From Brevundimonas sp. AAP58 (GTDB lineage: Bacteria > Pseudomonadota > Alphaproteobacteria > Caulobacterales > Caulobacteraceae): DNA of 64,000 nt. Where the stretch lies: contig NZ_LJHU01000018.1 of NCBI RefSeq assembly GCF_001295975.1, forward strand, positions 1 through 64,000. The letters run 5' to 3'. Position 1 is the first letter of the stretch. Every line of letters starts with the position of its first letter. The notes under the pieces were generated by a model. That model had not been told where the DNA came from and did not search any database. It was given only the letters and a program-made list of their open reading frames with translations. Shown one piece after another: positions 1 to 64,000 of the stretch. A program made the position numbers and the translations under genes.

Positions 1-1
1 G

Positions 2-1894
2 CGAGACTCCCCCGCCGGTTCGACTGCGCGCGACGTGGCGGCCGCCATCTCGCCCTCGCTGGCCAAGAAGGCGGTGCTGGCCGAGCTGAACGGCGAGCAG
101 CGCGACTTGAACCGGGTGCTGGAGACGGGCGGTTCCTTCCGCCTGATCATGCGCGACGACCCCGAGGCGCTCTACACCATCCGCCACGACACGGCCCATG
201 TGCTGGCCGAGGCCGTGCAGACGCTGTTCCCGGGCACCCAGGTCACCATCGGCCCGGCCATCGAGGACGGCTTCTATTACGATTTTTACCGCGAGACGCC
301 CTTCTCGACCGACGACTTCGCCGCCATCGAGAAGGAGATGGCGAAGATCGTGGACCGGGACGCGAAGTTCGAGCGCGAGGTCTGGGACCGGGACGAGGCC
401 ATCCTGTTCTTCGAGGCGCGCGGCGAGAGCTTCAAGGCCGAGCTGATCCGCGACCTGCCCGAAACCGAGACCATCACCCTGTATCGCCAGGGCGAGTGGA
501 TCGACCTGTGCCGGGGGCCGCACTTCCCCTCCACGCGTCACGTCGGCAAGGCCTTCAAGCTGACCAAGCTGGCCGGGGCCTATTGGCGCGGTGACTCGAA
601 CCGCGAGCAACTGCAGCGCATCTACGGCACCGCCTGGGCGACCAAGGAGGATCTGGACGCCTATCTGAAGCGGCTGGAGGAGGCCGAGAAGCGCGATCAC
701 CGCCGCATCGGCCGCCAGATGGAGCTCTTCCACATGCAGGAAGAGGGCCGGGGCATGGTCTTCTGGCACCCCAAGGGCTGGGTGCTGTGGCAGGTGATCG
801 AGGCCTATATGCGCCGCCGCCTGGACGCCGCCGGCTATGTCGAGGTCAAGACGCCCCAGGTGCTGGACCGCAAGTTCTGGGAGGCCTCGGGCCACTGGGA
901 GAAGTACCGGCCCAATATGTTCGTGTGCGAGACGGTCGAGGGGGAAACGCTCAGCCTCAAGCCGATGAACTGTCCGGGCCATGTGCAGATCTTCGGCATC
1001 GGCCAGAGGTCCTATCGCGAACTGCCGCTGCGCATGGCCGAGTTCGGCGCGTGCCACCGCTATGAGCCGTCCGGGTCGCTGCACGGCCTGATGCGGGTGC
1101 GCGGCTTCACCCAGGACGACGCCCACATCTTCTGCCGCGAGGACCAGATCGTGGAGGAGACGGCGAACTTCATCGCGCTCGCCCGCTCGGTCCACGCCGA
1201 CCTCGGCATGGAGACCGCCTACATCAGCCTCGGCACCCGGCCCGAGGTGCGCGCCGGCACGGACGAATTCTGGGACAAGGCCGAGGCCCTGATGGCCGAG
1301 GCGGCCCGCGCGGCCGGGACCGAGCCGGTGGTGACCGAGGGCGACGGCGCCTTCTACGCGCCCAAGCTGGATTTCGTGGTCAAGGACGCCATCGGCCGCG
1401 AATGGACCTGCGGCACCATCCAGCTGGACTATGTCCTGCCCGAACGTCTGGGCGCGGAGTACGTCGGCGAGGACGGCGGCAAGCACCGGCCGGTCATGCT
1501 GCACCGGGCCATCCTGGGCAGTTTCGAGCGGTTCATCGGCATCATGATCGAGAACTACGCCGGGGCCTTCCCCCTGTGGCTGGCGCCGGTCCAGGCCGTG
1601 GTGGCGACCATCACCTCCGACGCCGACGACTATGCCCACCAGGTCGCCGCCCGGTTCAAGGCCGCCGGCCTGCGCGTCGAGACCGACCTGAGGAACGAGA
1701 AGGTCGGCTACAAGGTGCGCGAACACTCGGTCGGCAAGGTCCCCGTCATCGCCGTCGTCGGCCGCTCCGAGGCCGAAAAGGGCGAGGTGGCGATCCGGCG
1801 GCTGGGCTCGCAGGAGCAGACGGTGGTCAGCCTGGACGAGGCCATCCGCATCCTGACAGTGGAGGCGACGCCGCCGGATTTGAGGAGGGGGTAA
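2..1894 (+). CDS. thrS: Threonyl-tRNA synthetase, 5' end cut off by the window
   Basis: Charges tRNA-Thr with threonine in the cytoplasm. The frame is open from base 2, and residues before the first possible GTG (35) read as TGS-domain sequence (...[17 protein letters not shown]), so the true start lies upstream and part of the TGS domain is missing. Visible parts in order: editing domain ([20 protein letters not shown]), class II core with zinc-site MNCPGH, motif 2 region [20 protein letters not shown], motif 3 ([16 protein letters not shown]), and a C-terminal anticodon-binding domain beginning near FPLWLAPVQ. The length and motif order are normal for ThrS. It ends with TAA at 1892-1894. 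No convincing terminator follows before the convergent small gene. Confidence 0.98.
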
Positions 1895-1964
1895 TGTATA
1901 ATGCTGAGAGGCGTCGGGGCCGTATCAGGCCCGAGGCGAATCCGCGCGCTCGAGCCTCCGCACG

Positions 1965-2378
1965 TCAGGAGGGGTACCGCCCGAGAAAATCGTCCAATGT
2001 TAGGCTTATGGGGCCGTCACTCTCTCGGGGACGGCAGACCGCCTCGAACTGCGCGGCTAACTCTGGCTCCGTCGCCAGGAAATGGATACGTGCCGGCGCA
2101 AACGACTGGCGAACGGGGTCTTGTTCGGTGCTCCACGTTGTGCTGCCTCGGTCGATGCGGGTGCCTGCTGCGCAATCGAAAACAGAGAAGGTGTGAGTGT
2201 AAAGACCCGCCCGCCCTGACAACACTATTCGCATGATTTCGGGCTCGTTTGGTTCGTCAGGACCAACACGTATCGCAGTCCGCTGCCCAGCCACGATGCC
2301 AGTGTGGCGCCAGCCAGATTCCGGTTGGGCTTGACCTCCCACGAGCATGGCCACCAACATCGCGACATGGGTCATCAT
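1965..2378 (-). CDS. Small hypothetical protein, partner of the JAMM-like gene
   Basis: A 137-residue protein I do not recognise. It starts on an ATG that overlaps the stop of the upstream gene as ATGA (2375-2378), so the two are almost certainly translationally coupled. The N-terminus has a short hydrophobic run (MMTHVAMLVAMLVGG) that could be a weak signal peptide, although it lacks the usual positive charges. Two cysteines (FDCAAG, EAVCRP) could form a disulfide if it is exported. Coupling to a DUF4329/JAMM-like protein makes an immunity or accessory role possible, but that is inference only. Confidence 0.6.
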   Translation of the reverse strand: MMTHVAMLVAMLVGGQAQPESGWRHTGIVAGQRTAIRVGPDEPNEPEIMRIVLSGRAGLYTHTFSVFDCAAGTRIDRGSTTWSTEQDPVRQSFAPARIHFLATEPELAAQFEAVCRPRESDGPISLTLDDFLGRYPS

Positions 2379-3124
2379 GGGACAGTTGGGCAGAAGGTTG
2401 CGTTAGGATCGACGAACCGGGGGACAAACGTCCCGGATTGTGCCGTTGACTCGTCGGAGAGGTTTGCTCGAGTCACTTGATTCAAATACTGATTTGTATT
2501 GGGATTCAGGTATGATGCCGCCGTGTAAATGCTTATTGAGTTCGGAGCAGACCTGTTTTCCACTAGCCATCTCGCGAAGGCGAAATCTCCTGGCGAAGGG
2601 ATACCTGCGTTAACGCCAGGGTGAGAGTGTATAAATCCGACTGGAATGCTGCCCGCGCAACCGTCAGGGTTAATCGCTACAGTAGGCTGACTATCTGGCT
2701 GACCGTCGGGTCCATAGTAGATTATCTGCCTGCCGTCCTCACCGAGAATTGGAGGACCGTCATGGATCGGGCCGAGCATCAAGGTTCCGTCACCAGCTTG
2801 GCAGATAAGCGCGCCAAACTCGCGATTTTGTAAGTCTTCTGAGAAACGCGCAAATGCGGCGGCCAAAAGCGCGGAAACAGCGGCACGGGCCATGGCGTCT
2901 GAGTCCCATTGTCGGCGACCTTCCTCGCTGGGACACGCTATCTGCTCCTCAGTAAATCCCTCCGGGATCGGCGCATTGGGATCGTCGGTGATCTGTTGTT
3001 GCTGGTCTCCAGTGCCCGTGCCTTTCGTTGGCCACTGGATCGTAGCATAGGGGCTCGGTGCACGGCGCGTTTGCCCGTTGACGATTACGTCTCCGACCGT
3101 CGTCGGGGGACCAGTGTCTGTCAT
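2375..3124 (-). CDS. JAMM/MPN-type (DUF4329-like) putative metalloprotease domain protein
   Basis: A 249-residue protein. The central part has the layout of a JAMM/MPN metalloprotease: a glutamate in a first strand (REFGALICQ, about residue 103), then VGFIHSHPG followed by PSPGDF (about residues 167-186), giving E...H-x-H...S...D. This order matches DUF4329-type domains, which are often fused to polymorphic toxin or Rhs-type proteins. There is no signal peptide. The N-terminus is a low-complexity, proline-rich tail with a VIVNGQTRR segment. Base composition here and just upstream (3130-3250) is clearly more AT-rich than the neighbours, which suggests acquisition. It is coupled to the downstream 137-residue gene. 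The protease-like fold is fairly secure; activity and substrate are unknown. Confidence 0.75.
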   Translation of the reverse strand: MTDTGPPTTVGDVIVNGQTRRAPSPYATIQWPTKGTGTGDQQQQITDDPNAPIPEGFTEEQIACPSEEGRRQWDSDAMARAAVSALLAAAFARFSEDLQNREFGALICQAGDGTLMLGPIHDGPPILGEDGRQIIYYGPDGQPDSQPTVAINPDGCAGSIPVGFIHSHPGVNAGIPSPGDFAFARWLVENRSAPNSISIYTAASYLNPNTNQYLNQVTRANLSDESTAQSGTFVPRFVDPNATFCPTVP

Positions 3125-3351
3125 ACGTCGTCTCGGACAAAATTCTTGATCACCCGCTCAAATATATGTGAGAAAGTCTTCAGTATCAATGAAATAATTT
3201 GGCACACTGGATCCAACCTAAATCTCGCGTGAAGTATAGCGTTCTAATGCCGACGGCCTACAGATTCATCTCCAGATCTCCGATAAGCAAGCACTCGACG
3301 AAGAACTGGATTGCTCCTTAAATCTCGTCTCCCTAGGCCTAAACGCAGCCC
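3125..3351. other. AT-rich intergenic region
   Basis: This 227-base stretch separates the JAMM-like gene from the divergent oxidoreductase gene and must hold promoters for both. It is distinctly richer in A and T (for example around 3150-3240) than the rest of the window. I see no repeat, tRNA or confident -35/-10 pair. Confidence 0.5.
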
Positions 3352-4353
3352 ATGACCGCCCTCTCCATCCTCGACCTCGCGCCCGTTCCCGAGGGGTCCG
3401 ACGTGTCGCGGGCGCTGGCCAACACCCTCGACCTGGCCCGCCACGCCGAACGGCTGGGCTATCGGCGCTACTGGCTGGCGGAGCATCACAACATGCCGGG
3501 CATCGCCTCGGCGGCGACGTCGGTGGTGATCGGGGCGGTGGCGGCGGCGACGAGGACGATCCGGGTCGGGGCCGGCGGGATCATGCTGCCCAACCATGCG
3601 CCCCTCGTCATCGCCGAGCAGTTCGGCACGCTGGCGGCGCTCCATCCCGGGCGGATCGACCTGGGGCTGGGCCGGGCGCCGGGGTCGGACATGGCGACCG
3701 CGCGGGCCCTGCGGCGCAACCTCGCCGGCGACGCCGACAGCTTCCCCCAGGACGTGGTCGAGCTCATGCACTGGTTCGAGCCGGCCGAGGAGGGCCAGCG
3801 GCTGCGCGCCAATCCCGGCGAGGGGCAGGACGTGCCGATCTGGATCCTGGGGTCGTCGACCTTCGGCGCGCAGCTGGCGGCGCATCTGGGCCTGCCCTAT
3901 GCCTTCGCCAGCCATTTCGCGCCCGGCGAGATGATGGCGGCGATCCGCCTCTATCGCGAGACCTTCCGGCCCTCGGCGCGGCTGGACCGGCCCTATGTCA
4001 TGCTGGGCTTCAACGTCTTCGCCGCCGAGACGGACGAGGCGGCGCGGCTGTTGTTCACCTCGGTCCAGCAGGCGTTCGTCAACCTGAGGACCGGGCGGCC
4101 CGGCAAGCTGCCGCCGCCGGTCGAGGGCTATGCAGAACGTCTGGACCCGGCGGCGCGGGCCATGATCGACCAGGCCCTGTCGTGCTCGGCAGTCGGAGGC
4201 CCCGCGACGGTGCGCGATCAGATGCGGGCCTTCGTCGATCGCACCGGAGCCGACGAGCTGATGATCACCAGCCAGATCTGGGACCATGCCGCGCGGGTCC
4301 GCTCGCTGGAAATCCTCGCGGAAACAAGGGCGGACTTGGCCAAGGCGGCCTGA
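3352..4353 (+). CDS. LLM-class flavin-dependent oxidoreductase (luciferase-like)
   Basis: 333 residues covering a complete bacterial-luciferase-like TIM barrel. Motifs typical of the YhbW/MsnO8-type subgroup are present: LDLAPV near the start, [15 protein letters not shown] (about residues 39-53), [23 protein letters not shown], and [14 protein letters not shown]. Members use FMN or F420-type flavins for monooxygenation of small molecules; the substrate cannot be read from sequence. It appears monocistronic, with the yciF-like gene downstream having its own stress promoter. Confidence 0.9.
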
Positions 4354-4403
4354 CTGGCGGCCAAGCGTGGCCTTAAGTCATTGATTTAACAAGCTTGGCT
4401 TTC

Positions 4404-4428
4404 GGAACGGGGACGGCAGGGCATCGTT
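4404..4428 (+). promoter_or_regulatory. EcfG (general stress sigma factor) promoter for the YciF-like gene
   Basis: GGAAC at 4404-4408 and CGTT at 4425-4428 are separated by exactly 16 bases. This matches the alphaproteobacterial EcfG/SigT consensus GGAAC-N16/17-CGTT. Transcription would start around 4435, about 25 bases before the ATG at 4460. Confidence 0.75.
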
Positions 4429-4459
4429 CTATGGGCTCATCCCTGGAAGGAGTTGACCC

Positions 4460-4960
4460 ATGGCCGACAAGACCCTCGACACCCTGTTCCACGACACGCT
4501 GAAGGACATCTATTACGCCGAGCGCAAGATCCTGAAGTCCCTGCCCAAGATGCAGCGCGCGGCCCAGTCGCCCGAGCTGAAGGCGGCCTTCGAGAAGCAC
4601 ATCGGCCAAACCGAAGGCCAGATCGAGCGCCTGCAGCAGGTGTTCGACATCATCGGCAAGCCGGCACGCGGCAAGACCTGCGACGCCATTGAAGGCATCC
4701 TGGCCGAGGGCGACGAGATCGCCGAGGAGTACAAGGGCACGGCGGCGCTGGACGCCGGCCTGCTCGCGGCGGCCCAGGCCGTGGAGCACTATGAGATCAC
4801 CCGCTACGGCACGCTGAAGCGCTGGGCTCTGGTGCTCGGCATGAAGGACGCGGCCCGCCTGCTGGACGAGACGTTGCAGGAGGAGAGCCAGACCGACACC
4901 GACCTCACCGCCATCGCCGACGCCGCCGTCAACGCCGAGGCCATGCAGAAGGCGGCCTGA
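4460..4960 (+). CDS. YciF/YciE-type ferritin-like stress protein (DUF892)
   Basis: 166 residues, all helical, with the DUF892 pattern: DTLKDIYYAERKILKSLPKM at the N-terminus, then FEKHIGQTEGQIERL, and AVEHYEITRYGTL in the third helix. The Glu/His residues in these helices form a ferritin-like four-helix bundle di-metal site in the family. Such proteins are induced by osmotic, stationary-phase and general stress. Start chosen at the ATG at 4460, preceded by AGGAG at 4448-4452. The EcfG-type promoter upstream supports membership of the general stress regulon. Confidence 0.93.
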   Translation: MADKTLDTLFHDTLKDIYYAERKILKSLPKMQRAAQSPELKAAFEKHIGQTEGQIERLQQVFDIIGKPARGKTCDAIEGILAEGDEIAEEYKGTAALDAGLLAAAQAVEHYEITRYGTLKRWALVLGMKDAARLLDETLQEESQTDTDLTAIADAAVNAEAMQKAA

Positions 4961-4972
4961 CCTCAGAGCGCC

Positions 4973-5189
4973 TTGTCATCCCGGAAATCGCGCCAGCGAT
5001 TATCCGGGACGCAGGGACGCTTTGAAGGGCAAGCCCCGGAAGGTGCGAAGCGCCTGTCCGGGGCAATGGTCGACGATCCACCATTCTCCCGGACAATCGC
5101 TGGCGCGATTTCCGGGAGTTTCGGGTTCGGCGACGCCGCGTCCCGGCTTTCCCCCCGGCTCCGGGCCGGGGTTCGGCCGGGATGACAAC
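4973..5189. repeat. Large palindromic intergenic element (cloverleaf-like)
   Basis: The ends are inverted copies of TTGTCATCCCGG (4973-4984) and CCGGGATGACAA (5178-5189). Inside is a 31-base inverted repeat, 4979-5009 against 5087-5117, with one mismatch. It encloses a further stem, GCCCCGGA (5033-5040) against TCCGGGGC (5057-5064). It has no coding potential of its own. Elements with GTCATCCCGG ends are a recurrent repeat type in Caulobacteraceae and related alphaproteobacteria. Confidence 0.85.
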
Positions 5190-5213
5190 ACAGCGCCAAT
5201 CCGATGGGTCGGT

Positions 5214-5861
5214 TCAGGGCCGCCGGCCGTCGACGTTTCCGGGCGGAGAATAGCGGCAGGCGAGCAGCTGCTGGCCCTCGCGCGCCTCGATCGCGCAGCC
5301 CACGTGGGTGGTGCCCGACCAGATCAGCTGGGTGTAGTGGCCGACGGCCGTCCAGTTCCCGGTTCGGCTGACGTTCGGAAAGACACCGGGGCGGTAGTCC
5401 GTGCGCTGCCGGGTCCAGTCCTCGACCATCTCCTCCGGCGTCCAGACCCGGTCACCCCAGCCGGTCCACAGATTCTCGCCGTGCCCATGCGGACGCGGGT
5501 CGTGGGCGAAGCGCCTGGTGGCCATCAGTTCGCGGGCCCAGACGCGCGCCTCGACCTCTAGATCCGCGCTCCAGACAAGCGGCGGCGCCCCGACCCGGCG
5601 GCGCTCGGCGTTGTGGGCGTCGAGCAGCCGGACTTCGACCGAGGCCGACGGGCGACTGTCCTGCGGCGGGGTGATGGGGACGACGACCCGGGCGTTTTGC
5701 GATGGCGGCTCGATCCAGCGCGGGCCGCCGGGATCGGCGGGCACAGGGACCGGGGCAGGTGCCACGGCTGGGGCTGAAACAGGAGAGGGGCCAATGGCCG
5801 GAACAAGGGCGCAAGCCGAGGTCAGGGAGGCGGCGACGGCGGAGGCGGCAAGGCGTATCAT
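5214..5861 (-). CDS. Secreted CAP-domain (SCP/PR1-like) protein
   Basis: 215 residues. An N-terminal export signal (MIRLAASAVAASLTSAC) may be a lipoprotein signal, but threonine at the -3 position makes the lipobox imperfect. A proline/alanine-rich linker (about 20-55) follows, then a CAP domain (about 75-210). CAP hallmarks are LLDAHNAERRRVGAPPL, a GENLWTGW segment and GHYTQLIWSGTTHVGCA, with the two histidines and a glutamate that line the family's cavity. Bacterial CAP proteins are extracytoplasmic; functions are poorly defined. It stands alone, divergent from the beta-oxidation genes. Confidence 0.9.
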   Translation of the reverse strand: MIRLAASAVAASLTSACALVPAIGPSPVSAPAVAPAPVPVPADPGGPRWIEPPSQNARVVVPITPPQDSRPSASVEVRLLDAHNAERRRVGAPPLVWSADLEVEARVWARELMATRRFAHDPRPHGHGENLWTGWGDRVWTPEEMVEDWTRQRTDYRPGVFPNVSRTGNWTAVGHYTQLIWSGTTHVGCAIEAREGQQLLACRYSPPGNVDGRRP

Positions 5862-5915
5862 GGCGTTCTCAATAGCCGACGCGCGCGGCCGTTCCGTGTC
5901 AAGGTAACTCTTATC

Positions 5916-5944
5916 TTGACGTTGACGTAAACGTCCGCTTTAGA
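5916..5944 (+). promoter_or_regulatory. Promoter and palindromic operator of the beta-oxidation genes
   Basis: -35 TTGACG (5916-5921), 17-base spacer, -10 TTTAGA (5939-5944). The spacer is almost filled by an 18-base palindrome, GACGTTGACGTAAACGTC (5918-5935), in which 16 of 18 positions are symmetric. An operator overlapping -35 and the spacer points to repression, or to MerR-type spacer control. The ACGT-core palindrome resembles sites described for regulators of acyl-CoA and branched-chain catabolism (FadR/LiuR/PsrA-type); which one acts here is not known. Confidence 0.65.
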
Positions 5945-5981
5945 GCCTTCACGCGATCCGTCCTCAATGGAGACCCACACC

Positions 5982-7187
5982 ATGACCGACGCCTATATCT
6001 ACGACGCGGTTCGAACCCCGCGCGGCAAGGGCAAGAAGGACGGGTCCCTGCACGAGATCACCGCCCTGTCGCTGGCCAGCCAGGTGCTGGAAAGCCTGCG
6101 CGACCGCAACGGGCTGGATACGTCGAAAGTCGACGACGTCATCCTGGGCTGCGTCTCGCCAGTCGGCGAACAGGGTGCCGACATCGCCCGCACCGCCGTG
6201 CTGAACTCCGGCTGGGCCCAGACGGTCGCCGGTGTCCAGATCAACCGCTTCTGCGCCTCGGGCCTGGAGGCCGTGAACATGGCGGCGGCCAAGGTGAAAT
6301 CCGGCGAGGCCGACTTCGCCGTCGGCGGCGGCGTCGAGGCGATGAGCCGCGTGCCGATGGGCAGTGACGGCGGGGCCTGGCCGGTCGATCCGTCCAGCGC
6401 CTTTTCGACCTATTTCGTGCCCCAGGGCGTGTCGGCTGACATGATCGCCTCCAAGTGGGGCTTTTCCCGCGACGACGTCGACGCCTATGCGGTCGAGAGC
6501 CACAAGCGCTCGGCCAGGAGCTGGGCCGAGGGCCGGTTCTCCAAGTCGGTCGTGCCGGTCAAGGACCAGCTGGGCCTGACCATCCTGGACCACGACGAGA
6601 CCATCCGTCCGAACACGGATATGCAGACCCTGGGCGCGTTGAACCCGTCCTTCGCCATGATGGGCGAGATGGCCTTCGACGCCGTGATCAACCAGCGCTA
6701 CCCCGAGGTCGAGCGCGTCAACCACGTCCATACGCCGGGCAACAGCTCGGGCATCGTCGACGGATCGGCGGGCGTGCTGATCGGCTCACTGGAAGCCGGC
6801 AAGGCCTTGGGCCTGAAGCCGCGGGCGAAGATCCGGGGCGCCGCCTCGATCGGGTCGGAGCCCTCGATCATGCTGACGGGACCCGAGTTTGTGGCCAACA
6901 AGCTGCTGGGCAAGCTGGGCATGTCAAAGTCTGACATCGACCTGTGGGAGCTGAACGAGGCCTTCGCCGCCGTGGTGCTGCGCTTCATGCAGGCGCTCGA
7001 CATCCCGCACGACCAGATCAACGTCTGCGGCGGCGCCATCGCCATGGGCCACCCGCTGGGGGCCACCGGCGCCATGATCACCGGCGTTGTGCTGGACGAG
7101 CTGGAGCGCTCGGACAAGGAAACCGCCCTCATCACCCTGTGCATCGGCGGCGGCATGGGCACCGCCACGGTGATCGAGCGGGTTTGA
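5982..7187 (+). CDS. fadA: Acetyl-CoA C-acyltransferase (thiolase)
   Basis: 401 residues. Catalyses the thiolytic last step of fatty-acid beta-oxidation. The nucleophilic cysteine lies in [13 protein letters not shown] (about residue 90), the histidine of NEAF motif near [11 protein letters not shown], and the acid/base region in [15 protein letters not shown] and CIGGGMGTA. An ATG at 5967 is in frame, but GGAG at 5969-5972 is spaced well for the ATG at 5982, which also gives the usual thiolase N-terminus. It is followed after 193 bases by the FadJ-type gene, forming a fad pair expressed from the palindrome-overlapped promoter. Confidence 0.93.
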
Positions 7188-7212
7188 TTTTCACGGGGTC
7201 GCCCCCTCTTCT

Positions 7213-7356
7213 CCCTTCCCCTCGAGGGGGAAGGGCCAGGGATGGGGTGGACCCCCGGTCTTTCCGGCGAGCCCGGAAGACTCCGGAGTCTTCGAGTCTG
7301 GACGGCGGGCATCCTGCCTCCACCCCATCCCAACCCTTCCCCCTCGAGGGGAAGGG
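7213..7356. repeat. Palindromic repeat, intergenic copy (CCCCTCGAGGGGG-type)
   Basis: Each end is itself palindromic, around CCCCTCGAGGGGG: 7213-7235 and 7334-7356. Inside these are inverted GGGATGGGGTGG (7240-7251) and CCACCCCATCCC (7320-7331) segments and a central palindrome, GAAGACTCCGGAGTCTTC. It lies between fadA and fadJ. A homologous copy with the same ends and the same GACTCCG core lies inside the E2 gene at 22137-22285. Confidence 0.85.
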
Positions 7357-7380
7357 CTTTCGAGAGAAGGCCTGACAGCC

Positions 7381-9555
7381 ATGGAAAACTTCAAGATCGA
7401 CGTCGACGCCGACGGCATCGCCCTGGTCACCTTCGACGTGCCGGGCCGCTCGATGAACACCCTGACCTCGGGCGTCATGGCCGAGATCCCCCAGGTGGTC
7501 GAACGCATCAAGACCGACGACGCCATCAAGGGTGCGGTGCTGACCTCGGGCAAGACCTCGGGCTTCTGCGCCGGGGCTGACCTGGGTGACATGGCCGCGG
7601 GGATGCTGACGGGCGGCTCGCTGCAGGACGCCTATGACGCCGGCTGGAAGCTGAACGGGGCGCTGCGCGCGCTCGAGACCTGCGGCAAGCCGGTGGCCGC
7701 CGCGATCAACGGTCTGGCGCTGGGCGGCGGGCTCGAACTGACGCTGGCGTGCCACTACCGCGTGGTCGGCGACAGCCCGAAGATCCAGCTGGGCCTGCCC
7801 GAGATCAAGGTCGGCCTGTTCCCGGGCGGCGGCGGCACCCAGCGCCTGACGCGTCTGGTCGGCGTGCAGGCGGCGATGATGGCCATGAGCGAGGGCAAGT
7901 CCTTCCGCCCCAACGACGCCAAGGGCGCGGGCATCGTCCATGAGGTCGTGCCTGCCGGCACCGAGGTCGAGGCCGCCAAGGCCTGGATCAAGGGCGGCGG
8001 CAAGGCCCAGCAGCCGTGGGACGACAAGTCCTTCAAACTGCCCGGCGGCGGCCCCTATCACCCGGCCGGCATCCAGAACTTCCTGGTCGGCAACGCCATG
8101 CTGAGGAAGCAGTCCTACGGCAACTATCCGGCCGTCGTGAACCTGATGAAGGCGGTCTATGAGGGCGTGCAGGTACCGATGGATGCGGCGCTGCGCATCG
8201 AGACCCGCTACTTCATCAAGACCCTGATGACGCCGCAGGCCCAGGGCATGATCCGCAGCCTGTTCCTGTCCAAGCAGGAGCTGGACAAGGGCGCGGTGCG
8301 TCCCAAGGACGTGCCCCAATCGGATCCGAAGAAGGTCACCGTGCTCGGCGCTGGCATGATGGGCGCGGGCATCGCCTATGTGAACGCCATGGCGGGCATC
8401 CAGACCATCCTGATCGACCGCGACCAGGAAAGCGCCGACAAGGGCAAGGCCCATGTCGAGGACCTGCTGAAGAAGCGCCTGTCGCGCGGCCAGCTGACCC
8501 AGGACAAGTACGACGCCCTGCTGGCATCCGTGATCGCCACCACCGACTATGACCACATCAAGGGCTCGGACCTGGTGATCGAGGCGGTGTTCGAAAACCG
8601 CGAGATCAAGGCCGATGTGACCAGGCGCGCCGAGGCCCAGCTCACGCCCGGCGCCGTGTTCGGATCCAACACCTCGACCCTGCCGATCACGGGCCTGGCC
8701 GAGGCCTCGGTCCGGCCTGAGGACTTCATCGGCATCCACTTCTTCTCGCCCGTCGACAAGATGATGCTGGTCGAGATCATCATGGGGGCCAAGACCGGCC
8801 AGGCCGCGCTCGCCAAGGCGCTGGACTACGTCATGAAGATCAAGAAGACGCCGATCGTCGTCCAGGACGGCCGCGGCTTCTACACCTCGCGCTGCTTCGG
8901 CACCTATGTCGCCGAGGGCCTGGCCATGCTGGAGGAGGGCTATGCCCCGGCCCTGATCGACAACATCGGCCGCATGACCGGCATGCCGCGTGGCCCGCTG
9001 GAGATGCACGACGACGTGGCGCTGGACCTGTCGGTCAAGATCGCCAAACAGACCGCCGAGGACCTGGGCGACGCCTATGTGCCGCTGCCCGGCTGGAAGA
9101 TCGTCAAGACGATGGTCGAGGACCTGGGCCGCTATGGTCGCAAGAACGGCAAGGGCTTCTACGATTACGACACCAAGCCCAAGACCCTGTGGAAGGGTCT
9201 GTCGGACCTGGCGCCGGTCACCATCAACGACTCGACGCCCGAGATGGTCGAGGACCAGAAGCGGCGCCTGATCTTCCGTCAGGCCGTCGAGGTCGCCCGC
9301 TGCTGGGAAGAGGGCGTGATCGACGACCCGCGCGAGGCCGACGTCGGCGCCATCCTGGCCTGGGGCTTCGCGCCCTGGACCGGCGGCCCGATCACCTACA
9401 TCGACCAGATGGGCGCCAAGGCCTTCGTCGAGCAGGCCGATGCCTATGCCGCGAAGTACGGCGAGCGGTTCAGCCCGCCGCAGCTGCTCCGCGACATGGC
9501 GGCCAAGGGCGAGACCTTCTACGGCCGGTTCACGGGGCAGAAGGCGGCGGCCTGA
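7381..9555 (+). CDS. fadJ: FadJ-type 3-hydroxyacyl-CoA dehydrogenase / enoyl-CoA hydratase
   Basis: 724 residues with two catalytic parts. The N-terminal crotonase domain (about 1-190) has the oxyanion-hole segment SGFCAGADLGD, GGGLELTLACHYRV, and the catalytic glutamate region LPEIKVGLFPGGGGTQRL. The NAD-binding hydroxyacyl-CoA dehydrogenase domain starts at VTVLGAGMMGAGIAY (about 320), with catalytic-His segment GIHFFSPVDKMMLVEII and GRGFYTSRC, then a C-terminal HAD domain. Together with the upstream thiolase it completes the beta-oxidation cycle. ATG at 7381 follows the palindromic repeat by 24 bases, so the repeat lies in the inter-cistronic mRNA. A strong terminator follows at 9581. Confidence 0.95.
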   Translation: MENFKIDVDADGIALVTFDVPGRSMNTLTSGVMAEIPQVVERIKTDDAIKGAVLTSGKTSGFCAGADLGDMAAGMLTGGSLQDAYDAGWKLNGALRALETCGKPVAAAINGLALGGGLELTLACHYRVVGDSPKIQLGLPEIKVGLFPGGGGTQRLTRLVGVQAAMMAMSEGKSFRPNDAKGAGIVHEVVPAGTEVEAAKAWIKGGGKAQQPWDDKSFKLPGGGPYHPAGIQNFLVGNAMLRKQSYGNYPAVVNLMKAVYEGVQVPMDAALRIETRYFIKTLMTPQAQGMIRSLFLSKQELDKGAVRPKDVPQSDPKKVTVLGAGMMGAGIAYVNAMAGIQTILIDRDQESADKGKAHVEDLLKKRLSRGQLTQDKYDALLASVIATTDYDHIKGSDLVIEAVFENREIKADVTRRAEAQLTPGAVFGSNTSTLPITGLAEASVRPEDFIGIHFFSPVDKMMLVEIIMGAKTGQAALAKALDYVMKIKKTPIVVQDGRGFYTSRCFGTYVAEGLAMLEEGYAPALIDNIGRMTGMPRGPLEMHDDVALDLSVKIAKQTAEDLGDAYVPLPGWKIVKTMVEDLGRYGRKNGKGFYDYDTKPKTLWKGLSDLAPVTINDSTPEMVEDQKRRLIFRQAVEVARCWEEGVIDDPREADVGAILAWGFAPWTGGPITYIDQMGAKAFVEQADAYAAKYGERFSPPQLLRDMAAKGETFYGRFTGQKAAA

Positions 9556-9580
9556 CCGTCAGCCAGATTTGAAGCAGAAA

Positions 9581-9617
9581 CGGCCCCGGGATCGCTCCCG
9601 GGGCCGTCTTCGTTTCC
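9581..9617 (+). terminator. Rho-independent terminator after fadJ
   Basis: Eleven-base GC stem CGGCCCCGGGA / TCCCGGGGCCG with a TCGC loop (9581-9606), followed by TCTTCGTTTCC. It ends the fadA-fadJ transcript. Confidence 0.85.
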
Positions 9618-9630
9618 TCAGGCACCTGGA

Positions 9631-9960
9631 TCAGGAGCCGGTGAACTCGAACTCCTGGCCGTCGATCTCGCACATGTTGACGCGCTCGACATAATCCGAT
9701 CCGTCGTCGAATGTATAATAGAAGTCGTACATGCAGTCTTCGAGGCCATCGTCGATTGTTATCTCGACCGAGTCACCAGGCTCGACCTGGTAATCCAGGA
9801 TGTTGTCGCTCCATTCATCGGACGAAGACTGTCCGTACAGGATCGAATCGATGGTCGCGTTCGAGTTGTTGACGATCGAGAACGAGACTGAGCCCGTCTG
9901 GGCCGATGCAGGCAGGGCAAAGGCGACGCAGGCGGCGGCGGCCAGGAACAGGTTACGCAT
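9631..9960 (-). CDS. Small secreted protein of unknown function
   Basis: 109 residues with a clear Sec signal peptide (MRNLFLAAAACVAFALPASAQ, cleavage after about residue 20). The mature part is acidic, probably beta-rich, with two cysteines (EDCMYDF and VNMCEID) that could form a disulfide. The pattern of an N-N-S/T-I turn, an LYGQSSSDEW segment, PGDS, C-x-Y-D and F-D-D-G recalls a family of about 110-residue exported proteins common in Caulobacteraceae and sphingomonads; no function is established. It is convergent with fadJ. Confidence 0.8.
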   Translation of the reverse strand: MRNLFLAAAACVAFALPASAQTGSVSFSIVNNSNATIDSILYGQSSSDEWSDNILDYQVEPGDSVEITIDDGLEDCMYDFYYTFDDGSDYVERVNMCEIDGQEFEFTGS

Positions 9961-10062
9961 TGAGATTTCCCCCGCAACGGACGGTGTGTCCGCGCTGTGT
10001 CATCCGGTGTAACCGAGATCGGTCACTGCACAAGTCCGGCCGAACCTGGAAAGATCGCCGTC

Positions 10063-11028
10063 ATGCAAACTCGTCACATCGCGACCGACGGCCTGGTCCA
10101 GCGCGTACTGGAGGCGGGCCCCGAAGACGCACCTCTCGTCCTGCTGATCCACGGCTTTCCCGAGCTGGGGATCAGCTGGCGCGCTCAGGTCGCGGCGTTG
10201 GCGCAAGCCGACTATCGCGCGGCCGCACCCGACATGCGCGGCTATGGCGGCACCAACAAGCCGGAACGAACGGAGGATCATACCATCCTGCAGCTGGTCG
10301 GCGACATGGTCGATCTGGTGCGGGCATTGGGGCATCAGACCTGCGTCGTCGTCGGCCACGACTGGGGCGCGCCGGTCGCCTGGCACTGCGCCCTGATGCG
10401 GCCCGACGTGTTCACGGCGGTGGCGGGGCTGTCGGTGCCGTTCCAGCCGCGCCGGGCGGCCGGGCCGCCGACACCGGCGATGGCTGCGATCTCGAAGCGG
10501 CTGGGCCGGGGCGAGCTCTACATGAACCAGTTCCAGAACCCGGACGCGCACCGCATCTTCGAGGCCGATGTGGCGGCGGGCCTGCGCAAGGGCTTCTACG
10601 CCTATGACGGGGCGACGCCGGACGGCCGCCAGTCGACGGGTTTCATCGCCCCGGGCCACGACTTCCTGTCCGAAATCCCCGACGACGCCACCCTGCCGCC
10701 GTGGATGAGCGAGGATCACTTCGCGGAGTATGTGAAGGCCTTCACCGCCTCGGGCTTCAAGGGGCCGATCGACTGGTATCGGTGCCTGGACCTGAACTGG
10801 TCGCTGACGGCCTTCCTCCAGGGGCAAAAGATCACCCAGCCGTCCATGTTCATGGTGGGAGAGCGCGATCCCGTGCGCCACTACGCCGGCCAGCACGAGG
10901 CCGGACTGAAGGACTGGCTAACCGATCTGCGCAGCCAGACCGTGCTGCCCGGCGCCGGCCACTGGTTGCAGCAGGAGCGGCCGGATGAGGTCAACGCCGC
11001 TCTCCTCTCTTTCCTGGGTTCGCTGTGA
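10063..11028 (+). CDS. Alpha/beta hydrolase, epoxide-hydrolase-like
   Basis: 321 residues. The fold shows HGFPELGISWRAQ (oxyanion HGxP motif), an aspartate nucleophile in GHDWGAPVAWH, an acid in GERDPVRHYA and the catalytic histidine in GAGHWLQQE. An aspartate rather than serine nucleophile plus HGFP is the signature of soluble epoxide hydrolases and haloalkane dehalogenases; the WYRCLDLNW segment in the cap may supply a substrate-positioning tyrosine. The start was moved from 9997 to ATG 10063, where homology-like sequence (MQTRHIATDGL) begins. Its stop overlaps the GTG of the next gene (GTGA), so the two are coupled. Confidence 0.88.
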   Translation: MQTRHIATDGLVQRVLEAGPEDAPLVLLIHGFPELGISWRAQVAALAQADYRAAAPDMRGYGGTNKPERTEDHTILQLVGDMVDLVRALGHQTCVVVGHDWGAPVAWHCALMRPDVFTAVAGLSVPFQPRRAAGPPTPAMAAISKRLGRGELYMNQFQNPDAHRIFEADVAAGLRKGFYAYDGATPDGRQSTGFIAPGHDFLSEIPDDATLPPWMSEDHFAEYVKAFTASGFKGPIDWYRCLDLNWSLTAFLQGQKITQPSMFMVGERDPVRHYAGQHEAGLKDWLTDLRSQTVLPGAGHWLQQERPDEVNAALLSFLGSL

Positions 11029-12224
11029 ACCCACGACCCCAGACCTTCGACGTTGTCATCGTCGGCGCGGGCGCCGCCGGGATGATGTGCGCCATCGAGG
11101 CCGGGCGGCGCGGACGGCGCGTATTGGTCGTCGACCACGCGCGCGCGCCGGGCGAGAAGATCCGCATCAGCGGTGGCGGCCGATGCAACTTCACCAATCT
11201 GGAGGCCGGGCGGACCGACCGGTTCCTGGGCACCAACCCCCGGTTCGCGAGCTCGGCGCTGGGGCGATTCACACCCGCCGACTTCATCGCCCGCGTGGAC
11301 CGGGCCGGCATCGCCTGGCACGAGAAGACTCTCGGCCAACTCTTCTGTGATGACAGCGCCAAGCAGATCATCCGTATGCTGACCGATGACATGCGGGCGG
11401 CGAGGGTTGAACTGCGACTGGGCACGGCGGTGGAAACCTATGACCGGTCTGGCGAGCGGTTCGACCTGACCCTGTCGGACGGCTCGGCCGTGTCGGCGGC
11501 ATCGCTGGTGGTGGCGTCCGGCGGCAAGTCGATCCCCAAGATGGGGGCCACCGGCTGGGGCTATGAGGTGGCGCGCCACTTCGGCCTGACGGTGACCGAG
11601 ACCCGGCCCGCGCTCGTGCCCCTGACGTTCGAGCACGGGCTGCTGGAACAGACGACACCGCTGGCGGGCGTCGCGGTCGACGCCGTCGTCAGCCATGGCC
11701 GGACCAGGTTCGAGGAGGCCATGCTGTTCACCCATCGCGGCCTGTCCGGCCCGGCGATCCTGCAGATCAGCAGCTACTGGCGCGAGGGCGATCCGATCAC
11801 GGTGTCGATGGCTCCGGGCGTTCCGGTGCTGGAGCGGTTGAAGGCGAGAAAGGCCGAGAACGGCGGCAAGCAAGCCGTCCATACGGCGCTGTCGGAGATC
11901 GTGCCTCGCCGTCTGGCCGAGACCCTAGCCGCTCGCGAAGGGGCCAACGGCAAGCTGGCGGAGGTGGGCGACAAGGTGCTGGCGCGACTGGAGACCGCCG
12001 TGAATGCCTGGACCGTCAAACCCGTGGGCTCGGAGGGCTATCGCACGGCCGAAGTCACTCTGGGCGGCGTCGCCACGGACCAGCTGGACCAGAAGACGAT
12101 GGAAGCGAAAGCCGTGCCCGGCCTGTTCTTCATCGGCGAGGTCGTCGACATCACCGGCTGGCTGGGCGGCTATAACTTCCAGTGGGCCTGGAGTTCGGGC
12201 TGGGCGGCCGGGCAGGTCGTCTAG
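11025..12224 (+). CDS. BaiN/HI0933-like FAD-dependent oxidoreductase
   Basis: 399 residues. The N-terminal Rossmann motif DVVIVGAGAAGMMCAIEAGRRG binds FAD. It is followed by the HI0933 family hallmark GEKIRISGGGRCNFTN (about residues 44-59) and a C-terminal GEVVDITGWLGGYNFQWAWSSGWAAG. HI0933/YhiN proteins are flavoproteins of broad distribution whose substrate is unclear; relatives have been linked to bile-acid reduction and aminoacetone oxidation. GTG start at 11025, overlapping the stop of the epoxide-hydrolase-like gene. Confidence 0.92.
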   Translation: MNPRPQTFDVVIVGAGAAGMMCAIEAGRRGRRVLVVDHARAPGEKIRISGGGRCNFTNLEAGRTDRFLGTNPRFASSALGRFTPADFIARVDRAGIAWHEKTLGQLFCDDSAKQIIRMLTDDMRAARVELRLGTAVETYDRSGERFDLTLSDGSAVSAASLVVASGGKSIPKMGATGWGYEVARHFGLTVTETRPALVPLTFEHGLLEQTTPLAGVAVDAVVSHGRTRFEEAMLFTHRGLSGPAILQISSYWREGDPITVSMAPGVPVLERLKARKAENGGKQAVHTALSEIVPRRLAETLAAREGANGKLAEVGDKVLARLETAVNAWTVKPVGSEGYRTAEVTLGGVATDQLDQKTMEAKAVPGLFFIGEVVDITGWLGGYNFQWAWSSGWAAGQVV

Positions 12225-12227
12225 GCC

Positions 12228-12503
12228 TCAATAGCCTCGACGGAGCGCTTGATCGGTCGCTTGATTGAGCCCGGTCCTGCGTCCGCTCGCACCCTGAGCC
12301 ATTCGGGCATTGAAACCGCCACTACGGCAGACATAGTCGCCACCGCCGCGTCGGGCGTCGGGTCGCCTTGCAACGAGCACACCGCCGAGCCCATCGCACT
12401 GGGCGGTCAGCTCGGCGAGGGTGGCGGGCGGGCTCGCGGGGGCCGTCGCGCAGGCGGCGAGGCTAAGGGCGGCCGAACCAAGGATGACGACTGATCGGAT
12501 CAT
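12228..12503 (-). CDS. Small hypothetical lipoprotein
   Basis: 91 residues starting at MIRSVVILGSAALSLAACATAP: a lipoprotein signal with lipobox LAAC. The longer open frame to 12554 is rejected because the ATG at 12503 has GGGAGA just upstream and begins the signal peptide. The mature part has two further cysteines (AQCDGLGG, DYVCRSG) separated by about 30 residues, likely a disulfide. No family recognised. It converges on the BaiN-like gene. Confidence 0.75.
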   Translation of the reverse strand: MIRSVVILGSAALSLAACATAPASPPATLAELTAQCDGLGGVLVARRPDARRGGGDYVCRSGGFNARMAQGASGRRTGLNQATDQALRRGY

Positions 12504-12640
12504 CGCAGTCTCCCGTAGCCCGCAGTCGATCCTGAAAAACATGCGGCGCTGCAAGGGCCATCAACAGGAGCGCACGAAGCCTTTCGCGCGTCAAGGTTGT
12601 CGAGGTCTCGCCCGTCTCGCGAAGACCGTTCTCCGAACCG

Positions 12641-12877
12641 TCAGTGCGCTTCCGGCGGACGCGCCGCAGGGTCGAGATACTCATTCTCCGGCCGCCCCTT
12701 TCCGGCCAGGACGAAGCGTCGGTCGCAGTAGCCGCACTCGACGAAATCCTCGCCGCCCATGTCCAGATAGACGAGCGGGTGACCCAGGACGCCGCCACCG
12801 TCGCAGGCCACGCGCTTGGAGGTCACGACGATCTCTTCTGGCGGAAGAACGAGGACATCGGGATGGCGGGGCGGCAT
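12641..12877 (-). CDS. Zinc-finger (zf-CHCC, NDUFS6-like) protein
   Basis: 78 residues. The core RVACDGGGVLGHPLVYLDMG followed by VECGYCDRRFVLAG carries the C-x8-H-...-C-x2-C zinc-binding pattern of the zf-CHCC domain shared with the NDUFS6 accessory subunit of mitochondrial complex I. In alphaproteobacteria such small proteins are usually stand-alone and have been suggested as complex I assembly or stability factors. It is divergent from the ABC ATPase gene. Confidence 0.88.
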   Translation of the reverse strand: MPPRHPDVLVLPPEEIVVTSKRVACDGGGVLGHPLVYLDMGGEDFVECGYCDRRFVLAGKGRPENEYLDPAARPPEAH

Positions 12878-12982
12878 GAAGCGATCCGTGGTTTTGGCCG
12901 TGGTCTTGGCGCGGGTTGCGCGCGCGCATAGTTAGACGCCACGGCGCGTCGCCGAAAGCCCTCCCGCCACCCGAAAGCCCGC

Positions 12983-13957
12983 ATGACCGAGACCGAAGCC
13001 CTGCCCGTCAACGCCATCGAGGTGCGCGGGCTGGAGAAGACCTACGCGGGATCCAAGAAGGCACCGCCCAAAGTGGCGCTGAAGGGCGTCGACCTCGTGA
13101 TCCCGCGCGGCTCCATGTTCGGCCTGCTGGGCCCAAACGGCGCAGGCAAGTCGACCCTGATCAACATCCTGGCCGGGGTGGTGAACAAGACGGCGGGCCA
13201 CGCCTCGATCTGGGGCCGCGACATCGACGAGCGCCCTCGCGACGCCCGCGCCGCGCTGGGCGTGGTGCCGCAGGAGATCGTGGCCGACGTCTTCTTCACC
13301 CCGCGCGAGGCGCTGGAGGTGCAGGCGGGTTTCTATGGCGTGCCGGCCAATGAGCGGCGCTCGGACGAACTGCTGGCGGCGCTGGGTCTGTCGGACAAGG
13401 CCAACGCCTATGTCCGCGCCCTGTCGGGCGGCATGAAGCGCCGCCTGATGGTGGCCAAGGCCCTGGTGCACAATCCGCCGGTCCTGATCCTGGATGAGCC
13501 GACGGCGGGCGTGGACGTCGAGCTGCGCCGCCAGCTGTGGGAATACGTCCGCCGCATCAACGCCGAGGGCGTGACCATCCTGCTGACCACCCACTATCTG
13601 GAAGAGGCGCAGGAGCTGTGTGACACCATCGCCATCATGAACCGGGGCGAGGTGGTGGCCTGCGAGCCGACGCCCCAGCTTCTGCGCCGTCTGGACACGA
13701 GAAACGTCATCGTGACGCCGGAGGGCGAACTGCCCGCGCCGCCGGCGCTCGAAGGCTTCGAGGTGGCCCCTCGCCCGAACGGGGCTTTCGCGGTGACTTA
13801 CAGAAAGGGCCGGTCGTCGGTGGAGCAGGTACTGGCCGCTGTGCGCGCGGCGGGCGTGACCATCGCCGACATCACCACCGAGGACCCCGACCTGGAAGAC
13901 GTCTTCGTCGCCCTGACTTATGGTGACCCCAAGGCGGCGGATCCAACGAAGGATTGA
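12983..13957 (+). CDS. ABC transporter ATP-binding protein
   Basis: 324 residues. Walker A GPNGAGKS (about residue 51), signature LSGGMKRR, Walker B VLILDEPTAGVDVE and the switch histidine in TTHYLEEAQEL are all intact. The approximately 90-residue C-terminal extension is as in DrrA/NatA-type exporters of the ABC-2 class. No permease gene follows in the window, so the partner must be encoded elsewhere. The next gene starts about 14 bases downstream and may be cotranscribed. Confidence 0.92.
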   Translation: MTETEALPVNAIEVRGLEKTYAGSKKAPPKVALKGVDLVIPRGSMFGLLGPNGAGKSTLINILAGVVNKTAGHASIWGRDIDERPRDARAALGVVPQEIVADVFFTPREALEVQAGFYGVPANERRSDELLAALGLSDKANAYVRALSGGMKRRLMVAKALVHNPPVLILDEPTAGVDVELRRQLWEYVRRINAEGVTILLTTHYLEEAQELCDTIAIMNRGEVVACEPTPQLLRRLDTRNVIVTPEGELPAPPALEGFEVAPRPNGAFAVTYRKGRSSVEQVLAAVRAAGVTIADITTEDPDLEDVFVALTYGDPKAADPTKD

Positions 13958-13971
13958 GGGAGGACAGGCGG

Positions 13972-14646
13972 ATGCTGAACCGGCTCAGGACGCTGACGGC
14001 GGCAACACTGCTCAGCCTCTCCCTGGCGGCCTGCATCACCCAGAGAGAGCAGGTTCTCGCTCCAGACGCGGGCGGCGTCGTGATCCGGGCCGAGACCGGT
14101 CGACCTGTGCAGGGAGCACGGGTTCGCTTCGTTGGGCGTGATGCGTTGCCGCCGGCCATCACAGCCGCAGACGGGCGGTTCACCCTTCAAGGGCAGACTG
14201 AAAGACGCGTGATCCTCGCCTATCCGATCGGTGGCGTTTACCGCGATACGACAGGCGTGATGGCCTCCGTTCCAGGTCTGGCTGACGCCTATGCTAGCGC
14301 TGATTTCGTGAGCGCGGGCCGTCCGGCCTCGGCGATGCATGACATCCCGATCCTGATGTTTCCGGCCGACGCCCCGGACACGCCGCTCCACACCCTGATG
14401 GCCGATTGCGTCGGTGAAGCCGAGGAAAGCCATGCTCTCCATCTGGCCACGCATGTGTCGACGCTCGATCCCGGCACCCCTCCGGACTGGCTGACCCCGG
14501 ACCGGGCCCGGGCGCTTCTGGAGCATCTGAACCGGACCCACCCGTTCTCGCGCTTCCAGACTTGCAGGGAGGCGAGCGAGGCCTACGCCCTCTATTCGTC
14601 CGCGACCACAGTACTGGAGATGGTCTTCGCTGCGGATGGAGGCTGA
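13972..14646 (+). CDS. Lipoprotein with a carboxypeptidase-regulatory-like fold
   Basis: 224 residues from ATG 13972, preceded by AGGGAGGA. A TTG 18 bases upstream is in frame but has no such site. The lipoprotein signal ends in LSLAAC (about residue 20). The segment GGVVIRAETGRPVQGARVRFVG...ITAADGRFTL (about 34-72) has the shape of a carboxypeptidase regulatory-like (CarboxypepD_reg) beta-sandwich. The remaining C-terminal half is not recognised; it includes LMADCVGEAEE and TCREASEAY, two cysteines. Possibly cotranscribed with the ABC ATPase. Confidence 0.7.
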   Translation: MLNRLRTLTAATLLSLSLAACITQREQVLAPDAGGVVIRAETGRPVQGARVRFVGRDALPPAITAADGRFTLQGQTERRVILAYPIGGVYRDTTGVMASVPGLADAYASADFVSAGRPASAMHDIPILMFPADAPDTPLHTLMADCVGEAEESHALHLATHVSTLDPGTPPDWLTPDRARALLEHLNRTHPFSRFQTCREASEAYALYSSATTVLEMVFAADGG

Positions 14647-14755
14647 GGCTTGCGAGCCGGCATCGACCGGCGCGGTGATCCGCCAGACATCGACAGCGCA
14701 GAGTGACGCTTCGATCCCCCTCCCCCACTCGGACCGGAACCGCTAGCCTTGCGCC

Positions 14756-15166
14756 ATGTGGAAGCGGATCGCGCTTTACGGAGCCCTGTTGGCGTTAGGC
14801 GCGGCGGCGCTCCAGTGGCTGGACTACCAGAGGCTGGCGCGCGCCTGGACCACGGAAATCTATATCGGCCTGATCGCGGGAGGATTCCTCGCCCTGGGTC
14901 TCTGGCTCGGCCGGGTCCTGTTCGTGAGAGAGGCCGCTCCGTTCGACGGCAACCCACAGGCGCAGGCGGCGCTGGGCATGACCGGGCGCGAGCTGGACGT
15001 GCTCAAGGAACTGGCCGAGGGGCGATCCAACAAGGAGATCGGGCGTCGCCTCGGCATCTCGCCCGAGACGGTGAAGACCCACTTGGCGAGGCTCTACGAA
15101 CGGCTCGGAGCCCGCCGGCGCGCCGAGGCCGTGCTGCGGGCGCGAGAACTCGGCCTCATCCCCTGA
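14756..15166 (+). CDS. Membrane-anchored LuxR-type regulator
   Basis: 136 residues. Two predicted transmembrane helices (about 5-22 and 36-56) precede a LuxR/GerE helix-turn-helix (about 75-133) with MTGRELDVLKELAEGRSNKEIGRRLGISPETVKTHL. There is no receiver or ligand-binding domain, so DNA binding is coupled directly to a membrane segment. The next gene, a four-helix DUF4199 membrane protein, lies about 90 bases downstream in the same direction. The pairing suggests that the DUF4199 protein senses or restrains the regulator at the membrane (inference). Confidence 0.85.
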   Translation: MWKRIALYGALLALGAAALQWLDYQRLARAWTTEIYIGLIAGGFLALGLWLGRVLFVREAAPFDGNPQAQAALGMTGRELDVLKELAEGRSNKEIGRRLGISPETVKTHLARLYERLGARRRAEAVLRARELGLIP

Positions 15167-15255
15167 CCGGACGATTCCGCCCAGATCCCCCGTTCGGGTG
15201 ATTGCCACACCGATCGGATGGGGCGCTGATGGCGGTCACACGGAGGGAGATTTCC

Positions 15256-15789
15256 ATGCTCAGGACCATTCTCGTCTACGGCCTCGTCGGAGGCCTCATC
15301 GTCGGCACCCCCATGCTGCTTCAGGGATTGCTTCTGGAGGAGCATCCGCCCGTGCCGATCGCGATGGCGATCGGCTACACCACCATGCTGATCGCCCTGT
15401 CCACGGTCTTCCTGGCCGTGAAGCGGCAGCGAGACACGGTCGGCGGCGGGGTGATCAGGTTCTGGCCCGCGCTCGGCATGGGCCTGGCCATCAGCGCCGT
15501 GGCCGGCGTCATCTATGTCCTGACCTGGGAACTGACCCAGGCCCTGACCGGCTACGGCTTCGTCGCCGAATACACCGACACGATGGTGGCCGAAAAACAG
15601 GCGACCGGTGCCAGCGCCGAGGAAATCGCCACCCTGCGCGCCCAGATGGCTGACTTCGCGGTGCAGTACGCCAATCCGCTCTATCGCCTGCCGGTGACCT
15701 TCATCGAGATCTTCCCGGTCGGCGTGCTGGTCTCGCTGATTTCGGCGGCCCTGCTACGCAATCCGCGCTTTCTTCCAGCGCGGCGCTAG
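15256..15789 (+). CDS. DUF4199-type membrane protein
   Basis: 177 residues with four likely transmembrane helices: near the N-terminus (ILVYGLVGGLIVGTPMLL), TMLIALSTVFLAVK, a GLAISAVAGVIYVLTW helix and a C-terminal FPVGVLVSLISAALL. The region between helices 3 and 4 has the DUF4199 look (YTDTMVAEKQ... about 105-140). Start at ATG 15256 with GGAGGGAGA upstream; the longer frame from 15202 is not supported. It follows the membrane LuxR gene and its stop overlaps, by four bases, the stop of the convergent gene. Confidence 0.8.
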   Translation: MLRTILVYGLVGGLIVGTPMLLQGLLLEEHPPVPIAMAIGYTTMLIALSTVFLAVKRQRDTVGGGVIRFWPALGMGLAISAVAGVIYVLTWELTQALTGYGFVAEYTDTMVAEKQATGASAEEIATLRAQMADFAVQYANPLYRLPVTFIEIFPVGVLVSLISAALLRNPRFLPARR

Positions 15790-16184
15790 ACGACCATTAC
15801 CGTGCCGAGCAGCAACTTGGCGGCGCCGCGACGTCCGAGGATGATGTTGATCGCCGACTGCAGCTGGGCGGCCAGCCGGTCGACGTTGGGCACCCCACCG
15901 GGGAGCAGGCGCTCGGCCTCGCGCTGGACCAGAATGGCGAAGACCGCCCGCACGCGCGGCTGCGCCTGCTGGGCCCGCAGGAAGAGGGCGGGATCGGCGA
16001 CGTCGACGCCGGTCTCGACGGTCATGACCCCCCGGCGTCCGTCCGAGCGGATCGTGGTCGCGGTGATGGTGGGATAGCGCAGGTAGCCGCCGGTCGACGG
16101 CGCGGACCCGCCTCCGGCTCCCGCCAACGCAGGCGTGGCGGCGGCGAGCAACAGTGGGGCGGCGAGAAGGGCGCGACGATCCAT
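15786..16184 (-). CDS. Exported hypothetical protein (Tat-like signal)
   Basis: 132 residues. The N-terminus MDRRALLAAPLLLAAATPALA is a signal peptide; the twin arginine after Asp fits a short Tat signal but lacks the full motif. A glycine/serine-rich linker follows, then a single domain ending in RRGAAKLLLGTVMVV. The alternation of a beta segment (TTIRSDGRRGVMTVETGVDV) and a helix with LVQREAERLL faintly resembles FliL-like periplasmic domains, but I would not assign that function. Confidence 0.7.
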   Translation of the reverse strand: MDRRALLAAPLLLAAATPALAGAGGGSAPSTGGYLRYPTITATTIRSDGRRGVMTVETGVDVADPALFLRAQQAQPRVRAVFAILVQREAERLLPGGVPNVDRLAAQLQSAINIILGRRGAAKLLLGTVMVV

Positions 16185-16220
16185 GATCGCCGTTCTGCCA
16201 CGGCGCCGCTTAAGGTCGGG

Positions 16221-17216
16221 TTACGCAGCGTTCGCCTCGGTGCCGAGCGCCATCGGCCGCAGGTCCAGCTTGGCGAACAGGGCCGCGTCGGCGTCCTCGC
16301 CCGGATTGGGCGTGGTCAGCAGGCGGCCACCGACGAAGATGGAGTTGGCGCCGGCGAGGAAACACAGGGCCTGCATCTCCGCGCTCATGCCCTCGCGTCC
16401 GGCCGAAAGCCGAACCATGGCCTTGGGGCAGACCAGCCGCGCGACGGCGACGGTGCGGACGAACTCGATGGGGTCGATCTCGCCTTCGCGTTTCACCCGA
16501 TCGCCCAGCGGCGTGCCCGACACGGGCACGAGCGCATTGACCGGCAGGCTGTCAGGATGCTCGGGCAGGGTGGCCAGCGCGTGCAGCAAACCCGCGCGAT
16601 CGCGACGGCTCTCGCCCATGCCGACGATGCCGCCGCAGCAGGTCTTCATGCCGGCCGAGCGCACATGCTCCAGGGTGTCCAGCCGATCCTGATAGGTGCG
16701 CGTCGTGACGACGTCGGCGTAGTAGTCCGGCCCGGTGTCGAGGTTGTGGTTGTAGTAGTCCAGCCCGGCGTCCTTCAGCTGGCGCGCCTGATCGGCGGTC
16801 AGCATGCCCAAGGTCGCGCAGGTCTCCAGACCAAGAGCCTTCACGCCCGCGATCATGGTGGCAAGTTTGGGCGTATCGCGGTCCTTCAGCTCGCGCCAGG
16901 CCGCGCCCATGCAGAAACGGCTGGCCCCACCCGCCTTGGCCGCCATGGCCTCGGCGATGACCGAGGTCGCGTCCATCAGCTTTTCGGCCTTCAGCCCGGT
17001 GTCGAACGCGGCGGACTGGGAGCAATATCCGCAGTTCTCGGCGCAACCGCCCGTCTTGATCGACAGAAGCTGCGAGGTCTGGACCTCCGACGGATCGAAC
17101 CAGCGGCGATGGACGCTCGCGGCCTCGAATACCAGATCCATGAAGGGACGGGCGAACAGGGCCTCGACTTCGGTCAGGGTCCAGTCGTGGCGGGGGAGCG
17201 CGGGATCGACGGTCAT
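16221..17216 (-). CDS. bioB: Biotin synthase
   Basis: 331 residues. Radical-SAM enzyme that inserts sulfur into dethiobiotin. The SAM cluster motif C-x3-C-x2-C is in [14 protein letters not shown] (about residues 55-62); the second cluster and substrate region shows [17 protein letters not shown] and [10 protein letters not shown], then [12 protein letters not shown] near the end. The open frame continues far upstream to 17978, but that part is antisense to the amidohydrolase. ATG 17216 has AGGA at a good distance and gives the normal length. No other bio gene is adjacent. Confidence 0.96.
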
Positions 17217-17260
17217 GGGCGCTTCCTGTCCCATGACCGCTGAAGAGGCAACGGCGAAGC

Positions 17261-18583
17261 TCAGTCTTCGTGCTTGTAGACGCGGCCGTCGCGCATCACG
17301 AAGTCGACATCCTTGAGCACGGTAACGTCGCTCAGAGGATCGCCGTCGACGGCGATGATGTCGGCGCGGCGGCCGGGCTCGAGGGAGCCCAGCTCTTCGC
17401 CGAGGCCGAGCAGGTCGGCGGCATTGACCGTGGCCGCCTGGATGGCTGTGGCTGGCGTCATGCCGTGCTGGACCATGAGCTCGAACTCGTCGGCGTTGCG
17501 GCCATGCATGGACACGCCGGCGTCGGTGCCGAAGGCGATGCGCACGCCGCCGGGCACGGCGCGTTCCAGCGACTGGCCGGTGATGGAGATGCGCCACAGA
17601 ATCTTGGGCAGGACCTCGGCGGAGTAGGCGTTGGGATCGGCGGCCAGCCGCTCGCGATAGCCGTTCACGGTCGACAGGGTCGGGACGTAGTAGGCACCGG
17701 ACTCCCGGAACAGCCGGATCGTCTCGTCGTCGAAGATAGTGCCGTGCTCGATGGAGTCCGCGCCGAGCCGCAGCGCCAGGGCGATGCCATCGGCTCCGTG
17801 GGCGTGGACCGCGACCCGCTTGCCATACAGATGCGCCGTCTCGATCAGGGCGCGCGCCTCGTCCTCGAACATCTGGGCGCCCAGACCAGCGCCGATCCGG
17901 CTGTTCACGCCGCCAGTCGTGGCGATCTTTATGACGTCGACCCCCCGGCTGATCTGCAGCCGCACGGCCTCGCGACACGAGGCCGTGTCGTCGCAGACGT
18001 TGTCGTGGTCGGTGTGCTCGCGCAGCTCATCGTTCAGGCCGTTGCGTCCATCCATATGGCCGGCGGTGGTGGAGATGCTGCGGCCCGCATCCACGATGCG
18101 CGGGCTGGGCAGGGCGTGGCGCGCGGCGGCGTCGCGCAGCGCCAGAGTCACGCCGTCCCCGTCGCCCAGGTTCCGCACCGTGGTGAAGCCCGCCATCAGG
18201 GTGACGCGCGCATTCTCGGCCGCGCGATAGGCCGTGGTCGGCACGCTCTCGGTGAAGCCCGCGATCAGGCCCGCCTGCCCCGCCTGGCTGGTCGCCAGGT
18301 GGACGTGGCTGTCGATCAGGCCGGGCAGGACGAAACGGTCGGACAGGTCCACGATCTGTGCGCCCGGAAAGGCGTCGGCGCCCACGATGCCGTCCCGCAC
18401 CTCCACCACCCGGCCGTCACGGATGACGACGGTGGAGGGGCCCCTCGGTGCCTGGCCGGGTCGGTCCAGCAGACGTCCGGCCTGAACCAGGGTGACCGGA
18501 CCGGTCGAGGCCGCCTCCTGGGCGACGGCGGCAGTGCCTGCGAGCAGCAGGCTGAGCGCGGCGGCGGCGATGATCGGCTTCAT
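17261..18583 (-). CDS. Secreted metal-dependent amidohydrolase
   Basis: 440 residues. Signal peptide [22 protein letters not shown]. The amidohydrolase barrel shows [13 protein letters not shown] (first metal His pair), a lysine in VIKIATTGG that would be carbamylated, [24 protein letters not shown] and the metal aspartate in [13 protein letters not shown]. This subgroup resembles imidazolonepropionase-like and Xaa-Pro dipeptidase-type (prolidase-like) hydrolases found in the periplasm of Caulobacterales. ATG 18583 is preceded by GGAGGG. A cluster of palindromic GTGCAC sites lies about 100-135 bases upstream. Confidence 0.9.
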
Positions 18584-18683
18584 GGGGTCCCTCCAGTTTG
18601 TGACGGAGTTAGCCACGCGTGACCGCTCGATCCTAGGTCCAATCGACAGGTCTGCCTCGCTCCGGCTCGGGCGCGACCCGAAT

Positions 18684-18718
18684 GTGCACTTTCATTTTTT
18701 GAGTGCACATCGTGCACT
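18684..18718. promoter_or_regulatory. Cluster of three GTGCAC palindromes (candidate operator)
   Basis: GTGCAC occurs at 18684-18689, 18703-18708 and 18712-18717. The last two form a larger palindrome, AGTGCAC-ATC-GTGCACT (18702-18718). They lie upstream of the amidohydrolase gene in a local AT-rich pocket (CATTTTTT at 18693-18700), as expected for an operator. The regulator is unknown. Confidence 0.5.
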
Positions 18719-18807
18719 TTTCGTCGGTTCGGGCGCGCAAGCGGAATCCCGATGAGCCCGAGGATAGGGCATCGATACGTCAGAATCGGTCGGACGCCGT
18801 CCGTCGA

Positions 18808-20202
18808 TCAGATGTGAATGGCGTGGCCCAGAGCGCGCAATGACGCCTCGTGGAAGGCCTCTCCCAGGGTCGGGTGGACATGGATGACGCCCGCGACGTC
18901 CTCCAGCACCGCCCCCATCTCCAGCATCTGGGCGAAGCTGTTGGACAGTTCGGCGACGTGCTGGCCGACGGCCTGCAGGCCGAGGATGCGGTGGTCGGTT
19001 TTCGACGCGATGACCCGCACGAAGCCGCCGTCCTCGCCCGCCTCGATGGCCAGGGCCCGGCCGATGGCGGCGAGCGGGAAGACCGACTGGATCACGTCGT
19101 CGCGGCCCTCGACATCGAGCGGTCCGAGCCCGGCCGAGACGATCTCCGGCTCGGTGAAGCAGACCGCCGCGATCGTCACGGGGTCGAACCGGCGGTCCTT
19201 CCCGGCGATGATCTCGGCGACCATCTCGCCCTGGGCCGAGCCCTTGTGGGCCAGCATGGGCTCGCCGGTCAGGTCGCCGACGGCCCAGACGTTCTTCATG
19301 CTGGTGGCGCAGCGATCATCGACCTTCACGAACGGCCCGGCCATGGCGACGCCCATGTTCTCGAGGCCCCAGCCGGTGGTGCGCGGCTTGCGACCGACCG
19401 TCACCAGCACCTTGTCGGCCGGGATCGACAGGGGCTCGCCGTCCTTTGTGGTGATCGACAGTGCTCCGTCGCCGAACCCGCCCGCACGGGCCCCGAGGAA
19501 CAGCTGGACCCCGTGCCGCTCCAGCCACTTGTGGACCGGATCGGTCAGGGCCTTGTCGTACAGCGGCAGGATGCGGTCGGCCATCTCGACGATGGCGACC
19601 TCGGCCCCCAGCTTGCGATAGGCTATGCCCAGCTCCAGTCCGATATAGCCGCCGCCGACGACGACCAGCTTGCCCGGCACCGCGTCCAGCGACAGGGCCT
19701 CGGTCGAGGAGATGACATCGCCGCCGAACGGCAGGAAGGGCAGCTCGACGGCTTCCGACCCCGTCGCCAGGATGACGTGCTCGGCCGTGATGGTGATCGG
19801 CCCGTCCTCGGTCTCGACGCGGCAGGTCTTGGCGTCCTGGAAGGTCGCCCAGCCCTTGATGACCTTGACCTTGGCCTTCTTCAGCAGGGCCGCGACGCCG
19901 CTGTTCAGCTTGCGGACGATCCCGTCCTTCCACTCGACCGTCTTGGACAGGTCGATGGCGGGCGCGGACGCCGTGATGCCCAGCGTCCCGTCGCCCGCCG
20001 CCTTGGCCACGGTCTCGTACTTCGACGCCGCGTGGATGATCGCCTTGGACGGAATGCAGCCGACGTTCAGGCAGGTCCCGCCCAGCCCGTCGCCGCCGTC
20101 CACCAGCACGGTCTCCAGCCCCAGCTGGCCGCAGCGGATGCCGGCGACATAGCCGCCGGTGCCCGCGCCGATGATGAGGACCTTTGTCTTGAGCTGCTGC
20201 AT
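18808..20202 (-). CDS. lpdA: Dihydrolipoyl dehydrogenase (E3)
   Basis: 464 residues. FAD enzyme reoxidising dihydrolipoyl groups of 2-oxo acid dehydrogenase complexes. N-terminal FAD motif VLIIGAGTGGYVAGIRCGQLG, redox-active disulfide GGTCLNVGCIPSKA (about residues 42-47), a second NAD motif VVVGGGYIGLELGIAYRKLG, FAD motif 3 VWAVGDLTGEPMLAHK, and the C-terminal His-Glu dyad HVHPTLGEAFHEA. It belongs to the bkd cluster but is separated from the E2 gene by a vapBC module; vapC stops only 10 bases upstream of this start. Confidence 0.95.
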   Translation of the reverse strand: MQQLKTKVLIIGAGTGGYVAGIRCGQLGLETVLVDGGDGLGGTCLNVGCIPSKAIIHAASKYETVAKAAGDGTLGITASAPAIDLSKTVEWKDGIVRKLNSGVAALLKKAKVKVIKGWATFQDAKTCRVETEDGPITITAEHVILATGSEAVELPFLPFGGDVISSTEALSLDAVPGKLVVVGGGYIGLELGIAYRKLGAEVAIVEMADRILPLYDKALTDPVHKWLERHGVQLFLGARAGGFGDGALSITTKDGEPLSIPADKVLVTVGRKPRTTGWGLENMGVAMAGPFVKVDDRCATSMKNVWAVGDLTGEPMLAHKGSAQGEMVAEIIAGKDRRFDPVTIAAVCFTEPEIVSAGLGPLDVEGRDDVIQSVFPLAAIGRALAIEAGEDGGFVRVIASKTDHRILGLQAVGQHVAELSNSFAQMLEMGAVLEDVAGVIHVHPTLGEAFHEASLRALGHAIHI

Positions 20203-20212
20203 CGGAAACCTG

Positions 20213-20578
20213 TCAGAGGGCGTAAGGGGCGCGGACGCCCGGCTCGTCGGCCGGAAAGTCCTTGGTATTGCGAGTGACCAAGAGGCGGCCGGTCGTCTGA
20301 GCGGAGGCCCAGATCACCGCGTCAGGAAACTTCAACCGGCGGGCCCTGCGAAGATCCACGGCGCGCTCAGCGACGGCATCGGTCAGACCGACGACGATGA
20401 ATCGATCAAGAAACTGTCGAGTGCGTTCGGACGAGTCTTCCCCCACTCCAACCATCACTTCAATCCAGGTCACGATGCTGATCGCCGGGCTTGGATATCG
20501 TTCGATTTCCGCCGTCGCCTGGGGATAGCCCTTGAGGTGATCGACCAGGATGTTGGAGTCCAGAAGGGCCGCTACCAC
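20213..20578 (-). CDS. vapC: PIN-domain toxin, VapC-like
   Basis: 121 residues from a GTG at 20578. Predicted Mg-dependent ribonuclease toxin. PIN acidic residues are visible: D in ALLDSNILVDHLKG, E in VTWIEVMVGVG, D in LKFPDAVIWASAQ and the TRNTKDFP segment. The GTG start overlaps the end of the antitoxin gene by seven bases (GTGGTAG), the classical coupled arrangement. The longer frame to 20632 lies inside the antitoxin and is rejected. The module interrupts the bkd operon between E2 and E3. Confidence 0.9.
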   Translation of the reverse strand: MVAALLDSNILVDHLKGYPQATAEIERYPSPAISIVTWIEVMVGVGEDSSERTRQFLDRFIVVGLTDAVAERAVDLRRARRLKFPDAVIWASAQTTGRLLVTRNTKDFPADEPGVRAPYAL

Positions 20579-20790
20579 TCGCTGCGCAGCCTTTCCTGGT
20601 AAGCGAGCCCGTCCTCGCCGTCCTTGCCCCACAGGCCGAACGAGTCCGCGAGCGGCGCCGGCTGTTTGTGGCGGGCTACATAGTCGTCGATCGCGGCTCT
20701 AATGACCGCCGCGCGGGGCCGCTTCTCGCGCTTGGCCAGAGCGTCCAGCGCGGCGACTTGACCCTCATCGGCGTCCACGAGAATTCGCAT
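20572..20790 (-). CDS. vapB: Ribbon-helix-helix antitoxin, VapB-like
   Basis: 72 residues. The N-terminal strand MRILVDADEGQVAALDALAKREKRPRAAVIRAAIDDYVARH is a ribbon-helix-helix DNA-binding fold. The C-terminal tail (FGLWGKDGEDGLAYQERLRSEW) would wrap and inhibit the PIN toxin. ATG 20790 was chosen over longer frames because it begins the first beta strand. A near-perfect palindrome 12 bases upstream is the likely autoregulatory operator. Confidence 0.88.
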   Translation of the reverse strand: MRILVDADEGQVAALDALAKREKRPRAAVIRAAIDDYVARHKQPAPLADSFGLWGKDGEDGLAYQERLRSEW

Positions 20791-20801
20791 GTCGATCTCC
20801 G

Positions 20802-20822
20802 TGATATACGTTGCGTATATCA
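20802..20822. promoter_or_regulatory. vapBC operator palindrome
   Basis: Perfect nine-base arms TGATATACG-TTG-CGTATATCA. The AT-rich dyad lies just upstream of vapB and downstream of the E2 stop, in the position expected for conditional cooperative autorepression by VapBC. Confidence 0.8.
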
Positions 20823-20851
20823 TATAGCGGCGCGGGGATGAACCGCCAGCC

Positions 20852-22548
20852 TCACCCCATCCACAGCGTCGCGGGCTGCTCGAGCAGACCCTTGATCCGC
20901 TGCACGAAGACCGCCGCGTCGTGGCCGTCGACAATGCGGTGATCGAAGCTGGACGACAGGTTCATCATCTTGCGCACGACCATCTGGCCGTCCTTCACCA
21001 CCACCCGCTCCTGGATCTTGTTGGGGCCGACGATGGCGACCTCCGGGTGGTTGATGATGGGGGTGTGGACGACGCCGCCCAGCGTGCCCAGCGAGGTGAT
21101 GGTGATGGTCGAACCGGTCAGCTCGTCCCTCTTGGCCGAGCCGTCCTTGGCCGCGCCCGAGACGCGGGCGATCTCGAGCGCCGTGTCGTAGGGGTCGCGC
21201 GCCTCCGCGTGGCGGACCACGGGCACCATGAGGCCATTGGGCGTCTGGGCAGCGATGCCCAGATGCACGGCGGCGTGCTGGGTCAGGACCCCGGCCTCGT
21301 CGTCGTAGTGGGAGTTGATCGTCGGTTGGTCGCGCAGCGCCACGACGATGGCGCGGGCGATGAAGGGCAGGACGTTCAGCTTGGGCCGATCCGTGCCCTT
21401 GTTCTGGGCGTTCAGGTGGGCGCGCAGCTCCTCCAGCGCCGTGACGTCGATCTCCTCGACATAGGTGATGTGGGGGATGCGCCGGACGCTCTCGGCCATC
21501 TTCTCCGCGATCTTGCGGCGCAGGCCGATGATGCGGACCTCGGTCGTGCCCTCGGCGCGGGCGTAGGTGGAGCCTGTCGAAGCGGACGCAGCCGGACGCG
21601 ATCCGCCGGCCAGGAAGGCGTCCAGATCGCCGTGCTCGATGCGGCCGGCGGGGCCGGAGCCGGGGACGAACTGCAGCTCGATGCCGAGTTCGCGGGCACG
21701 CTTGCGCACGGCGGGCGAGGCGAGGGGGCGGACGCCGGGGGTCTGGGCCTGCCGCGCGACCGGAGCGGTGGACACCGCCGGAACCGGCTTTGGCTTGGAA
21801 CTGTCGGTTTTCGGCGCAGGGGCAGCCTTGGCGGCCGGAGCCGGGGTGGGCGCAGCGGCTCTGGCCGAGGCGGCAACGTTTCCGGCGCCTTCAACGTCGA
21901 AGCGCACCAGGGGGCCGCCGACCGGAACCTGGGTTCCAGCCTCGCCGTGCAGGGCCGTGACCACGCCCGCGACGGGGCTGGTCAGCTCGACGGTGGCCTT
22001 GTCGGTCATCACCTCGGCCAGCAGCTGGTCTTCGGAGACCGCGTCGCCGACCGCGACGTGCCAGGCGACCAGCTCGGCCTCGGCCGTGCCCTCGCCCACG
22101 TCGGGGAGTTTGAAGACGTAATTGCCGAGACTCGAGCCCTCCCCCTCGAGGGGGGAGGGTTGGGTGGGGGTGGAGGCACGATCTTCGTCGTCGGACGCGG
22201 AGACTCCGTCGGCGTCTTCCTGGGCCGCTTCAGGCAGCGGGGCTCCACCCCCATCCCCGGCCCTTCCCCCCTCGAGGGGGAAGGGAGAAGAAGTGGCATT
22301 CCCCGCCCCCTCCACCTCGAACTCGACCAGCGGCCCGCCGACCGGGGACATCACGCCGGGCTCGCCATGTAGAGCCGTGACCTTGCCCGCGACCGGGCTG
22401 GTCAACTCCACCGTCGCCTTGTCGGTCATGACGTCGGCCAGGATCTGGTCCTCGGCCACGGTGTCGCCCACGGCGACGTGCCAGGCGACCAGTTCGGCCT
22501 CGGCGGTGCCTTCGCCCACGTCGGGCAGCTTGAAGACGTAGCGGCCCA

Positions 22549-22549
<1 letters not shown>
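20852..22549 (-). CDS. bkdB: Branched-chain 2-oxo acid dehydrogenase E2 (lipoyl acyltransferase)
   Basis: 565 residues. Two lipoyl domains, each starting YVFKLPDVGEGTAEAELVAWH and each with the lipoylated lysine in VMTDKATVEL (around residues 45 and 190), are nearly identical to each other. The linker between them (about 90-145; ...SPFPLEGG...TQPSPLEGEG) is encoded by a palindromic repeat read in frame. Next come an E3/E1-binding domain (VRPLASPAVRKRARELGI, about 270-305) and a CAT-like catalytic domain ending in SSSFDHRIVDGHDAA with the catalytic His-Asp. Start ATG 22549 overlaps the E1 beta stop by one base (TGATG). Downstream, vapBC separates it from lpdA. Confidence 0.95.
22137..22285. 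repeat. Palindromic repeat inside the E2 coding sequence
   Basis: Ends 22137-22159 and 22261-22285 are both built around CCCCTCGAGGGGG. Inside are inverted GGGTGGGGGTGGAG and CTCCACCCCCATCC segments and a GACTCCG...GTCTTC core. It matches the intergenic copy at 7213-7356 and is translated without a stop as the inter-lipoyl linker of E2. Confidence 0.85.
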
Positions 22550-23673
<1,124 letters not shown>

Positions 23674-23682
23674 TGAAAACCT

Positions 23683-23811
23683 CCGCTCATCCCGGCGAAA
23701 GCCGGGACCCAGTTCTTTTGTGAAGCACAGTGCGCCGGATAACGGCCGGTGCGGATGCGGTTGTTGTCATCGCCCAAAGCACTGGGTCCCGGCTTTCGCC
23801 GGGATGAGCGG
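23683..23811. repeat. Inverted repeat between the two E1 genes
   Basis: A perfect 31-base inverted repeat, 23683-23713 against 23781-23811 (core CATCCCGGCGAAAGCCGGGA), with a 67-base loop. It lies in the untranslated gap between bkdA1 and bkdA2. As RNA it would form a very stable stem whose base touches the Shine-Dalgarno of bkdA2. Confidence 0.88.
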
Positions 23812-23824
23812 GGAGAAAGGAGCA

Positions 23825-25057
23825 TCATACGCCGACCTCCCGGCGCTGTTCGATCAGGCGCCAGTCCTCGGTGGCGAAGACTTCCTCGAACATGGTCTTC
23901 ACGCTCGGGCGCGACTGGCCGAGCGTGCCGATGGCCTCAGCTTCCTTGCCCGCGGCGCGGACCTGTTCGACGGCGTCGGTCTCCGCCTCGGCCTGCCGCT
24001 CCTCGGACCATTCGCCGAGCGCGATCAGGTGCTGCTTGAGCCGCGCGATCGGATCGCCCAGCGGCCACTTCTCGTGCTCGTCGCCGGGGCGGTACCGGCT
24101 GGGATCGTCCGAGGTCGAATGCGGCGCGCCGCGATAGGTGAACAGCTCGATCACCGTCGCGCCCTGGTTGGTCCGTGCCCGCTCCTCGGCCCACTGGGTC
24201 ACCGCCCAGACGGCCAGGAAGTCGTTGCCGTCGACGCGCAGCGCCGGCAGGCCATAGCCAATGGCCTTGGAGGCGAAGGTCGTTTCCAGCCCGCCGGCGA
24301 TGCCCATGAAACTTGAGATGGCCCACTGGTTGTTGACGACGTTCAGGATCACCGGGGCGCGATAGACGGCGGCGAAGGTGAGCGCGTTGTGGAAGTCCCC
24401 TTCCGCCGTGGCCCCGTCGCCGATCCAACTGATGGCGATCTTGTCGTCGCCCTTGTAGGCAGACGCCATGGCCCAGCCGACGGCCTGGGGCACCTGGGTG
24501 CCCAGATTGCCAGAGATGGTGAAGAACCCATAGTCCTTGGCCGAATACATGATCGGCAGCTGGCGGCCTTTGATCGGGTCTTCGGCGTTGGAATAGATCT
24601 GGTTCATCATCGCCGCGAGCGGATAGCCGCGCGCGATCAGCAGGCCCTGCTGGCGATAGGTCGGAAAGCCCATGTCCTCGCGGCTCAGGATCATGCCCTG
24701 GGCCACCGCGATGGCCTCCTCGCCGGTGCACTTCATGTAGAAGCTGGTCTTGCCCTGGCGGTGGGCGCGGTGCATCCGGTCGTCGAAGGCGCGGGTCAGG
24801 ATCATGGCCTTCAGACCCCGGCGCATCGTCTCGGGATCCAGTTTGGGATCCCACGGCCCGACCGCCCGGCCCTCGTCGTCCAGAACCCGCACCAGGCGGA
24901 AGGCCAGGTCCAGCATCTGCACCGGCCGCGCATCGACCGGCGGACGGTCCACGCTACCTGCGGCGTCGATCTTGATGTGGCTGAAGTCCGGCGCGTCTCC
25001 CGGGCGGCCCGAAGGCTCCGGCACGCGCAGCGAGAGCGGCCTTGAGTTCCTGGTCAT
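23825..25057 (-). CDS. bkdA1: Branched-chain 2-oxo acid dehydrogenase E1 alpha
   Basis: 410 residues. First gene of the bkd operon. The thiamine-diphosphate motif is GDGATAEGDFHNALTFAAVYRAPVILNVVNN (about residues 195-230). QGKTSFYMKCTGEEAIAVAQG, FPTYRQQGLLIARG and the phosphorylation-loop-like TYRGAPHSTSDDPSRYRP are typical of BCKDH E1 alpha rather than pyruvate dehydrogenase. The N-terminal extension before QMLDLAFRLVRVLDDEG is also typical of bacterial BkdA1. The complex converts branched 2-oxo acids (from Val, Leu, Ile) to acyl-CoA. Divergent from an Lrp-type regulator. Confidence 0.95.
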   Translation of the reverse strand: MTRNSRPLSLRVPEPSGRPGDAPDFSHIKIDAAGSVDRPPVDARPVQMLDLAFRLVRVLDDEGRAVGPWDPKLDPETMRRGLKAMILTRAFDDRMHRAHRQGKTSFYMKCTGEEAIAVAQGMILSREDMGFPTYRQQGLLIARGYPLAAMMNQIYSNAEDPIKGRQLPIMYSAKDYGFFTISGNLGTQVPQAVGWAMASAYKGDDKIAISWIGDGATAEGDFHNALTFAAVYRAPVILNVVNNQWAISSFMGIAGGLETTFASKAIGYGLPALRVDGNDFLAVWAVTQWAEERARTNQGATVIELFTYRGAPHSTSDDPSRYRPGDEHEKWPLGDPIARLKQHLIALGEWSEERQAEAETDAVEQVRAAGKEAEAIGTLGQSRPSVKTMFEEVFATEDWRLIEQRREVGV

Positions 25058-25171
25058 TCCATCCTGCCGTCCGGTTGATCCGAGCGCGTCACTGATTTCC
25101 GGCGCTCATAACACGCACCTCGCGTTAACGCTCGCCTATTATCACCTTGCGCAAGGTCGATTTAGGGTATT

Positions 25172-25185
25172 TTATTGCGCGATAA
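25172..25185. promoter_or_regulatory. Candidate BkdR/Lrp-type site in the bkd divergent region
   Basis: TTATTGCGCGATAA is a 12-of-14 palindrome in the AT-richest part of the 147-base bkdA1/bkdR divergent gap. A second related TTGCGCAA lies at 25147-25154. Lrp-family regulators bind such degenerate dyads. The evidence is positional only. Confidence 0.35.
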
Positions 25186-25204
25186 CGATAATCGGAGAAA
25201 CGCC

Positions 25205-25693
25205 TTGGCTGACGAACTGGACCCGATCGACGCCCGCATCCTGGACATCCTGCAACAGGACGCCGGCCTGTCGGTCGCGGAGGTCGCCGAGCGGGTAGGC
25301 TTGTCGGCCTCGCCGTGCTGGAGACGGATCAAGAGACTGGAGGATACGGGCTTCATCCGCAAGCGGGTGACCCTGCTGGACGCCGGGCTTCTGGGTCTGG
25401 ACTTCGAGGTCTACGCCATCGTCAAGCTGAGCCTTCCGTCCAAGGACAACCTCGACGCCTTCGAGGCGGCCGTCGCAAACTGGCCCGAGGTCGTCCAGTG
25501 CGCCACCATCACCGGCCGCGAGGACTATGTCCTGCGCATCATCACGTCGGACATGCACGCCTTTGACAACTTCCTGCGCGAGAAGCTGCTCAGCCTCGGC
25601 ATCGTCTCGGACTGCGAGAGCCACATCGTCACCCGCGGCGTGAAGAACGTCACTACCCTTCCGCTGGGCATCGTCACGCCCCACGTGCAATAG
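25205..25693 (+). CDS. bkdR: Lrp/AsnC-family regulator, probably BkdR
   Basis: 162 residues from TTG 25205, chosen because CGGAGA lies 7 bases upstream; an earlier TTG at 25175 is in frame but has no such site. N-terminal HTH (LDPIDARILDILQQDAGLSVAEVAERVGLSASPCWRRIKRLEDTG) and C-terminal RAM domain (about 68-145) with EVVQCATITGREDYVLRI for effector binding. In pseudomonads and relatives an Lrp-type BkdR divergent from the bkd operon activates it in response to branched-chain amino acids. The same arrangement here makes that role likely. Confidence 0.9.
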   Translation: MADELDPIDARILDILQQDAGLSVAEVAERVGLSASPCWRRIKRLEDTGFIRKRVTLLDAGLLGLDFEVYAIVKLSLPSKDNLDAFEAAVANWPEVVQCATITGREDYVLRIITSDMHAFDNFLREKLLSLGIVSDCESHIVTRGVKNVTTLPLGIVTPHVQ

Positions 25694-25721
25694 TCCCAGG
25701 CACAGTTCAGGAGGCCCGACC

Positions 25722-26657
25722 ATGATCGAGATGGTGATCGACGCCCGCAGGAAGGACCTCGGCGGCTTCGAGGTCGGGCGCGTGCTGCCGTTCCATTCGC
25801 GCCGCATGATCGGGCCCTTCATCTTTCTGGATCACATGGGCCCGGCCGAGTTCGCGCCGGGTGCCGAGGCCATCAACGTCCGGCCCCACCCGCACATCGG
25901 CCTGTCGACCCTGTCCTATCTGTTCGAGGGCGAGATCCTGCACCGTGACAGTCTGGGCTACACCCAGCCGATCCGGCCCGGCGAGGTGAACTGGATGACC
26001 GCCGGCACGGGCATCGTCCACTCTGAACGCACCGATCCGCTGAGGAAGGCGCAAGGGGGCAAGCTGAACGGCATGCAGGCCTGGATCGCCCTGCCGACCG
26101 AGGCGGAAGACGCCGACCCCAGCTTCCAGCACATCGGCGAGGAAGGCCTGCCCCTCTATGAGAACGGCGGCCTGTTCGCGCGTCTCGTCGCCGGCGAAGC
26201 CTATGGTGCCAAGGCCGGGGTGCAGGTCTCCTCGCCCCTGTTCTATGTCCATTGGGAGCTCAAGGACGGCGTGCGCACGGCTCCGCCGCCGGGCAGGGGC
26301 GCGGGCGGCATGTCGGAGCGGGCGCTCTATGTCGCCACGGGCTCGGTCGAGATCGGCGACCGCACCTTCCACGAGGGCCAGCTGATCGTGCTGGAGCCGA
26401 CGGCCGAACCGACCGTACGGTCCATCGGCCCGTCGACGGTCATGGTTCTGGGCGGCGAACCGGTGGGCGAGCGGCACATCTGGTGGAACTTCGTCCATTC
26501 GTCGCGCGAACGCATCGAACAGGCCAAGCACGACTGGAAGGCGGGCCGCATGACCCTGCCGACCGAGGACGACCACGAGTTCATTCCCCTGCCCGAGGAC
26601 GCCGCCGTTACCACGCGATCCGACCCGATCAAGCCTTCGCCAGCAAACCCGACCTAG
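25722..26657 (+). CDS. Pirin-family protein
   Basis: 311 residues, two cupin domains. The N-terminal cupin carries the pirin metal set in RPHPHIGLSTLSYLFEGEILHRDSLG and MTAGTGIVHSE (His, His, His, Glu). The C-terminal pirin domain starts near YGAKAGVQVSSPLFYVHWEL. Bacterial pirins of this type can have quercetinase activity or bind metabolic enzymes such as pyruvate dehydrogenase E1. Here one lies 28 bases downstream of bkdR, so cotranscription is plausible. ATG 25722 follows GGAGG. Confidence 0.92.
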   Translation: MIEMVIDARRKDLGGFEVGRVLPFHSRRMIGPFIFLDHMGPAEFAPGAEAINVRPHPHIGLSTLSYLFEGEILHRDSLGYTQPIRPGEVNWMTAGTGIVHSERTDPLRKAQGGKLNGMQAWIALPTEAEDADPSFQHIGEEGLPLYENGGLFARLVAGEAYGAKAGVQVSSPLFYVHWELKDGVRTAPPPGRGAGGMSERALYVATGSVEIGDRTFHEGQLIVLEPTAEPTVRSIGPSTVMVLGGEPVGERHIWWNFVHSSRERIEQAKHDWKAGRMTLPTEDDHEFIPLPEDAAVTTRSDPIKPSPANPT

Positions 26658-26762
26658 CCGCGGGCCTTGCCGGCGCGCCCTGTCGCTTTACCGAGGACTG
26701 GCAGCCACGGCCGGAACGGTCGCGTCGGACCGGTTCTGCCAGCACGGTCATCAGGATGCTCT

Positions 26763-26788
26763 GGAAGGCCGCTTCGATGCGGCCTTCC
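26763..26788. terminator. GC hairpin between convergent genes
   Basis: Perfect ten-base stem GGAAGGCCGC / GCGGCCTTCC with a six-base loop. It lies between the convergent pirin and anion-transporter genes, consistent with a shared terminator, but there is no clear T-run. The rest of 26658-26870 shows no gene. Confidence 0.45.
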
Positions 26789-26870
26789 CCGGTCGTGCAT
26801 CTTCAAACGCCCCGAGGCGGGACGACAAGGCCACGCGTCCGTCATCGAACGCCATCGCCGAGACTGGGCG

Positions 26871-28391
26871 TCAGGGGGCCGGCTGGTCGAGCACCCCCTC
26901 CGCGAACAGGGTGTTCACAGCGAGGATCGCGACGACGCCCGCCACATTCAGCAAGAAGCCTTTCCACAGCATGGTTCGCAGCGATGGAAGGCCGGTCGCG
27001 AACGCGATAGCGTTGGCCGCCGTTGCGATCGGTAGCATGAATCCGAGGCTGGCGGTCAGGGTCACCGGGAAGACCAGGAGCAGGGGATTGATCCCAAGCG
27101 CCGCCGCGAGGGCGGCGACAATGGGGAGCATGGCCGTCAAGGTCGCGACATTCGACAACATTTCGGTCGCGATCAGGGTGATCAGGATCAGGGCGAGCAG
27201 GATGATCAACGGCTCAAGTCCCCGCAGGCCCTCCATCGCCTCACCGAGCCACGCCGACAGGCCGGTGCCGTCCATGGCTGCAGCAAGCGACAGCCCCCCG
27301 CCGAACAGGATGACGATGCCCCAGGGGATGCGTTCCGCGCTCGACCAGTCCAGCAGCCGGGGCCTTTGTGGATCGCCAGACGACAGGATGAACAGGGCCA
27401 GCGCCCCAACGATGGCGATGCCCATGTCGCTCAGCCGCTCCAGGCCGGGCAGTTTCACGAGTACGAGCTCGCGTAGCATCCAGGCCGACGCGACGGCGGC
27501 AAAGACCACCAGAACCCGCTTCTCGGCCACAGTGGCCGCACCCAGGGCTTCGCGCGCACGCTGCAACACGGCCCGCCCCCGGGCGGCGTCGTCAGCGCTG
27601 GCGGTCAGCAATCCGCGGGTCACGATGAACCACAGGATCGGGAGCATAACCACGACCACCGGAACGCCGAGCATCATCCACTGAACAAAAGACAGGTCGA
27701 CCCCCCGTTCGTTCAGGAAACCCATGGCGATGACGTTGGTGGGAGACCCCACCGGCGTGCCCATGCCGCCGATCGAGGCCGCATAGGCCACACCGAGCAC
27801 GAGCGCGACGCCAAGACGGGGATCGCGATGACCATTGTCAGCCATGGCTCGGGCGACGGCGACGGCGATCGGCGTCAGCATCAGGGCCGTGGCCGTGTTG
27901 GAAATCCATAGGGACAACAGCCCCGCCGCGAGGATGAACCCTGCGACAAGGGCCATGGGATGCCCGCCTACCGCCCCGGCGACCGTGAGAGCGATCCGGG
28001 CATGCAGACCCCAGCGCTCGATGGCGGCGGCCAGCATGAAGCCCCCGATGAAGAGAAACAGGATCGGGTCGGCATAGGGTCGGGCTGCCTCGGCAGCGGT
28101 GGCCGCGCCGGTGAGCGGAAGCGCGATCAGCGGGACCAGGGCCGTGGCGGCGATGGGGACCGCCTCGCTCACCCACCAGACGAGCATGAGGGCCATGATC
28201 GACACGACCCACCAGGCTTCGGCCGACAGGCCCCCGGGCGCACCGACCAGCTGCAGGCAGATCGCGATCGCCGGGCCCAGAACAAGGCCCAGCTTGCGCC
28301 CGGCGGGTCCCGCTCCGCCGCCCTCGGCCGGCGGGCCTTCGATCTCCGCACCCGGGACAGCCTTGACGCCGCCCGTTCCAGCCCCGGACAT
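26871..28391 (-). CDS. DASS/SLC13-family anion symporter
   Basis: 506 residues, about 11 transmembrane helices. The two DASS signature regions are present: WISNTATALMLTPIAVAVA (SNT motif, first half) and GTPVGSPTNVIAMGF, with the inverted-repeat counterpart TEMLSNVATLTAMLPI (SNV) and ATAANAIAFATGLPS in the second half. The family transports di- and tricarboxylates or sulfate with Na+. Start at ATG 28391 with GGGAGG upstream; the longer frame to 28478 has no such support. Substrate not predictable. Confidence 0.9.
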   Translation of the reverse strand: MSGAGTGGVKAVPGAEIEGPPAEGGGAGPAGRKLGLVLGPAIAICLQLVGAPGGLSAEAWWVVSIMALMLVWWVSEAVPIAATALVPLIALPLTGAATAAEAARPYADPILFLFIGGFMLAAAIERWGLHARIALTVAGAVGGHPMALVAGFILAAGLLSLWISNTATALMLTPIAVAVARAMADNGHRDPRLGVALVLGVAYAASIGGMGTPVGSPTNVIAMGFLNERGVDLSFVQWMMLGVPVVVVMLPILWFIVTRGLLTASADDAARGRAVLQRAREALGAATVAEKRVLVVFAAVASAWMLRELVLVKLPGLERLSDMGIAIVGALALFILSSGDPQRPRLLDWSSAERIPWGIVILFGGGLSLAAAMDGTGLSAWLGEAMEGLRGLEPLIILLALILITLIATEMLSNVATLTAMLPIVAALAAALGINPLLLVFPVTLTASLGFMLPIATAANAIAFATGLPSLRTMLWKGFLLNVAGVVAILAVNTLFAEGVLDQPAP

Positions 28392-28544
28392 CAGCAAGCC
28401 TCCCAGGTTCGCCACCACACCCGTGCGATGACCGATGCCATCCGCCACCAGGGTCCTTAGAGCCCGTCGCCAAGCCACACAATCGCGGCGACATGGCTCG
28501 CCAGAGGGACCGGACGGCGCGGGCCGCCGGGCGCACCCAGAGCC

Positions 28545-29609
28545 TTATCCGTCTTTTCCGGTGTCCTGCGTCTTCAACCAGGAGTAGGCCATGGCTCCAC
28601 CGATCAGGGCGAGGGTGGCGATCAGGGACCACTGAGGCTCGAGGTAGGGCACGAGGGCTTCGCCCGTGATGTCCTTCCAACCCTTGTAGAGCCCAAAGTT
28701 CCAGATGATCTTCACCCCGATCAGCACGAGCACCATCGACAGGCCGTACTTCAGGTATTTGAACCGGGCCACAGCCTCGGCGAGCATGAAATACATCGAT
28801 CTCAGGCCCAGGATCGCGAAGATGTTGGACGTGTAGACGATGAAGGGGTCCTTGGTGACGGCGAAGATCGCAGGGACGGAGTCCACCGCGAAGATGACGT
28901 CCACGACCTCAACCATGATCAGGGTGAGGAACAGGGGGGTTGCGAACAGGATCAGCCGGCCGGACCCCTTCGGATCCGGTCTCCTGACGAAGAAGTTGTG
29001 GTTCTCGATCGTGTCGGTGATCCGCAGCCGCCTTCTGAGGAACTTCAGGACGGGGTTCTGGTTCAGGTCCATCTCGTGGTCGGCGCCGAAAATCATCTTC
29101 CAGCCCGTGAAGATCAGGAAGGCGGCGAAGATGAACAGAACCCAGGTAAACTCGTTGACGATCGCCGCTCCGAGCGAGATGAAGATACCCCTGAAAACAA
29201 TCGCGCCCATGATGCCCCAGAAAAGCACCCTGTGCTGGTACTCTCTCGGAACCGCAAAGAAGGTGAAGATCATCCCGATGACAAAAATATTGTCAAACGC
29301 GAGGGCGGTTTCCAGAAGGTAGCCAGTAAAGTACTGCAGAAGCGCTTGCTGGTTCAGGTTTTCAGGACTGATATAGTAGGTGGGATCGGGCTCGTAGACG
29401 AAGTAGATATAGGCCCCGAACGCGATCGCGAGCGAGGCAAAGCACGCCCACATCGCGGCGGACTTCCTCGCCGATACGATGCCGTCCTTGTTGTTGACGA
29501 CCCCCAGATCGAGCCACAGCAGCAGGCCGATGAACGCCAGGAAGGCGATCCAGAGCCAAATGGGCTGCCCTGCATAGGTCGCAGCCAGAAACGGAAGGGA
29601 TTCCAGCAT
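28545..29609 (-). CDS. TerC/Alx-family integral membrane protein
   Basis: 354 residues, about nine transmembrane helices. TerC hallmarks: FDNIFVIGMIFTFFAVPREYQHRVLFWGIMGAIVFR in the first half and VEVVDVIFAVDSVPAIFAVTKDPFIVYTSNIFAILGLRSMYF in the second, each with conserved acidic residues within membrane helices. Alx/TerC proteins export Mn2+ or other metals and respond to alkaline pH or tellurite. ATG 29609 gives the usual N-terminus; the longer frame to 29672 is unlikely. I looked for a yybP-ykoY Mn riboswitch upstream and did not see one. Confidence 0.93.
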   Translation of the reverse strand: MLESLPFLAATYAGQPIWLWIAFLAFIGLLLWLDLGVVNNKDGIVSARKSAAMWACFASLAIAFGAYIYFVYEPDPTYYISPENLNQQALLQYFTGYLLETALAFDNIFVIGMIFTFFAVPREYQHRVLFWGIMGAIVFRGIFISLGAAIVNEFTWVLFIFAAFLIFTGWKMIFGADHEMDLNQNPVLKFLRRRLRITDTIENHNFFVRRPDPKGSGRLILFATPLFLTLIMVEVVDVIFAVDSVPAIFAVTKDPFIVYTSNIFAILGLRSMYFMLAEAVARFKYLKYGLSMVLVLIGVKIIWNFGLYKGWKDITGEALVPYLEPQWSLIATLALIGGAMAYSWLKTQDTGKDG

Positions 29610-29721
29610 CCCGCACCCCCGAGCAATGTGAGATGGCGCTGCGTGGCACCAATCCATACGGCGATCCGACATCGCAGCCGACGCCTCGGCTGCCAGAGGG
29701 GCCCGGACCTTTGGAGCGCGG

Positions 29722-29751
29722 TCTAATGGCCACTATAGCCGCGACAGTCAA
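29722..29751 (-). promoter_or_regulatory. Candidate promoter for the TerC gene
   Basis: On the minus strand, TTGACT (29746-29751), 18 bases, then ATTAGA (29722-29727). It is about 112 bases upstream of the ATG. The rest of the 281-base gap to the next gene (29610-29890) shows no ORF or repeat. Confidence 0.4.
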
Positions 29752-29890
29752 CTGCCGCGCCACGCTCTGGACCGATCAACGGCGAAGCATGATCGCGCAG
29801 GTCAAACGCAGTCCTGGACCAGGTCTGGTATGACCATTTAGCGCCCGGAGCGGTCATCGGATAGGCCTCCAACTTCGGACCTTGGCACGC

Positions 29891-30664
29891 TCACATCGCC
29901 ATCATCTCGCGACCTCCGCCGACCTCCATCGCCACCATCCAGACCGCCATGGCGATCATCATCAGGTTCTCGGTCAGGGACAGGAAGCCCAACGGCACAT
30001 TGCTGTCGCCGCCGACGCAGGCGCACTTGAGTTCGCGCTTGTCGATGTAGACGGCCTTGAACACCGAGGCCGCGCCGATGCCGCCGATGAACAGGGCGAT
30101 CGGGACCGATAGCCAGGTCAGGACCCCCGCCAGCATCAGGGCGCCCGCCCCGAACTCGGCGAAAGGATAAATCTTCCCGTAAGGCACCCACCGCTTGGCC
30201 AGGAGGTCGTAGTTCAGGAACATGGTCGAGAAGCTCTCGACGTTCTGCAGCTTGAGCATGGCCAGCGCCATCATCGACAGGGCGATGAACCATTCGCCCG
30301 CCTGAACCGTCAGGGGCGTGCCGTGGACCGTCAGGCTCAGCATCGCCGCCATCACGGCCGTGGTCAGGAACACGACGAGGACCGGAGTATAGGTCAGGGC
30401 CTTGGGGTCGCGGACCTTCAGGCCGAGGAAACGGCGCAGGTCGTCGTGGCCGCCGATGCGCTGGCCATCGATGAAGGCCTGGGGCGTGGTGGTCACGCCG
30501 TGCTCGGCCTTGAAGGCGTCCACCGCCTCACGCGTGGTCAGCCAGCGGTCGTCGACGACATAGCCCCGGCTCTTCAGCAGATGCCGGGCCTTCAGCCCCC
30601 AGGGACAGGTGTGGCCGGGCATGACCATTCGATACAGGACGGCGGTTCGGGACGGGTTGGACAT
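29891..30664 (-). CDS. Glutaredoxin-MauE fusion, membrane redox protein
   Basis: 257 residues. Residues about 6-85 are a glutaredoxin fold: VLYRMVMPGHTCPWGLKARHLL with a monothiol CPWG active site, TTTPQAFIDGQRIGGHDDLRRFL with the cis-proline and GG-DD glutathione-binding segment. Residues about 92-250 are four transmembrane helices of MauE/DoxX-like type, including a C-x-C (ELKCACVGG). Such fusions accompany mercury and copper resistance genes. Its start faces a MerR-type operator (30708-30729), so it is likely metal-induced. A truncated paralogue of the glutaredoxin part lies at 31339-31638. Confidence 0.88.
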   Translation of the reverse strand: MSNPSRTAVLYRMVMPGHTCPWGLKARHLLKSRGYVVDDRWLTTREAVDAFKAEHGVTTTPQAFIDGQRIGGHDDLRRFLGLKVRDPKALTYTPVLVVFLTTAVMAAMLSLTVHGTPLTVQAGEWFIALSMMALAMLKLQNVESFSTMFLNYDLLAKRWVPYGKIYPFAEFGAGALMLAGVLTWLSVPIALFIGGIGAASVFKAVYIDKRELKCACVGGDSNVPLGFLSLTENLMMIAMAVWMVAMEVGGGREMMAM

Positions 30665-30697
30665 GGTGCACTCCTTGGTTTGGCAATCCAGGCGGCG

Positions 30698-30729
30698 AAC
30701 CTAGGTTCCGTACTCAGGTACGGAGTCAA
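30698..30729 (-). promoter_or_regulatory. MerR-type operator/promoter of the glutaredoxin-MauE gene
   Basis: On the minus strand: -35 TTGACT (30724-30729), dyad CCGTAC-CTGA-GTACGG (30708-30723), -10 about TAGGTT (30698-30703), an over-long 19-20 base spacer. This layout and sequence are very close to the mer operator of Tn501/Tn21-type transposons, where MerR-family activators untwist a long spacer. Confidence 0.8.
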
Positions 30730-30731
30730 TC

Positions 30732-30779
30732 ATGAAGGTTCGAACGATTCCGGGCCTGGCGCCGGAGGCGGCGTGGGGA
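30732..30779 (+). pseudogene. merR 5' remnant
   Basis: Starting at ATG 30732, about 48 bases match the first codons of the intact regulator at 31706 (MKVRTI.GLA...), then the similarity stops. The remnant keeps the same 67-base spacing to the glutaredoxin start as the intact copy does. Confidence 0.75.
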
Positions 30780-30904
30780 GAGCAGTCACCGTCATGGCGA
30801 TGGCGCCACCAGAGGAGAGTCCTGGCTCGCCGGACGCCCGACCTTCAGACCGAATGTCAGGTTTGAGCGTCGACGCGACTGCCGTGGCTATCGACAAGAG
30901 GCCG

Positions 30905-31318
30905 TCAGACTGAGGCTTCCTGGACGCAAGTCCGGATTCGGGAAGCGCGGTCATCAGCCGACAGCCGCTCGGCCCATTGACGTCGTTCAGTTGATCGGCC
31001 GATTTCATCGTCGAACGGCGAGCTCCGCTGGCTCGCCTGAAACATCCATTCGCTGAGCGCCCGGAGGCCGACAACATCGAGATCGGCCCCTTGTCGCTGG
31101 GATAGGCCCCTCTCTGCGGCGAGCACGCCGACACAGGCAGCCGCGAAACCAGCGGAGCCGTCGTCCTTGAGCACCGGATCAACGACAGGCACGGACGCGC
31201 AACCCAGCAGCGCCGTCGCGGCGGCGATAAGGGTCAGGACAGCGGAGGTTCCTTGTAAGGTAGGGGCTGGCGAAGTGGTCGCCTCGGCAGGACCAGACGG
31301 GTCGGCACGGTGTGTCAT
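30905..31318 (-). CDS. Hypothetical lipoprotein between the two module copies
   Basis: 137 residues from ATG 31318. The N-terminus is long for a lipoprotein signal (about 30 residues before the hydrophobic run), then LTLIAAATALLGCASVPVVDP with lipobox LLGC. If the lipoprotein is real, the actual start may be further in. The mature part is helical and charged (GLRALSEWMFQAS, RQWAERLSADDRASRIRTCVQEA) with no recognised domain. It sits between two copies of the grx/merR junction, so it probably arrived with the rearrangement. An overlapping frame on the same strand (30730-31182) is not supported. Confidence 0.5.
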   Translation of the reverse strand: MTHRADPSGPAEATTSPAPTLQGTSAVLTLIAAATALLGCASVPVVDPVLKDDGSAGFAAACVGVLAAERGLSQRQGADLDVVGLRALSEWMFQASQRSSPFDDEIGRSTERRQWAERLSADDRASRIRTCVQEASV

Positions 31319-31338
31319 GGTGAAGATCGGCGCTCCGA

Positions 31339-31638
31339 CTAGTACGACCACCTCATGGGCGTGTAGGTCAGAGACTCGGGCTCGCGCACCTTGAGGCCCA
31401 GATAGCGGCGCAGGTCGTCGTAGCCCCCGATACGGACGCCGTCGATGAAAATCTGAGGTAGCGACTTCCCCCCTCGCTCAGCCTTGAAGGCCTCGACGGC
31501 GTCTCGTGTGGTCAGGCCGCGATCATCGATCGCGTACCCTCGCCCCTTGAGCAGATAACGCGCTCTCAATCCCCAGGGACAGATCTGGCCGGGCATGACC
31601 ATCCGATAAAGGACGGCGGTTCGGGAGAGGTTGGACAC
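31339..31638 (-). pseudogene. Truncated glutaredoxin paralogue (MauE part lost)
   Basis: 99 residues from GTG 31638. The sequence follows the glutaredoxin domain of the 29891-30664 gene (CPWGLRARYLLKGRGY, FIDGVRIGGYDDLRRYLGLKV) with about three quarters of positions identical by hand count. It then ends abruptly after LTYTP, exactly where the first MauE helix should begin. It still faces an intact MerR-type operator, so a soluble glutaredoxin-like product may be made. Either a decayed copy or a shortened functional gene. Confidence 0.7.
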
Positions 31639-31671
31639 GATGCGCTCCGCAGCTTGCAATCCGGAGCGGCA

Positions 31672-31703
31672 AGCCTAGGTTCCGTACTGAGGTACGGAGT
31701 CAA
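31672..31703 (-). promoter_or_regulatory. MerR-type operator/promoter, second copy
   Basis: On the minus strand: -35 TTGACT (31698-31703), dyad CCGTAC-CTCA-GTACGG (31682-31697), -10 about TAGGCT (31672-31677). It is nearly identical to the copy at 30.7 kb and overlaps the translation start region of the divergent merR gene, so the regulator likely also controls itself. Confidence 0.8.
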
Positions 31704-31705
31704 TC

Positions 31706-32119
31706 ATGAAGGTTCGAACGATCGCGGGCCTGGCCCGCGAAGGCGGCGTGGGCGTCGAAACCATCCGCTTCTATCAGCGGCGCGGCCTGATGCCGAAGCC
31801 CGAACGGTGGTCCTCCAGCGGCGTGGGCGAGGGCATCCGGCGCTATGGCGACGAGGATGTGCGGCGCCTCAAGTTCATCCGCTCGGCCCAGACGGCGGGC
31901 TTCACCCTGGAGCAGATCCGGGAGCTGCTCTCGCTGGACGCCGGCGAGGATCGCGAGCGGGCCCGCGCGCTCGCGGCCGAACGCCTCGAGGCGCTGGACA
32001 GGACCATCGCCGATCTGGAGCAGGCGCGGGCGGGCTTAAGGCGGCTGGCCGGAGCCTGCGCGTCGAAGGACACCGGGCCATGCCCGATCATCGCCGCCTT
32101 CCAGGGCGAGGCCGCCTGA
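31706..32119 (+). CDS. MerR-family metal-responsive regulator
   Basis: 137 residues. Winged HTH GLAREGGVGVETIRFYQRRGLMPKP and IRRYGDEDVRRLKFIRSAQTAGFTLEQI, then a long dimerisation helix and a metal loop GACASKDTGPCPIIAAF. The two loop cysteines are eight residues apart (C-x7-C), as in the Cu(I) sensor CueR. The middle cysteine that MerR needs for Hg(II), expected near GEDRERARAL, is absent. Its operator nonetheless looks like the mer operator. Copper genes around it and a similar operator before copA favour copper or another soft monovalent ion. GGAG lies upstream of ATG 31706. Confidence 0.9.
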   Translation: MKVRTIAGLAREGGVGVETIRFYQRRGLMPKPERWSSSGVGEGIRRYGDEDVRRLKFIRSAQTAGFTLEQIRELLSLDAGEDRERARALAAERLEALDRTIADLEQARAGLRRLAGACASKDTGPCPIIAAFQGEAA

Positions 32120-32122
32120 GGC

Positions 32123-32578
32123 TCAGGCCCCGTTGTGGCGCCCGAAGACGGTGGCTTCTCCAGCTCGGTTGATCAGCAGGGTGACATAGGGCTGGCGACC
32201 CGCCGCCTCCATGCCCGGCGATCCGGCGGGCATCCCGGGCGCGGCCAGGGCCACCGCCGCTGGCCGCTCGCGCAGCAGGCGCTCCACATCGGCGGCGGGC
32301 ACATGGCCCTCGATGGCGTAGGCACCGACCACGGCGGTGTGGCACCCGGCATAGCGATCCGGCACGCCGTACCGTGCGCGGATCGGGGCCAGATCCTCGC
32401 GCTCGACCACCTCGACCGTCCAGCCGGCCGCGCGCATGTGCGCCACCCAGCCGTCGCAGCAGCCGCACCAGGGCGTCTTGTAGGCCGTCATCCGCCGGTC
32501 CTGCGCCGGGACAGGCCCTGCTGCGGTCGCTGCGACCGCCCCCGCCAGAAGGGCGCGCCGGGTCTGGGCGCGGATCAT
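32123..32578 (-). CDS. DUF411 metal-binding exported protein
   Basis: 151 residues. Tat-like signal RAQTRRALLAGAVAATAAGPVPA. The DUF411 domain begins MTAYKTPWCGCCDGWVAHMRAAGWTVEVV, whose CGCC cluster is the likely metal ligand, and continues with GCHTAVVGAYAIEGHVPAADVERLL. DUF411 proteins are regular members of copper and silver resistance clusters. It is the last gene of the copA operon: ATG 32578 overlaps the stop of the CopC-like gene (TGATG). It converges on merR with a 3-base gap. Confidence 0.9.
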   Translation of the reverse strand: MIRAQTRRALLAGAVAATAAGPVPAQDRRMTAYKTPWCGCCDGWVAHMRAAGWTVEVVEREDLAPIRARYGVPDRYAGCHTAVVGAYAIEGHVPAADVERLLRERPAAVALAAPGMPAGSPGMEAAGRQPYVTLLINRAGEATVFGRHNGA

Positions 32579-32982
32579 CAATGCACCATGAAGCGGACGG
32601 TGCCCGTCATGGCGTGGCCGTCCCCGCCCTCGGCGGTCCAGTTCAGAACGTAGTTCCCGGGCCGAAGCGTCGGTAGCTCGGCCGAGACTCGCGTGGTCGC
32701 AGCGGCGGCGGCGACCGGGACCGACACGGCCGAGCCGCCCTCGGCCTGAACCGTGACGGCTTTCAGCGTCATGGCGTGCGGGAAGGTCGCGGTGAACCAG
32801 TCGGGCGGGCCGTCGGTCATGGCCCCGTCAGCCGGGCTGGTGACGACGCTATGCGCGGCGTGGTCGCCGGATGCGGCCTGGCCATGGCCCGCATGCGCCC
32901 CATGGCCGGTGTGGGCGTCCTGTGCGGGGGCGGGCGCGGCGACGAACAGGCCGGCGGCGACAAGGGGAAGAAGGGTGCGCAT
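32578..32982 (-). CDS. CopC-like periplasmic copper protein
   Basis: 134 residues. Signal peptide MRTLLPLVAAGLFVAAPAPAQ, then a His/Gly-rich stretch (HTGHGAHAGHGQ, about 23-45), then a CopC-type beta barrel: SPADGAMTDGPPDWFTATFPHAM, LRPGNYVLNWTAEGGDGHAMTGTVRFMVH. The histidine-rich insert replaces the N-terminal Cu(II) histidine of canonical CopC and probably binds copper itself. Third gene of the copA operon, 11 bases after copB. A second, canonical CopC is encoded at 37373-37732. Confidence 0.88.
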   Translation of the reverse strand: MRTLLPLVAAGLFVAAPAPAQDAHTGHGAHAGHGQAASGDHAAHSVVTSPADGAMTDGPPDWFTATFPHAMTLKAVTVQAEGGSAVSVPVAAAAATTRVSAELPTLRPGNYVLNWTAEGGDGHAMTGTVRFMVH

Positions 32983-32993
32983 CTCGATACTCC

Positions 32994-34070
32994 TCAGAAC
33001 CAGGCCTTCAAGCCGACGACGAACCGGGTGTGCTCAGGCTCTCCGCCCGCCGCGCGAGTGAAATCGGCAGTGTCGCCGAGCTCCCGGCTCCATTCCACGC
33101 CGATGTAAGGCGCGAACTCCTTGGCGATCTCATAGCGCAATCGCACGCCAGCCTCGACATGGGTGAAGCCCGAGCCCAGACCGAGCTCCAGCACGTCGGA
33201 GGCCGAGGCCTCGATCTCGACGCGCGGCTGCAGGATCAGGCGCTGGGTGATGCGCTGGTCGTACTCGGCCTCGACCCGCGCGGTCAGGTCGCCCTCGGTC
33301 GACAGGAAGGCGGCGGCGTCGAACTCCCACCAGTAGGGGGCCAGGCCCTGAAGCCCGAGCACCAGATGCGTCGGATCCTCGCCGTCCTCGCGGAAGTCCT
33401 GGCGCAACCCGGCCTGCACGTCCCAGAAGGGCGAAATGGCGCGGCTGTAGAGCGCCTGAACCTCGCCCTCGACCTCGCCGTCGAAGTCGCCTTCACCTTC
33501 GGACTTCCACCAGAAGCGGTTGATGTCGCCGCCGGTCCAGCCCGCGACGTCCCAGGTCCAGCCTTCCTCGCCGTCGTCGAAGCCGACTTCCAGCCGGTCG
33601 ATGATAACGGCGGTGGCGCGCACGTCGCCGTTCTCGCGCCTCAGGATGTCGCGGGCGCCGGCCATCTGGTCCGCTCCCCAGATGGCGTCGGCGGCATGGG
33701 CGGGGCCGGACAGGGCGGCGGGCGGCAGGGGCGGTTGCCTCGGCCGGCCCTCGTCATCCGCGCTGGTCGGCACGTCGGGCGGACCTCCGGCGGACTGGCG
33801 GCTCATATCATGACCTGCGTGAGGGTCGTTCTGGGCCGGCATCGCGTGACCCGCGTGAGGATCAGCGGCCTGAGAGGGTGCGCCCATGTCGTGCCCGGCG
33901 TGCGGATCAGCGGCCTGAGCCGGCGCGGGTATGGCGTGTCCCGCATGCGGATCAGCCGCAGGAGTCTGAGTCGGCGGTCGGGCGGGCGTCGCATGATGGC
34001 TGTGGTCCTGGGCAGCCGCCGTCCCGGCGACCAGCAGCAGAGGGACGAGCGCGGTCATGAGGCGGATCAT
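32994..34070 (-). CDS. copB: Outer-membrane copper resistance protein CopB
   Basis: 358 residues. Signal peptide MIRLMTALVPLLLVAGTAAAQ. Residues about 25-95 are a copper-binding low-complexity region with four repeats around DPHAGHxM/I. The C-terminal part (about 130-358) is an outer-membrane beta barrel (FWWKSEGEGDFDGEVEGEVQALYSRAISPFWDVQAGLRQDF ... RFVVGLKAWF, ending in the barrel phenylalanine). CopB sequesters or transports copper at the outer membrane. Start ATG 34070 overlaps the copA stop (ATGA); longer frames lie inside copA. Confidence 0.93.
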   Translation of the reverse strand: MIRLMTALVPLLLVAGTAAAQDHSHHATPARPPTQTPAADPHAGHAIPAPAQAADPHAGHDMGAPSQAADPHAGHAMPAQNDPHAGHDMSRQSAGGPPDVPTSADDEGRPRQPPLPPAALSGPAHAADAIWGADQMAGARDILRRENGDVRATAVIIDRLEVGFDDGEEGWTWDVAGWTGGDINRFWWKSEGEGDFDGEVEGEVQALYSRAISPFWDVQAGLRQDFREDGEDPTHLVLGLQGLAPYWWEFDAAAFLSTEGDLTARVEAEYDQRITQRLILQPRVEIEASASDVLELGLGSGFTHVEAGVRLRYEIAKEFAPYIGVEWSRELGDTADFTRAAGGEPEHTRFVVGLKAWF

Positions 34071-35863
34071 GACGCCGCTCCATCCAGCGGGCGGACGGTG
34101 ACGACGTTGAACATGCCCGCGTGCATGTGCATCAGCATGTGGCAGTGGAAGGCCCAGTCGCCGGGCGCATCCGCCGTCAGGTCGAAGGTCACCTTGGACC
34201 CCGGCGCGACATTGACCGTGTGCTTCAGCGGCTGATGCCCGGGCGGGCCGCCCGTCACCAGCTCGAAGAAGTGGCCGTGCAGGTGGATGGGGTGGGCCAT
34301 CATGGTGTCGTTGACCAGGGTCACCCGCACCCGTTCGTTCCGCTCGAAACGGATCGGCTCGACGATCTCTGAGAACTTGCGCCCGTCGAAGCCCCACATG
34401 AACCGTTCCATGTTGCCGGTCAGGTGGATTTCCAGCGCGCGCGACGGCGGCCTCTGGTCCTTGTTGGGGGCGAGCGACACCAGGTCGGTGTAGACCAGCA
34501 CCCGGTGCGGGACGTCCTCCAGCCCCATGGGCCGCTCGCCCAGGCGGTTGGCCGGGTCCGACGAGATCATGTCCACCCCGACGCCGACCGCCATGCCGGC
34601 GGGGGCGTTGTCCGGGTTGCGCATGTCGTGGGCCATGCCCTCGTGCCCCACGGCAGAATGATCCATCGACGCGGCGGCCGGCGCGCCGTGTTCCATGGCG
34701 GAATGATCCATTCCGTGACCCATGGCCGAGTGGTCCATGCCCGCCATGCCACCCATGCCCATGTCGCGCATGGTGAGCGTCGGAACCTGGCGCAGCGGCG
34801 GAACCTCGGCCGTCAGGCCCAGCCGGGGCGCCAGCGTCGCCCGCGCCATGCCGGAGCGATCCACGGACTCGGCGACCAGGGTGTAGGCGCGGTCGTCCAT
34901 GGGCCGGACGATGACGTCATAGGTCTCGGCGACCGAGATCTGGAACTCGTCGGTCTCGACGGGGCGCACGTTCTCGCCGTCGGCATTGACCACCGTCATG
35001 GCCAGGCCCGGGACGCGGACGTTGAAGATCGACATGGCCGAGGCGTTGATGACCCTCAGCCGAACCCGCTCGCCGGGGCGGAACAGGCCGGTCCAGTTCT
35101 CGGCCGGGCCATGGCCGTTGACCAGATAGGTGTAGGTCGTGCCGTTGACGTCGGCGATGTCGCGCGGGTCCATCCGCATCTGGCCCCACATCCGGCGGTC
35201 GGCCAGCGACATGCCGTCCTCGCCGGACAGCAGGCCCGACAGGGTCGTGCGCGACTGGTTGAAGTAGCCGGGGCTCTTCTTCAGGCGGTCCAGAATCTCG
35301 TGCGGATGCAGGAAGCTCCAGTCCGACAGGACGATCACATGCTCGCGGTCGTAAGCCACCGGATCGGCCCCTGCCGGGTCGATGATCAGCGGCCCGTAGT
35401 GGCCCATCGCCTCCTGCAGGTTGGAGTGGCTGTGGTACCAGAAGGTGCCCGACTGGATGACCGGGAACTCGTACTCGAACGTCTCGCCCGGCCGGATGCC
35501 GGGAAAGCTGACGCCGGGCACCCCGTCCATGTGGAAGGGCAGCAGCACGCCGTGCCAGTGGATCGAGGTGTCTTCGTCCAGGGTGTTGGTCACCGACAGC
35601 CGAGCCCTTTGGCCTTCGCGCAACCGGATCAGCGGCGCGGGCAGGGTCCCGTTGACGGTGATCGCATGGCCTGTCCGGCCGCCGACGGTGAAGGGCGAGT
35701 GGCCGACGCTGAGGCGCACGTCCGGGCCTTCCAGCGTCGGCAGATCGGCGCGCAGGCCCGGCGATCCGGTCTGCGCCCAGACGGGCAGCAGGCCCTGCAC
35801 CGCCCAGGCCGTCGCTGCGCCGCCCAGTCCCATCAAAAGTCCTCGGCGATTTCGGTCGATCAT
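34067..35863 (-). CDS. copA: Periplasmic multicopper oxidase CopA
   Basis: 598 residues. Tat signal with DRNRRGLLMGLGGAATAWA. Three cupredoxin domains hold all four copper motifs: HWHGVLLPFHMDG, FWYHSHSNLQEAMG, HPIHLHGHFFELV and HCHMLMHMHAGM. A Met/His-rich insert (about 365-425; MGMGGMAGMDHSAMGHGMDHS) is typical of PcoA/CopA and supplies Cu(I) binding. It oxidises Cu(I) to less toxic Cu(II) in the periplasm. First gene of the copA-copB-copC-like-DUF411 operon, downstream of a MerR-type operator at 35893-35924. Confidence 0.96.
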   Translation of the reverse strand: MIDRNRRGLLMGLGGAATAWAVQGLLPVWAQTGSPGLRADLPTLEGPDVRLSVGHSPFTVGGRTGHAITVNGTLPAPLIRLREGQRARLSVTNTLDEDTSIHWHGVLLPFHMDGVPGVSFPGIRPGETFEYEFPVIQSGTFWYHSHSNLQEAMGHYGPLIIDPAGADPVAYDREHVIVLSDWSFLHPHEILDRLKKSPGYFNQSRTTLSGLLSGEDGMSLADRRMWGQMRMDPRDIADVNGTTYTYLVNGHGPAENWTGLFRPGERVRLRVINASAMSIFNVRVPGLAMTVVNADGENVRPVETDEFQISVAETYDVIVRPMDDRAYTLVAESVDRSGMARATLAPRLGLTAEVPPLRQVPTLTMRDMGMGGMAGMDHSAMGHGMDHSAMEHGAPAAASMDHSAVGHEGMAHDMRNPDNAPAGMAVGVGVDMISSDPANRLGERPMGLEDVPHRVLVYTDLVSLAPNKDQRPPSRALEIHLTGNMERFMWGFDGRKFSEIVEPIRFERNERVRVTLVNDTMMAHPIHLHGHFFELVTGGPPGHQPLKHTVNVAPGSKVTFDLTADAPGDWAFHCHMLMHMHAGMFNVVTVRPLDGAAS

Positions 35864-35892
35864 GGCGTAGGGTCTCGATTCCAGTTGGCGCA

Positions 35893-35924
35893 GACTTGCA
35901 CTGCGTACATTGGTACAGAGTCAA
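35893..35924 (-). promoter_or_regulatory. MerR/CueR-type operator of the copA operon
   Basis: On the minus strand: -35 TTGACT (35919-35924), dyad GTAC-CAAT-GTAC with imperfect flanking CT/AG (35901-35918), then a -10 region around CAAGTC after a 19-20 base spacer. Same architecture as the two operators beside merR, but a weaker dyad. Confidence 0.65.
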
Positions 35925-35979
35925 CGATACGACCTGCGACCGACTGTCTCCTCACCCCTACGCCCGTTCGGAGCCGATG

Positions 35980-36459
35980 ATGACCCGCCTGATCCTCGCC
36001 GCCCTTCTGGGCCTCGTCGCCGTGCCGGCCTCGGCGCACGACCGTCCGACCGCCCCGGCGGTCGCCCAGGCGGCCGACGCCGCCACGGCCCCGGCCATCG
36101 CGGTCGTGGACGCCTTCCACGCGGCCCTGCGCTCGGGCGACGCAGACGCCGTTCTGGCGCTGCTGACCGAGGACGTGGTCGTCCTGGAAACCGGGGGCGC
36201 GGAACGCTCGCGCGAGGAATACGCTGGTCATCACCTGCCCGCCGACATGACCTTCGCCGCCGCCACGACCGACGAGGTCACGCGCCGCGCCGCCTGGGTC
36301 GAGGGCGAAATCGCCTGGGTCCTGACCGAAGGACGGACCACCGGCACCTTCAACGACCGGCCGATCAACAGCCTGGGCGCCGAGACGATGATCCTGCATC
36401 GCACGGCCGACGGCTGGCGCATCCGCCACATCCACTGGTCGTCACGGAACGCGCGCTGA
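35980..36459 (+). CDS. Exported NTF2-like (DUF4440/SnoaL-type) protein
   Basis: 159 residues. Signal peptide MTRLILAALLGLVAVPASA. The mature part is one NTF2-like domain: AVVDAFHAALRSGDADAVLALLTEDVVVLETGG at its start and DGWRIRHIHWSSR at its end, the usual DUF4440 pattern. Such proteins are common passengers in copper-resistance islands next to copA; the function is unknown. ATG 35980 has GGAG six bases upstream (35970-35973); ATG 35977 is the alternative. Divergent from copA and convergent with copD. Confidence 0.85.
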   Translation: MTRLILAALLGLVAVPASAHDRPTAPAVAQAADAATAPAIAVVDAFHAALRSGDADAVLALLTEDVVVLETGGAERSREEYAGHHLPADMTFAAATTDEVTRRAAWVEGEIAWVLTEGRTTGTFNDRPINSLGAETMILHRTADGWRIRHIHWSSRNAR

Positions 36460-36462
36460 TCC

Positions 36463-37371
36463 TCACATCGAGGCCGGCGGCATCTGGACGCCCATCGCCG
36501 CGACGAGACCCAGCAGGAGGATCCCGGCCGCCATCTCCACGCCCACGCTGACCCGCAGGCCGCGAACCGCCTCGCCGGTGTCCGCGCCGGCCTCGATCGC
36601 CCGCTCCAGGGCCGGGGTCAGGGTGTAGCGGTTGTGCGAGGCGAGCCAGACCATGATCGTGAACAGCAGCAGCTTTGCGAACAGCAGCTGCCCCCACGTC
36701 GTGCTGGCGAGCTGGTCGGCCCCTTGCATGCCGACGAGGAAGGCGGTGTTCACCATCCCGGTCAGGGTGAGCGCGAGCACGGCCAGCGTCCCCACGGACC
36801 CGAACCCGGCCAGCGATCGCGCGGAGGCCTCGACATCGCCGGGGTCGCGGCGCGCCAGCATCAGGCAGAAGCCCGCCAGCGCCCCCAGCCACACGGCGGC
36901 GGCGAGGGCATGGATGACGTCGGCGACCAGATGGACCAGCCCGGCCGCGCCCTCGCTCGACGCCCCGTGGCCGCTCCAGGCGAAACTGGCGGTGGCTCCG
37001 GCAAACGCCACAGCGGCCATCACCGTCATCACACGTTGCCCCCGGCCCGCGAGCAGAAGGATCACCCCGAGCAAGCCAAGACCGGCGCGGGCGAGATGCG
37101 CTATCCCCAGGCTTGTCGACTGGATGACATAGCCGATCGCCGCCACGTCCAGCGCCGCGCTCCATCCGCCAGCCATCATGGCGGTCTGGGCCAGAAGGCC
37201 GCCGACCGCACCGACTGCCAGCAGCAGTCCGGCGAGCACGGCCGTACAGCGACGCGTCGTCTCCCCGGAGGCCGCGCGGGCGTGGAGTTGGAACAGCGGC
37301 AAGCCCAGAGCGACCACGGCGGCGGCGAACTGAAGCCACCGCAGGACGACGACGGTCAGCTCGATCGGCAC
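36463..37371 (-). CDS. copD: Copper transport membrane protein CopD
   Basis: 302 residues, eight or so transmembrane helices with CopD hallmarks: LVHLVADVIHALAAAVWLGALAGF (paired His/Trp in one helix), and FAKLLLFTIMVWLASHNRYTLTP in the next. CopD with CopC imports copper across the inner membrane. GTG start at 37371, one base after the copC stop, so they are coupled. It converges on the NTF2-like gene with a 3-base gap. Confidence 0.92.
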   Translation of the reverse strand: MPIELTVVVLRWLQFAAAVVALGLPLFQLHARAASGETTRRCTAVLAGLLLAVGAVGGLLAQTAMMAGGWSAALDVAAIGYVIQSTSLGIAHLARAGLGLLGVILLLAGRGQRVMTVMAAVAFAGATASFAWSGHGASSEGAAGLVHLVADVIHALAAAVWLGALAGFCLMLARRDPGDVEASARSLAGFGSVGTLAVLALTLTGMVNTAFLVGMQGADQLASTTWGQLLFAKLLLFTIMVWLASHNRYTLTPALERAIEAGADTGEAVRGLRVSVGVEMAAGILLLGLVAAMGVQMPPASM

Positions 37372-37372
37372 G

Positions 37373-37732
37373 TCAGCGTACGGTGAAGCTGTAGTTTCCG
37401 GTCATCCGATGCCCATCGGCTGCCGCGATCGCCCACGTCACCCGATAGGTCCCGGCCGGCAGCGGCGTGGAGAACGAGCCGCCCAGCGTCTTGCCGTCCT
37501 CAGACACCGTCTTGGTCAAGACGACGGCGCGCCCCCGTCCATCCTCGACCTCAACAGTCGAGAAAGGTGCAGCGAACCGCTCGCTGAAGGTCAACGCGAC
37601 AGTACGCGGAGCACTGACGGTCGCTCCGTCAGCAGGCGTCGCGGCGACAAGTCGAGCGTGCGCCGCGACTGGAGACGCGGAAGCGGCCAGTGCCGCCACG
37701 CCGGCAAAGAACAGAATGCGATTGGAGAACAC
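37373..37732 (-). CDS. copC: Periplasmic copper-binding protein CopC
   Basis: 119 residues. Signal peptide ending ...SPVAA, then mature N-terminus HARLVAATPADGATVSAP, giving the N-terminal histidine that CopC uses for Cu(II). Further His in AADGHRMTGNYSFTVR at the C-terminus. The beta-barrel length is canonical. GTG start at 37732. Forms a two-gene unit with copD. No MerR-type operator is visible upstream (37733-37890), so its regulation differs from the copA operon. Confidence 0.93.
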   Translation of the reverse strand: MFSNRILFFAGVAALAASASPVAAHARLVAATPADGATVSAPRTVALTFSERFAAPFSTVEVEDGRGRAVVLTKTVSEDGKTLGGSFSTPLPAGTYRVTWAIAAADGHRMTGNYSFTVR

Positions 37733-37890
37733 GTTTCAGAAGCCCTTTGTAAAGTGCGCAGGACCACCGGTCATCGGCACGGGTGACTGTCGCCTTGGAA
37801 GCCCGCTGATCGGCCGCTCTTGCCCCGACGATCTAACACATTCCGACAAGCGGACATTCTCGATGTCGTCCAGGAGCCTGATCTGGACCT

Positions 37891-38121
37891 TCACGGAACT
37901 CTGCTCATTAGCGGCTCATCCCTCGCCTGGTCCACCAGCGAATAGCGGGTGCTACGCCCACTGGCCTCGTCCTTGATCGGGATGCCGCGCTTCACGAGGT
38001 CGGTGATGTCGCGCAGGGCCGTGTCGGTGAAAACCTTGGTCTGAGCGGCCCACCAGAAGGTGGTCAGCTTGCTCTCGAAGCCGTCGACCGGACATGCTGC
38101 AGAAGCGATGTATTCGGGCAT
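37891..38121 (-). pseudogene. C-terminal remnant of a Fic-family (DUF4172-type) protein
   Basis: 76 residues whose middle, DGFESKLTTFWWAAQTKVFTDTALRDITDLVKRGIPIKDE followed by GRSTRYSL, matches the C-terminal winged-helix tail of Fic/DUF4172 AMPylator proteins. The catalytic Fic core (HxFx[D/E]GNGR) is missing upstream, where the tRNA-Val gene begins within 70 bases. Most likely what is left of a larger gene after a deletion next to the tRNA. Confidence 0.65.
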
Positions 38122-38186
38122 TCACCGCGCTCGCGGACCCCGCCGCCACAGAGCGTTCCGCAAAACTCTGATTTTATTGAAGAAAA

Positions 38187-38261
<75 letters not shown>

Positions 38262-38445
38262 GCCGTGGCGGGTCCGGCAAGGCCGGTCCGGGAAGGCGCG
38301 GTCTATAACCCGCCTGTCGCGCGCCTCGCAAGGGGCAATCCTGCGCTCAACCAGCGAGCCGCCGCATGGCGAGCGGTAGCGCGCTTAGGACGCGCTCAAG
38401 CCGCAAGCCACCGCGTGACGACCGGCAGCGTCATCAAGACGAGCA

Positions 38446-38805
38446 TCAGGCCGCAGCCACCATCCTCTCGACCTCGCTGACAAGGTCGCGCAGGTGGACG
38501 GGCTTGGACAGGACCTTGGCCTGGGGGCTGGCCTGGGCGGCGGACAGGGCGACGGCGGCGAAGCCCGTGATGAACATGATGCGCAGGCCCGGCTGGCGGG
38601 CAGCGGCGACGCGGGCGACCTCGATGCCGTCCGCGCCCGGCATGACGATGTCGGTCAGCAGAAGGTCGTAGGGGCCATGCTCGAGCGCATCGATGGCGTC
38701 GTCGCCGTTCTCGCAATCGACGACCTCGTGGCCGGCGCGTTCCAGCGCCCGGGTCAGGAAGCCCCGCAGGGAGCCGTCGTCTTCCGCCAGCAGGATGCGC
38801 GCCAT
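38446..38805 (-). CDS. cpdR: CpdR single-domain response regulator
   Basis: 119 residues, a bare receiver domain. Acidic pair ED-D near residues 8-10, phospho-acceptor D52 in LLLTDIVMPGADG, conserved Thr in FITGF and Lys in VLSKPVH. The N-terminus MARILLAEDDGSLRGFLTRALERAGHEVV closely follows Caulobacter CpdR. In its unphosphorylated form CpdR recruits ClpXP to the pole for CtrA and PdeA proteolysis, driven by the CckA-ChpT relay. Divergent from an N-formylglutamate amidohydrolase gene, an arrangement known in Caulobacter. ATG 38805 was chosen over the frame to 38835. Confidence 0.92.
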   Translation of the reverse strand: MARILLAEDDGSLRGFLTRALERAGHEVVDCENGDDAIDALEHGPYDLLLTDIVMPGADGIEVARVAAARQPGLRIMFITGFAAVALSAAQASPQAKVLSKPVHLRDLVSEVERMVAAA

Positions 38806-38918
38806 GCCCGATCGTTCCTCTCTCGTTGCGGCCACGCTAGGCCCAGAACGGTAAACCGGCGATGAAATTCGCTGTGTCGTGCAGGGCCGGTCTCGTGGCT
38901 GTTGGGGAAAAACAGTCT

Positions 38919-39797
38919 ATGGCGAGGACGATGACCGCGGCCCCCCTGACCGATCCGTCCGACAGCCCGCTGCCGTTCGTGGTGCAGCCCGCGATCGGCG
39001 CGCCCGGTCCGATGGTCTTCGCCTCGCCGCATTCCGGCGGCTGGACGCCCCAGGACATGGGGCACAGCCCCGCACTGTCGCCCATGACGCTGCGCAGCGC
39101 CGAGGATGTCGGCGTCGACCGTCTGGTCGCGGCAGGGCCACGCCACGGGGCTCCCCTGATCGCCGCGCGGGTGTCGCGAGCCTATATCGACCTGAACCGC
39201 GCGCCGGAGGAGATGGATGCGATCCTCATCGACGGGGTCGAGGGCGCCACCTCCGCCAAGGTGGCGGCGGGTTACGGGGTCATCCCGCGCCGGGCCGGCG
39301 ATGGCACCGCGCTCTATGGTCGGCGGCTGTCGGCGGAGGAGGCCCTGGTCCGTCTCGCGCGGGTCCACGCGCCTTACCATGCCGCGCTGGAGGCGCTGAT
39401 GATCGAAAGCCGTGCGCGGCATGGTCTCGCCCTTCTGATCGACTGGCACTCCATGCCCTCACGGGCGACGGGCGCGGGAAAGCGGGGAGCGCGCGGGGTC
39501 GATATCGTTCTCGGCGACCGGCACGGCGCGGCGACGCGCGCGGGTGTGACGCGACGGATCAGGGTCCTGTTCGAGGCCGAGGGCCTGACAGTCGCGCTCA
39601 ACACCCCCTATGCCGGGGGCTATGCCACCCAGCGCTGGGGCCGGCCGGACGAAGGGTTCCAGGCGGTACAGGTCGAGATCAACCGCGCCCTCTATCTGGA
39701 TGAGGCGACGCTGGAGCCGTCGGCGGACCACGACCGGTTCCAGGGTCTGCTGACGCGGGTGATCGAAGCCCTGTCGCGCGAGACCTGGCCGCGCTGA
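38919..39797 (+). CDS. N-formylglutamate amidohydrolase-family protein
   Basis: 292 residues from ATG 38919; ATG 38931 (MTAAPLTDPSD) is the other reasonable start, and the frame from 38862 lacks a ribosome-binding site. Family features: VFASPHSGGWTP, VDRLVAAGPRHGAPLIAARVSRAYIDLNR, LLIDWHSMPSRA, and EGLTVALNTPYAGGYATQRWG...VQVEINRALYLDE. The enzyme releases formate and glutamate from N-formylglutamate in histidine breakdown, but no hut gene is adjacent. Convergent with a candidate small RNA just downstream. Confidence 0.92.
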   Translation: MARTMTAAPLTDPSDSPLPFVVQPAIGAPGPMVFASPHSGGWTPQDMGHSPALSPMTLRSAEDVGVDRLVAAGPRHGAPLIAARVSRAYIDLNRAPEEMDAILIDGVEGATSAKVAAGYGVIPRRAGDGTALYGRRLSAEEALVRLARVHAPYHAALEALMIESRARHGLALLIDWHSMPSRATGAGKRGARGVDIVLGDRHGAATRAGVTRRIRVLFEAEGLTVALNTPYAGGYATQRWGRPDEGFQAVQVEINRALYLDEATLEPSADHDRFQGLLTRVIEALSRETWPR

Positions 39798-39802
39798 GCC
39801 CG

Positions 39803-39829
39803 AAAAAAAGCCGCGCCCGAGGGCGCGGC
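39803..39829 (-). terminator. Intrinsic terminator of the candidate sRNA
   Basis: Nine-base-pair GC stem (39810-39818 with 39821-39829) followed on the minus strand by seven T (39803-39809). The strong T-run is on the minus strand only, so the terminator serves minus-strand transcription rather than the amidohydrolase gene. Confidence 0.85.
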
Positions 39830-39885
39830 ATAAAAGTCTATAGGGAGGAAACGCCCAGGAAGGGCAAGACGCCCGGAGGCGTCGG
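39803..39885 (-). ncRNA. Candidate small RNA with anti-Shine-Dalgarno loop
   Basis: Minus strand. Promoter TTGACG (39914-39919), 17 bases, TAACTT (39891-39896), putting the start near 39884. The RNA would fold as hairpin 1 GACGCC-TCCG-GGCGTC (39868-39883), hairpin 2 GCCC-TTCCT-GGGC (39853-39865), an unpaired UUCCUCCCUA stretch (39841-39850), and a nine-base-pair terminator stem GCCGCGCCC/GGGCGCGGC (39810-39829) with seven U. No reading frame uses this region. The single-stranded CCUCCC is complementary to Shine-Dalgarno sequences, as in several alphaproteobacterial trans-acting sRNAs. Confidence 0.7.
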
Positions 39886-39890
39886 TTCTC

Positions 39891-39919
39891 AAGTTAGGTT
39901 GCAATGCACAATACGTCAA
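39891..39919 (-). promoter_or_regulatory. Promoter of the candidate sRNA
   Basis: TTGACG (39914-39919), 17-base spacer and TAACTT (39891-39896) on the minus strand. It is one of the better sigma70-like pairs in the window and has no protein gene to serve other than the small RNA. Confidence 0.6.
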
Positions 39920-40046
39920 GACGGATCGATGAACCCGGCATCACGCCGCGTTACAACGCATTCATGCCATCAGGCCGCCATGTAATCGCTTTCATCGCAA
40001 AAGCCTTCCCCGACCCGCGCCGCTAGAGATTGCTGCATTGCAAAAA

Positions 40047-40748
40047 CTATGAAGCCGAAGACCGGTCCGACTCGATCAGGCGGCGGGCCGTTCGGATGGC
40101 GCGGGCCGCCGGTGATCCGGACTGACGCCAGACCAGCAGGGCGAAGGCCGACACCACGCCGGCGCACAGCCACAGCGGCCCGAACAGCCAGGCTGCGGCC
40201 GCGAGCGCGAAGTAATAGCCTCTCACGCCCTGACTGAAGGCACCCAGGGCCGGGTTCAGCACATCCGCCGTGGCCTGGCCAAAGGCGTCACGGTCGGCCT
40301 CGGTCGTGATCTCGGGCGCAGCACCGATCATGGCGAGCGCATAGTTCATCTGTCGGATGGACCAGATGAAATCGAGCAGACCCCGCGCCAGGCACAGCAG
40401 CACCAGCCCCAGCTTGGCCTCCAGAAGCGGCAGGGGCACATCCTCCGCCCCGACCGCCGAAAAGCCCTGCAACGCCTGATCGCCACCGAACAGCACGCTG
40501 GCCACGCCCGCGATCAGCAGCAGGTTGGACGAGGCGAAAAAGGAACCGGAGTTGATGGAATGGCCCAGAAGCTGGCTGTCCAGGAGCCGCACCTCTCTCC
40601 GGGTCATCGCGGTCATCCACGCGTGACGGACGGTCAGCATGTCTTCGTTCAGGGAGCCGCTGCGCCGCGCCAACACACTCAGAAGGGGTCCGTAGCCCAG
40701 CCAGCACAGGAAGAAGAGCGCCAGGCCCAGCCAGTCGAAAAAGCTCAT
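40047..40748 (-). CDS. DUF599-family membrane protein
   Basis: 233 residues from ATG 40748. Four predicted helices: FFDWLGLALFFLCWLGYGPLL, SNLLLIAGVASVLFGG, LGLVLLCLARGLLDFIWSIRQMNYALAMIG and YYFALAAAAWLFGPLWLCAGV. The RRSGSLNEDMLTVRHAWMTAMTRREVRLLDSQLLGH segment after helix 1 is characteristic of DUF599. Function unknown; members are widespread in proteobacteria. The start moved six codons in from 40766, to the usual MSFFDW. Confidence 0.85.
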   Translation of the reverse strand: MSFFDWLGLALFFLCWLGYGPLLSVLARRSGSLNEDMLTVRHAWMTAMTRREVRLLDSQLLGHSINSGSFFASSNLLLIAGVASVLFGGDQALQGFSAVGAEDVPLPLLEAKLGLVLLCLARGLLDFIWSIRQMNYALAMIGAAPEITTEADRDAFGQATADVLNPALGAFSQGVRGYYFALAAAAWLFGPLWLCAGVVSAFALLVWRQSGSPAARAIRTARRLIESDRSSAS

Positions 40749-40860
40749 CTCGGCCTGCGCCTCCAAGCCCGCGTCACCGCCCGCGCTTGCCGCGAGGCTC
40801 TGACCGGCTTATCACGCCCAGCCTTCTTTCGCAGTCGCACAATCATTCGGGGCCACCGCC

Positions 40861-41436
40861 ATGAACCTTGACGCCATTCCCGTCGGTCCCAACCCGCCCT
40901 GGGACCTGAACGTCGTGATCGAGATCCCGCAAGGCGGTCTGCCGGTGAAGTACGAGATGGACAAGGCGTCCGGCGCCCTGTTCGTGGACCGCTTCCTGCA
41001 CACGGCCATGTACTATCCAGGCAACTACGGCTTCGTGCCCCACACCCTGGCCGACGACGGCGACCCCTGCGATGTCATCGTGCTGAACCCGACGCCGGTG
41101 GTGCCGGGCTGCGTCATCCGCTCGCGTCCGATCGGGGTGCTGATGATGGAGGACGAAGCCGGCGGCGACGACAAGATCCTGGCCGTGCCGGTCGACGCCC
41201 TGCATCCCTATTACACGGACATCGCCAGCTATCGGCAGCTGCCGACCATCATGGTCGAGCAGATCGAGCACTTCTTTACCCGCTACAAGGACCTGGAGAA
41301 GAACAAGTCGGTGCGGGTCAAGCGCTGGGGCGACGCGGGCGAGGCCGCCGAGTTGATCGCGCGCGGTGTGGTCGCGCATCGCGAGGCCGAGGCCGAGGCC
41401 AAGAAGGCGGGCGGCAAGGCGGCCAATGCCGCGTGA
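40861..41436 (+). CDS. ppa: Inorganic pyrophosphatase (family I)
   Basis: 191 residues. Hydrolyses pyrophosphate to drive biosynthesis. The family I hexameric core is complete: NVVIEIPQGGLPVKYEMDKASGALFVDRFLHTAMYYPGNYGFVPHTL, active-site LADDGDPCDVIVL with its three aspartates, and DKILAVPVD near residue 100. A cysteine replaces the usual hydrophobic residue in DGDPxDV. A lysine/alanine-rich tail (EAEAEAKKAGGKAANAA) extends the normal length by about 15 residues. Followed by a strong terminator. Confidence 0.96.
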   Translation: MNLDAIPVGPNPPWDLNVVIEIPQGGLPVKYEMDKASGALFVDRFLHTAMYYPGNYGFVPHTLADDGDPCDVIVLNPTPVVPGCVIRSRPIGVLMMEDEAGGDDKILAVPVDALHPYYTDIASYRQLPTIMVEQIEHFFTRYKDLEKNKSVRVKRWGDAGEAAELIARGVVAHREAEAEAKKAGGKAANAA

Positions 41437-41465
41437 ACCGCGGCCCTCATGGCTGAAAGGACGTA

Positions 41466-41498
41466 GGGCCGGAGCGGGATCACCGCTCCGGCCCTTTT
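41466..41498 (+). terminator. Rho-independent terminator after ppa
   Basis: Perfect twelve-base stem GGGCCGGAGCGG / CCGCTCCGGCCC with a five-base loop, then TTTT. It separates ppa from the convergent peptidase gene. Confidence 0.9.
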
Positions 41499-41502
41499 CA
41501 TG

Positions 41503-43632
41503 TCACCAGATCCGGACGCGCTGATCCGGCGACAGGTAATAGCGCTGGCCCGGCTGAACGTCGAAGGCCTCGTACCAGGCGTCGACGTTGCGGACCGGCC
41601 CGATCACGCGGAACTCCGCCGGGCTGTGCGGACCCGTGGCGACCTGGTTCCTCAGGAAGTCATCGCGGCCCTTGGACTGCCACACCTGGGCCCAGCCCAG
41701 GAAGAACCGCTGCTCGCCGGTGAAGCCGTCCAGCACCGGGGCCTCCTGGCCGTTCAGCGACAGCTGATAGGCCTCCAGACCCACCGCCACGCCCGCGGCG
41801 TCACCGATGTTCTCGCCCATCGACAGGGCGCCCTGGACGAAATAGCCCGGGAGGACCTCATAGGTGTCGTACTGGGCACCCAGACGCGCCGTCAGGGCCT
41901 CGAAGTTGGCGCGGTCCTCCGGCGTCCACCAGCTGCGCAATACGCCGTCGCCGTCAGACTTGGAGCCCTGGTCGTCGAAGCCGTGGCCGATCTCGTGGCC
42001 GATGACCCCGCCGATGGCACCATAGTTCACCGCCGGATCGGCGTTCGGATCGAAGAACGGCGGCTGCAGGATGGCGGCCGGGAAGACGATCTCGTTGTTG
42101 GTGGAGTTGTAATAGGCGTTCACCGTCTGGGGCGTCATGCCCCACTCGGCCTTGTCGACGGGCTCGTTGAGGCGGGCCAGCTGGTACTCCCAGCGGAAGC
42201 GTCCGGCGCGCTCGGCATTGCCGAACAGGTCGTCAGGGCGGATCTCCAGCGCGGAGTAGTCCCGCCACTGCTCCGGATATCCGATCTTGACCGTGAACTT
42301 GGCCAGTTTCTCCTGGGCGGCCGCCTTGGTCTCGGCACTCATCCAGTCATAGGTCTCGATGCGAAGCGCCAGCGCCCGGCGCAGATTGGCGACCAGCTCT
42401 TCCATCTGGGCCTTGGACTCGGCCGGGAAGTATTCGGCGACGTACTGGCGGCCCAGGGCTTCGCCGAGCGCGCCTTCCGTGAAGCCGATCGCGCGCTTGT
42501 CGCGGGGACGCTGCTCGGGCTGGCCCTGCAGATCGCGCTGGCGGAAGGCCCACTGGGCGTCGGCGAACCGGGCCGACAGGCGCGAGGCGGCCTGATCGGT
42601 GGTGTGGAACGCCTGCCAGGCCCGCAGCGTCTCGATCGGCGTTTCCGCATAGATGGCGGCGATCTGTGGCATGGCCGTGTTCTGGCGCACGATCAGGCGG
42701 GGGATGTCGCCCAGACGGGCCGCGCCGAAATAGCCGTTCCAGTCGAAGCCCGGCGCGTCAGCGGCCAGCTGCTGGATGGTGTACTCGTTGTAGGTCCGGT
42801 CGCGGTTGCGGTTCTCGGCCGGCGTCCAGTGCGCCTGGGCGATGCGCGTCTCGAGATCCAGGATGCGCTGGGCGTTTCCGGCGGGGTCGTCCCAGCCGAT
42901 CATTTCCAGCATCCGGGCCAGGTAGGCCAGATAGAGCTCCTTCTTGTCGGCATAGAGCGGCGACAGATAGAAATCGCGGTTGGGCATGCCCAGGCCCGAC
43001 TGACCGGCGGAGACGACATAGCGGTCCGGCTGCTTCTGGTCCGTCGAGATGCCGGTGGCGAAGAAGGAGCCGCCCAGCGCCCCGATGGTCCGGCCCATGT
43101 AGGCCGCCATGGCTTCATGGCTGTCGATCGCCCGGATGGCCGCCAGATAGGGTTGCAGGGGCTGGTCATCCAGCGCCTCGATGCGGGCCACGTCCATGTA
43201 GCTGCGATAGGCGTCGGCGATCTTCTGCTCATCCGAGCCCGGGGCCAGGTCCGTCCGCGCCAGAAGAGCGGTGATCATCGCCTCCAGCCGGTTGTCCGAC
43301 AGATCGCGCAGAAGGGCGAAGGCGCCGTAGTTCGAACGGTCCGCCGGAATGGTAAGCTGGTCCAGCGCCGCGCCATTCGCGTAGCGCATGAAGTTGTCGC
43401 CCGGCGCCATCGACAGGTCCATGCCCGCAGGATCGAAGCCCCAGGTCCCGAAGCGCGGCGCCTCGACGCCTGCCCAGCCCGACGCTCCGATGCTGGCGGC
43501 CGGCGTCTGGAAGATCGACCAGATCGTGCAGGCCTCATCCAGGCAGGCGTGATCGTGGTCGGGACCATCGGCGAAGGCGGCGGAGGGGATCAGGAAGGCG
43601 GCCGCAGCGGCGCCGATCAGCAGTCTTTTCAT
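41503..43632 (-). CDS. pepO: Secreted M13-family (neprilysin-like, PepO) metallopeptidase
   Basis: 709 residues. Signal peptide MKRLLIGAAAAAFLIPSAAFA. The zinc site is VIGHEIGHGFDDQG (HExxH) with the third ligand in GENIGDAAGVAVGLEAY (ExxxD) about 60 residues later, and the substrate-binding NAYYN segment precedes it (NAYYNSTNNEIVFPAAILQPPFFD). It ends with the typical VDAWYEAFDVQPGQRYYLSPDQRVRIW. Acts in the periplasm or outside the cell on oligopeptides. M13 peptidases are expanded in Caulobacterales. Convergent with ppa. Confidence 0.95.
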   Translation of the reverse strand: MKRLLIGAAAAAFLIPSAAFADGPDHDHACLDEACTIWSIFQTPAASIGASGWAGVEAPRFGTWGFDPAGMDLSMAPGDNFMRYANGAALDQLTIPADRSNYGAFALLRDLSDNRLEAMITALLARTDLAPGSDEQKIADAYRSYMDVARIEALDDQPLQPYLAAIRAIDSHEAMAAYMGRTIGALGGSFFATGISTDQKQPDRYVVSAGQSGLGMPNRDFYLSPLYADKKELYLAYLARMLEMIGWDDPAGNAQRILDLETRIAQAHWTPAENRNRDRTYNEYTIQQLAADAPGFDWNGYFGAARLGDIPRLIVRQNTAMPQIAAIYAETPIETLRAWQAFHTTDQAASRLSARFADAQWAFRQRDLQGQPEQRPRDKRAIGFTEGALGEALGRQYVAEYFPAESKAQMEELVANLRRALALRIETYDWMSAETKAAAQEKLAKFTVKIGYPEQWRDYSALEIRPDDLFGNAERAGRFRWEYQLARLNEPVDKAEWGMTPQTVNAYYNSTNNEIVFPAAILQPPFFDPNADPAVNYGAIGGVIGHEIGHGFDDQGSKSDGDGVLRSWWTPEDRANFEALTARLGAQYDTYEVLPGYFVQGALSMGENIGDAAGVAVGLEAYQLSLNGQEAPVLDGFTGEQRFFLGWAQVWQSKGRDDFLRNQVATGPHSPAEFRVIGPVRNVDAWYEAFDVQPGQRYYLSPDQRVRIW

Positions 43633-43864
43633 GGAAATGTCCCGGGGTTGAGCCTCTGCGCGGTCTTGGGCGCGCTTGGGACCAGACCCTACGCCCCCGA
43701 ACCGGCGCGCAATCTTAAAAATCCTTCATCTTTGCGTGAGCGGCGTCAGGAAGGGTCAGCGGCGGCAGCGCGAGGACGCGCTAGGGTATTGAACCGGCCG
43801 TTGGCCCGGGATTGTCGATCGGCCGAGGGGGTGCCTATCCTCCCGGCGAGGCGGGGGATCACAG

Positions 43865-44683
43865 GTGACCGATACAGCTGCGGACGAAGCGACCTCGGTG
43901 GCCGGCGACCCCTTCGCCGCACTCGCTGACGTTTTCGCCGGCAGGCGGGCGCTGCTGCTTGAAGACGACCCGGCGCTGGCAGAGCATGTGGCAGATCGCC
44001 TTCTGGCGGCGGGGTTCGCGGCCGTCGAGCGGTTCGAGGCGGGGGAGGCCGCCCTGGAGGCCGCCCAGACCCGTCCCTACGACATTCTCATTCTGGACCG
44101 CCTGACCGCCGGACTGGATGGACTGGAAACGCTCAAGCGTCTGCGATCCGCGCCGGGTGTCTCTTCAGATGCGCCTGCGCTCATGCTGACCGCCCTCACA
44201 GGCGAGCGTCAGCGGGTCGAGGGTCTGCTGGGCGGGGCCGACGACTATCTGTCCAAGCCCATCGGCGACGAGGAACTCCTGGCCCGCATCGCAGCCCAGC
44301 TGCGCCGCGTTGCCCGTCGCTCCAAAGCGGTTTCGACCGACCTGACCAACGGCCCCTTCCGTCTGTCGCCCGGCGCGCGGACGCTGAAGCTCAAGACGCC
44401 CGACGGTGAACGACTGATCGATCTTTCACCGCTGGAGTTCGCGATCGTCTCAGAGCTGATGACCGCCCGTGGCCAGCCCGTGACGAAGACCATGCTGTGG
44501 GACCGTTGCTGGGTAGAATGGACCTTCCTTCCCGACAATTTCATCAACATCATCGATGCGCGCATTTCGGCCCTTCGGCGTCGGCTCAAGGAGCAGACGC
44601 CCGAGATCGGGGAGGATTTGCACCCGCTGATCGTCGCCGCGCGCAGCCAGAGCCTCGTGTTCCGCGATCTGGACCCGGCGTGA
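43865..44683 (+). CDS. OmpR-type response regulator
   Basis: 272 residues from GTG 43865. Receiver domain: LLLEDDPALAEHVADRLLAAGF, phospho-acceptor D in YDILILDRLTAGLDGLETL, LMLTALTG and DDYLSKPI. Winged-helix output domain from about 170: LIDLSPLEFAIVSELMTARGQPVTKTMLWDRCW...NIIDARISALRRRL. There is an N-terminal extension of about 28 residues before the receiver. First gene of a three-gene unit with a histidine kinase and a DegP-like protease, which points to envelope stress control. Confidence 0.93.
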   Translation: MTDTAADEATSVAGDPFAALADVFAGRRALLLEDDPALAEHVADRLLAAGFAAVERFEAGEAALEAAQTRPYDILILDRLTAGLDGLETLKRLRSAPGVSSDAPALMLTALTGERQRVEGLLGGADDYLSKPIGDEELLARIAAQLRRVARRSKAVSTDLTNGPFRLSPGARTLKLKTPDGERLIDLSPLEFAIVSELMTARGQPVTKTMLWDRCWVEWTFLPDNFINIIDARISALRRRLKEQTPEIGEDLHPLIVAARSQSLVFRDLDPA

Positions 44684-44713
44684 TCCCGAGGATGTGGTGA
44701 CAAGGTCAGCTCC

Positions 44714-46147
44714 GTGAGCCGCTGGGAGGCGCTTCGACGCCGGATGGACCTGTCGGCCCCCTTGACCTGGCTAAGTCGACGGACGACGACCCAACTCGCC
44801 TCGGCTCTGGCGATCCTCGCGGCTGTGGCCCTGTCTGGATCGCTGGTGATCACCGGCCGCGCGGCCCAGCTTGATCAGCGCCAGCAGGCCGCCCTGGCCG
44901 CGCTCGCTGACTTCGCCGCCATTGCCGTGAAGCTGCCGACCGACGTTGGCATGGACGCCGCGTCGATGACCGAGGCGGACGCGGCCTATGTGTCCGCGGT
45001 CCTGACCGCCTTCCAGGACGGTCCCGACCGCGAGGCGACGACGCTGGAGGAAACCTGCCGGACCGGACGGGGCGGGGCGGGTCTGCGGCTGGTCCGGGCT
45101 CCGGTCGGCAAGCCTGCCGGGCTGGCCGCGCTGGAAACGGCGCGGGCCACTCGGCTGACCCGTCTCGGACCCGATGTCTATCTGATCCGACTGGTGCCGG
45201 GAGATCTATGCCTGAACCGCGCCGTCGAGGCGGTGGTCGTGCGACGGTCTGTCGGTGCCCTGGAGGTCACGGTCGGCCGCGTCGTCGACCCGGCCGGCTC
45301 CGCCTGGCGGCAGGCCGTTCTGGCCGTCTTCGGCGTCGGCGTACTGATCCTCGCGGCGGGGCTGACGGCGGCGACCTTCGCCCGGCGTCGGCTGACCGCA
45401 GCCCTGGCCAAGGTCAGCAAGGCGCTGGATCGCGCCGCGGTCGGCGACTTCTCCTATCGCGCCCCCGAGGTTTCGGTGGCACCGGAGCTCACCGAACTTT
45501 CGAGGCAGGTCAACCGCACCCTGGACCGTCTGGACGAGCTGCTGACATGGCTGCGGGATTCGGCCGATCAGCTGGCTCATGATTTCCGAACCCCGCTGGC
45601 CAGGGCGACTGCTCGTCTCGATCAGCTGGCAGAAGCCGGCGACGCCCGCATGAGTGCCCGGCTGATCGGCGAGGCGCGCCAGGACTTGGCCGAGATCTCC
45701 CGCGCCATGACCGAGGCGATGGCGCTGCGCGACGGTGAGGCCTGGTCTTTCGAGAGCGTTCGCCTCGATACGCTCGCCGAGGCGGCCGTAGAGCTCTACG
45801 AGCCCATTGCCGAGCAGCGCGGCGTCCGCATCAGGGCCGAGGTCGAACCGGTCACCGTTCTGGGGGTTCGCTCCCTGCTGCAACGCGCGGTCGCCAACCT
45901 CGTGGACAACGCCGTGAAATTCTCGCCGGACGGCGGAACCGTCGTGATACGGGCGCGATCAGCGGTGGATGGGCCGATCCTGTCGGTGGCCGATCAGGGA
46001 CCGGGCATGGGCATGGCCAACGCCGGGCCTGACAGCCACGGCATGGGCCTCGCCTTCGTGCGCGCGAGCCTGCGCCGACACGGCGCACGAATGACGATTG
46101 ATGACGCCGCGCCTGGGACCATCGTCACGGCGCGTTTCGCGAGATAG
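44714..46147 (+). CDS. Sensor histidine kinase
   Basis: 477 residues from GTG 44714. Transmembrane helix about 27-47, a periplasmic sensor region of about 150 residues holding two cysteines (EETCRTG and GDLCLNR), a second helix about 200-225, a HAMP-like segment, and the H box LAHDFRTPLARATARLDQL (phospho-acceptor His). The ATPase has N box NLVDNAVKFSPDGG, G1 VADQGPGMGMA and G2 SHGMGLAFVRASL. The periplasmic cysteine pair could sense redox or folding state. Follows the response regulator by 30 bases. Confidence 0.93.
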   Translation: MSRWEALRRRMDLSAPLTWLSRRTTTQLASALAILAAVALSGSLVITGRAAQLDQRQQAALAALADFAAIAVKLPTDVGMDAASMTEADAAYVSAVLTAFQDGPDREATTLEETCRTGRGGAGLRLVRAPVGKPAGLAALETARATRLTRLGPDVYLIRLVPGDLCLNRAVEAVVVRRSVGALEVTVGRVVDPAGSAWRQAVLAVFGVGVLILAAGLTAATFARRRLTAALAKVSKALDRAAVGDFSYRAPEVSVAPELTELSRQVNRTLDRLDELLTWLRDSADQLAHDFRTPLARATARLDQLAEAGDARMSARLIGEARQDLAEISRAMTEAMALRDGEAWSFESVRLDTLAEAAVELYEPIAEQRGVRIRAEVEPVTVLGVRSLLQRAVANLVDNAVKFSPDGGTVVIRARSAVDGPILSVADQGPGMGMANAGPDSHGMGLAFVRASLRRHGARMTIDDAAPGTIVTARFAR

Positions 46148-46178
46148 GCTCGCTGAAAGACATCGAGGGGGAAACACC

Positions 46179-47486
46179 GTGAACCGCACCCGCTTCCTGG
46201 CGACGACCGCCATCGTTCTGCTGATGGCCGGGACGGCGTCCGCCCAGACCGCGCCTGAGTTTCCCCTGCCCTATGACAGCCAGCGCGGCGTCTTCAGCTT
46301 CGCCACCGGGCTCGAGCGGTCTCTGCCCGCCGTGGTCCGGGTCACGACGCTGGGCCGCTCCGCCGGACCTTCGCGGGATGGGTCCGAACCCACCGCCATG
46401 TCCGGCGGATCCGGTGTCATCATCGATGCGGACGAGGGCATCATCGTCACCAACCATCACGTCATCGAGGGCGGACAGACGTTCCGTGTCGACCTGTCCG
46501 ACGGGCGCCTACTGGACGCCGAGCTCATCGGCACGGACCTGGCGACCGATCTCGCGGTTCTGCGCATCCCTGCCGGCGGCCTGGCCGAGGTGGAGACGGT
46601 CGATTCCGACACGCTTCGCACCGGCGATCTCGCCTTCGCCGTCGGCTATCCGCTGGGGCTGGACCAGACCCTGACCATGGGCGTGATCTCGGGTCTCGGC
46701 CGCTCTGGCATGGGCGACGCGGTCGAGGACTACATCCAGACCGACGCCGCGGTGAACTCCGGCAACTCCGGTGGCCCGCTGCTGGACAGCCGGGGCCGGC
46801 TGATCGGCATCAACACCTCGATCCTGTCGGGCGACTTCTCGGGCGGCAACGACGGCATCGCCTTCGCCGTTCCCACCCGCATCATGATGTTCGTGGTCGA
46901 ACAGTTGCGCGCCAATGGCGAGGTCACGCGCGGCCGGATCGGCGCGACTCTCGGCTCGCTGACGGCCGAGCGGGCGGTCGAGCTGGGGCTGGGCTTCGTG
47001 CGCGGTGCCATCGTCGAGGATGTGGTTCCCGGATCGCCGGCCGACCGCGCGGGCCTGGTGCGCGGCGACGTCATCACGCGGATCCAGAACCGTCCGGTCG
47101 CCAACGCTGGCTCCGTCCAGGCCGTGGTCGGGATTGCGGCTCCTGGCACGCCCTTGACCCTGGTCTATCTGAGGGACTCGACAGAAGCGACGACGTCGCT
47201 GACCGTCGAGGTGTCAGAGTCCGGCGGCATCCAGATCGGCTCGACCGCCGTCCAGGCCTTTGGCGCAAGCTTCGCCGCCACCCCTTCCGGTATTCAGGTC
47301 CAGGCGGTCGAAGGCGGCTCGGCGGCCGCGGTGGCCGACCTGCGCGCCGGGGACATCGTGACCCATGTGGGCGGCCGCCGTGTCGACGATCTGGCAACGC
47401 TCGGAGCCGGACTCGGCGACCGCGAGAACCCCGTCCTGACTGTTATCCGCGGCGACGCCGAGCTCCGGGTGCGGATCGGCGGCTGA
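46179..47486 (+). CDS. Periplasmic DegP/HtrA-like serine protease
   Basis: 435 residues from GTG 46179, preceded by GAGGGGG. Signal peptide MNRTRFLATTAIVLLMAGTASA. Trypsin-like protease domain with His in VTNHHVIEGG, Asp in TDLATDLAVLRIP and Ser in NSGNSGGPLLDSRG. Two PDZ domains follow (about 250-340 and 350-435; GAIVEDVVPGSPADRAGLVRGDVI and VEGGSAAAVADLRAGDIVTHVGG). The preceding two-component genes probably control it; together they look like a Cpx-like envelope quality-control operon. A 6-base gap separates it from the convergent heparinase-family gene. Confidence 0.93.
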   Translation: MNRTRFLATTAIVLLMAGTASAQTAPEFPLPYDSQRGVFSFATGLERSLPAVVRVTTLGRSAGPSRDGSEPTAMSGGSGVIIDADEGIIVTNHHVIEGGQTFRVDLSDGRLLDAELIGTDLATDLAVLRIPAGGLAEVETVDSDTLRTGDLAFAVGYPLGLDQTLTMGVISGLGRSGMGDAVEDYIQTDAAVNSGNSGGPLLDSRGRLIGINTSILSGDFSGGNDGIAFAVPTRIMMFVVEQLRANGEVTRGRIGATLGSLTAERAVELGLGFVRGAIVEDVVPGSPADRAGLVRGDVITRIQNRPVANAGSVQAVVGIAAPGTPLTLVYLRDSTEATTSLTVEVSESGGIQIGSTAVQAFGASFAATPSGIQVQAVEGGSAAAVADLRAGDIVTHVGGRRVDDLATLGAGLGDRENPVLTVIRGDAELRVRIGG

Positions 47487-47492
47487 TCCCGG

Positions 47493-49307
47493 TCAGACCG
47501 GATCGCCAGCCGCGCCTGCGGGGCTCAGCTTCCAGCGGATCTTGGTCTCGGCATCGGTGCGCGCCGAGCCGCGCACCACGACCTGCAGCGAGCGCCGTGT
47601 CAGGCCGTCCTCGACGTGCACCGACGGCTCGATGGCCACATCCGGTCCATCGGTGCGGAACCACCAGCCCCGGCCGGAATGTCCGCGCAACAGGATGGAC
47701 CGACGATCCCGCGCCAGCGAGGCCTGCGCCCCTGGCTCCAGATGAAAACGGACCGCATATGGGGCCGCGATCTGGCGCACCTGACCGCGATGCTCGGCGC
47801 AGGGATACAGTCGTTCCTCAGCGCGCAGTTCGTCGAGCCGCTGATCCAGATACAGCCGCCGCTGATGCAGCAGACCATAGGCAGCCGCCCAGGCGTCGTG
47901 CTCGACTTCCAGCCAGACGGCGCCTTCGGCATCGCGGCGTTCGAGCGTCGTCTTCCAGGGGCGACCATAAAGGCGAGGCCCGAGCAGCTCCGCCTTCCAC
48001 CCTCCAAGAGGCTCGGCGAACGTGGTTTCGCCCAGGGTCAGAGTCGAATGGCCCGGCGATAGCCGCAGACCCTGCCGGTCAGGCGCGCGGGGCGTCCAGC
48101 CGCAGCCCGTGATCAACCGGTCCTTGCCGCAAACGACCTCCAGCGCCAGCGGTTGGGCGCAAGCCGCCTCTGACCAGGCCTCCTTGCCCGGAGATCCGGC
48201 GTCCGTCACGATCGTCAGCAGGGGTGAGCGGATGCGAACCAGCCCGCCGACCGTCCCGGTGGCCCCACCCGGCGTTTCGGCATGTTCGTCGTGAGCGCGG
48301 GCGGCCGCGACACGGGCAACCGTCGACGGCCCGCCGCCCTGCATGGCCGTAAGCCGACCATCGGGCAGAACCTGCAGTCTCAGCGCTGTCGTCAGCCTGA
48401 CGATCGCCCCGGAAATCGCTTCCGGCACCGGCTCCGATAACTGGGCCAGCGCTTCGTTGAGCGCCAGCAGGTCCAGCAGCAGCTCCAGCCCGGCTTCCGG
48501 GCTCCTTGAGGCGTGGGATCCGTCTCCCGCCACGGTCACGCGCAGGGCACCGACGAGCCTGCCAAGCCCCACCCGGCGTATCCTCTGTCCCGGCGTCCCG
48601 GCCAGGACCGCGCCCGCGAGGGCAGAGGCCACCAGCCGCTCGGCCTTTCCCGCCAGCCCACCCGGAGGACGCAGCAACTGCCGCGCCTGACGTCCCAGGA
48701 TGTCCGCCAGCCGGAACCTGTCCCCGTCGCTCGCCACCGCCCCCATCCGCCGCGCCGCGCAGGCCAGGTTGAAGGTCCGCCGCGCCAGGATCTGCGGGTC
48801 CCAGGCGAACGGCGACCAGCGCGCGAAGGTCTGGGCCCAGGCGAGCGTGAGCCGCAGCGCCTCTCGCGCGCCCCGCTCCTCGTGCAGCATCAGCGACGGC
48901 AGCCAGGCGAAGGCGTGCAGATCAGTGGCGAAGGCCTTGGACGGGCTCGGCCGGTTCCAAGGATCGCCCCCGGCCTCGACCTCCATGTGGGTCCCGGCGA
49001 GATGGAACTTGCCCGACAGGATCGCCTTGCCGACCGCGCCGTCGACGGGTCGGAAATCGCGCGGCGAGGCGGCGAAGGCCACCGCCTTTCCGGCCGCCAG
49101 CGTCTGGGCATAGCCGGGCAGGCCATACAGCTCGATCCACATCTGCCGTGTCAGCATGCGCCCGGCGATGGCGGGCCACAGCTGGGGCCCCGTCGCCACG
49201 CCCGCGCTCTTGACCGGCGTGCGCATCGGCGCCCCCCGCAGGCCCGGGATGGCGTCCGGCGCCACCGTCGGGCTCGACCGGTCTGCGAAGGGGCCAATGG
49301 GGTTCAA
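47493..49307 (-). CDS. Heparinase II/III-family protein
   Basis: 604 residues from a TTG (49307) that overlaps the rpe stop as TTGA; ATG 49226 ([10 protein letters not shown]) is the alternative. N-terminal helical toroid typical of alginate/heparin lyase-like proteins ([44 protein letters not shown]). The C-terminal heparinase II/III beta-sandwich starts around residue 400 ([40 protein letters not shown]). There is no signal peptide. In Caulobacteraceae it is regularly coupled to rpe. True substrate unknown. Confidence 0.88.
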
Positions 49308-49972
49308 GCCGCGACGCCTTTCAGCCCCGCGATGTTGGCGGCATAGCAGGCCGGTCCGCCCTTGAACACGGCGGTACCGGCGACCAGGGCATCCGCCCCG
49401 GCCGCGACGCAGGCCCCGGCGTTCAGGGCGGTCACCCCGCCGTCGACTTGCAGGTGCGCCTTTGATCCGGCCGCATCCAGCAGGGCCCGCGTCCGCTCGA
49501 TCTTCCTCAGCGCGCTGTCGATGAAGGACTGGCCGCCGAAGCCCGGATTGACCGACATCAGCAGCACCAGGTCGACCAGGTCGATGACCTCGTCCAGCAC
49601 CGACAGAGGCGTTCCGGGGTTCAGCACCACACCCGCCTTGGCTCCCAGCTGGCGAATGCGACCGAGGGTCCGGTGCAGGTGCGGCCCGCTCTCCGGATGG
49701 ACGCTCAGGACGTCCGCTCCGGCGGCGCGATAGGCCTCCAGCCAGGGATCGACCGGCGCGACCATCAGGTGGACATCGAAGGGCAGGGTCGTGTGCGGCC
49801 GCAGCGCCTTCACCACGTCCGGGCCAATGGTGATGTTGGGCACGAAGTGGCCGTCCATCACATCGACGTGAACCCAGTCGGCCCCCGCCGCCTCGATCGC
49901 GGCGACCTCTTCGCCCAGTTTGGCGAAGTCCGAAGCGAGGATGGACGGGCAGATCAGGGGAGGGCTGGCCAT
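49304..49972 (-). CDS. rpe: Ribulose-phosphate 3-epimerase
   Basis: 222 residues. Interconverts ribulose-5-phosphate and xylulose-5-phosphate in the pentose phosphate pathway. TIM-barrel motifs: [34 protein letters not shown] (metal His/Asp), [14 protein letters not shown] and [13 protein letters not shown]. Length is normal. Translationally coupled to the heparinase-family gene downstream. Confidence 0.97.
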
Positions 49973-50116
49973 CCCTTGCGATTAGGCCGGGCCGCTCGCG
50001 CGGGCAAGCGTCGGCGCGCCCTTCGGCCCTGCGGGTTGGCTTCCCGGCCTCGCGCCACTAGGTTCCGCGCCAATCGGCCGACACCCACGGCCACCACAGT
50101 CTTCAGGAGACCCGAC

Positions 50117-51214
50117 ATGGACGACCTGGCCCCCCGCGCGACCGCCGCAGCCAAGGACAACCCGCTCGGTGTCGACGGCTTCGAGTTCGTCGAGTTCACC
50201 GGCCCCGACCCCCAGGCGATGATCCGTCAGCTGGAGGTTCTGGGCTTCGTCCAGACGCACCGCAATCCGGCCAACGGCGTCGTCCGCATGAAGCAGGGCG
50301 ACATCAGCTTCCTGGTCCACACCGATCCCAAGGGGCACGCCGGCGAGTTCGCAAAAGACCATGGTCCGTCCGCCAACGGCATGGCGTTCCGCGTCGCCGA
50401 CGCCAAGGCCGCCTATGAGGGCGCCATCGCACGCGGGGCCCATTCGGCCGAGATGCACGACGGCGGGGCGCTTGGACCCGGCGCCCATGTGCTCCGCGGC
50501 ATCGGCGGATCCTTGCTCTATCTCATCGATTCCTACGGCGAGAAGGGCTCGCTCTACGACGGATGGGACGAGGTCGAGGGCTGGGAAGAGGCCGAGCGCA
50601 AGAACAACGTCGGCCTCTATCTGCTGGATCACCTGACCCACAACGTGCGGCGCGGCCAGATGCGCACCTGGTCCGGCTTCTACGGCGAGGTCTTCGCCTT
50701 CGAGGAGCAGAAGTATTTCGACATCAAGGGCAAGGCGACGGGCCTGTTCTCCCAGGCCATGATCGCGCCCGACCGCGCCATCCGCATTCCCCTGAATGAG
50801 AGCCAGGACGAAAACTCCCAGATCGAGGAGTTCCTGCGCCGCTACAATGGCGAGGGCATCCAGCATATCGCCCTGGCGACCGACAACATCTTCGAGACGG
50901 TCGAGACGCTCAAGGAACGCGGCGTGCCCTTCCAGGACACGATCGAGACCTACTTCGAACTGATCGACAAGCGCCTGCCCAACCACGGCGAGGACGTGGC
51001 GCGGATGCGCAAGAACCGCATCCTGATCGACGGCTCGGACGAGGACGGCCTGCTGCTGCAGATCTTCACCCAGGACATGTTCGGCCCGATCTTCTTCGAG
51101 ATCATTCAGAGGAAGGGCAACCAGGCGTTCGGCGAGGGCAATTTCCAGGCCCTGTTCGATTCCATCGAGCTCGACCAGATCCGTCGCGGCGTGATCAAGG
51201 TCGACGCGAATTAA
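50117..51214 (+). CDS. hppD: 4-Hydroxyphenylpyruvate dioxygenase
   Basis: 365 residues from ATG 50117, preceded by AGGAGA; the open frame from 49673 runs antisense through rpe and is rejected. Converts 4-hydroxyphenylpyruvate to homogentisate in tyrosine breakdown. Two vicinal-oxygen-chelate domains; Fe(II) ligands are the His of LDHLTHNV, the His of GIQHIALATDNI and the Glu of PIFFEIIQRKG near the C-terminus. GEGNFQALFDSIELDQIRRG is the usual gating helix. No hmgA or fahA gene is adjacent. Confidence 0.96.
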   Translation: MDDLAPRATAAAKDNPLGVDGFEFVEFTGPDPQAMIRQLEVLGFVQTHRNPANGVVRMKQGDISFLVHTDPKGHAGEFAKDHGPSANGMAFRVADAKAAYEGAIARGAHSAEMHDGGALGPGAHVLRGIGGSLLYLIDSYGEKGSLYDGWDEVEGWEEAERKNNVGLYLLDHLTHNVRRGQMRTWSGFYGEVFAFEEQKYFDIKGKATGLFSQAMIAPDRAIRIPLNESQDENSQIEEFLRRYNGEGIQHIALATDNIFETVETLKERGVPFQDTIETYFELIDKRLPNHGEDVARMRKNRILIDGSDEDGLLLQIFTQDMFGPIFFEIIQRKGNQAFGEGNFQALFDSIELDQIRRGVIKVDAN

Positions 51215-51251
51215 GGTCGCGCCTCCTCACTGGCTGCCCTTCCTCGGCCCG

Positions 51252-51401
51252 TTGGCGGCGGCGGTCGTGGGCGGGCTGGTCGGCCAGTTCGGTCTCGGCG
51301 GCGGCTTCTGGACGGTGCTGATCGCGGCGCTGGTCGGCGGCTTTGTCCCGATCATCGCCTATCGTCTGTGGAAGTGGTCGCATCACAAGCGCGGACCCTA
51401 A
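51252..51401 (+). CDS. Possible small membrane protein after hppD
   Basis: A frame open from just before the hppD stop to TAA 51399-51401 reads as a coherent membrane peptide: glycine-rich helix AAAVVGGLVGQFGLGGGF, second helix VLIAALVGGFVPIIAYRLW, and a basic tail KWSHHKRGP. The only conventional start in frame is TTG 51252 (49 residues); an ATT further up would add the WLPFLGP segment. No clear ribosome-binding site, so read-through coupling from hppD would be needed. The rest of 51402-51592 shows nothing. Confidence 0.4.
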   Translation: MAAAVVGGLVGQFGLGGGFWTVLIAALVGGFVPIIAYRLWKWSHHKRGP

Positions 51402-51592
51402 TGTCCGCCGGGCCGACGTCCGTTTCTGACGTGTCGGCTTGCTAGGATTGCGTTCTGGGCCTTCGCTCAAAGGACGCGAGGCGGACTGAGTGGACTCAGT
51501 GGACGGTGTTTTTCGTTCGCCGACCTCGCTGGACCCGGCCACGCCGGTCGGTGCACGATGGCGACGCGCCAAACAGGAATGGATCCCGCCGC

Positions 51593-52648
51593 ATGACCTT
51601 TCGCGTCCTCGCCGGCCTCGCCGCCGCCCTTACCCTCGCCGCGCCCGTGGCAGCCCAGGAAACAACGCCGCGCTGGGCCTTCGCCATCCACGGTGGAGCG
51701 GGCGTGATCGAACGCGCCGATCTTTCGCCGGAACAGGACGCCGCCTACCGCGCCTCCCTGTCGCGCGCGCTGGAAGCCGGGGCCGCCATCCTGCGTGACG
51801 GCGGGTCATCGCTCGACGCCATCCAGGCCGCCATCCAGATCATGGAGGACGACCCCCTGTTCAACGCCGGGCGGGGTGCCGTCTTCACCGCCGAGGGCCG
51901 CAACGAGCTCGACGCCGCCGTCATGAACGGTCGCGACCTGTCCGCCGGTGCCGTCGCGGGTCTCACCACCACCCGCCACCCCATCGCCGCCGCTCGCGCC
52001 GTGATGGAGAACTCGCCTCACGTCATGCTGATCGGCCAGGGCGCGGATACCTTCGCGGCGTCGCAGGGATTGGAGCAGGTCGACCCCTCCTACTTCTTCA
52101 CCGAGCGCCGCTGGCGCGGGCTCGAAAACTTCCTGCGTGAACGCAACCTGCCGATCCCGTCCCGCCCGGCCGGAGCCCCTGCTGCGGGCATGGCCTCGCT
52201 GGAGCCCGCGCCGCCGCTGAATGAGCGCAAGTTCGGCACGGTCGGCGCCGTGGCGCTGGATCAGTCCGGAACGCTGGCCGCCGGCACCTCGACGGGGGGC
52301 ACGACGGGCAAGCGTTGGGGCCGGGTCGGCGACGTGCCGGTGCTGGGCGCCGGCACCTATGCCTCCAACCGCGATGGCTGCGCCGTCTCGGCCACCGGCG
52401 ACGGCGAGTTCTACATCCGGGCCACGGTCGCCCGCGACATCTGCACCCGCATCGCCGCAGGCGCCTCGTCCGAGGACGCCGGTCAGGCAGAAGTCGACGA
52501 CGCCCTGTCGCTGGGCGGCTACGGCGGGGTGATCGTGGTCGACGGAAACGGCGTTCCCGGCTTCGCCATGACCACCTCGGGCATGTACCGCGGCGCGGTC
52601 ACATCCTCGGAACCCGCCCGCGTGGCCATTTACGCCGACGAACAGTGA
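51593..52648 (+). CDS. iaaA: Secreted isoaspartyl peptidase / plant-type L-asparaginase
   Basis: 351 residues. Signal peptide MTFRVLAGLAAALTLAAPVAAQ. Ntn-hydrolase that cleaves itself before the nucleophilic threonine in KFGTVGAVALDQSG (about residue 219). The alpha part has WAFAIHGGAGVIE and NAGRGAVFTAEGRNELDAAVMNG; the beta part has GTSTGGTTGKRWGRVGDVPVLGAGTYA. Degrades isoaspartyl dipeptides in the periplasm. The linker before the cleavage site (SRPAGAPAAGMASLEPAPP) is typical of the class. ATG 51593 chosen over the frame from 51506, which has no signal peptide. Confidence 0.94.
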   Translation: MTFRVLAGLAAALTLAAPVAAQETTPRWAFAIHGGAGVIERADLSPEQDAAYRASLSRALEAGAAILRDGGSSLDAIQAAIQIMEDDPLFNAGRGAVFTAEGRNELDAAVMNGRDLSAGAVAGLTTTRHPIAAARAVMENSPHVMLIGQGADTFAASQGLEQVDPSYFFTERRWRGLENFLRERNLPIPSRPAGAPAAGMASLEPAPPLNERKFGTVGAVALDQSGTLAAGTSTGGTTGKRWGRVGDVPVLGAGTYASNRDGCAVSATGDGEFYIRATVARDICTRIAAGASSEDAGQAEVDDALSLGGYGGVIVVDGNGVPGFAMTTSGMYRGAVTSSEPARVAIYADEQ

Positions 52649-52650
52649 AC

Positions 52651-53127
52651 ATGGGCCGCCCGGCGTCCGACATCCCGGGCGTGCTCGCCCCGCCGCCCCT
52701 GATCTATCTCGGCTTCCTCGCGCTCGGCTGGGGCGTCGGTCGTCTGATTGACGAACCAAGCCTTGGCCTCGACCGCAATTTGCGCGGCGGTGTCGCCCTG
52801 GCCGGCTTGCTTTTGGGGCTGGTGATCGAGGCGTGGGCGGCCGGGCTGTTCCAGAAGGCGAAGACGGCGGTCCAGCCCTGGAAGCCGTCCACGGCCCTCG
52901 TCACCACCGGCGTCTATGGCTTCACGCGAAACCCCATCTATCTGGGCTTCGCCATCACCTATCTGGCTCTGGCCATCGGTCTCGACAGCCCCCTGGCGAT
53001 CGTCCTGTTGATCCCCTGCCTGCTGATCGTCGACCGCTTCGTCATCCAGCGCGAGGAACGCTACCTCGCCGCCCGCTTCGGAGCCGACTACGAGGCCTAT
53101 CGGCGACGCGTTCGCCGGTGGGTCTGA
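52651..53127 (+). CDS. Isoprenylcysteine/phospholipid methyltransferase-like membrane protein
   Basis: 158 residues, four transmembrane helices. The C-terminal motif TTGVYGFTRNPIYLGFAITYLALAIGL followed by REERYLAARFGADYEAYRRRVRRWV is the SAM-binding signature of the ICMT/PEMT-type membrane methyltransferase family. Substrate cannot be assigned. ATG 52651 lies two bases after the iaaA stop, so the genes are cotranscribed. Confidence 0.88.
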   Translation: MGRPASDIPGVLAPPPLIYLGFLALGWGVGRLIDEPSLGLDRNLRGGVALAGLLLGLVIEAWAAGLFQKAKTAVQPWKPSTALVTTGVYGFTRNPIYLGFAITYLALAIGLDSPLAIVLLIPCLLIVDRFVIQREERYLAARFGADYEAYRRRVRRWV

Positions 53128-53252
53128 GGCGGCATGAGAGACGCGGCCGGTCCCCTGTCCCGCATCCCTGTTCGACATTACCGCCCCGTAACGTGCGCCC
53201 GGTCGATTGGCTCGATACGGTCGTTGAATCTGTCCGTCGGAGCCTCTGGACC

Positions 53253-56102
53253 ATGAAGTCGCGCCTGAAGTCGGCCGTCGCCGCGCTTGCCCTGATCACT
53301 GTGCTCGGGGCTCCGGCCCTCGCCGTCCCCGCCGTCGCCGTGGCGCAGGAGGCCTCGGCCTCGATCGCCGTGCCGCCCCTGGGCTTCGTCAAGCGCACCC
53401 TGCCCAACGGCATGGACGTCTACACGGCGCGCGACACCACCACCTCCAACGTCACCATCCAGGTCTGGTATCGCGTCGGCTCCAAGGACGATCCGGAGGG
53501 CCGCTCCGGCTTCGCCCACCTGTTCGAACACCTGATGTTCAAGGCGACCAAGGACTTTCCTGACGAAACCTTCGACCGCCTGACCGAGGACGTGGGCGGC
53601 AACAACAACGCCTTCACGTCGGACGACGTCACCGGCTACTACCAGACCGTCCCCGCCAACCACCTGGAGCGACTGATCTTCGCCGAGGCCAGCCGCCTGT
53701 CGTCGCTGGTCGTCAACGAGGCCGTGTTCGAAAGCGAGCGCGACGTGGTGAAGGAGGAATACCGCCAGGGCGTGCTGGCCCAGCCCTATGGCCGCCTGTT
53801 CAGCGTCTTCATGCCGGCGACCATCTATCAGGAGCACCCCTATCGCCGTACGACGATCGGCTCGATCGAGGACCTGGACGCCGCGACGCTGGAGGACGTG
53901 CTGCGCTTTCACGCCACCTACTACCGGCCCGACAACGCCATCCTGATCGTGGCCGGCAACTTCGATCAGGCCCAGCTGGATGGCTGGATCGATCAGTATC
54001 TGGCCCCCATCCCCAACCCCAACCGGCCACTGCCCGAAAACAACGTCCGCGAGCCTGAGCCGACCGGCCCGCGCGAGGCGACCTTCTATGCCCCGAACGT
54101 GCCGCTGCCTGCCGTGGTGCTGTCCTGGCCGACCGTGCCCTACGCCCATCCGGACCGGGTCGCCCTGACCGTGCTCGACGGCATCCTGTCCACGGGCGAG
54201 AGCTCGCGGATGTATCGCTCGCTCGTTTATGAGCAGCAGATCGCGGCCCAGGCATCGTCCAGCCCCGACTTCTCGCAGCAGGCCGGGGCTCTGTCGGCCT
54301 ACGCCATCATGGCCGGCGGCGAGACGCCAGAGACCGGCATCGCCGCCATCCGCGCCGAGATCGCCCGCCTGCGCGACGAACCCGTCACCGCCGCCGAACT
54401 GGCCGAGGCCAAGAACGAACTGGTGGCCGATGCCCTTCGCGGCCGCGAGACCATTGAGGACCGCGCCACGACGCTCGGCTTCGTCCTGATCAACACCAAC
54501 GACGCCTCCGTCGCCGACCGCCAGATCGCCGACATCCAGGCCGTGACGGCCGAAGACATCCAGCGCGTCGCCCGGCGCTATCTCACCGACGACCGGACCA
54601 TCACCATCCGCTATCTGAACGCGGACGAGCAGAACCCGCCGACGCCCCAGAACACCGACGTCACCGCCCCGGTGACCGTCGCCGACCTCGCCCCCGTCGG
54701 CCAGGTCTTCACCCTGCTGCCGGAAGCGGAGCGGACCCCGCTGCCCGAGCCGACCGCGCCGGTCTCGCCGACCACGCCGCCCGTCGCGGACTTCCGCCTT
54801 GCCAATGGGCTGCGCGTGCTCGTGGTCGAGAAGGAAGGCCTGCCGCTGGTCTCCGCCCGCCTGAACTTCGACGCGGGCGCGGCCTATGAGGCGCCTGGCA
54901 AGGCGGGTCTGGCCAACATGACCGCCGCCTTGCTGACGCAGGGCACCACCACCCGCACCGCGCCCCAGATCGCCACGGAGATCGAGCAACTGGGCGCCTC
55001 GATCGGCGCGGGCGCGGGGTCCGACTTCGCCAATGTCTACGCCAACGCCCCGGCCGACGTCTTCCCGCGCGCGGTGGAGCTGATGGCCGATCTGGTCCGC
55101 AACCCGACCTTCGCCGAGGAGGAGCTGGAGCGTCAGCGCGATCAGGCGCTGGACGGCCTGCGCGTCGCCCTGTCGACGCCCGGCCCCGTGGCGGCCCAGG
55201 CCGCCGGCCGCGTGATCTACGGCGAGGCCCCCTATGGCGCCCCCGGCGGCGGCACCCTGACCAGCCTTCCCGCCCTGACGCGCGAGGACGTCACGGCCTT
55301 CCATGCCGGGCGCTATCGCCCGTCGGACGCGACCCTGGTCTTCTCGGGCGCCATCGACGAGGCCGAGGCCCGTCGGCTGGCCGAGGCCGCGTTTGGCGAC
55401 TGGACCAGCCCGGCGGTCGCATCGGCCGCCGTCGATCCGTCCGGCCCGGCGCTGCCGCCCCGCGTCGTCGTCATCGACCAGCCGGGTGCCGGTCAGGCGG
55501 CGGTGACGGTCGCTATGCGGGGGGTGTCGCGCACCGACGCCGACTACTTCCCGCTGACGCTCGGAAACACGCTTCTGGGCGGCAGCTTCACCTCGCGGCT
55601 GAACCAGGAGATCCGCATCAAGCGGGGCCTGAGCTACGGCACCCGCTCGTCTCTGGGCGTGCGCGCCGACGAGGGCCTGTTCACCGCCAGCGCCCAGACC
55701 CGTAACGACGCGGCGGCCGAGGTCGCGAGCCTGATCCTGGCCGAGATCGAGCGGCTGTCGACCACCCAACCGACCGAGCAGGAGATGACCACCCGCCGCG
55801 CCATCCTGACCGGCGCCTTCGGCAGTTCCCTGGAGACGGTGGACGGCCTGGGCGCGCTCGTGGCCAATCTCGCCCTCTATGACCTGCCGATGAGCGATCT
55901 GGCGGCCTACGTCGGCAACGTCGAGGCGATCAGCGCCGCCGACGTGCAGTCGGCCTTTGCCGAACACCTGCCGGTCGATCGGGCCAGCCTGGTGATCGTC
56001 GGCGACGCCGCCCAGTTCATCGACGCCATCCGGGCGCAATATCCGCAGGTGGAGGTCATCCCTCTGACCAGCCTGAACCTCGACCGGGCGGCGCTGCAAT
56101 AG
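53253..56102 (+). CDS. Secreted M16-family zinc peptidase (tandem domains)
   Basis: 949 residues from ATG 53253; the longer frame from 52833 is a shadow. Signal peptide MKSRLKSAVAALALITVLGAPALA. First M16 domain: inverted zinc motif HLFEHLMF (HxxEH) at about residue 93, with the distal Glu in ESERDVVKEEYRQG. Second half repeats the fold (FRLANGLRVLVVEKEGLPLVSARLNFDAG) without HxxEH and is therefore a non-catalytic partner domain, as in other fused M16 proteins. It ends in ITSLNLDRAALQ-like sequence. Acts in the periplasm on peptides. Position follows iaaA and the methyltransferase gene, but with its own 125-base leader. Confidence 0.94.
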   Translation: MKSRLKSAVAALALITVLGAPALAVPAVAVAQEASASIAVPPLGFVKRTLPNGMDVYTARDTTTSNVTIQVWYRVGSKDDPEGRSGFAHLFEHLMFKATKDFPDETFDRLTEDVGGNNNAFTSDDVTGYYQTVPANHLERLIFAEASRLSSLVVNEAVFESERDVVKEEYRQGVLAQPYGRLFSVFMPATIYQEHPYRRTTIGSIEDLDAATLEDVLRFHATYYRPDNAILIVAGNFDQAQLDGWIDQYLAPIPNPNRPLPENNVREPEPTGPREATFYAPNVPLPAVVLSWPTVPYAHPDRVALTVLDGILSTGESSRMYRSLVYEQQIAAQASSSPDFSQQAGALSAYAIMAGGETPETGIAAIRAEIARLRDEPVTAAELAEAKNELVADALRGRETIEDRATTLGFVLINTNDASVADRQIADIQAVTAEDIQRVARRYLTDDRTITIRYLNADEQNPPTPQNTDVTAPVTVADLAPVGQVFTLLPEAERTPLPEPTAPVSPTTPPVADFRLANGLRVLVVEKEGLPLVSARLNFDAGAAYEAPGKAGLANMTAALLTQGTTTRTAPQIATEIEQLGASIGAGAGSDFANVYANAPADVFPRAVELMADLVRNPTFAEEELERQRDQALDGLRVALSTPGPVAAQAAGRVIYGEAPYGAPGGGTLTSLPALTREDVTAFHAGRYRPSDATLVFSGAIDEAEARRLAEAAFGDWTSPAVASAAVDPSGPALPPRVVVIDQPGAGQAAVTVAMRGVSRTDADYFPLTLGNTLLGGSFTSRLNQEIRIKRGLSYGTRSSLGVRADEGLFTASAQTRNDAAAEVASLILAEIERLSTTQPTEQEMTTRRAILTGAFGSSLETVDGLGALVANLALYDLPMSDLAAYVGNVEAISAADVQSAFAEHLPVDRASLVIVGDAAQFIDAIRAQYPQVEVIPLTSLNLDRAALQ

Positions 56103-56190
56103 GCAGGGGCAGGCGGAATCGGCGGGAGACGCATTTTCGACTTGCGAGCCTCTCCCGCCCTCCGCTATAGGCCCCGCTCTCGACTGAGAT

Positions 56191-56265
56191 GCGGGCGTAG
56201 CTCAGGGGTAGAGCATCACCTTGCCAAGGTGAGGGTCGGGCGTTCGAATCGCCTCGCCCGCTCCA
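56191..56265 (+). tRNA. tRNA-Gly (GCC)
   Basis: Acceptor GCGGGCG / CGCCCGC, D-arm GCTC...GAGC, anticodon stem TCACC / GGTGA with loop TTGCCAA (anticodon GCC), T-arm CGGGC-GTTCGAAT-CGCCT region, encoded CCA at 56263-56265. Confidence 0.95.
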
Positions 56266-56280
56266 GTCGAAACTAGGAAG

Positions 56281-56318
56281 ATCAGGGGCGTGCCGGTTTC
56301 GGCAGGCCCTGATTTTTT
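56281..56318 (+). terminator. Terminator after tRNA-Gly
   Basis: ATCAGGG (56281-56287) pairs with CCCTGAT (56307-56313) around an inner TGCCG...CGGCA hairpin, followed by a run of T ending at 56318. Confidence 0.85.
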
Positions 56319-56387
56319 CCAGCCCGGGCGCGGGTCATCATACGGTCATCCGATCCCACCGGCAGGCTCTTGGCTGGGCCTACCCCG

Positions 56388-57704
56388 TCAGGGTTGGGGG
56401 TAAAACCCCGGGTCGATCCGGCACGGTTCTCTCATCCGGGGGGCCAGAGCCTCGCACGCGGCGGCGATGCCGGCGGGCGTCGGCCGTTCACCGGTCTCGA
56501 TCCAGGCCTCAAGGGACTCCAGCAAAGCGACGTACTGGGGTGCAGACAAGCGGCTGTGTTCTGTCTCGGTCGTGAAGGTCTGAACCAGAAGGTTTGAACG
56601 TCCGGCCTCGCCGACCGTGTTGGCATACATCGCCGAATGCTCGACGAAGACCGTCGGATCGTAACGGGCGTGGATCGTGACGGTCGGCAGGATGATGTCG
56701 CCGCTCAGATCGCTGTCATAGGCCAGGGCCGCGACGGCGTCGGGATCGGCGGCGAACCGTTCGACGCCCTGGTTCAGCGCACGGTCGTCGTCGGAGCCGC
56801 GATAGGTGCGGCCCATGTTGTCGAACGGATTGCGTCCGCCCAGCCGCTTCCAGACCAGATCCTGAAACAGGTTCGTAGCCCAGGCCAGGTGCGCGACGAG
56901 ATGATCCTCCTCCAGGCCCGTGACCGAGAGGATGTTGCGGAGACGCGCGGTCTGCTCGGGCGTGCGCTCTGCCACCGGGCGGCCGACGCCAGTGCACTCA
57001 CGCACGCGGGCGGCGATCTCGGTCCGGGGCATGGTCTCGCCTTGCGGCAAGCCCTGCCACAGCGGATACTGCGCCTCGTCGGGACGAGGATGGTTCCGGC
57101 AGTAGAACTGATAAACCGCCCTGAGATCGGCACGGAACCCATAGGCCCGGGTCCCGCCACCGAGGACGCCGCTGCTCAACAGGACACCGTCGTAGTTGCG
57201 ACGTCCATCCGTCGCGACCGCATAGAGCTCGGCCGCCTTGGCGGCGACGTTCCCGCCCCAGGACTGGCCGTGCAGCAGGGTGCGCTCAGGCCGCCCCCAG
57301 CGGTCCCAGACGATCTGGCGCAGCTGATCGGTGTCCTCGGCCGCCATGCGGACGCCATAGCCACCCCGTCGATAGGTGGAGCCAGCCCAGGCGTAACCCT
57401 GCGCCACCATCATGGAGAAGCGGTCGAGGTCCTCGGCGGGTTCATCCCGCTCGGGATCGCCCAGCCGAGGCCCGCCGTGGGCGTGCAGGATGAGACGGCC
57501 GTTCCAGTCGGCCGGACGAGCATACCACCACCATGCCCCGCTTTCGGCCCGGCCCGACCAGCACTGCGTCCCGGCCGGAAGACTTTCGGGGCAGGTCTCC
57601 ATGCGAGGTGCCACGGCCTGAGCCCAGGCTGGGCTCGTGGCCGAGGGGCCCGCCGCCACCGCGAGAGCGGCAAGCGGGCCGAAGGTCCGGCGGAGTGCCG
57701 TCAC
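56388..57704 (-). CDS. Secreted alpha/beta hydrolase
   Basis: 438 residues from GTG 57704. Signal peptide about 1-29 (ending SPAWAQ). Serine nucleophile in LLHGQSWGGNVAAKAAELYA (GxSxxG), acid in IHARYDPTVFVEHSAMYA and histidine in TTETEHSRLS. GRLILHAHGGPRLGD supplies the oxyanion hole. The cap region has two cysteines (FYCRNHP and RECTGVG). It begins 5 bases after the TonB receptor stop, so it is the last gene of the dctA-receptor-hydrolase unit and probably acts on whatever that receptor imports. Substrate unknown (ester or peptide). Confidence 0.88.
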   Translation of the reverse strand: MTALRRTFGPLAALAVAAGPSATSPAWAQAVAPRMETCPESLPAGTQCWSGRAESGAWWWYARPADWNGRLILHAHGGPRLGDPERDEPAEDLDRFSMMVAQGYAWAGSTYRRGGYGVRMAAEDTDQLRQIVWDRWGRPERTLLHGQSWGGNVAAKAAELYAVATDGRRNYDGVLLSSGVLGGGTRAYGFRADLRAVYQFYCRNHPRPDEAQYPLWQGLPQGETMPRTEIAARVRECTGVGRPVAERTPEQTARLRNILSVTGLEEDHLVAHLAWATNLFQDLVWKRLGGRNPFDNMGRTYRGSDDDRALNQGVERFAADPDAVAALAYDSDLSGDIILPTVTIHARYDPTVFVEHSAMYANTVGEAGRSNLLVQTFTTETEHSRLSAPQYVALLESLEAWIETGERPTPAGIAAACEALAPRMREPCRIDPGFYPQP

Positions 57705-57709
57705 GGGTC

Positions 57710-60700
57710 CTAGAACTCCTTGGCGAGCGTGGCGTACCAGTAGCGGCCATAAGGGCGGTAGAGCGAGCCCAGATAGCCGGCCGACGACAGCGGGGGAGCC
57801 TCATCGGTAATATTGCGGGCCCCGATCCGGATGCGCGAGTCCGCCGCCCAGCCCGAGCGACCTTCCCACTCGTACTGGACATAGAGGTTGCCGGTGATCT
57901 GGCTCTCGACTTCCCACGGCACCCCCGCGGGCGACAGCAGATCGGTGTCGTCGACCGCGCTGATGTACTGGGTGAAGGCCCCCACCTGCCAGGGTCCCTG
58001 CGACCAGGTCAGTGAGCCGGAAACCCGCCACTCCGGCCGTCCGTTCTGGGCCAGGAGGTCGCTGGTTTCAGGCAGGGGCGTCGCCGCGTTGATAATGCCG
58101 GCGTCACGGGCCGCGTAGAGCGCATCGACCTGTGGGCCCGGCTCCCGTCCAAAGGAGATCAGCTTGGCCGCGTTCAGGTTCAGACGGAAGTCGCCGATCG
58201 GCGTGTCGCGCAGCCGCCACATCAGGCCCAGATCCAGCCCCTCGACGTCCTGGGGCAGCAGGTTCACGAAGCGGTCGCTGATCGAGACGATCACGCCGAC
58301 CGGGGTGATGCCTGTTCCGGCGAACAGGGCGATGTCGTCGGCGTTGGGGGCGGCGCGGGTGACCAGGGGGTTGGAGCGACCCTGCACGCGATCGAGATAA
58401 TCCTGGACCACGGCGTTACGGCCACCGAACAGGCCCACGATCTTCTCCTGCTGGATGCGCCAGCGGTCGACGGTGAAGGTGAAGTCACCCCAGGCCTCGG
58501 GCAGGAACTGCGGCTGGAAGACAAGGCCATAGGAGGAGTTGGTGCTCTCCTCCGGCTCGAGGTCCGGGTTGCCCGAGACCAGCAGCGACGCCCCGATGGA
58601 GCGCGAGCAGGCCCCGAAGGTGGCGATCCGCCCGGCGCGCAGATCCGCCTCGCAGCGGATATAGTCGGGGTTGGTCGTCAGGCGACCGTAGGTGGCGGTG
58701 TTGACCTGCTCCAGGTTCGGCGCGCGGAACCCTTCGGAATAGGAGCCGCGCAGGCGCAGGCCATCGAAGATGTCCCAGGACGCCGCGATCTTGGGCTTGG
58801 CCACATCGCCGAAGTCCGAATAGTGCTCGGCCCGGCCCGCGATCTGGACGTTCAGCTCGCGAACGAGCGGGATGTTCATCTCGGGCGAAACCAGCGGAAC
58901 GGCGAACTCGACATAGGCCGAGGCGACGGTGCGATCGCCCTCCGTGTCCGGGTTCTGGCTGACGGCGATGACGTTGCTCAGCGAGACCGCGCCCGTGACC
59001 GCGTCTACGAAGGGATTGGTGCCGTCCAGGTTGGAGTCGCGGTCGTCACGCTGGGTCTCGCGGCGAGCCTCGAGGCCGAAAGCGATACCCACGTCTCCGG
59101 CCGGCAGACTGAACAGGTCCGGCCGCGAAACCTTGAAGTCCCACTGGGTCAGGGTCGTCCGCGACTCCCGCCGCAGCCGGAAGGTGATGGCGTCGATCGC
59201 CGTCTGCGAACTGGGCGTGCAGTCGCCGAAGCTGGTCTGGTTCACGCAGCCGCCGTTGAAGGGATTGTAGGCATCGGGCGTCGACAGGGCGAGCGAGGCC
59301 TGAAGGGCCGTGGAGTTAACCGCATCGGACTCGTCGACCGCCTCGGCCTCGGAATAGAGAAGCGCCGTCTCCCAGTCGAAGCCACGCCACTCGCCACGCA
59401 GCCCGCCGAGCGCCCGGGCCTGGTAGTTGGAGACGTCTACGCCCTGATAGCCCGCGTCGACGAAGCGGTACTGGTTCAGGCGGACCGCCAGGCCGGCAGC
59501 GGGAACGTTGGTCAACCCGGCGATACGGTTCGGGTTGACCGTGCCGTTGGCGAAGGTCACCGGACCGAACGGATTCCAGTAGTTCGAGGCCGGGATCACC
59601 AGGGTGTTCAGGTTGATGACCGGCGGCTGGATGCGCCGGGTGTCGGCCGTGTAGTAACCCAGCTCGCCGAAGGCCGTGACGGTGTCGCTCAGATCGTAGT
59701 GCCCGGCGACAAAGACGTTCAGCCGCTGGGTGTCCGGCAGCACGGTGGTGCCGGGCGCGGTGTCGAAACGAAGGTCGCGCTGAACGCCGTTGAAGTTCAG
59801 GGCACCGGAGCCCAGGCAGACGTCGCCGTTGGGAACCAGGCACCCGGTCAAGGCGGTCGGTTGGATGTGGAAAGCGCCAGCGGCTGTGGTCAGCGCCTGG
59901 GTGCCGCGCCGGATCGTGCCCGGCCCGTTGACGACCGCCAGGTTCGCCCAGGCCCCGCGCGTGTTGCGGAAATCAGGAACATTGCTCGAGGCGTAGTCCG
60001 GCTCATTGGCGAACAGGGGACGCAGGTTGTCTGTTGCTGTGAAGTCCTGATCCTCGGCCCGGAGCGCTGTGCGGTCGGTGTAGTCGATGAAGGCCGAGAT
60101 GTTGCCGCGCTCGAAGTCCTTGCCCGCGAAGATGCCGAGGTTGAACTCGCGCAGGTGCGTGCCCTCGGCCCCGCCGTACTGGGTGGTGATGCGCAGGCCG
60201 TCGAAGTCGTCGCGCAGGACGGTGTTGACCACGCCGGCGACGGCATCCGCGCCGTAGATGGCGGCGGCGCCGTCCAGCAGAACCTCCAGCCGCTCCAGCC
60301 CAGAGACCGGAATGGCGTTGGAGTTGTAGCTCAGCACCGGCACCGTGCCGGTGTCGGACGTGCCCTGGCTGGTCGGGTGCTGGACGATGCGGCGACCGTT
60401 CAGCAGCACCAGGGTGTTGCCGACGCCCAGGGACCTCAGGTTCACCGAGTTCACGTCACCCCGCGCCGCGTTCGAGGTCTGGGGGTTATTGGCCGCGCTG
60501 AACAGGACGTCGCCCATCTGAGGGATGGTGCGCAGCAGATCGTCGCCGTTGACCGCTCCAGTGGCCAGGATCTGCTCCTCGCTCAGCACCGTCACCGGCA
60601 GGGCGGCGGTGACGTCCGCGCCTCGGATCTGGGAGCCGACCACGACGATGTCGTCGACCGAGGAGGCCTGCTGATTGTCGGCGGCGCGGTCGGCCTGGGC

Positions 60701-60808
60701 CTGCGCGGCCGGGGAAAGGGCCGTGGTCTGGGCCAGCGTGGGGCCCGCGAGGGCCAAAAGGCCGGTGATGGCGGTTGTCGCCAGAAGGGTGGTCCGGATG
60801 GTGATCAT
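57710..60808 (-). CDS. TonB-dependent outer-membrane receptor
   Basis: 1032 residues from ATG 60808, preceded by GGAGG. Signal peptide MITIRTTLLATTAITGLLALAGPTLA. A TonB-box-like DDIVVVGSQI follows at about residue 52, the plug domain (about 65-170; NLRSLGVGNTLVLLNGRRI, LERLEVLLDGAAAIYGADAVAGVVN), and a 22-strand barrel ending KEF with terminal phenylalanine. This is the oligopeptide/oligosaccharide-receptor-like type common in Caulobacterales. It lies between dctA and a secreted hydrolase, suggesting uptake of an organic-acid-containing ligand (inference). Confidence 0.95.
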   Translation of the reverse strand: MITIRTTLLATTAITGLLALAGPTLAQTTALSPAAQAQADRAADNQQASSVDDIVVVGSQIRGADVTAALPVTVLSEEQILATGAVNGDDLLRTIPQMGDVLFSAANNPQTSNAARGDVNSVNLRSLGVGNTLVLLNGRRIVQHPTSQGTSDTGTVPVLSYNSNAIPVSGLERLEVLLDGAAAIYGADAVAGVVNTVLRDDFDGLRITTQYGGAEGTHLREFNLGIFAGKDFERGNISAFIDYTDRTALRAEDQDFTATDNLRPLFANEPDYASSNVPDFRNTRGAWANLAVVNGPGTIRRGTQALTTAAGAFHIQPTALTGCLVPNGDVCLGSGALNFNGVQRDLRFDTAPGTTVLPDTQRLNVFVAGHYDLSDTVTAFGELGYYTADTRRIQPPVINLNTLVIPASNYWNPFGPVTFANGTVNPNRIAGLTNVPAAGLAVRLNQYRFVDAGYQGVDVSNYQARALGGLRGEWRGFDWETALLYSEAEAVDESDAVNSTALQASLALSTPDAYNPFNGGCVNQTSFGDCTPSSQTAIDAITFRLRRESRTTLTQWDFKVSRPDLFSLPAGDVGIAFGLEARRETQRDDRDSNLDGTNPFVDAVTGAVSLSNVIAVSQNPDTEGDRTVASAYVEFAVPLVSPEMNIPLVRELNVQIAGRAEHYSDFGDVAKPKIAASWDIFDGLRLRGSYSEGFRAPNLEQVNTATYGRLTTNPDYIRCEADLRAGRIATFGACSRSIGASLLVSGNPDLEPEESTNSSYGLVFQPQFLPEAWGDFTFTVDRWRIQQEKIVGLFGGRNAVVQDYLDRVQGRSNPLVTRAAPNADDIALFAGTGITPVGVIVSISDRFVNLLPQDVEGLDLGLMWRLRDTPIGDFRLNLNAAKLISFGREPGPQVDALYAARDAGIINAATPLPETSDLLAQNGRPEWRVSGSLTWSQGPWQVGAFTQYISAVDDTDLLSPAGVPWEVESQITGNLYVQYEWEGRSGWAADSRIRIGARNITDEAPPLSSAGYLGSLYRPYGRYWYATLAKEF

Positions 60809-60847
60809 GGTGAGTCCTCCCAAACTCGATGGTTCGTTTCTTGTGGT

Positions 60848-62206
60848 TCAGTCCCTGGCGACGACGAGATCGTCGCCAGGTCCGGCGGCGGGATCGGCCC
60901 CGGCCGCGAGCGGCCCCGGGTCTCCGTTGAGGGCGGCGGCCAGGGCGTCGCGATCCAGCGCGCCTTCCCAGCGGGCGACCACCAGGGTCGCCACGGCGTT
61001 GCCGATGAAGTTGGTCAGGGCCCGGCACTCGCTCATGAAGCGGTCGATGCCAAGGATCAGGGCCATGCCCGCGATCGGCACGTCGGGCACGACCGCCAGC
61101 GTGGCCGCGAGCGTGATGAAGCCCGCGCCGGTGATGCCCGCCGCCCCCTTGGAGCTCAGCATGGCGACCAGCAACAGCGTCACCTGCTGCCACAGCGTCA
61201 GCTCGATGTTCAGCGCCTGGGCGATGAACAGCGCTGCCATCGTCATGTAGATGTTGGTGCCGTCGAGGTTGAAGGAATAGCCGGTCGGCACGACCAGGCC
61301 GACGACGGACTTGGCCGCGCCCGCGCGCTCCATCTTCTGGAGCAGGCTGGGCAGGGCGGCCTCGGACGACGAGGTGCCCAGCACCAGCAGCAGCTCTTCC
61401 TTCAGGTAGCGGATCAGCTTGAAGATCGAAAAGCCGTTGGCGATGGCCACGAGGCCGAGAATGCCCACCACGAAGATGGCAGACGTCAGGTAGAAGGTGG
61501 CCACCAGCGCGATCAGATTGATCACCGACGCGATCCCATACGCCCCGATGGTGAAGGCGAAGGCCCCGAACGCCCCGATCGGCGCGGCCTTCATCACGAT
61601 GGCGACGAGCTTGAAAAAGGCGGTCGAGACCGATTCCAGCATCGTCAGGACGGGCTTTCCGGCGTCCCCGACCATGGCCAGCGCCAGGCCGAACAGGACC
61701 GAGACGAACAGCACCTGCAGGATGTTTCCGGTCGAGAAGGCGCTGACGAAGGTGTCCGGGATCACCGACAGCAGAAAGCCGACCACCGTCGTCTCATGGG
61801 CGGCGGTCGAGTACTGTGAGACCGCGCCCGCATCCAGCGAGGCCGGGTCGATGTTGAGCCCTCGGCCCGGCTGGACGATGTTGGCCACGACCAGGCCGAC
61901 GATCAGTGCCAGGGTCGAGAAGACGAGGAAATAGGCGAAGGCCTTGGCGGCCACGCGGCCGACCTTGCCGATGTCGCGCATGCCCGCGATGCCGACCACG
62001 ATGGTCAGGAAGATCACCGGAGCGATGACCATCTTCACCAGCTTGATGAAGCCGTCGCCCAGCGGTTTCAGGCTCTCGCCGAACTCCGGGAAGAAATGGC
62101 CGATCGCGCCGCCCAGCAGGATGGCGCCCAGCACCTGGACATAGAGGTGGCTCCACCACGGGCGCGGTCCCGCCGAGGCCTGTCCATGATCAGACGCGAT
62201 ATGCAT
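60848..62206 (-). CDS. dctA: C4-dicarboxylate:cation symporter DctA
   Basis: 452 residues from ATG 62206, with GGAGG just upstream. DAACS family with eight helices and two re-entrant loops: [21 protein letters not shown] (HP1 serine-rich), [21 protein letters not shown] (helix 7 substrate motif) and [21 protein letters not shown] (HP2). Imports succinate, fumarate or malate. The C-terminus is long and acidic-poor ([17 protein letters not shown]). First gene of a unit with the TonB receptor 39 bases downstream; divergent from dctB. Confidence 0.95.
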
Positions 62207-62419
62207 ACACCCTCCGCCGTCGGCGCGGCCGTCGTTTCCCATGGGCGATCTGTCGTCGCCTTGGCCTCAGTCTGAAACCTCTCGCGCGGTCCACCAAATC
62301 GCACGGCCTGCAAAAAAAGGTGTTTTGAATCATATTGTTGATAGTTCGTCCGGAAGACATCGTCCGGATTTCCACACATAACTCTGGTCAACTTGTGCGG
62401 ATTTCCGCACAGTCGAGGT
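62207..62419. other. dctA-dctB divergent regulatory region
   Basis: 213 bases holding the two DctD-like sites near the dctB end, an A-run (62312-62318) in the middle, and no ORF. The minus-strand promoter of dctA should lie between about 62230 and 62340, but no sigma54 or sigma70 consensus stands out. Confidence 0.5.
62361..62411. promoter_or_regulatory. Pair of DctD-like binding sites between dctA and dctB
   Basis: Site 1 TGTGCGGATTTCCGCACA (62394-62411) is an 18-base dyad with perfect eight-base arms. Site 2 CGTCCGGATTTCCACACA (62361-62378) matches it at 15 of 18 positions. They are 33 bases apart, about three helical turns, and 155-205 bases upstream of dctA, as for tandem DctD activator sites in rhizobia. 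I could not find a GG-N10-GC sigma54 promoter between them and dctA. Confidence 0.7.
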
Positions 62420-64000
62420 ATGAACCAGACTCTGTCGCAGCTGGGAAAGTATCTCGCTGGGCGCTCCGCCAGGCCCTGGCTCACCCTGCTTGCCGGCTGG
62501 CTGGTGATGTCCCTTCTGGCCATGACAATCGCCGCCGAACTGGCCCGCAGGGACGCTGTTTCGGAACTGGCCAGGCGGGCCGACGCCAACGCCGCGCTTC
62601 ACGCCGCGGTTCTTCGAAGCGAGCTTGAAAAGCAGCGTTCGGTCCCCGTGGTTCTGGCCGAGGATCCCGATGTGGCCGCCTTGCTGGCCGATCCCGGACC
62701 CGCCGCCGCCGATCGCGTCAGCGCAAAACTCGAGAACCTCGCGATCCAGATGCGCGCGGCCGCCATCTATGTTCTGGACGACGGGGGGCTGGCGCGCGCC
62801 GCCAGCAACTGGCGCGAGCCCACGAGCTTCGTCGGGTCCAACTATGCGTTTCGCCCCTACTTCACGGGCTCCCTGTCGGCGGGAGCCGCCGAGTTCTTCG
62901 CGCTTGGCACAGTCAGCGGCCGTCCAGGCCTCTATCTGGCCCGCCGCATCGGGCCAGCGGACGAGCCGCTCGGTGTGGTCGTGGTCAAGGTGGAGTTCGA
63001 CACCCTCGAAGCCGAATGGCGTCGTACCGGGGAACCCGCCTTCGTCACTGATCAGCGGGGCGTTGTTCTGGTCACCAGCGAACCCACCTGGCGCTTTCGG
63101 CGCAGTCGTGAACTGACGCCCGAAGAACGTCAGGCCATTCTCGAAGATCAGACACTAAGCGGCCAGGCGCTCGACCCCCTTCCCTACAGCGGCGAAGCCG
63201 GCAGCATCGTCGAAATCGCGCGTGGACCCGCGGCCGGGGAATGGATGCTGGCCCAGACGGAAACGGACACACCGGGCTGGACCCTGCATTTGCTTGATCC
63301 GGTCCAGCGGGCCACGGCCACGGCCACGACCAACGCCAGGGTCATCGCCCTCCTGCTGGTCACCCTCGCAGCCACGGCCGTCGCGGTCCTTTTGCGACGG
63401 CGTCAGCAAGCCCTCGCTCGTGCCAAGGCCGATGAAACGGCGCGGGCAGAACTGGAGCGCCGGATCGATGACCGTACCTCTGAACTCCGCGACGCCAACA
63501 GCCGGCTCAAGAGCGAGATCGACGAGCGCCGCCGCGCCGAGGCGAGCCGGGAAATCCTGCGCGAGGAACTGGTCCAGGCCAGCCGTCTCGCCACGCTTGG
63601 CCAGATCGCCGCCGGCGTGGCTCATGAGATCAACCAGCCGGTTGCGGCGATCCGCCTCCACTCCGAAACCGCAGCGAGACACCTCGAGCGGGGCGACGAG
63701 ACTGCCGCGCGGCGAAACCTGGATCAGGTTTCCACCCTGACCGAGCGGATCGGAACCATCACCAACGAGCTGCGGGCGTTCTCCCGCAAGGCTGGCCGTT
63801 CGGTGACGACCGTATCGCTCGCCACGGCCGTGGACGGCGCCTTGCTCCTGATCGGCCACCGACTACGCGACCATGGGGTGACGCTCCACCGCTCCGGGCT
63901 GGATGAGCTGCAGGTGATGGCCGACCCGGTCCGGCTCGAGCAGGTCGTCATCAACCTTCTCCAGAACGCGTACGAAGCGTTGCTGGACGCCCAGACCCCC
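62420..64000 (+). CDS. dctB: C4-dicarboxylate sensor histidine kinase DctB, 3' end outside the window
   Basis: Open from ATG 62420 through base 64000 without a stop (527 codons present). N-terminal helix about 20-40, periplasmic double-PAS sensor with the DctB segment NWREPTSFVGSNYAFRPYFTGSL and FFALGTVSGRPGLYLARRIG (about 128-175), second helix about 293-315, a coiled-coil linker (ARAELERRIDDRTSELRDANSRLK), H box LGQIAAGVAHEINQPVAAIRLHSE (phospho-His), and the start of the ATPase (LEQVVINLLQNAYEALL, N box). Divergent from dctA; a dctD regulator probably follows beyond the window. Confidence 0.94.
   Translation, partial: MNQTLSQLGKYLAGRSARPWLTLLAGWLVMSLLAMTIAAELARRDAVSELARRADANAALHAAVLRSELEKQRSVPVVLAEDPDVAALLADPGPAAADRVSAKLENLAIQMRAAAIYVLDDGGLARAASNWREPTSFVGSNYAFRPYFTGSLSAGAAEFFALGTVSGRPGLYLARRIGPADEPLGVVVVKVEFDTLEAEWRRTGEPAFVTDQRGVVLVTSEPTWRFRRSRELTPEERQAILEDQTLSGQALDPLPYSGEAGSIVEIARGPAAGEWMLAQTETDTPGWTLHLLDPVQRATATATTNARVIALLLVTLAATAVAVLLRRRQQALARAKADETARAELERRIDDRTSELRDANSRLKSEIDERRRAEASREILREELVQASRLATLGQIAAGVAHEINQPVAAIRLHSETAARHLERGDETAARRNLDQVSTLTERIGTITNELRAFSRKAGRSVTTVSLATAVDGALLLIGHRLRDHGVTLHRSGLDELQVMADPVRLEQVVINLLQNAYEALLDAQTP

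Follow-up and report, generated by a model that had tools for sequence, protein, structure and literature searches.

An αR8/MmgR/SisA-type small RNA of Brevundimonas with a conserved putative PhaR/AniA promoter box and a candidate target site in the hppA leader

A predicted small RNA (sRNA) with an unpaired CCUCCC, encoded on the minus strand of a 64,000-nucleotide stretch of DNA from Brevundimonas sp. AAP58 (contig NZ_LJHU01000018.1; the whole stretch is hereafter called the window), raises the question of what this RNA is, which mRNAs it could act on and what might control its level. The initial annotation, made from the letters alone, did not assign it to a named family, and this was wrong. 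The sRNA is genuine, yet its family has already been described, and orthologs from the same order have been studied experimentally.

Family assignment and locus

The minus strand at 39795-39872 matches the Rfam family RF00519 (suhB/MmgR, αR8) with 60.6 bits against a cut-off of 41 and covers model positions 1-77 of 77, with an E value of 5e-10 for a search of the whole window. RF00519 is named suhB or MmgR, the 'Makes More Granules Regulator', and is called SisA in Caulobacter (PMC12559287). In a feature-level comparison, the RNA resembles Caulobacter crescentus SisA (CCNA_R0014, αR8), which belongs to the same order and lies downstream of a gene for N-formylglutamate amidohydrolase (FGase). 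Here, the FGase gene occupies 38862..39797 on the plus strand (Pfam FGase 1e-66); it is convergent with the sRNA and identifies the place as the αR8 locus. The αR8 RNA adjoins the FGase gene in most species, and the Caulobacter copy at this place is SisA (PMC12559287), the closest studied ortholog. The FGase gene is convergent with the sRNA in all 93 pattern-matched Brevundimonas-type sequences with enough flank and in 19/19 loci from other families of Caulobacterales; in the three sequences without an FGase match, the available stretch ends within ~200 bases of the RNA. The closest FGase neighbour protein among the fetched loci, from B. bacteroides, is 87.5% identical.

The family is widespread. 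With a threshold of E <= 0.001, it is present in 55/61 relatives and in at least 81 of the 142 genomes drawn across the class, the latter count being a lower bound because the filters were strict. When the named genome collection was scanned for exact occurrences of the conserved middle part of the RNA, 73 contigs were obtained; the labels are Brevundimonas or unclassified Caulobacteraceae/Alphaproteobacteria in nearly all cases, and one contig belongs to a Caulobacter vibrioides strain. The genome under study has one clear RF00519 copy at the threshold used, unlike C. crescentus with its four siblings, SisA-D, and the sponge CrfA. Additional αR8-like copies with the core TTTCCTCCC and no detected FGase neighbour were seen in some Brevundimonas genomes (L162, L163, and L164), and they are likely siblings like SisB-D; L163 and L164 have an unusual terminator, GGCCTCGTCGCC...GCGACGGGGC, in common.

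On a rival reading, the RNA is a different, unnamed CCUCC-type sRNA (SorX-, BjrC1505- or anti-hemB-like) whose likeness to αR8 consists of the anti-Shine-Dalgarno motif alone; in its favour, several sRNA families match the same stretch weakly. SorX and BjrC1505 are indeed similar in being short RNAs with a C/U-rich stretch and a terminator, but they score 17.4-17.6 bits against cut-offs of 46.6-50, so that the RNA is not a member of either. The rival families altogether reach 17-23 bits, far below their cut-offs, whereas RF00519 stands 20 bits above its own, and the FGase locus, the core, and the promoter box described below all fit αR8. This alternative, to which we give almost no weight, is in practice already refuted by the family score and the locus. 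The matches to anti-hemB, Betaproteobacteria toxic sRNA, ncS025, SorX, BjrC1505, and GcvB were all at chance level, under the respective cut-offs, and were set aside.

Anatomy, fold and conservation of the RNA

The sRNA is placed at 39803..39884 on the minus strand on the basis of the RF00519 score and its fold. Its 5′ end near 39884 is predicted from the alignment of the core with SisA numbering (pairing region G33-C45, mutation C40G), which would give a length of 82 nt; the ~82 nt of the initial annotation agrees with this provided that the inferred start holds. MmgR of S. meliloti is 77 nt long (PMC9049629), compared with ~82 nt here on the same assumption about the start. The RNA opens with a 5′ hairpin, GACGCC-UCCG-GGCGUC (39868..39883), which is indicated by compensatory changes and has its 5′ arm beyond the limits of the Rfam model. 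It is followed by a weak internal hairpin, GCCC-UUCCU-GGGC (39853..39865), seen in the fold, the alignment, and the covariation, and then by the single-stranded core UUUCCUCCCU (39842..39851), the putative seed and anti-Shine-Dalgarno sequence. Between the second hairpin and the terminator, the minus strand carries the unpaired GUUUCCUCCCUAUAG, and the open stretch ahead of the terminator reads GUUUCCUCCCUAUAGACUUUUAU. The Rho-independent terminator (39829-39803) has a stem of eight G-C pairs, GCCGCGCC-CUCG-GGCGCGGC, with a loop of four and then U7, and is found by the terminator scan, the fold, and the covariation. A core UUUCCUCCCU after a weak hairpin and a Rho-independent terminator are also features of SisA, for which hppA is a target in Caulobacter (PMC12559287) and a candidate here.

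The fold is considerably more stable than expected by composition: an 83-nt segment has an MFE of -40.6 kcal/mol (z = -4.6), and 0/200 dinucleotide shuffles were equally stable. The core at 39851-39842, downstream of the weak hairpin, is unpaired in both the MFE and the centroid fold. Conservation was followed in a 38-sequence alignment of 19 genus members and 19 order-level members from other families of Caulobacterales. The first nine core bases, GTTTCCTCCC, are without variation in 38/38 sequences, while the flanking stems drift. The invariance of the 19 genus members at the middle hairpin and the core is by construction, because they were picked with an exact pattern covering both, and the covariance model, through which the 19 order-level members were detected, also favours the core.

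The stems provide evidence of a different kind. Changes on both sides occur in 12/18 pairs of the 38-sequence alignment, with a covariation score of 0.265 compared with 0.109 in shuffles (none of 500 equalled it) and no more than 0.121 with the partners slid. In the order-level alignment, 99.3% of the terminator cells are paired and six of its eight pairs show double changes; the 5′ hairpin shows changes on both sides in 5/6 pairs and, within the genus, compensatory C-G to U-A changes in the two pairs on the loop side. The initial annotation had offered a lack of conservation of hairpins and loop in related genomes as its own refutation; instead, the family is found in the great majority of relatives, with an invariant core and covarying stems.

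Promoter and putative PhaR/AniA box

Upstream of the predicted start, the minus strand has a -35 element, TTGACG (39914..39919), and a -10-like element, TAACTT (39891..39896), separated by 17 bp. Both are conserved in distinct Brevundimonas-type sequences, the former as TTGAC or a variant and the latter as TA[AG]NTT, at the same 17-bp spacing. A strict sigma70 scan of the sRNA region by E. coli rules reported no promoter because the -10 element fits TATAAT at only 3/6 positions. The element being weak by these rules, its conservation across the genus was taken as the promoter evidence, and the sigma70-like promoter proposed earlier is present, with a weak -10. Together with the elements and the fold, this genus-wide conservation bears out the anatomy given in the initial annotation, in which a promoter, two hairpins, an unpaired CCUCCC, and a U-tailed terminator had all been placed where we find them on the minus strand.

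These observations also bear on the view that the hairpin and U-tract merely end another transcription unit, as its terminator or 3′ UTR, and that no separate sRNA exists. A gene does lie just beyond on the opposite strand, strong terminators are expected at gene ends, and the poor -10 by the E. coli consensus would favour such a view. However, the U-tract works for the minus strand and the adjoining gene is on the plus strand; the upstream -35/-10 pair with its 17-bp spacing and the box in between is conserved; no variation is seen in the core between the hairpins; and the Caulobacter orthologs have been seen on Northern blots (PMC12559287). A terminator without an sRNA is thus extremely improbable, and a separate αR8 RNA with its own promoter is the preferred reading.

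The promoter spacer holds TTGTGCATTGCAA (39899..39911, minus strand), a putative PhaR/AniA box of the form TGC-N3-GCA with the heptamer TTGTGCA. Both TTGTGC and TGC-N3-GCA are present in 74/74 distinct upstream sequences, and the pattern TTGTGCNNNGCAA has only two sites genome-wide, the second one within a coding frame. The TTGTGCA heptamer, activation by NtrC, and a TGC-N3-GCA dyad at mmgR were reportedly described by Ceizel Borella et al. (2018, Microbiology). Sinorhizobium meliloti MmgR (RF00519, suhB) falls under the same covariance model and has a PhaR/AniA box in its promoter: in EMSA, PhaR/AniA binds efficiently to CAATTGTGCACCGCAGCATTA, which lies immediately ahead of the start site (PMC12542648). 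PhaR/AniA is a PHB-sensing repressor, the depletion of which leads to overproduction of MmgR in S. meliloti (PMC12542648). By eye, GTATTGTGCATTGCAACCTAA at the present locus fits 20/21 IUPAC positions of the published motif WNWD2NYGCRNYGCRNH2WNW, missing only the first, as does the S. meliloti mmgR site.

The genome encodes PhaR (PF07879), Hfq (PF17209), and a phasin. Upstream of the phasin gene (L114), TATTGTGCGCTGCACAA stands just before TTGACC and closely resembles the phaP1 box of S. meliloti. No clean TGC-N3-GCA box was found in the upstream region of the PhaR gene (L111, contig C137 of the same genome) or upstream of a second, weak phasin-like gene. The conserved box, the PhaR and phasin genes, and the binding in S. 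meliloti allow the well-founded inference that PhaR controls the sRNA via its promoter box. TGCNNNGCA-like dyads, two of them in several cases, were also observed upstream of the sRNA in other families of Caulobacterales (L146-L150, L153, and L156), which suggests that PhaR may control it in these families too.

hppA as a candidate target and a possible link with carbon storage

Caulobacter SisA is an Hfq-bound repressor that base-pairs through the core (PMC12559287). It represses reporters of hppA and of TonB-dependent receptors, with core pairing proven or predicted; the pairing of C. crescentus SisA was proven for CCNA_03574 by compensatory mutations (PMC12559287). The hppA leader in the genome under study reads ACUAGGUAUGGAAACGCCAAUGACG, in which GGAAACGCC is a perfect 9-nt complement of GGCGUUUCC in the sRNA and ends one base before the hppA AUG. 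In most genus members, the leader has the order AGGG-N3-GGAAACGCC-AUG, so that the Shine-Dalgarno-like AGGG is available for additional pairing with the CCCU of the core. GGAAACG is present in 25/31 Brevundimonas hppA loci and GGAAACGCC in 20/31, making this the best-kept part of the leader; in most species GGAAACG is non-coding because the frame runs into the TGA of ATGA. The site is missing from two hppA loci (L126 and L129), where the leader is a different one. Of 974 crude ORF starts, gathered from the window together with the fetched loci, only one matches the sRNA over at least 9 nt.

The duplex energy of the sRNA with hppA is unexceptional, an equally good value being reached by 3.6% of random 65-nt stretches from the window. 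Among the arguments for pairing with hppA, only the placement and the conservation of the site count, and the energy does not. On this basis, we consider it rather likely that the leader stretch is a conserved sRNA target site. The conserved stretch could also serve translation initiation itself.

Our overall explanation, which we hold with high confidence, is that of an αR8 ortholog in which transcription, Hfq binding, repression, and PhaR control would proceed as in the orthologs from which they are taken over. The RNA would be transcribed from its own housekeeping-type promoter, end at the Rho-independent terminator, and presumably be held by Hfq. The unpaired core, often together with the GGCG just before it, would then pair through GGCGUUUCCUCCCU with the ribosome-binding and start regions of several mRNAs and block their translation, with hppA as the best candidate here. 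PhaR, sensing PHB granules, would probably bind the TGC-N3-GCA box in the spacer and so tie the sRNA level to carbon storage. A trans-acting sRNA whose unpaired CCUCCC occludes ribosome-binding sites had already been proposed for this locus, and αR8 RNAs act so in Caulobacter (PMC12559287). This bare-sequence reading was thus probably right about the mechanism of an apparently unnamed RNA that can now be placed in a widespread, partly characterised family.

The analysis establishes the family membership and the conservation of the structure, core, locus, promoter box, and hppA complementarity. Only the conserved PhaR box and hppA site of Brevundimonas go beyond what is known of the family, and each connects findings that are already published. 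The action of PhaR on mmgR was published for Sinorhizobium and that of SisA on hppA for Caulobacter; accordingly, the best evidence on hppA comes from Caulobacterales and that on PHB from Sinorhizobium, and what is new is the combination in one genus. The conserved box and site yield two direct predictions about a possible link between carbon storage and pyrophosphate energy in the order. Extended further, PhaR would set the sRNA level via the spacer box and the sRNA would shut the hppA start site; we tentatively suggest, as a conjecture that may well fail, that such a PhaR-αR8-hppA circuit operates throughout Caulobacterales, linking the membrane proton-pumping pyrophosphatase to the state of PHB storage. 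A possibility that we consider unlikely but not negligible is that the RNA is an αR8 sRNA for which the hppA and PhaR links fail in this organism, its real targets being others, e.g., TonB-dependent receptors or phasins. Chance often yields an equal pairing energy with hppA, and Caulobacter SisA has many targets, several of which are receptors (PMC12559287). However, hppA was chosen in advance as a validated target from a related genus, and no part of the leader is better kept than the non-coding GGAAACG; the occurrence of the box in every one of the 74 promoters speaks against failure of the PhaR link.

A search for perfect complements AGGGAGGAAA of the core gave four sites genome-wide, one of which is the sRNA gene itself, with no clear CrfA-like RNA among them. 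The three others, considered as targets or sponges and rejected, include no convincing ribosome-binding site: one lies in a hairpin after clpX, one within or opposite a relA/spoT-like gene, and one antisense to a yqgE-like gene at its 5′ end, with the genes named by eye. The hairpin after clpX, CTTCCTCCCTCCCCGTGCCGGGGAGGGAGGAAAG, is strong (L105; contig C37 of the same genome, ~42715-42758) and has a core-like sequence in one arm and the perfect core complement in the other; it is perhaps due to chance, or else a sponge-like or terminator element. Elsewhere in the window, the minus strand at 29657-29714 matches the Rfam terC RNA motif (RF03067) with 59.2 bits against a cut-off of 39.9 and is a cis-regulatory candidate.
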